Made by a program: the position numbers and the translations under genes
Source: a virus
DNA: 20,435 bases
Direction: 5' to 3' (one strand)
IMG/VR virus record: IMGVR_UViG_3300028610_000269
Location: 1 to 20,435 of that record
Shown: piece by piece, positions 1 to 20,435 of the stretch
Position numbering within the stretch: the first letter of the stretch is position 1
How the letters are laid out: every line of letters starts with the position of its first letter
The notes under the pieces: generated by a model
Told to the model about the DNA's origin: nothing
Database searches by the model: none
The model's input: only the letters and a program-made list of their open reading frames with translations

Positions 1-479
1 ATTAGTTTGTTCTTGAGACCGGTCTGCTGGCCGCTCATCATGCCGAGAACCATCGGCATTCTGGGCTTGGCCTTGTTGTTCCATGGATTGATATCCGCAT
101 CAGCCCATTCCTGGGTAGCCTTCAGCAACATGATCGCGATATCCGAATCACGAAACTGCGGCAATACATAGAACCATTCATTCATCAAACCGAAGTCAAA
201 ACTCCACTCCGCCATCTGGGTCACGTGCATTCCAATAGCGCCGAGCAACCGTCCATCGAGATCAGCAACGTAGACGACTCCGGTCTTTGTCATGTTTCTG
301 ACATGATCGGAAACCATCTGCCTGCCAAGCTCGCCCTCCGGCACGCTCGGATAATAGACATGCTCACTGTGCTCGCTTCGAGCCTGGATAAGCATCTTAG
401 TGAGATTGACGACGTCATACGCGACCGCTCTCCGAATGAGCAGCTTTCGTGCCTGCTCCTGTTGTTCGCTCTTTTCCAT
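1..479 (-). CDS. GNAT-family N-acetyltransferase-like protein (3' end cut by window)
   Basis: The frame is open from an ATG at 479 to the window edge, giving 159 residues without a stop, so the C-terminus is missing. A GGAG Shine-Dalgarno lies about 6 bases upstream. The protein begins MEKSEQQEQARKLLIRRAVA. Its middle holds VVYVADLDGRLLGAIGMHV, then a strand with NEWFYVLPQFRDSDIAIMLL and a helix ending ATQEWADAD. This order (cofactor-side strand, turn, then an R-x-x-x-x-A helix) is the layout of GNAT acyl-CoA-dependent acetyltransferases. The usual Q/R-x-x-G-x-G/A loop reads FRDSDIA here, without the glycines, so catalysis is uncertain. It sits last in the tail operon, 26 bases after the preceding stop. 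GNAT-like genes recur in structural modules of aquatic phages, where their substrate is unknown. A non-catalytic structural role is possible. Confidence 0.62.
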   Translation of the reverse strand, partial: MEKSEQQEQARKLLIRRAVAYDVVNLTKMLIQARSEHSEHVYYPSVPEGELGRQMVSDHVRNMTKTGVVYVADLDGRLLGAIGMHVTQMAEWSFDFGLMNEWFYVLPQFRDSDIAIMLLKATQEWADADINPWNNKAKPRMPMVLGMMSGQQTGLKNKL

Positions 480-505
480 GGTGATACTCCGTACAACCCT
501 TGCAG

Positions 506-1150
506 TTACTGGTCTTCCAGTCTTAGGAAGCCGTAGATAATGACATCCATCGCATCGATGCCAGTGATGTCATCCCGTATTCGCAGAACCAATTTCTGCG
601 TCGATCCGTTTCGAAACTCCAACCCCCACCTGAATCCGAAAGTGTCCTTGAGATCCAAGACGGGAATAATACCCTCTGAAATAAAATCTACATTGTTGGC
701 GATGAAGGCAGTGGTGCCATCTCCAAAAGACGGCAGGCCTGAACACAGCCGAACAATGTCGAAATTCGTTTGCAATGACTCCGCGATATCGACCTCGCCT
801 AACTCATCGGTGTAGAAGAGCCGCACGCCGTTAGTCAATGCAGCAATGTTGCCGAAGGTATTCAGCGCCATATTCTGATCGACCACGATGAACGACAGCC
901 TGGTGATATAGAGATCTGCGTCCTGTGGCGCTTCCACAAAAAAATCGACTGGCGTGACGCTGCCGTCTACCAGCATATCCTCTGATCCCGTCGCCGTTCC
1001 ATCGTCTGTCAGGAACTGCCGAAACGGACGCACGTTCTGCATCACGCCGAACGGCGGGAACGGCCGTTCGACGACGCTCATCGCGCCCGATTTTTCAACA
1101 TCGACCTCGGTACGCTCCGGGCCGGAGCCAATTATCTTGGCTTTAATCAA
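506..1150 (-). CDS. Phage virion structural protein, beta-rich (unknown role)
   Basis: This is a 214-residue protein with a TTG start directly after the TAA of the upstream gene. A GAGGA ribosome-binding site lies about 8 bases before the TTG, and no ATG fits the position. The sequence is beta-rich without a signal peptide or membrane segment. Recognisable stretches are RPFRQFLTDDG (about residues 41-51), VTPVDFFVEAPQDADLYITR (about 65-84), NTFGNIAALTNGVRLFY (about 97-113), NNVDFISEGIIPVLDL (about 152-167) and a C-terminal IRDDITGIDAMDVIIYGF. The pattern resembles a family I know from aquatic phage tail modules, usually listed only as structural protein. It follows a similar-sized gene in a coupled series, so the two may form part of the same tail or capsid appendage. 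No enzymatic motif is visible. Assignment as a virion protein rests on family resemblance and position. Confidence 0.6.
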   Translation of the reverse strand: MIKAKIIGSGPERTEVDVEKSGAMSVVERPFPPFGVMQNVRPFRQFLTDDGTATGSEDMLVDGSVTPVDFFVEAPQDADLYITRLSFIVVDQNMALNTFGNIAALTNGVRLFYTDELGEVDIAESLQTNFDIVRLCSGLPSFGDGTTAFIANNVDFISEGIIPVLDLKDTFGFRWGLEFRNGSTQKLVLRIRDDITGIDAMDVIIYGFLRLEDQ

Positions 1151-1702
1151 TTACAGATCCTCGTAATAGCCCCGCATTCCGACATTCGCTACACCCGTTG
1201 TGCCGACCTCATACTGGAAAGCGATTGCGGTATCAGGTGGCAAGATTACTGCGTCATCTAAGACGACAAGCACTCCCTGACCGGCTCCATGACCGGCTAT
1301 CGCAGTTTCGCCTTCCGAGTTTATTCCGGTCACGTTTTCCTGCAAGGCTTCAGTTTCTGCCAGGATGCCTGAACCGAAGTTCAGATTGACCGGCAGCACG
1401 GCACCACCATCAGATACTGGAGTGGCACCGCTGACCTTGTGTATTTTCCAGGTTGCTGCGTTAGCACCTCCAAGACGAGCGAGTTCAACGATGAAGTTTC
1501 TGCTCTGTGAGGTATTCCTGAAATACGCCACAAACTCTCCGGCTACCGCATTGGCATCCTCAAAGATCGTGTTGAAAACTCGTGCGTCATCTCGCGACAC
1601 GTAAAAACTTCGTTTACGGGTTTGCGAGTCAACGAGCGCCCTACCCTGATCGTTTATAAGCAGCTTGTTGCCATCGGCTGCACTTTCAATTTCAAGTCCC
1701 AT
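1151..1702 (-). CDS. Phage tail/virion structural protein, beta-rich (unknown role)
   Basis: This protein has 183 residues. Its ATG overlaps the upstream stop as TAATG, and a GAGGAG ribosome-binding site sits about 8 bases upstream. The N-terminus, MGLEIESAADGNKLLINDQG, is followed by RSFYVSRDDARVFNTIFED and then an alternating beta pattern with VAGEFVAYFRNTSQSRNFIV (about residues 53-72). The C-terminal half has GVLVVLDDAVILPPDTAIAF before a final glycine-rich strand. No catalytic residues, signal peptide or coiled coil are evident. It lies between a short coiled-coil protein and another beta-rich structural protein near the end of the tail operon, which suggests a small tail or surface component. 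I do not recognise a named function. Confidence 0.55.
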   Translation of the reverse strand: MGLEIESAADGNKLLINDQGRALVDSQTRKRSFYVSRDDARVFNTIFEDANAVAGEFVAYFRNTSQSRNFIVELARLGGANAATWKIHKVSGATPVSDGGAVLPVNLNFGSGILAETEALQENVTGINSEGETAIAGHGAGQGVLVVLDDAVILPPDTAIAFQYEVGTTGVANVGMRGYYEDL

Positions 1703-1887
1703 TATGGTGGCTCCTCAATGTGTTGGTCTGTCAGTAGCCCAAGATGCAGATTCGTAATCTTGAGTTCTCGCGTTGCCTCCTGTTGCTCATTGGTGATGCT
1801 TCGCAAGCCTGTCTGTATGCCCTCCAGTTCGACCAGGACATCGGCATTCTCTTGTTTCTCGATCCCCTCAGATGTAAATACCTTCAT
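1702..1887 (-). CDS. Small helical protein, possible coiled coil
   Basis: This is a 61-residue protein starting MKVFTSEGIEKQENADVLVE. Its ATG overlaps the upstream stop as ATGA, and its own TAA overlaps the next start as TAATG, so it is coupled on both sides. Residues about 14-55 are charged and leucine/isoleucine-spaced (VLVELEGIQTGLRSITNEQQ, then EATRELKITNLHLGLL), consistent with an amphipathic helix or short coiled coil. There is no signal peptide or membrane span. Its position among small tail proteins suggests a trimerising or adaptor piece, but that is inference. The double overlap and preserved frame argue that it is a real gene despite its size. Confidence 0.55.
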   Translation of the reverse strand: MKVFTSEGIEKQENADVLVELEGIQTGLRSITNEQQEATRELKITNLHLGLLTDQHIEEPP

Positions 1888-2204
1888 GCTAACTCCGCCC
1901 CGGTGATCGTGAAATCGACCTGGCCTGCCGTATCGGTCTCGGCCTGGATGGAGTCATTCGGTGACAGTACCCAGACCTTGGCATCGGATAGCACCTCGGC
2001 AAATTCATTCTGCTTAAGCTCAGCCCTCCCGACCTTCCGCGTCGTCGACCCATCCCGAAGAATGTAGGCGATGACATTTTGCTGTGACGCGCCGTCATTA
2101 TAAACATCGAACGACCGGATGATCGTAGATACCGTCGCGGTGAATAGCGTGCCCACCGTGTCCGGAAGCTGGCCGTCTGCAAGTGACGCTCCAACATACG
2201 GCAT
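1884..2204 (-). CDS. Small phage tail/virion protein, beta-sandwich-like
   Basis: The preferred start is the ATG at 2204, which overlaps the upstream TAA as TAATG and gives 106 residues (MPYVGASLADGQLPDTVGTL...). An in-frame GTG at 2216 would add four residues, but it lies inside the upstream gene and has no better ribosome-binding site. The sequence alternates beta strands: LFTATVSTIIRSFDVYNDGA, QNVIAYILRDGSTTRKVGRA, AKVWVLSPNDSIQAETDTAG and VDFTITGAEL. This looks like a compact single beta-sandwich of the kind seen in small phage tail and appendage proteins with an NVIAYILRDG-like strand. No enzymatic signature is present. The ATGA overlap with the next gene fits a co-translated series. Confidence 0.6.
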   Translation of the reverse strand: MPYVGASLADGQLPDTVGTLFTATVSTIIRSFDVYNDGASQQNVIAYILRDGSTTRKVGRAELKQNEFAEVLSDAKVWVLSPNDSIQAETDTAGQVDFTITGAELA

Positions 2205-2506
2205 TACATCGCCCACTCGAGGAAGGAATCGGACTCGTCCTGACCCTCGAGGACGGCAATCCTAGTTTCATGATCAGCCAGGGTTATACCGATCGCGGTA
2301 AGCGCAGCCGTCAGTCCGGTGATCGCGCTGATCGGATGTGCGTCTGGTGCGCTACGGCCAGGCAGGTCGTTGTGTTCAGTAGCAAGAAGCTCTATGAGTG
2401 TAGCGCCCGTCGCACCAAACTGACGCTGGAGATCGTCGACCAGGGCGCGCATCTTGTAGACATCGTAGTCCGGCTCAAACTGGATATTGGTAAAGGGAGC
2501 AGTCAT
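2204..2506 (-). CDS. Small tail protein with C-terminal coiled coil
   Basis: The chosen start is the ATG at 2506, which overlaps the upstream TGA as TGATG and gives 100 residues. Upstream is a GGGGAGG ribosome-binding site about 11 bases away. An in-frame ATG at 2563 would push 19 residues into the upstream gene and is less likely. The N-terminus is MTAPFTNIQFEPDYDVYKMR, followed by a helix (ALVDDLQRQFGATGATLIEL). The segment HPISAITGLTAALTAIG matches a motif common in phage tail-fibre and tail-tip proteins, and ADHETRIAVLEGQ looks like a short trimeric coiled coil. It follows the nozzle-like gene directly and may attach to that complex or to fibres; this is inference. Confidence 0.6.
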   Translation of the reverse strand: MTAPFTNIQFEPDYDVYKMRALVDDLQRQFGATGATLIELLATEHNDLPGRSAPDAHPISAITGLTAALTAIGITLADHETRIAVLEGQDESDSFLEWAM

Positions 2507-5148
2507 CAGTTGCCGCGCCTCCCCTTCCGCTTGAATTGTGCCTTCCACGTGCCCATGCGCCAATCGTCACCGAGTGCATCGGACTGGATCCGGAACGATA
2601 TCTGCCGGCCCTTGATCCGCGGGTTAACGAACGGCGTCGTCGAGTCCACGGTAAACGGACCTTTACTGACTACCTCGACACCACCGCTGGATGGATAGGC
2701 CTTGGCCGTCAGCGACAGATCGATCGAACCAACAAGCCTCTTGAAATCGGGAATCATCTTGCGCACGACCGCGTGGTAGGTGCCGTCGTCGACAGCCATG
2801 TCGTAGGTGTCGATAAACGACAGCATCGGCGTGATATTGTTTTCCGGATCGGCCTCGTCGACGCCGGTCTCGTGTATGAAAATCTTGCCGTCAAAGCTGC
2901 CGTATGGCTTCTGATTAAACAATGCCGAGCTATCGTGGAAAGCGCTGCGCTCGATCGTGCCGTAATCCCAGACCTTGTCGTAGTAGTTGAACTTGACGTA
3001 TCGATCATTGGCCTGCGCACCCTCTGCTGAATACACCCACCAGACTTCCGTGAATAGCTTGTTCACAGATGCGTAGGACTTCCGCCCCTGCTCCAGGTTG
3101 ATGTCATCGAAGACGGTATTGCGGACCTCGCACTCCATGACCCGGAGCACGCCGTCGTATATCAGGAAATCGTCCTCGCCCATGAAGTACATGATGCCGT
3201 TCACATCGATCGCAGCGTTTGGCCCGATGATCGTGACTGACTGTCCCAGGTGACGCAGCGAGAAAACAAACTCGCCTGAGATGAACGCCAGCGCATGCAG
3301 TGACTGGTCGGTCATCGTCAGGATGTCGCCACGCGATTCGACCGCGGTAATGATCTCAGATCCCACATCAAGCCGGAGATCGCCGGCCGTGTTCGTGGAC
3401 AACGGAGTCCAGTCGGTGAAGTCTTCCGAGCTTGCCCACCTGATCAACAGTGGATCCGGATCGCCAGGCGATGCAGCTGATCCTGTGCCGGCACCGAAGG
3501 CAATCACATGTCTGGCTGTCGGTGAGATCAGCATACGCTCGATGGTGTTCGGTGCCGTGGGAACCAGCACCGCCCTTACGTTCGGTCCATTGCTGCGGTC
3601 CCAGTGATACAGCGACCGGCCGTTCGGCGATGCGAGCAGGTCCTCGCCGAAATTATCCAGCGACCAGGTCCTGAGATTGCCTAAGACTCCGGCGCCAGCT
3701 ACAAAACTGCCAATGCCATATTTGCCGAAGCCATAGGCGCCGGTACCGTAGCCCAGGAGCGTCGTGGTGTTTTCCAAGCCGACCCCGATCTCATACTGAA
3801 AGTCGACAGTGCCTCCGCCAGAATCTGTCGATGTCGGCGGCACCTGGTGGCGAATGATGTACATGTCATCATCGACGATGAACTCGACTCGATACTCGCC
3901 ATCGATAGTAATTCCACCGACAGGATCCGCATTCTGGAAATGCACAAAGTTACCGACCCCAACCCCGTGGGCCGTGTCTGTGACCTGCACAAAGGTAGGA
4001 TCATCGCCACCATCTGGATCGAACGCCCCGGTGATGTCGGTATCGAATGGATCGATCAGGGTGCCTTCTTGAGCGAACGGAGTGATGTCGAACAGTTCGC
4101 TGTTGTTGACTAGGTAGAGCTTCAGATTGGTGCCAATCGCCAGCCACTTCTGGCTGTCCAGGCTGGACCAATCCCACAGCGCCCTGGCTACCCCGAGGTA
4201 GCAGGTCTGCACTATATTCTGGGCCGGCAGGATAACCAGGCCATCAGGGAATGCCGCCGGAGCCGCGATGGCAAAGTCCGTGACCGGCAAAATATCAAGC
4301 GAGGTGACGTTGGTCTGGTCGTTGTCACAGCCAGTCAACTGGAATGGCCGGATGTCGATATCGAGACCGTCGGCATCTTCAGGCAGCGACTGCGTGAGCA
4401 TGACCTCGGTGTCAGCCGCGATGTCGAGATTCAAAAACCGCACGACGTAGCTCTGGGTGTCGTTCCTGATGAAAGACTCAGCGGCATAGATGAATACGTT
4501 CGGCGTGCCGGCCTGGATGTTATCGATCAGCGGATCCCTCAGCGTCAGAACCGTCGCCCCCGTTTGATGATTGGCACCGAGAAAATTGATCTGCTCACCG
4601 GAATCTGTCAGCAATCGAACGATGCTTCCTCCGCGCAGGTAACTCGTCACCGCGGGCGAGACCTGGATCTGTTCAGAATCTGTGACGCCGCCAACGATCA
4701 CATCGCCGCCGCCGCCAAACTCTTCCGGGTAACTGATGATGAAGGCATCGCCGGCTGTGGCCGTGACCGCAGAATCCAGGTCGAACACATGCTCATCCTC
4801 GAGCGCGGTCGGATCATCGATGGTACGGCCGCCAAGACCACCGACCAAGGAATCATCGAACAGCCAGACCGGGTCCAGATCGAGGCAAGTCACCGCGGTA
4901 TCAAGAACGATCGTCGATGCCCCGGCGGAGTAGCCGGCGTTCGCGGTGCGCTGCTGACTTAGATCCTCGCTGATGCCGTCGACCTCAGTGCCCAGCGAAT
5001 TGAGTATCCAACCGCCGAGCTTCTGCGGCAAGCGCTTGCGAAATCGAATCTTGTTGCCGTCCTTGAATCGACCTACAGCACCGGCATCGGTCTCCTCGGT
5101 CATGATACCGGGGAGAAGCTCGAGCGGAATGTCAGGCAGTCGGCTCAT
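2506..5148 (-). CDS. Large tail nozzle/stabilization-like protein (P22 gp10/T7 gp12 type)
   Basis: This 880-residue protein is the largest gene in the window. It starts at an ATG that overlaps the upstream TAA as TAATG. The N-terminus carries IPLELLPGIMTEETDAGAVG followed by a KIRFRKRLPQKLGGW segment (about residues 7-46). I associate that opening with the large tail stabilization or nozzle proteins of podovirus-like aquatic phages. A glycine/tyrosine run, GYGTGAYGFGKYGIG, lies near residues 463-480. A VWWVYSAEGAQANDRYVKFN segment near 700-725 precedes KVWDYGTIERSAFHDSSALF. The middle is strand-rich and compatible with a beta-propeller, as in P22 gp10 and T7 gp12. Such proteins extend the short tail below the portal and adaptor. 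Position after the fibre gene fits, but the exact family needs a profile search. Confidence 0.68.
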   Translation of the reverse strand: MSRLPDIPLELLPGIMTEETDAGAVGRFKDGNKIRFRKRLPQKLGGWILNSLGTEVDGISEDLSQQRTANAGYSAGASTIVLDTAVTCLDLDPVWLFDDSLVGGLGGRTIDDPTALEDEHVFDLDSAVTATAGDAFIISYPEEFGGGGDVIVGGVTDSEQIQVSPAVTSYLRGGSIVRLLTDSGEQINFLGANHQTGATVLTLRDPLIDNIQAGTPNVFIYAAESFIRNDTQSYVVRFLNLDIAADTEVMLTQSLPEDADGLDIDIRPFQLTGCDNDQTNVTSLDILPVTDFAIAAPAAFPDGLVILPAQNIVQTCYLGVARALWDWSSLDSQKWLAIGTNLKLYLVNNSELFDITPFAQEGTLIDPFDTDITGAFDPDGGDDPTFVQVTDTAHGVGVGNFVHFQNADPVGGITIDGEYRVEFIVDDDMYIIRHQVPPTSTDSGGGTVDFQYEIGVGLENTTTLLGYGTGAYGFGKYGIGSFVAGAGVLGNLRTWSLDNFGEDLLASPNGRSLYHWDRSNGPNVRAVLVPTAPNTIERMLISPTARHVIAFGAGTGSAASPGDPDPLLIRWASSEDFTDWTPLSTNTAGDLRLDVGSEIITAVESRGDILTMTDQSLHALAFISGEFVFSLRHLGQSVTIIGPNAAIDVNGIMYFMGEDDFLIYDGVLRVMECEVRNTVFDDINLEQGRKSYASVNKLFTEVWWVYSAEGAQANDRYVKFNYYDKVWDYGTIERSAFHDSSALFNQKPYGSFDGKIFIHETGVDEADPENNITPMLSFIDTYDMAVDDGTYHAVVRKMIPDFKRLVGSIDLSLTAKAYPSSGGVEVVSKGPFTVDSTTPFVNPRIKGRQISFRIQSDALGDDWRMGTWKAQFKRKGRRGN

Positions 5149-5537
5149 TAAGGCTTCTTGGCGTTGCTTCTGACGGCTGCGGTTACCAGGCCAAGATTCA
5201 GATCAGGAAGTCCGGCGTTCTGACGTACAGCGTTTAGCTCGTCGACCATGACTTTGATCATGGACTGGATGCCAGCATTGTTATCGACGTCTCTTTCCCT
5301 GAATTCCTCATCGATGAAATCGTCAAAAAAATCGCTATATTGCTGCTCGATGTTCGCTTGATCTGCCACGAAATCCACGAGCTTCTGATCCATTGTCGGC
5401 TGATCGATAAAAGTATCCAGCACCCCAAACTCGTTAGTCGTTGGCTCGAATTCATGGTATCCGCTGAAATTGCCAATGAACCAATTAAAGGCATCTCTCT
5501 TTGCGCCTACCGGTAGTACAACTTTTCTCCTGCTCAT
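5148..5537 (-). CDS. Hypothetical phage structural-region protein
   Basis: This 129-residue protein starts at an ATG with an ATGA overlap to the fibre gene and ends in a TAATG overlap with the nozzle-like gene. The N-terminus MSRRKVVLPVGAKRDAFNWF is basic, followed by an acidic stretch with MDQKLVDFVADQANIEQQYS and DFFDDFIDEEFRERDVDN (about residues 49-86). A helix (IQSMIKVMVDELNAVRQNAG) and a short C-terminus (SNAKKP) follow. It is mostly alpha-helical in appearance and has no membrane segment or recognisable domain. I do not recognise the family. A small assembly factor or fibre/nozzle connector is possible from its position. Confidence 0.55.
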   Translation of the reverse strand: MSRRKVVLPVGAKRDAFNWFIGNFSGYHEFEPTTNEFGVLDTFIDQPTMDQKLVDFVADQANIEQQYSDFFDDFIDEEFRERDVDNNAGIQSMIKVMVDELNAVRQNAGLPDLNLGLVTAAVRSNAKKP

Positions 5538-6865
5538 CCCAGCACCCTCATTTCTGCCCAGATTCCGTTCGGTGGTATATCTCGAAAACCTGCCTGCGCC
5601 AGCACCATGATCTCTATGAAATCATCGCCATCGACAAAGATCGATCCGGAATACCATCCCTGCATCCCGGCCTGACCTGACGCATTACCAGACTGTTGAG
5701 TACCACCACCTTGCGCGCCTGAGTCCCACGGTATCCATCCTGGATCGCTCCTGTTGTGCGTCACGACGAATACAGAATCGACAGCACCATTGACGACGCC
5801 GTTTTTGCGCAGACGAACATGGCCAAGACCTGCTTGAGCGTTGCTCACTTCATCATCCATCCTGTAGCCGATGATGAACTCGACAGCACTGACCCCTGAA
5901 GAAGGAATGGTGAAGCGAGTATTGTTCACCGAATTGTCGTGGTAATTGTTGGTGTCGAAGACTTCCATATTAAAATCGACAGCTACTTCTCCAACAGCAT
6001 TACCAGAACCGGAACCATCACCTGGGCCTGGAGGAGGTGACTGACCGATATCAGGTAAATCGTTTCTTGGAAAACAAAGAGCCGCAGACTTGAAAACCTT
6101 GCATCCTTCCAAGACAGTAATCGGCGCGGCTGCCAGGGTGGCCGGCGTGACTGCGCGTTCCGTATCAGTGCCGGCATCGACCTCGGCCTGGGTAGCCAGT
6201 TCGACGACACCGCGGCGGTCCTCTGTCGCTGTCCGGCCGTCAAGCTTGACTGGCGTGATCGCTCGCTCATCATCGGTCGCAACGTCTAAATTCGCTTCGG
6301 CTGTATTTGCGATCTCAATGATGCCGGTCAAGTCTTCTGTTGCCTGGCGGTCGTTGAGCTTCAGTGGCGTGATGATCTTGTCATCTAGTACGCCAGCATC
6401 GGTCTCGACCTGCGTGGCAACCTCGAGGATGCCGGCCTCGTCCTCTGTTGCTGAGGGAACGAAGCCAATCTCGAAAACATCATCGGCAACCTCGTCCACC
6501 ATCACCGCTACCCTGGTCCCAGCCCTTACGTCCAGGCCGGCATTGGCGACGGTTTTGATCGTCATCACAAAGGCGGTCTCGTTCGATATGATGTAGAGCT
6601 TGGAAGTACTCGGCACCTGGATCTCTTTGTCTTCGCCAGGAGCGCCGGTAAGCGCAATGATCGCGTTCCTCGCCTGATCAATAGCGCCGTTGTCTGCTTG
6701 AAGAATTACCGGGTTTGTGGCCGGCGTGACATCGAGATCCGTGCGAGCAGCAATCGCGTCCTCGATCAGATCGATGGCGCTCGCATTATTGATGAAGCCC
6801 CAGACATTCTGGTTGCCGCCAGTCTCCTGAAGTACGAGCCGTAGTAATGCTGTGAATTCGTCCAT
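5534..6865 (-). CDS. Tail fibre protein with three phage-fibre repeats
   Basis: This 443-residue protein starts at an ATG with a TAATG overlap. The N-terminal region (about 1-135), with QETGGNQNVWGFINNASAID, resembles the attachment domain of fibre proteins in aquatic phages. Residues about 139-245 hold three repeats of roughly 36 residues: ATEDEAGILEVATQVETDAG, ATEDLTGIIEIANTAEANLD and ATEDRRGVVELATQAEVDAG, each ending near ITPLKL, ITPVKL or VTPATL. This is the tail-fibre repeat of the Phage_fiber_2 type, which builds a trimeric shaft. A linker rich in proline, glycine and serine (about 272-290) leads to a C-terminal beta-rich domain of about 150 residues, probably the receptor-binding tip. 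That tip has a C1q/TNF-like jelly-roll look, but this is inferred. The role is host recognition on the virion surface. Confidence 0.82.
   Translation of the reverse strand: MDEFTALLRLVLQETGGNQNVWGFINNASAIDLIEDAIAARTDLDVTPATNPVILQADNGAIDQARNAIIALTGAPGEDKEIQVPSTSKLYIISNETAFVMTIKTVANAGLDVRAGTRVAVMVDEVADDVFEIGFVPSATEDEAGILEVATQVETDAGVLDDKIITPLKLNDRQATEDLTGIIEIANTAEANLDVATDDERAITPVKLDGRTATEDRRGVVELATQAEVDAGTDTERAVTPATLAAAPITVLEGCKVFKSAALCFPRNDLPDIGQSPPPGPGDGSGSGNAVGEVAVDFNMEVFDTNNYHDNSVNNTRFTIPSSGVSAVEFIIGYRMDDEVSNAQAGLGHVRLRKNGVVNGAVDSVFVVTHNRSDPGWIPWDSGAQGGGTQQSGNASGQAGMQGWYSGSIFVDGDDFIEIMVLAQAGFRDIPPNGIWAEMRVLG
6131..6451 (-). repeat. Three tandem tail-fibre repeats (about 36 residues each)
   Basis: This segment encodes residues about 139-245 of the fibre protein. 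Each unit begins ATED, has a G-I/V-hydrophobic-E core and an aspartate-rich turn, and closes with a T-P-x-x-L motif. The second and third units share the signature DxERA(I/V)TPxxL. The first differs at that point, with DDKIITPLKL. The nucleotide sequence of the units has diverged, so this is a protein repeat and not a recent DNA duplication. Confidence 0.8.
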
Positions 6866-7332
6866 TAACCTGATGTCCTTATGACGGCGAGAGTCGGGTC
6901 AGTCGGGTCCGGCCAACGCACAAAGAATGAGCCATTGTTCACAGCGATGGGCGATCCGAAATTGATGACCCACATGACCTTATTCTGCTGTGGTCCTGCT
7001 GTAGTGTTATAGATGACGGCGCCCTGCGCGGCCTCGTTGACAATTCCCCAGGTAGCCCCTGGCCCGAAGACCAGGTCAGCGAAATCGATTGCCGGCCGCT
7101 CGGGTTCTCCTGAAGTGTAGATGATCGTCTGTGTTAGTTGCTCGCCGCCGGCCGTATACCCGGTACCGACAAGCTCGCCAGTGATCGATGCCTGGTCATC
7201 GACGGTTACCGGATCGATATCCGCCAGCGTCGAGTACATGGCGAAGAACAGCACATCGTTCCGCACATCATGGTTGCCATCGATGCATTGATCGTTAAGG
7301 AACTGGAACGCTGTGCCGGTTTGAATGCTCAT
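6865..7332 (-). CDS. Small tail/virion structural protein
   Basis: This 155-residue protein begins MSIQTGTAFQFLNDQCIDGN. Its ATG overlaps the adaptor stop as ATGA, and its own stop overlaps the fibre start as TAATG. Segments such as LFFAMYSTLADIDP, ITGELVGTGYTAGGEQLTQT, ATWGIVNEAAQGAVIYNTTA and a closing FVRWPDPTDPTLAVIRTSG match a family common in aquatic phage tail modules. There a short tyrosine-containing strand, the GTGYTAGG turn and a GALIYN-type strand recur. Members are normally listed as structural or tail proteins without known function. The fold is probably a small beta-sandwich. Its position between adaptor and fibre suggests a tail-side or fibre-associated role. Confidence 0.65.
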   Translation of the reverse strand: MSIQTGTAFQFLNDQCIDGNHDVRNDVLFFAMYSTLADIDPVTVDDQASITGELVGTGYTAGGEQLTQTIIYTSGEPERPAIDFADLVFGPGATWGIVNEAAQGAVIYNTTAGPQQNKVMWVINFGSPIAVNNGSFFVRWPDPTDPTLAVIRTSG

Positions 7333-8705
7333 CCTGCCATGCTCACTGTCGTGGCCGCAGACTTGACCGGATCATAATCGCCACGCCACTGTCGCCGAAG
7401 TTCGATCTTGCGGGCCGGCATCAATTCAGAGTAGCTCTGCCGCCATGTATCAATGTCCGCAGGGTCGGAGATCAGGAACTCGTCAGAGGCAAGCAGGCAA
7501 GCGTACAAGAGCAGGTCGCCGGCATTGTCACCAAGCCAGGTGTTCTGGTTTGCAGGCGACAGGGCATCAGCCGTTTGAATCTGTCGCAGGTCGAATCCAT
7601 AGGCGATGTCCGGTGGCGGCACCAGGAAGAACTCGGTCTCGGTGAACTCGGCGTAGTATTGCGGCTGAGCCGTCAGAGACTCGTCAGGTTCGAAGTCAAG
7701 ACACCACTCGTAGGTCCTGCGTTCCAGGTAGACCTTTGGCCCACCCGAGGCAGAGTCTGGAAATGCCTGGGTCGGAGCCGTGAAATCAGCGGTCGTGTAT
7801 CGAGCCGTGCCGACCGTAAAGCGGACCTCATCGATAAACGCATCTGCATCTCCGATATTTGCTCCCGGACTTTGATTTCTTGAGCCGATGTTGATCGCTA
7901 CGACACCACTACCTCCAATCGTATCCCCTGTCACATCAACCGTGGCTCCGGACTTCACGCCATCGATATGCGCGAACAGATCATTTCCGAGACGAGTGAT
8001 AGCAACGTGTGACTGGACACCATTCGCGGCCATCGCTCCAAAGAACGGAAAATTATTGAAACTGGCCCCACCGTTGTCAGAGTAAGCAAACTGCAAAACT
8101 CCGTTGGCATTTAGGACTTCCCAATTACTGGTCCCGCTCGCGCCATCACCATGATTGATGTAGTCATGCCCACCGACCTGGTTCTGCGCGTTGACAAAGA
8201 ACTCAATCGTCCAATCCTGCTGACCTGTTACGAACGCAGGATCGTGAGGAATTTCGAGAAAGTCCAGTGGATCGCCGGTCGTTGCATCGAGAGATGCTGT
8301 GCCGAATTTGAATTCTGAAGTCGTTAAGTCTATGGCTCCCTGGAAATTCACCGTGTTATTGAGCGGAGATGCGTCGGTCGCAACTGTAGCGCCATCCACA
8401 CCGTCCAGATCCAACAACAGCACGACATCGGCAAAGTCATCGTCGGCACCGCCGGCACCCAGAAGATGCAGCGACCTGGTCCCCTGCCAGTTCGATGGCT
8501 TGATCGCCTGCACGTATTGATCCGGCGTCAACGAGCCGCTGATCACCCGGTCGAAGATTTCAAAGTTCAGGTCCGTTGTCAGGCGACTCTCGCCCATGGA
8601 GACGATCGTGCTCTGGTTGTCCACGAACTCCTCGCTGCTTTCCTCGAGCCAGTCATTGAGGGCCGCGATCAGGTCGTCGTAACTAAATGATGTCGATGAA
8701 GGCAT
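7329..8705 (-). CDS. SU10-like head-tail adaptor with an inserted LamG/concanavalin-like domain
   Basis: This is a 458-residue protein. Residues 1-83 (FSYDDLIAALNDWLEESSEE, then TIVSMGESRLTTDLNFEIFD) and 320-458 (VYLERRTYEWCLDFEP, TWLGDNAGDLLLYACLLASD, then ELMPARKIELRRQWRGDY) are the two halves of an adaptor of the phage SU10 gp6-like type, which forms the ring below the portal. In usual members the TRSL strand runs almost directly into the LERRTYE strand. Here about 235 residues (84-319) intervene. They begin FADVVLLLDLDGVDGATV and include WTIEFFVNAQNQ, HVAITRLGNDLFAHIDGV and AFIDEVRFTVGTARY, the successive strands of a LamG/concanavalin A-like jelly roll. The frame stays open throughout with no sign of frameshift. 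The insertion probably projects from the collar as an accessory or glycan-binding domain. The adaptor call is strong; the function of the inserted domain is inferred. Confidence 0.8.
   Translation of the reverse strand: MPSSTSFSYDDLIAALNDWLEESSEEFVDNQSTIVSMGESRLTTDLNFEIFDRVISGSLTPDQYVQAIKPSNWQGTRSLHLLGAGGADDDFADVVLLLDLDGVDGATVATDASPLNNTVNFQGAIDLTTSEFKFGTASLDATTGDPLDFLEIPHDPAFVTGQQDWTIEFFVNAQNQVGGHDYINHGDGASGTSNWEVLNANGVLQFAYSDNGGASFNNFPFFGAMAANGVQSHVAITRLGNDLFAHIDGVKSGATVDVTGDTIGGSGVVAINIGSRNQSPGANIGDADAFIDEVRFTVGTARYTTADFTAPTQAFPDSASGGPKVYLERRTYEWCLDFEPDESLTAQPQYYAEFTETEFFLVPPPDIAYGFDLRQIQTADALSPANQNTWLGDNAGDLLLYACLLASDEFLISDPADIDTWRQSYSELMPARKIELRRQWRGDYDPVKSAATTVSMAG
7749..8456 (-). other. 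LamG/concanavalin-like domain insertion inside the adaptor gene
   Basis: This is the part of the adaptor gene that encodes residues about 84-319. The boundaries are set by where the adaptor similarity stops (TRSLHL) and resumes (GGPKVYLERR), so they are accurate to perhaps ten residues. By eye the segment has several AT-richer stretches, for instance near 8040-8110, compared with the adaptor halves. That would fit a separate origin, but I did not compute it. Confidence 0.72.
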
Positions 8706-8714
8706 GTCAGATAC

Positions 8715-9440
8715 TCATGGTGTAAATGCAATCGCCGAAGCAGCGACTGCTGCCTGGGCCGCACTGAAGTGCGAATTATAGAACCGAACATTGTCGATGT
8801 GCGCTTCGCCGGTAGCCGCAGCACCGCGATACGCACCATCGAGAAACCTTGTGCCGATGATGAAATCGTTTCTCAGTGTTCTGCCTGCATTGCCTAAAAA
8901 TTCGTTCAAAGTTGAAAGGAAAACCGGCATGTTGATGTCCGGAGAAGCCGTTCCTTCCAGCACTCCATTGACATAGATCTGGCAGAGACCAGAAACATTC
9001 AGCGTTCCAAGGAGATGGTAGGTATCGTCCACGACCATGACCTTGGTGCCACGAGCTTCACCCAGCATGGAAGCTCGCTCAGAGATCACCTGGTAATTAT
9101 CGTTATCAGGCAAAATTGTGAAGGCAGGCACCAGGTCTGTCGCTACACCAGGGTTCGCCCAGTTGTCGAAGCCCAAATTAAAAATAGAGGTAGAGGTATT
9201 CACATGCGAATGAACGGCAGGCACGATCCGAGAGTCACCCCCAGCCACGCTTCGTGCGCCAATGGCTACCGGCTTAATCGCGTACTCGACCGTGAATCCC
9301 TGATCGTAAAGAATAGGCGCGGAAAGATTCTGCACCCTGGCTGCACCCACATACAAAATCGCTGCCCCAGTCATATCCGCTCGCAAGGATGGCTGGAATG
9401 TTGTAGGCGAGGCAAAGTAATCGAGATCGAAGTTTGGCAT
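8715..9440 (-). CDS. LamG/concanavalin-like virion protein
   Basis: This is a 241-residue protein with an ATG start immediately after the upstream stop and only a weak ribosome-binding site (purine-rich ACCGGGACCGGA). The strand FTVEYAIKP (about residues 49-57) corresponds to the FTIEaWV strand of LamG-type jelly rolls. TYHLLGTLNVSGLCQIYVNG (about 140-159) corresponds to the central strand pair with the IYVNG turn. EAHIDNVRFYNSHFSAAQAA (about 208-227) corresponds to the final strand and the following S-A-A helix. These are standard LamG/concanavalin A-like landmarks, although the whole is diverged. It lies directly upstream of the adaptor that has its own LamG insertion. Carbohydrate or receptor binding on the virion is plausible. 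No calcium-site residues can be confirmed by eye. Confidence 0.62.
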   Translation of the reverse strand: MPNFDLDYFASPTTFQPSLRADMTGAAILYVGAARVQNLSAPILYDQGFTVEYAIKPVAIGARSVAGGDSRIVPAVHSHVNTSTSIFNLGFDNWANPGVATDLVPAFTILPDNDNYQVISERASMLGEARGTKVMVVDDTYHLLGTLNVSGLCQIYVNGVLEGTASPDINMPVFLSTLNEFLGNAGRTLRNDFIIGTRFLDGAYRGAAATGEAHIDNVRFYNSHFSAAQAAVAASAIAFTP

Positions 9441-9442
9441 CG

Positions 9443-9823
9443 TTATCCGGTCCCGGTATCTGGTTCAGGAGTAGAGGTGCTGTCCTGGTCGTACTGATGA
9501 ACCGCAGGCGGAATCACAATGGGCGGTCCATCGACCGCCTCAGTTCCAATGCACCTTACCGCGAACCCCATGAACAGCGTGTCGCCTGGTCGCATCCTGA
9601 ACGTCGCGCCTGACAGGTCGCGCTCCGGCGCCGGCCTCCACAGCGATACCGGGTCCTCAATCTCCGGCAATGATTCCTGTGGGTGCTTGCCTTCGTACCA
9701 GGCCGGATCCACCACCAAGCTCGGGTAATAGCCATCGGACACCATGTCCTTCAGCATCATTTTCCTGCCGGACCTGGCGCATTCGCCTACTGCAAATTTT
9801 CCCTTCGCGTATCGCTTCGGCAC
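9443..9823 (-). CDS. Small structural-region protein with a degenerate zinc-ribbon pattern
   Basis: This 126-residue protein starts at GTG, with a GAGGTG ribosome-binding site about 6 bases upstream. The N-terminus MPKRYAKGKFAVGECARSGR, followed by a YYPSLVVDPAWYEGKHPQES segment (about residues 32-51), lines up with a family I know from aquatic phage tail modules. Family members read KYA-x-G-K-A-x-x-x-C-x-x-C-G near the start and V-C-x-x-C-Y/F-E-x-K-H-P-Q later, which is a small zinc ribbon. Here only one of the four cysteines in those positions remains: CARS replaces CxxC, and VDPAWYE replaces VCxxCYE. The KHPQ signature and a following PxxLWRPAPERD remain. The C-terminus is proline- and threonine-rich. 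The role in the virion is unknown. Confidence 0.6.
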   Translation of the reverse strand: MPKRYAKGKFAVGECARSGRKMMLKDMVSDGYYPSLVVDPAWYEGKHPQESLPEIEDPVSLWRPAPERDLSGATFRMRPGDTLFMGFAVRCIGTEAVDGPPIVIPPAVHQYDQDSTSTPEPDTGTG

Positions 9824-9827
9824 GTGT

Positions 9828-10646
9828 TCACCTCAGCATCCGACGCCTGGATCCACCACTACCTAAAGCTCGAGCCATGCCGCCTCTACGTGCCGGCGGT
9901 CCCTGCGTGCCACCAATCCGTGACGCGACAGACTGGCCTCGTGGCTGAGCAAGCGCTGCTGGTACGGCCGCTCTCGCTCTGCCTGCTGCCCCCGCCACGC
10001 CACCAGGTACACCACCAGCTGGCCTGGGCGCTGCTCCTCTTGCCGCTGCTTGTCTCATGGTCTGCGACCTGGCGGCTGCGGTTGCCTCCTGCAGAGCCGG
10101 CGTACCACCACCGCCCCGCGCAGCAAAACCGAAGGTGCCAGCGCCGGGCCGTGTTGGACCCACTACGCCCCCAGTGCCCCCTCGTGGCATTGGCTTGCCG
10201 GCAACCGTGCCAGCCATACCTCGCCGACCTGCCGGGCCACCCATCACTCCACCTCTCGGCATCACAGGACCTCCGGGGCCACCCGGCCTCACCGGACCTC
10301 GAGGACCTCGGGTACCACCAGTCATTGGAGTGCGGCCTGGTGAGGGGCGCAGCACTGGACCTGGCGCAGCTGGCGTCGTTGGCTTGCCGAGAAAACTGCG
10401 GGCTGTACTCCGCTGTGCCGCACCTGGCGTCCCCACTCCACCTCGAGGTCGGGTAAGGGGACCAGACGGCGCTTCTGGACCTGGCGGGCCAGGGTTGTAG
10501 CGCGTACCCCTGCTCCTGGCTTGCTGAAACGCTTTACCAAGCATGCCCGACATACCGCCTCCGGTTGGATTGGGATTCCCACCTCCACGCCTCGCCTGTG
10601 CGGCGTCGTGCATAAGATTCTTCATTGATCGTGACAGTGCCATCAT
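9828..10646 (-). CDS. Gly/Pro/Arg-rich, strongly basic disordered protein
   Basis: This is a protein of up to 272 residues. Two successive ATGs occur at 10646 and 10643. The GGGAGG ribosome-binding site is about 2 bases from the first and 5 from the second, so 10643 may be the true start. After a short helix (LSRSMKNLMHDAAQARRGG), almost the entire chain is glycine, proline, arginine and alanine, with stretches such as GPRGPVRPGGPGGPVMPRGG. I see only about three acidic residues, so it should be extremely basic. It has collagen-like triplets but no sustained Gly-X-Y register. The DNA is distinctly GC-richer than its neighbours. It sits between the gp4-like factor and the zinc-ribbon-like protein in a coupled series. 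Binding packaged DNA, or a flexible ejected protein, are possibilities; neither is shown by the sequence. Confidence 0.65.
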   Translation of the reverse strand: MMALSRSMKNLMHDAAQARRGGGNPNPTGGGMSGMLGKAFQQARSRGTRYNPGPPGPEAPSGPLTRPRGGVGTPGAAQRSTARSFLGKPTTPAAPGPVLRPSPGRTPMTGGTRGPRGPVRPGGPGGPVMPRGGVMGGPAGRRGMAGTVAGKPMPRGGTGGVVGPTRPGAGTFGFAARGGGGTPALQEATAAARSQTMRQAAARGAAPRPAGGVPGGVAGAAGRARAAVPAALAQPRGQSVASRIGGTQGPPARRGGMARALGSGGSRRRMLR

Positions 10647-11341
10647 GGCCTCCCGTGCAATCGTGAGTAGTTCGCGGACACGACAAGCGGTGCCGTATCC
10701 CTGTCTTCATCGTGGGCTAACGTCCATTCCTGGGTAGCCATCATTTGGAGCGCCTCCCACTTTGCCTCGTTGTATTTCACTGCCACCCTGGCAGCCAGTT
10801 CGGCAACGAAGGCCTCCTGGAATCTGAATGGAATATCGAGCGTGTTCTGTGCGTTGCCGACATCCTGCACCTGCTTGTAGACATTGAAGATCAGAATGTC
10901 GGTGTCGTTCTCGCCGGCCAGCCAGAAGAACACCTGGACGTTGTTGACGCCGATATCAGTATCCCGGCGCCGATCCACGAAGTATCTGTCCGGCCGCCCG
11001 ATCAGGTTCTTGTCATGCAGGATCAGGTAGTCCTCTCTGGAGATCGGATAGATCTCGGTGTCGACGCCGTTCCTGCGCACTACTGCGGTCTGCACCTCGA
11101 TGGTGCCAACCGGCAGATTAAAGCTCACCTCACCGGGCGTGACCGTGTGCTCAATTTGTTCGAACGTCCACTGCCGGTGTCCGCGGTTCGACCAGGATGA
11201 AAGCAGGAAGCCGGCCGATCGCCTGATCGAAATGATGTGCTCGCCCGTGATCTCCTGCAGGTTCATGCCGGCGCGCTCGACCGCCTCGTCACAGATCACC
11301 GCGAGGTTCGGGTCAAACAGAAATGAGCCTGTGCTTGCCAT
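10643..11341 (-). CDS. P22 gp4-like tail accessory factor (head completion)
   Basis: This 232-residue protein starts at an ATG two bases after the upstream TAG. The opening MASTGSFLFDPNLAVICDEA and a helix with ITGEHIISIRRSAGFLLSSW precede a strand pair, WTFEQIEHTVTPGEVSFNLP (about residues 58-77). Next are TAVVRRNGVDTEIYPISRED (about 85-104) and a GRPDRYFVDRR segment (about 115-125). The FFWLAGENDTDILIFNVYKQ strand (about 138-157) and the helical DIPFRFQEAFVAELAARVAV (about 168-187) complete the pattern. This is the layout of P22 gp4-like tail accessory factors, which bind under the portal ring after packaging and prepare it for the nozzle. Length fits related phage proteins. Its presence, with the P22-type portal and nozzle-like protein, supports a podovirus-like short-tail virion. 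Confidence 0.8.
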   Translation of the reverse strand: MASTGSFLFDPNLAVICDEAVERAGMNLQEITGEHIISIRRSAGFLLSSWSNRGHRQWTFEQIEHTVTPGEVSFNLPVGTIEVQTAVVRRNGVDTEIYPISREDYLILHDKNLIGRPDRYFVDRRRDTDIGVNNVQVFFWLAGENDTDILIFNVYKQVQDVGNAQNTLDIPFRFQEAFVAELAARVAVKYNEAKWEALQMMATQEWTLAHDEDRDTAPLVVSANYSRLHGRP

Positions 11342-11343
11342 GG

Positions 11344-12045
11344 CTATAACCTCAGTCCGCTTTCAGCGCCGATCGGGCCGTTGAGCGCCGTGCCATTGAC
11401 CTGACCTGGGCCAGAATCTTTTGTCAGTCCAGCCCCGGACGCTGTAACTCCAAAGCCAGTCTCTCTGAGTTGCCACCTGTGCAGCAAGCCATGGACAATG
11501 GCATCGACTCCCTGCAACGTCCACATGGTTTCGATCTCAGCGGCCGACAGGGCACGATCATAAAGTCGTACGTCGCCTACACGCGCATTGATCTCCTGCT
11601 CTGGGCTGGCAGTCCCATTGACAGCGGCAATGCTTGTCGCTTTCGCGCTGCTCACGACATTGCCTGTCTCCGCTGTCGTAGCATCCAGCGCTCCATCGAT
11701 GTAGATTCTTTTGTTCGCACCATCGTAGGTCGCTGCCACGAATCGCCAGCGAAAAAGCTGCGCGATGCTGGTATTGCCTGTCTGACGAACACCACCAGCC
11801 CCGGTGTTTAATACGAACTCTATGTCTGCTGGCCCGGTGCCGTCATATCCTAATGACCATTCCTTACCGGCATCAGCTATGGTGTCACCCTTACAAACAA
11901 TTGCCGTCCTATCAGGACCACGCTGGTTGAGACGAATCCAGAAGGTGATCGACATCGCTCCACTAAATGCCGGACTCAACGTACCCAGATCAATCACCTC
12001 ATCCTGTGCTGGGGGAGTATTGACACCTGGAAAGTCAGTAGACAT
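11344..12045 (-). CDS. LamG/concanavalin-like protein, possibly circularly permuted
   Basis: This is a 233-residue protein whose ATG overlaps the upstream stop as TAATG. The strand AMSITFWIRLNQRGPDRTAI (about residues 30-49) matches the ITFWvk strand of LamG domains. Then FRWRFVAATYDGANKRIYID (about 93-112) matches the wrfvaaTyDG...iYiDG pair, and ARVGDVRLYDRALSAAEIET (about 153-172) matches the closing strand and its S-A-A-E-I helix. The segment that normally opens such a domain (W-x-L-x-E...T-x-D-S-G...N-G-T) is missing from the N-terminus. A close match appears at the C-terminus instead: HRWQLRETGFGVTASG, then TKDSGPGQVNGTALNGP (about 191-224). This suggests a circular permutation or the remnant of a second domain. 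A surface or adhesive role is likely. Confidence 0.75.
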   Translation of the reverse strand: MSTDFPGVNTPPAQDEVIDLGTLSPAFSGAMSITFWIRLNQRGPDRTAIVCKGDTIADAGKEWSLGYDGTGPADIEFVLNTGAGGVRQTGNTSIAQLFRWRFVAATYDGANKRIYIDGALDATTAETGNVVSSAKATSIAAVNGTASPEQEINARVGDVRLYDRALSAAEIETMWTLQGVDAIVHGLLHRWQLRETGFGVTASGAGLTKDSGPGQVNGTALNGPIGAESGLRL

Positions 12046-12629
12046 TAGCTGAACTCAATCGTGAGATTCACCAACGCCCAGTCATCAACAAGCTCGGTAC
12101 CGCCTGTAGGATTGATTCTGGTCAGTTCAAACTGCGTGAGTTCTCCTGCCGTGACCCCCAGTGTCGCCAGGGTGATGGTCTGCGAGTCCACCTGGAAAAG
12201 ATTGTTATTCGGAATGTCGATGTCAGTGAGTTGCGTTCCAGCACTCCACGAATCGACGGCTAAATTGTCCCGAACTCCACGCTGATACAGATTGAGTCCA
12301 ACAGTACGAGCGGCTGCCGGCGCTACCGATGCCCTGGAGCGGAAGCCAATTATCAGATTGGTTGCCCCGGAAGGAACCACCATCTCAAAACCGACGCCCT
12401 CCTCAGTCGTATCATCGAACAGCCTTACGGTCAGGCCGGCGTTGATATTGTCGGCAGCAGCTGGCGCCAATGCATTGACAGCCCAGTCGGCATTGACCGG
12501 GTTATCCAGCTGCAATGGACCGAATTGAAACAGCCCAGCGGTAAGTAGAGCAGCGCTGATGGCATCATCAATCGCCTGCTCAACGGCTCCGCTTGTGAGT
12601 TCTTCAAGGCCTCCGCCACCGAGAGCCAT
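12045..12629 (-). CDS. Beta-sandwich phage structural protein (unknown role)
   Basis: This 194-residue protein starts at an ATG with a CGGAG ribosome-binding site about 8 bases upstream. A short glycine-rich and helical N-terminus (MALGGGGLEELTSGAVEQAI) precedes a beta-rich body. That body contains LTVRLFDDTTEEGVGFEMVV (about residues 86-105), SGATNLIIGFRSRASVAPAA (about 107-126), TVGLNLYQRGVRDN and a final LTQFELTRINPTGGTELVDD region ending VNLTIEFS. The FDDTxEEGVGF strand and the closing QFELTR strand match a beta-sandwich family I know from aquatic phage virion genes, whose function is not established. It couples to the LamG-like gene through a TAATG overlap, so the two may form one surface structure. 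No enzyme motif is present. Confidence 0.62.
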   Translation of the reverse strand: MALGGGGLEELTSGAVEQAIDDAISAALLTAGLFQFGPLQLDNPVNADWAVNALAPAAADNINAGLTVRLFDDTTEEGVGFEMVVPSGATNLIIGFRSRASVAPAAARTVGLNLYQRGVRDNLAVDSWSAGTQLTDIDIPNNNLFQVDSQTITLATLGVTAGELTQFELTRINPTGGTELVDDWALVNLTIEFS

Positions 12630-12632
12630 GAC

Positions 12633-13328
12633 TTAAGCTCCGTGCGAGGCTTGGACAACCTCGAGCGACACATCGTCACCGGTCAGCACTGCGTTCGATT
12701 TGAGCCTGATTGCCCTCACCGGAAACGCCAGGTTGCCTGTCACATCCGCGGTCACGTTCACCATCGTGTCGTGATCGTGGATGTCGATCGTCGGGAAGAA
12801 CACTTCAAACTCATTACGGAGCCACGAGCCAACCTGCGGCTGCGGGTCATTACCCCGGCGCGCCAGAATGTTGGACAGGGTCAGTTCAACCGTGAGATCG
12901 GCTGTCGCTCCACCGACGGCGATCCCCAGCGCTACCTGGAAATCAGTCCGCAGATAATCAAGTGGCAGCCAGTTGCTTGAGACGATATCGCCCGTACCGA
13001 CCGAGACCGTTCCTGCGGTAGTGTTGTCGATGACCCTGACCGCTGTCACCGTCGTGAAGGCCTGCACCGTGGATGCGGCGCCGGCATTCGCACCGACCAC
13101 CGCCTCGGAGCGGAAATTACCCTTCTCGTCGGTACCCTCGACCAGGAACACAGTGCCCGTTTCGTCGGCCACCGAAGTGATCACCACCTGCCGGCGAAAG
13201 TCCATGGTCGCCACGCCACCCGTGGCAAAGACGCCATTGATGTTTATCGGTAGCTGGTCCTGTGCTTGTGCAACGGCGTCGGGATCAGCAGCGGCGTAGG
13301 GCGAGATTGTTAATACTCTTGGCCTCAT
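12633..13328 (-). CDS. Head-region beta-rich structural protein, paralogue B
   Basis: This 231-residue protein starts at an ATG preceded by AGGAGGG. After VLTISPYAAADPDAVAQAQD comes a beta-rich core, QVVITSVADETGTVFLVEGT, then NFRSEAVVGANAGAASTVQA and FTTVTAVRVIDNTTAGTVSV (residues about 47-110). It has the same order and key residues as residues about 91-156 of the gene just upstream. The second half contains WLPLDYLRTDFQVALGIAVG and an ADLTVELTLSNIL strand. A C-terminal portion (FPTIDIHDHDTMVNVTADVT, then FPVRAIRLKSN) forms further strands. The family recurs directly after the capsid gene in aquatic phages. A decoration, spike or head-completion role is possible, but I cannot assign one. 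Confidence 0.68.
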   Translation of the reverse strand: MRPRVLTISPYAAADPDAVAQAQDQLPININGVFATGGVATMDFRRQVVITSVADETGTVFLVEGTDEKGNFRSEAVVGANAGAASTVQAFTTVTAVRVIDNTTAGTVSVGTGDIVSSNWLPLDYLRTDFQVALGIAVGGATADLTVELTLSNILARRGNDPQPQVGSWLRNEFEVFFPTIDIHDHDTMVNVTADVTGNLAFPVRAIRLKSNAVLTGDDVSLEVVQASHGA

Positions 13329-13353
13329 GATGTGGCCCTCCTATTCGCTGTGA

Positions 13354-14118
13354 TTAGATCGCTGACGGTACGCGCTGTCTCGAGTCAGTGTAATTCTCGC
13401 CGAGTCCCTCTTTGGTGAGATCCGCCAGATAAGTCACCTCGATGTCTTCAGTTAAGGCAACAGGCGTATAGTCCGCTCGCTGATCCACACTGGTCGCCGT
13501 TTGCGCGGTGTCGTTGCCGTTGTCGTAACTGCCAGTAATCACGACGGTACTGCCCTCGACAGCAAGGTGGGTTTCCATCCTGTCCGTTGTAAAGCTGGCG
13601 AAGGTGGGTGTTGCTTTCCTTCTCAGCCCACGAGGGCCAGTTTCCTGTTGACCGACAGACACGACACCGGCTGTATCAGCATCGACGATGACGCGATCAA
13701 TCTTGGTGAAATGCTTAACACCTTCGCTCGTGGTCGTGTTCGGCCCAGTGATTTCTTCGGCCTGTGGTCTGCCGTTGGCATCACGACCAAGAATCGTGAA
13801 AGTTCTTGCCGATTCGTTGCCAGCTGCTGTGATCGACACACGACCGCAAAAACGGTTAATGCCGACGCCATCGACGGCGTCATTGCCATTGATCAGCAGG
13901 TCCTGGTCCGCTGTTCCAGCCGCTGGTGTCTGGTTCAGGCAGGTCGCTTCGTCGTCGCTTGAGCCTCCCTGAATAGCCTCGGTGACCATGACCGCGATGC
14001 GTATTCCTCGCAGGCTGTTGTCAAGATCACCCATCCCGAAATCTGGATCGGCAAGATTAAAGGCAACGCCTTCGCCAGCTAGTATCTGGTCCGCATGTGA
14101 AATTGTATGTTTACTCAT
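13354..14118 (-). CDS. Head-region beta-rich structural protein, paralogue A
   Basis: This is a 254-residue protein with a strong AAGGAGGG ribosome-binding site about 5 bases before its ATG. It is the first gene after the capsid hairpin. The N-terminal 80 residues differ from its downstream relative. The core GRVSITAAGNESARTFTILG, then AEEITGPNTTTSEGVKHFTK and IDRVIVDADTAGVVSVG (about residues 92-156) aligns with residues about 47-112 of the next gene. Shared positions are the VxIT, G-x-D-x-x-G, E-x-x-G-x-N, F-T, V-x-V and TAGxVSVG residues. The C-terminal part includes ASFTTDRMETHLAVEGSTVV and ends with a short charged tail. A head decoration or accessory capsid role is suggested by position only. 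Confidence 0.66.
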   Translation of the reverse strand: MSKHTISHADQILAGEGVAFNLADPDFGMGDLDNSLRGIRIAVMVTEAIQGGSSDDEATCLNQTPAAGTADQDLLINGNDAVDGVGINRFCGRVSITAAGNESARTFTILGRDANGRPQAEEITGPNTTTSEGVKHFTKIDRVIVDADTAGVVSVGQQETGPRGLRRKATPTFASFTTDRMETHLAVEGSTVVITGSYDNGNDTAQTATSVDQRADYTPVALTEDIEVTYLADLTKEGLGENYTDSRQRVPSAI

Positions 14119-14169
14119 GACAGCCCTCCTTAGGGGCAGCGGCGTATTGCAGCCGCGTCAGTTGTCGTA

Positions 14170-14199
14170 AATGGGGCCGGCACCATTGCCGACCCCACT
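14170..14199 (-). promoter_or_regulatory. Strong RNA hairpin after the major capsid gene
   Basis: On the minus strand the transcript can form a 13-base-pair stem around an ATGG loop. The 5' arm reads AGTGGGGTCGGCA and the 3' arm TGCCGGCCCCATT. Two positions pair as G-U wobbles, which work only in RNA from the minus strand, since the plus-strand copy would have mismatches there. It starts 13 bases after the capsid stop codon. The downstream bases (TACGACAACTG) are not a U tract, so it is not a standard intrinsic terminator. A 3'-end stabiliser, processing site or partial attenuator that sets capsid expression above its neighbours is possible. Confidence 0.6.
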
Positions 14200-14211
14200 G
14201 TCACGGATTTG

Positions 14212-15126
14212 CTAGGTGCCACCTCCCGGTGATCCGTATGCACCACGCCAGTCAGACCAGCCGTAGCTGTAGCGCTCTCGTGCTTTGTAACGCAGGTTGC
14301 CGGTCTCGAAGTCGCCCTCGATTCCACGCTGCACGTTCTTCCGCACAAAATGCTTCAGCCCATCAGGGCAATCCGTTAAAAGAAACCAAGCATCGGGGTC
14401 AGTAAATCGGTGATTTACACAGAACCCGTCTTGCACAGTTCCCAGTGTGTTGATTGCATTGATGTCGTTATCGCCAGTGCCAGTCCGATACGGCGACTGC
14501 AGGATCCGCGTTGCCACGAATTGCAGTTGTGTCGGAACGGCCATCTTGCTGATCTGACAAGCGATCGGGATTCCCCGGTCGTCATCAAACTCAGAGATGT
14601 CGATGGCTGCCTGCTCCAATGAAGCCTCGGACAGATCAGCTGCGACCGCCAGGGTGTTAGCCTGGACGCCACCGCCGAACTGCGGATGTGATGCACTGAA
14701 CAGCGGCACGCCGTCGCCACCTGGGAAGGTAGCGTCGAAGCCGTTATTCAGGATGTCAGCACCCTTAACTTCTTTGGTCTGTTGAAGTGAACGAGCGAGT
14801 GCTCGAGCGTACTTGCTACCGATAGAGCCGTACAAGCCATCTTCCTCGGCTTCCTCAGTGATCGAGAAAGCAAGAGCAATCGTCTCATGCGTATATCGGG
14901 CAACGTAACTCTCTGCCCCCTCGTCGTACGCGACACCCTCCCCTTCAGGCTTGACCGGTGCTGCGTCGAAGCCAGCGAGCAGAACATCTTCCTCGAAGGC
15001 CTTGACCGACCGTTCGATTGCGAAAAGATATTTCCACTCTTCTGGGTAGCGTGCGTACTCCATGCCAAACACCGTGTTCAGCCCTTCCTGCAGCTGCTTC
15101 CTAAAGTCAGCGCGATTCATAGCCAT
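14212..15126 (-). CDS. Major capsid protein (HK97-fold, Mu gpT-like type)
   Basis: This 304-residue protein has a strong AAAGGAGA ribosome-binding site about 6 bases before the ATG. The opening MAMNRADFRKQLQEGLNTVF is followed by FAIERSVKAFEEDVLLAGFD and an acidic loop. Then YVARYTHETIALAFSITEEA and EEDGLYGSIGSKYARALARS form the spine-helix region (about residues 74-114). A conserved GVPLFSASHPQFGGG loop lies near 139-153, and KMAVPTQLQFVATRILQS near 193-210. The C-terminus has HFVRKNVQRGIEGDFETGNL followed by YKARERYSYGWSDWRGAYGS. These features fit the capsid proteins of many aquatic phages related to the Mu gpT group, with the HK97 fold. Placement after scaffold-like and capsid-associated genes supports it. 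No separate prohead protease domain is seen here, and cleavage cannot be judged. Confidence 0.87.
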   Translation of the reverse strand: MAMNRADFRKQLQEGLNTVFGMEYARYPEEWKYLFAIERSVKAFEEDVLLAGFDAAPVKPEGEGVAYDEGAESYVARYTHETIALAFSITEEAEEDGLYGSIGSKYARALARSLQQTKEVKGADILNNGFDATFPGGDGVPLFSASHPQFGGGVQANTLAVAADLSEASLEQAAIDISEFDDDRGIPIACQISKMAVPTQLQFVATRILQSPYRTGTGDNDINAINTLGTVQDGFCVNHRFTDPDAWFLLTDCPDGLKHFVRKNVQRGIEGDFETGNLRYKARERYSYGWSDWRGAYGSPGGGT

Positions 15127-15138
15127 GTTGCGTCTCCT

Positions 15139-15735
15139 TTAGATCGCAGTTACTGCGGACCTGTTCTCATGGTCATTTATGAGAACCAGGGCGTCAGCAA
15201 ACTCGCCAAAGTCGTTGTTAACCGCAGGGCCAGCAAGCCCCAAGATCTTCAGTGGCCCTGTTCCACCCAACCCACTACGGTCAAGTTCGAAGGCGCTACG
15301 ACCTGTGAAAGCATTCCCCGCACCAACTAGGTAGTCGCCTATTTGGCCGACATCTACTGCAGCTAGTCCGAGTGCGCCTGATACTTGGATCACGAATCTC
15401 ATATCGGGATCGTCGTATACCAGCGCCTCTACCGGGCTGCGGGGGTCCTCTTGTACTACTGTGCCTCCAACCCATCTGGGCCGGAACTGTTGTTCGCCAT
15501 TGCTATCGACGTAACGTACGCCTGCGAACACGCCTACAGCGCGATCGCTTGCTCCGCATACATCAATAAAAGCTCGACCATTCAACGCACTTGCCGAACC
15601 CGTCGTCTTCACCGGATCACCGGAAAAGATGTCGTTTGCGTGCTGGTCAGCAATGGCGTAAGCGGTCAGCCGCTGAGGCGTTCCACCAGTTCCATGCACA
15701 TGTGGGGAGAGACCGTTTGGTCTGTCCACGTTCAT
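15139..15735 (-). CDS. Candidate capsid-associated/decoration protein
   Basis: This is a 198-residue protein with a GGAGGG ribosome-binding site about 9 bases before the ATG, ending 12 bases before the capsid start. The N-terminus MNVDRPNGLSPHVHGTGGTP is followed by QRLTAYAIADQHANDIFSGD and VKTTGSASALNGRAFIDVCG. Then a DRAVGVFAGVRYVDSNGEQQ strand (about residues 64-83) and VEALVYDDPDMRFVIQVSGA (about 102-121) complete the core. The motif order (G-G-T-P-x-R, DIFxGDPV, VGVFAGVRYVD, DDPxxxFxxQ) matches a family found next to the capsid gene in many aquatic phages. A compact beta-rich head decoration or auxiliary capsid role is likely but not proven by sequence. Confidence 0.68.
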   Translation of the reverse strand: MNVDRPNGLSPHVHGTGGTPQRLTAYAIADQHANDIFSGDPVKTTGSASALNGRAFIDVCGASDRAVGVFAGVRYVDSNGEQQFRPRWVGGTVVQEDPRSPVEALVYDDPDMRFVIQVSGALGLAAVDVGQIGDYLVGAGNAFTGRSAFELDRSGLGGTGPLKILGLAGPAVNNDFGEFADALVLINDHENRSAVTAI

Positions 15736-15775
15736 TCGGATAAGCCCTCCGCTATATCGTCATGAGGTTAATTGA

Positions 15776-16519
15776 TCAAAAGTCGTCGTCGGCTGCCTCT
15801 ACTTGCCTGGCTGTACCTTGGGCGACTCTCACCCTGGAGCGCGATTGCGATCGGATATTTCCGAAACCGATATGGTCCTCGCTATGCACTCCCTTGACTT
15901 GCCGTTCGACCGCGCCAGTTTGCCGAGCTTGCTTGCGCTTGTAGAAGCGTTCGCGTTGCTGAGCGACACGTTCAGGCATTTCCATCAGGATCAAATCCTC
16001 TGCGCCGATATAATCTCCGTCGCCCAGGCTGTCGTGTTGGATGATCGGCAGTGAAAGACCACCCATGGCCGAAGCCTTGACTGGTCGCCATCCCTCACGC
16101 ATTGCCTTTCTTAGGCGAGCGGTGTCTCGGACGTTTCCAAGACGTATCCGAATCCAACGCTGAACCATGCCCGGCCTGGCCGGCGGGGCTTCAAGGTCTG
16201 ACGGCCTGATCCACTCGGTGACCTCGTTATCGAGATCGGCCGTGTAGTCAGATGCCGCTGCTTGGTCGGTGTTTTCATCATGCGGTGCCTCGTGCCCTGT
16301 ACCGGCTGGGTGCACCATCTGATCGCCAGTGTTTCTCTGGCCAGTCTTCTCAGCTTTGCGGCGCTCGAGAGCGTCACGTCTGCCTTTCTGCATTTTCTCA
16401 ACCGCTGCCTTTTGGGCAGGAGTTCTTTCTGGTTTCTCCGCCTCTGCGACCGTCGGATCAAATTCCTCGGTGGCATCGACGTCGACATCAAACACGCTAT
16501 CGCCTTGACCAGGGTTCAT
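15776..16519 (-). CDS. Head-region protein, possible assembly factor
   Basis: This 247-residue protein has an AAAGGAG ribosome-binding site 7 bases before its ATG, which overlaps the scaffold stop as ATGA. Residues 1-90 are acidic and low in complexity, with a basic helix (TPAQKAAVEKMQKGRRDALE). Residues about 100-175 form the conserved part: VTEWIRPSDLEAPPARPGMV, then QRWIRIRLGNVRDTARLRKA and a REGWRPV motif. The RWIR...REGWRPV pair recurs in proteins beside scaffold and capsid genes of aquatic phages, where no function is known. A helical QQRERFYKRKQARQTGAVER segment follows, and the end is acidic (AADDDF). It may help head assembly or form a minor virion component. Confidence 0.66.
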   Translation of the reverse strand: MNPGQGDSVFDVDVDATEEFDPTVAEAEKPERTPAQKAAVEKMQKGRRDALERRKAEKTGQRNTGDQMVHPAGTGHEAPHDENTDQAAASDYTADLDNEVTEWIRPSDLEAPPARPGMVQRWIRIRLGNVRDTARLRKAMREGWRPVKASAMGGLSLPIIQHDSLGDGDYIGAEDLILMEMPERVAQQRERFYKRKQARQTGAVERQVKGVHSEDHIGFGNIRSQSRSRVRVAQGTARQVEAADDDF

Positions 16520-17559
16520 GACGCTCTCCTTTCAGCTTCTCGCCTATTGGTTTCGGCCACCTGCTTGGCGTACTCGGCACAGTGCTCAGGGTCCTGGGGA
16601 TCCAGGTGGAACCTGACCATGTTGGCCTTGTGCGCAGCAGTGAGCACGATCTTCTTCCCACCGCCTTGACCGTTGTCGCCGCGTTTGCTTCCACGTCGCT
16701 GCCCGCCGGCACCGCCGGGTTGCGCAACAGGTGACTTGCGGCGGCCTCTGCCGTCACCAAGATCGAGATCAACATCGATATCGTCTGGGTCTGGCTCACG
16801 CAGGCCTTCGTACTTCTTGTCAAAGTTATGGTTGAAGCGGGTCCAGTAGGCATCGCTGTTCGGGTCGAAACCCATCCCAACGAGCTTCTTGTCGAGCTTC
16901 CTGGCATACACGACAGCATCTTCATGATCGGGATCAGACCACCAGGTCTGGTTGTCCCGAATGAATTGCACGGCGCGTTTGTTTGCTGGCTGGTCTGCAG
17001 CCCTGTCCCCGTCCAGGTCCTCGATGATTGACACGGAGGCCTCAGCGGCAGCCTGCTTGGCCTGCTTCTCGCTGTTGAGTGCGATCAGGTCAGAGTTCAG
17101 CTTGGACTGGGCTTTGGTATCGCCTTCCTCCATCGCCGCTTCCATCTCTTCAGTCAGCCGCGTTTCTTCCGCGGCGAACTCATCCTCGATGGCGTCGATC
17201 TCCTTGCCTGCCTTGAGTTCCGCAACCTCCTGTCTCAGGGTGCTTAGCTCGCCGGCAACCTCGGTGCTTCGCTCGTCGAGGTCCTGCTCTAACTGATCTG
17301 ATTTGCGCCTGGCTTCCAGCGCTTCGCGTCGTTGGTCTTTCGAGCCACCGTCTTTATCGTTCGCGGATGTATCGTCATCGGCGTCTGACGTAGCGGCGCT
17401 CACAGCTTTGCCAAGATCTTCCTCATCGAGGTCGACCTCCACAAAAGCCTCGTCCGGATTCTCAGGGTCCTCGACCATGTCCCCAAACCCGGCGGCAGAT
17501 ACCGGCGTGGATTCACGGCGGATATCTTCGAACTCGTAGTCGAATTGTTTCTTAGGCAT
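16516..17559 (-). CDS. Scaffolding-like head assembly protein
   Basis: The chosen start is the ATG at 17559 (MPKKQFDYEFEDIRRESTPV), preceded by GGAGGG about 5 bases away, giving 347 residues. An in-frame ATG at 17583 has no comparable site and is rejected. Residues about 1-85 are acidic and disordered (FVEVDLDEEDLGKAVSAATS). Residues about 85-190 form a long charged coiled coil, including LEQDLDERSTEVAGELSTLR and QEVAELKAGKEIDAIEDEFA. A folded section follows (RAVQFIRDNQTWWSDPDHED, then YWTRFNHNFDKKYEGL). The C-terminus is basic (RRGSKRGDNGQGGGKK) before a final helix. An acidic coiled coil with a basic tail just before the capsid gene is typical of phage scaffolding proteins, which guide procapsid assembly and then leave. 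Confidence 0.76.
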   Translation of the reverse strand: MPKKQFDYEFEDIRRESTPVSAAGFGDMVEDPENPDEAFVEVDLDEEDLGKAVSAATSDADDDTSANDKDGGSKDQRREALEARRKSDQLEQDLDERSTEVAGELSTLRQEVAELKAGKEIDAIEDEFAAEETRLTEEMEAAMEEGDTKAQSKLNSDLIALNSEKQAKQAAAEASVSIIEDLDGDRAADQPANKRAVQFIRDNQTWWSDPDHEDAVVYARKLDKKLVGMGFDPNSDAYWTRFNHNFDKKYEGLREPDPDDIDVDLDLGDGRGRRKSPVAQPGGAGGQRRGSKRGDNGQGGGKKIVLTAAHKANMVRFHLDPQDPEHCAEYAKQVAETNRREAERRAS

Positions 17560-17619
17560 GCTGCCCTCCAGCGGCCTGTGCATGAAACTTACAGAGTCAC
17601 GTGCACGATGTCACGATGA

Positions 17620-18138
17620 TTAGATCGCTAACGTATCGAGTCTCTCCGGCTGATCTGTCTCGCCCCACATTTCGGTGTCGGTGATGAGTACGAACTGCAA
17701 GCCGTCAATCGTTCGAAAACGAGTGCCGGCATTCTTGTAGAACACTACCTTGTCGCCCAGCTTCGGGTTGTCCTCGCGCCTGAGCTTAAGCCCTGCACGA
17801 GTCTTCGCCTTATACGCCAGGCGCCCTATCGCAACTACCATCCCCGTGTACGTTAAGTACGCTTCGATGTCCCTGGTCTCTCGTGTCAACTGAAAACCCC
17901 ACGCGGTGGTTTCATCAGGTTCGCGAATCATGACCAGGCATCGCCAGTACAACGGTCTGAACGGTACATGCGGCGCCCGTGGCCTGCGCCACGGTCTCAG
18001 GAAATTAGACAGCCGAACTTGCCAGCGTCTCTGATCTGCGCACCATTCCGCGATTTCATCGTATACGGCATTAGCTGCCTTAACTTTCACGTCTCGTGCG
18101 ACGACCAGGTCAACGACTTGCTCAGCGGTTTCACTCAT
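17620..18138 (-). CDS. GroES-like co-chaperonin
   Basis: This 172-residue protein starts at an ATG with a GGAGGA ribosome-binding site about 9 bases upstream and an ATGA overlap to the preceding gene. Residues about 61-159 follow the GroES order. RPLYWRCLVMIREPDETTAW lines up with the GroES opening strand and the start of its mobile loop. TYTGMVVAIGRLAYK lines up with the central strand. LGDKVVFYKNAGTRF lines up with the GDIVIF strand, and GLQFVLITDTEMWG with the closing strand. GroES-like phage proteins (T4 gp31, RB49 CocO) cap host GroEL for capsid folding, and the position between portal and scaffold fits that. A 60-residue helical, basic N-terminal extension is absent from standard GroES. 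The GroEL-binding tripeptide is FQL in place of IVL. Confidence 0.78.
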   Translation of the reverse strand: MSETAEQVVDLVVARDVKVKAANAVYDEIAEWCADQRRWQVRLSNFLRPWRRPRAPHVPFRPLYWRCLVMIREPDETTAWGFQLTRETRDIEAYLTYTGMVVAIGRLAYKAKTRAGLKLRREDNPKLGDKVVFYKNAGTRFRTIDGLQFVLITDTEMWGETDQPERLDTLAI

Positions 18139-18332
18139 GTCGGTAGTTCCTCCAGTTCATCATCGTCGGCATCGTCGTCCGAGAGTTCCACGATAAAATC
18201 ACGTAGGTCCTTGAGCGCGGAGACTTCGCCAACCTTGCGGTTGTATTTGTCGTCCTCTAACCCGGTGTCCATAGCGTCGTGGGCATCTGAAACTTTGCTA
18301 TCGATGCGATTCAGAAGTTGCCGTTTGTTCAA
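18135..18332 (-). CDS. Small acidic helical protein
   Basis: This protein has 65 residues. The best start is TTG at 18332, with GAGGG about 9 bases upstream; the only later methionine (residue 21) would leave a much shorter product. The sequence MNKRQLLNRIDSKVSDAHDA begins an amphipathic helix, and a second helix (VSALKDLRDFIVEL) follows near residues 37-50. The C-terminus is strongly acidic (SDDDADDDELEELPT). It overlaps the co-chaperonin gene as ATGA, so the two are probably co-translated. I do not recognise the family. It may be an accessory to the co-chaperonin or a head assembly factor. Confidence 0.5.
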   Translation of the reverse strand: MNKRQLLNRIDSKVSDAHDAMDTGLEDDKYNRKVGEVSALKDLRDFIVELSDDDADDDELEELPT

Positions 18333-18365
18333 TGCAATAAGCCCTCGTGACCAGGGCGGTGGCGG

Positions 18366-18587
18366 TTACCAATCGGATGCGCCACCGTCCCCGGTCTTTT
18401 GGTTTTTCCCCATGGCGCCGCACGCATCGTCTTGCTTCGACGATTGCCCGGTCCCCATCGTATTGCGAGCATGGCTCGGTGAAGCCTTGTGAAGCTTTGA
18501 CTTCTCCTCGCCGGACTCGCCCCCTCCTTGGATCTCGGTGCTCTTCGAGAAATCCTCGTCAGGTCTACCTGCAGCTTTCTTAGGCAT
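18366..18587 (-). CDS. Small hydrophilic protein with QKTGDG motif (second copy)
   Basis: The start is chosen as the ATG at 18587 (MPKKAAGRPDEDFSKSTEIQ), which has GAAGGGGT about 7 bases upstream, giving 73 residues. An in-frame ATG at 18662 has no such site and lies in the upstream gene. The protein is hydrophilic, lysine/glycine/serine-rich and probably disordered. Residues 57-68 (GAMGKNQKTGDG) match residues 38-49 of the gene just upstream. A weaker related stretch, NTMGTGQSSKQDD, lies near residues 42-54. It sits between portal and co-chaperonin genes. The role is unknown. Confidence 0.55.
   Translation of the reverse strand: MPKKAAGRPDEDFSKSTEIQGGGESGEEKSKLHKASPSHARNTMGTGQSSKQDDACGAMGKNQKTGDGGASDW
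18384..18419 (-). repeat. QKTGDG motif repeat, copy 2
   Basis: This segment encodes GAMGKNQKTGDG in the second small protein. It aligns with 18625-18660 over 12 codons, with 10 of 12 residues identical. The DNA shares CCGGTCTT and CCCATGG blocks on the plus strand, so a common origin is likely. Confidence 0.65.
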
Positions 18588-18588
18588 G

Positions 18589-18771
18589 CTAGTACCCCTT
18601 CGAAGAACCCTTCTCGTTCTCCATGCCGTCACCGGTCTTCTGACCCTTGCCCATGGTTCCATGGGTAGAGTCCTGACCGCCGCCCTTCATCGACTCACTA
18701 ACCTTCGTGGCCGAGCGCCCCGCATCCATGTCGGGTGATGGCTTTGGATGCTTCAGATATGTGGTTCCCAT
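18589..18771 (-). CDS. Small hydrophilic protein with QKTGDG motif (first copy)
   Basis: This is a 60-residue protein with an AGGAGG ribosome-binding site 9 bases before its ATG. The sequence opens MGTTYLKHPKPSPDMDAGRS, and residues 38-49 read GTMGKGQKTGDG, followed by the basic tail MENEKGSSKGY. The next gene starts one base after this stop and carries the same motif. The protein is hydrophilic and has no signal peptide, hydrophobic segment or recognised domain. Its strong ribosome-binding site and tight spacing support a real gene. The function is unknown; a small virion or head-assembly component is possible. Confidence 0.55.
   Translation of the reverse strand: MGTTYLKHPKPSPDMDAGRSATKVSESMKGGGQDSTHGTMGKGQKTGDGMENEKGSSKGY
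18625..18660 (-). repeat. QKTGDG motif repeat, copy 1
   Basis: This segment encodes GTMGKGQKTGDG in the first small protein. It aligns with 18384-18419, differing at two residues (T/A and G/N). The flanking protein sequence does not align, so only the motif is duplicated or conserved. Confidence 0.65.
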
Positions 18772-18824
18772 AACCGAATGCCTCCTCGTTGCGCGCTGAT
18801 CTTGTGCCGGCTCAGCGCTTACCG
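18772..18824. other. Short intergenic gap without a recognised element
   Basis: These 53 bases between two small genes hold the AGGAGG ribosome-binding site of the downstream gene. I see no terminator, no promoter-like -35/-10 pair on the minus strand and no open frame of useful length. All other intergenic gaps in the window are shorter than 100 bases. Confidence 0.4.
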
Positions 18825-19043
18825 CTATTTCGATACTTCTCGCTGCAGCAATTCGTGGATCGCTTGCTGCTGTCCCTGGCCGCCGGCATACAGTCGCCTG
18901 ATGTAGGCGAGCAGATCCCGGAAGCCCATGTTCAATTCCTTCGCAGCCGCGGCGAATGGCCGTGGTTGTAGCGGCGGTCGCACTCCTCTGCGCTGCAGGA
19001 ATGCCCTGGCCGCTCTAATCTCAGCGGGCGTCGGCGCCGCCAC
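18825..19043 (-). CDS. Small helical protein following the portal
   Basis: This 72-residue protein starts at a GTG inside the last 23 bases of the portal gene. A purine-rich stretch (GAAGAAGAAG) lies about 4 bases upstream, and no ATG is available before residue 39. The sequence begins MAAPTPAEIRAARAFLQRRG. A helix FAAAAKELNMGFRDLLAYIR (about residues 30-49) and a glutamine-rich helix, GGQGQQQAIHELLQREVSK, complete it. It is basic and lacks membrane or signal segments. Overlap with the portal gene suggests co-translation. I do not recognise a family. Confidence 0.5.
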   Translation of the reverse strand: MAAPTPAEIRAARAFLQRRGVRPPLQPRPFAAAAKELNMGFRDLLAYIRRLYAGGQGQQQAIHELLQREVSK

Positions 19044-20435
19044 CGGTCTTCTTCTTCGGCGGCGGCCTGTTGGTCTCGCGCTCCGCTTTCCGTGACCTGC
19101 TGGCCGGCGCCTTCACTAACGCTTTACGTTTAGCCGCAGCGAGCTTCTGCTCGCGCTCGATGTCGGCTTCGCTCTCGTCGTCTTTGCGTGCCTCCTCTGC
19201 TTCGAATGCTGCCTGCTTCTGGTCCATCTCCTGCGCGTGCGCTTCGGCCGCCTGGCGCCGCTTCTCGTTGTGCTCGGCCTTCATGCGCTCGAGCTTCTGA
19301 ATGGTCTCGGCATCCTTGGCGTCCTCGATCGCCTTGACCTCGGCCTCTTCCGGCGACAGCGGTGGCCCGCCCTCGGCAGCTTCCTTCTCCTGCTTCGCCT
19401 GGCGCTGCTTGGCGGCGATGGCCTGGCTGAGCATGGTCTCGATCTCGGGTGGCAGGTCCTCGGTCTCGGCCTCGTCGTACAGATCGAATGGCGGCAGATC
19501 CATGCCCAGCATCTGCTCGGCTTCCTTGCGGTACTGGCTGACCAGGTGCTCCATCTTGTGCGACATGAACACCGGCTCGACCTGCTTCCACAGATCCGGC
19601 TCGCCCGTCGCCATCATCTCAGAGAACTCCTGGTGCACCGCCATGTGGGCATCATCGTCCTGGGTGGTCATGACCTGCACCGGCAGGCCGGTGGCCATCA
19701 TCTGATTCTCACTCACCGGATCCAGGTTCTTCGGCGTTGTGTCCTCCGGCAGCAGCTTGTCGACCTCCGGCACCTTGAGCGCTGCCAGCATGCGGCGGTG
19801 CGCTTCCTTGCGCCCCTTCTCGCCGTATAGGTCCGGAGCCGACTCGACAAGCTCGAGCACGCCTTGCGATTGGGCGATGCGCTGCACGCTCGAGAAAATG
19901 TTCGGATCCGATACCGGGATGACGTCGACGCGACCGTCGAAGTCCTGCTTCAGTACTACCTTGCTCTCGCCGCCAAGCTCGTACGGGTACTCGTCCCGAT
20001 CCATAAGCTCGAAGTTCAGCTGCGCCATCAGCGAAAGCTCTTCGCGCATTGCCTTGTGCAGGCGCTTGTGGATGGCTGACTGTGGCTTGCCGGCCTGCTC
20101 GATCAGCGCCAGCGTAGTGCCGACGGGTCCGCGGTTGTCGGCGCCACCCGTGATGACCTCGGTGACCCCCATGAATTCTTTGCCACGCTGGATCAGATTC
20201 TCGTAGGTAGTGGCCAGGGCTGGACTTGGCTCGTTGACCGGCAGCGGCAGGAATGCCTGCTGCAGATCCTCAGGCGACATGTCGATGTCACGGAACTCAC
20301 CCAGCGTGAAGCGATGCTCGCCACTTATCTTGGCCTTCTTGCTCTTAAAGCCTCCAGGTAGATTGGATAGCGCTGCCGTATCAAGTATTGCGCGTAGAGA
20401 TCCAGACGCCGCCTTGGCGAGCGCGCCAATGATGT
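19021..20435 (-). CDS. Portal protein, P22-type (N-terminus outside window)
   Basis: The frame is open from the window end to a stop at 19021, showing 470 residues of the C-terminal part. An ATG at 20280 is internal, since homologous sequence continues upstream of it (LPGGFKSKKAKISGEHRFTL, then GEFRDIDMSPEDLQQAFLPL). The region continues ATTYENLIQRGKEFMGVTEV and GPVGTTLALIEQAGKPQSAI, then HKRLHKAMREELSLMAQLNF. These match the wing and stem part of P22-like portals, the twelve-subunit ring that passes DNA during packaging and ejection. The last 170 residues are lysine/glutamate/alanine-rich helix (QKLERMKAEHNEKRRQAAEA), comparable with the C-terminal barrel of P22. A basic tail ends PPPKKKTGGGADAR. 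Confidence 0.85.
   Translation of the reverse strand, partial: IIGALAKAASGSLRAILDTAALSNLPGGFKSKKAKISGEHRFTLGEFRDIDMSPEDLQQAFLPLPVNEPSPALATTYENLIQRGKEFMGVTEVITGGADNRGPVGTTLALIEQAGKPQSAIHKRLHKAMREELSLMAQLNFELMDRDEYPYELGGESKVVLKQDFDGRVDVIPVSDPNIFSSVQRIAQSQGVLELVESAPDLYGEKGRKEAHRRMLAALKVPEVDKLLPEDTTPKNLDPVSENQMMATGLPVQVMTTQDDDAHMAVHQEFSEMMATGEPDLWKQVEPVFMSHKMEHLVSQYRKEAEQMLGMDLPPFDLYDEAETEDLPPEIETMLSQAIAAKQRQAKQEKEAAEGGPPLSPEEAEVKAIEDAKDAETIQKLERMKAEHNEKRRQAAEAHAQEMDQKQAAFEAEEARKDDESEADIEREQKLAAAKRKALVKAPASRSRKAERETNRPPPKKKTGGGADAR

Follow-up and report, generated by a model that had tools for sequence, protein, structure and literature searches.

Gene Content of the Window

The stretch of viral DNA analyzed here (hereafter the window, 20,435 bases of a virus record) holds structural genes of a podovirus-like genome, encoded on the minus strand. 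Read along that strand, genes for a portal-like protein, a GroES-like protein, a scaffold-like protein, the capsid protein, small proteins, a LamG protein, a first adaptor and two small proteins are followed by genes for a second LamG protein, a second adaptor that bears a LamG insert, a 155-aa protein, a fiber-like protein, a small protein and the nozzle. The LamG-inserted adaptor is the ORF at 7329-8705(-) (458 aa); it sits after the capsid genes and before the fiber and nozzle genes, the latter order being shared with SU10 gp11 and with the phages that have podovirus adaptor rings. The tail-fiber-like protein (5534-6865, minus strand) and the nozzle or hub protein (2506-5148, minus strand; phrog_3287) were both identified with PHROGs profiles, and the homologue of the latter in DSL-LC04 is annotated as "stabilization protein." The nozzle of the window has no LamG domain.

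The stand-alone LamG-like protein directly upstream of the inserted adaptor (8715-9440, minus strand) scored 25.3 bits against Laminin_G_3, below the cut-off of 27.6, and the other one (11344-12045, minus strand) scored 82.7 bits. A derivation of the insert from these genes was ruled out, the identities being 16-21% and the insert falling on a separate branch.

The first adaptor, a SU10_adaptor-like protein without insert (10643-11341, minus strand), matched PF24175 at 23.9 bits, below the cut-off, and has orthologues in the nearest cultured relatives, Roseobacter phage CRP-901 (gp54) and Pelagibacter phage HTVC023P (gp54), whose capsid proteins are 58% and 54% identical to that of the window. 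Both adaptor paralogues are conserved in these two phages, in the same order as in the window (gp54 and gp52 in CRP-901, gp54 and gp56 in HTVC023P). Profile comparison of the two paralogues found no sequence relation and the product of 10643-11341 had no match in the PDB, so that the only sign of their kinship is a weak shared Pfam match. The conservation of both paralogues in cultured relatives suggests a two-tier adaptor neck.

Two further features of the window were observed. The GroES-like co-chaperonin (17620-18138, minus strand; phrog_3188, 9.7e-7), located between the portal-like and capsid genes, has a 60-residue N-terminal extension, and the genes at 12633-13328 and 13354-14118 (minus strand) are adjacent paralogues (36% identity over 96 residues).

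An SU10-Type Adaptor Split by a LamG Domain

The sequence-only reading had proposed that residues 84-319 of the ORF form a LamG-like jelly roll planted between two adaptor halves, and had called for a profile search of halves and insert and for a structure prediction of the monomer. Both analyses bore it out. The ORF matched SU10_adaptor (PF24175) in two stretches (2.8e-12, 47.9 bits, cut-off 27), and between them Laminin_G_3 (PF13385) matched residues 154-296 (30.3 bits, cut-off 27.6), so that adaptor and LamG models were both above cut-off. The inserts of other adaptors scored 29.7-46.3 bits against Laminin_G_3, and PHROGs profiles covered the entire insert of the window (residues 83-321, 6e-26). 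The AlphaFold2 model (44 sequences; mean pLDDT 81, pTM 0.57) showed helices at 9-46, strands at 52-58 and 73-82, a beta jelly roll at 94-298, the rest of a beta domain, and helices at 390-442. The pTM value means that the orientation of the LamG relative to the adaptor is loose in this model. Foldseek related the insert to ConA-like jelly rolls, for example 5hon_A (AbnA domain 4; target TM 0.70).

Three parts can thus be assigned along the gene, with the proposed limits of the insert retained. The N-terminal half (residues 1-83; 8457-8705, minus strand) comprises helices 9-20 and 25-46 and strands 52-58 and 73-82, the last being the first strand of a hairpin. The LamG/ConA-like insert follows in the hairpin turn (residues 84-319; 7749-8456, minus strand); the fold proper is somewhat shorter than this and extends from about residue 92 to 316. 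The C-terminal half (residues 320-458; 7332-7748, minus strand), assigned from Pfam and AlphaFold2, contains the second hairpin strand, the remainder of the beta domain, helices 390-442, and a C-tail modeled with low confidence (pLDDT <50). The SU10 adaptor consists of a helix bundle, a fiber-dock domain and an embracing loop (PMC9509320), and the C-tail is a possible embracing loop. Taken together, profiles and model identify the ORF as an SU10-type adaptor split by a LamG/ConA-like jelly roll, a domain of sugar-binding type and thus a candidate for glycan or calcium binding.

Compact Relatives and the Insertion Site

Among 42 related viral contigs, 22 carried the LamG insert, 18 had a compact adaptor with the same flanks but no insert, and 2 were cut off. 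The inserted adaptors came from 15 IMG datasets, were in frame and measured 447-459 aa where the gene was complete; an assembly chimera was ruled out by this recurrence. The compact adaptors had about 218-224 aa. The halves on either side of the site could be nearly the same in both forms: contigs L019, with LamG, and L026, without, were 89% identical in the N-terminal and 89% in the C-terminal half.

The compact relatives strengthened the assignment of the flanks. The adaptor of L026 matched SU10_adaptor in a single stretch (residues 8-204, 60.5 bits), and a profile of the compact family retrieved the SU10 adaptor 7z47 from the PDB (7e-9). With the compact model, Foldseek retrieved the podovirus adaptor rings of Pa223, VP1, SU10, GP4, KHP30, A4 and phicrAss001 (E 8e-8), with probability 1.00 and TM 0.49-0.57 against 7z47, 9nwi, 8zkk and 8jov, and the window protein retains the secondary structure of the compact form. 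Around the site, the compact sequence reads ...TRSLHIRDVGG-SGLRRYLERRTYE..., and the model has a strand at 75-82, a turn at 83-90 and a strand at 91-95. Because the junction falls within this strand-turn-strand unit, the LamG sits in the turn of a single beta-hairpin, in agreement with the earlier proposal that it separates strands which are normally adjacent. By position only, this hairpin would belong to the fiber-dock domain.

As to whether such an insertion might be standard for the family, the answer differed with the range of relatives. Within this uncultured clade it is common, being present in 22 of the 40 decidable contigs, but it was not found in the more distant relatives sampled, which were all compact. 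The CRP-901 and HTVC023P orthologues of the inserted adaptor (208 and 220 aa) are likewise without LamG. Scans with the adaptors of L018, L044 and L061 returned almost only known contigs, plus a new one, L109, a relative of L061. In the compact-type adaptor of L061 itself (710-1462 of that contig), the same hairpin turn is longer by about 28 residues.

Exchange of LamG Types by Recombination

Three LamG types were found in the adaptors: A (the window and L004-L017), B (L019-L022) and C (L018). They share only 26-36% identity, and the adaptor flanks around them are 70-95% identical. The DNA of the type A contig L010 and the type B contig L019 was 92% identical in the 416 bp that follow the insert and 83% identical in the 241 bp that precede it. 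Within the insert, no DNA similarity between them was detected, and the LamG proteins are 26% identical. In the core tree, L019 was sister to the compact L024 and L026 (94/95 support), and five changes of insert state were counted against a minimum of three, some of the branches being weakly supported.

In the adaptor gene of the window, informative sites favored L010 over L004 by 43:11 in codons 1-80 and by 45:14 in codons 376-458, and favored L004 by 159 to 28 in codons 81-318 (Fisher tests, p = 1e-18 and 4e-18). One switch point lies between codons 78 and 81 and the other between codons 328 and 331, each in a strand of the hairpin, and they delimit an L004-like segment (codons 81-328; 7722-8465, minus strand; p = 1e-18) in an otherwise L010-like gene. 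In codons 331-375 the signal is mixed, and the tract may therefore be patchy at its right edge. Third codon positions, at the synonymous level, showed the same shift, and other lineage pairs gave the same pattern. Judged by these sites, the window adaptor is a recombinant, with a LamG from one phage lineage and flanks from another, and across the adaptors compared the insert acts like a cassette that can be swapped.

Such traffic could be that of a neutral passenger gained by recombination, as frequent exchange and the frequent absence of the domain would allow. Against this, omega was 0.19-0.37 in the LamG and 0.11-0.18 in the adaptor core, values indicating that the LamG is under purifying selection; also, no contig spanning the domain had it truncated or out of frame, and three different LamG types occupy exactly the same site. 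A passenger is therefore very improbable.

LamG Domains in the Nozzle of Sister Phages

Contigs L031-L035, all with compact adaptors, carry a LamG inside the nozzle, after the residue matching F144 of the window nozzle (F144/G145, 4714-4719, minus strand; between YPEEF and GGGG in the alignment). The LamG of the L031 nozzle was 63% identical over 232 aa to that of the L019 adaptor (66.5% of the DNA over 639 bp), a similarity that ends at the domain edges, whereas type B and type A adaptor LamGs were only 26-32% identical to each other. A tree of the LamG domains placed those of type B adaptors inside the nozzle group (100/98 support); transfer between the two sites may have run in either direction. 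The nozzle LamG of L035 was distant (31-35%), with an unsure placement. The LamG was found in the adaptor only in 17 contigs, in the nozzle only in 5, in neither in 11 and in both in none; since all nozzle-plus contigs belong to one clade, a single event may account for this exclusivity. A scan with the nozzle LamG returned its own contigs only. Also, residues ~55-310 of the window nozzle form a domain of about 250 residues that is missing from the nozzles of L044 and L061, and the nozzle LamG of L031-L035 is nested in that domain, as an insertion within an insertion.

Comparison with Known Adaptors

The sequence-only reading had stated that no adaptor of this architecture was described. This holds for the LamG fold but not for adaptor decoration in general. 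SU10 gp11 (PF24175; 7z47) and the rings of Pa223, VP1, GP4, KHP30 and A4 have the same helices, beta domain and C-terminal helices, and differ from the window adaptor in that the latter has a 236-residue LamG in one hairpin. However, the dodecameric adaptor of the marine siphophage R4C is likewise decorated peripherally by a beta-sandwich domain (PMC10276861). The R4C decoration is Ig-like and belongs to none of the usual phage Ig families, and no domain exchange is noted in the accessible text of that report; the insert of the window is LamG by profile and fold, and thus not an Ig-like domain of the R4C kind. Phage Ig-like domains are likewise promiscuous and horizontally exchanged accessories of virion proteins (Fraser et al., 2006, via PMC13320782 and PMC10276861); they are carried by the major capsid protein and tail tube of Douge and by the T3 capsid, and for some of them binding to mucin or to the host surface was shown. 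The LamG domains described here differ from them in fold and in being internal, in the adaptor hairpin and in the nozzle.

Among 50,697 phage records searched for a LamG-bearing adaptor, none covered 80% of the query, the matches being either compact adaptors or tail or baseplate proteins with a LamG domain. Matches in Erythrobacter ZS04 and Rhizobium RHph that extended past the LamG proved to be large tail-region proteins near tail and lysis genes, not adaptors. A search of the mostly openly accessible literature found no LamG-bearing adaptor. Decorated adaptors are thus already known in kind, as are promiscuous domains on the virions of phages. As far as that literature and these records show, the novelty lies in LamG as the decoration, in its site inside a hairpin, in the series of relatives with an empty site, in the exchange tract, and in the use of the domain by adaptor and nozzle alike.

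Possible Role of the Neck LamG Domain

We consider it somewhat probable that the LamG is an accessory module that encircles the neck and binds surfaces multivalently. One beta-hairpin turn of an SU10-type adaptor, located in the beta domain that the N-terminal and C-terminal helices flank, would serve as the socket for an exchangeable LamG. If the adaptor is a dodecamer bridging portal and nozzle as in SU10, about twelve LamG domains would surround the neck, where they would bind polysaccharide, of the host surface or extracellular, weakly and multivalently. Such binding would assist reversible adsorption and would not replace the main receptor-binding fiber. Recombination in the conserved flanking strands would then swap the binding surface and leave the connector untouched. 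Other phages carry related LamG domains in their tail and baseplate proteins, and the Ig-like domains of phage Douge, which bind the host surface (PMC13033339), are a precedent for accessory binding domains. The existence of close relatives without LamG indicates that the domain is dispensable for the lineage.

The main rival to surface binding is a structural role, in which the LamG would pack on the capsid vertex or on a neighboring ring and stabilize the symmetry-mismatched neck. It owes this rank to R4C, a direct precedent, whose authors proposed a structural or stabilizing role for the adaptor Ig-like domain because it adjoins the head (PMC10276861). The LamG would also lie near the head, and purifying selection suits this role as well. 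However, LamG types that are 26-36% alike are interchangeable in near-identical adaptors, and many relatives have no LamG. Contact with the capsid in particular is disfavored, since phages with and without the LamG have major capsid proteins that are 85-99% identical and since a closely related LamG occurs in the nozzle, which is another protein and lies further along the tail. We therefore hold a structural role to be unlikely.

The LamG could also be a dock or spacer for the tail fiber or for the adjacent stand-alone LamG protein, extending the fiber-dock domain of the SU10 type. By its position, the insert would lie in the domain that holds the long fibers in SU10, T7 and KP32, and P22 and Sf6, which have no long fibers, have an adaptor without dock (PMC9509320). 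Stand-alone LamG genes are moreover adjacent to the adaptor gene. However, the N-terminal region of the fiber is alike with or without the LamG, and nearly identical between L019 (with) and L026 (without), so the LamG is probably not a fiber dock; nor does the upstream LamG gene depend on the insert, as it is present with the compact adaptors of L026-L029 and absent with the inserted ones of L010-L013, L018 and L019. A docking role is accordingly even less likely than a structural one.

Connectors are usually viewed as conserved plumbing. With the LamG swapped, absent or carried in a neighboring tail protein among related phages, the neck may be an evolvable contact surface in these uncultured short-tailed phages. 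A broader proposal is possible, although we regard it as doubtful: at least two tail-machine proteins, adaptor and nozzle, would form a general socket system that takes LamG domains of the same class, one at a time, in surface turns and exchanges them by recombination via conserved flanks. Next to the fibers, the connector would then be another rapidly evolving site at which surfaces are recognized. A swapped lectin-like domain in a connector, with relatives in which the site is empty or another site is used, is a natural experiment in adding binding surfaces with the DNA gate undamaged. The LamG series also offers a test of whether neck decorations aid adsorption or merely hold the neck together.

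Genes Upstream of the Adaptor

The slot upstream of the adaptor varies among the contigs (8715-9440 in the window, 1391-2968 in L004, 3670-5991 in L029). It is empty, or holds a lone LamG (241 aa) or a LamG with a longer C-terminal part (511-773 aa), the latter with weak beta-propeller/WD40 matches in the C-terminal part. The backbone genes of the window phage are closest to those of L010-L016, and its upstream LamG gene is as in the lineage of L004-L009 and L014.
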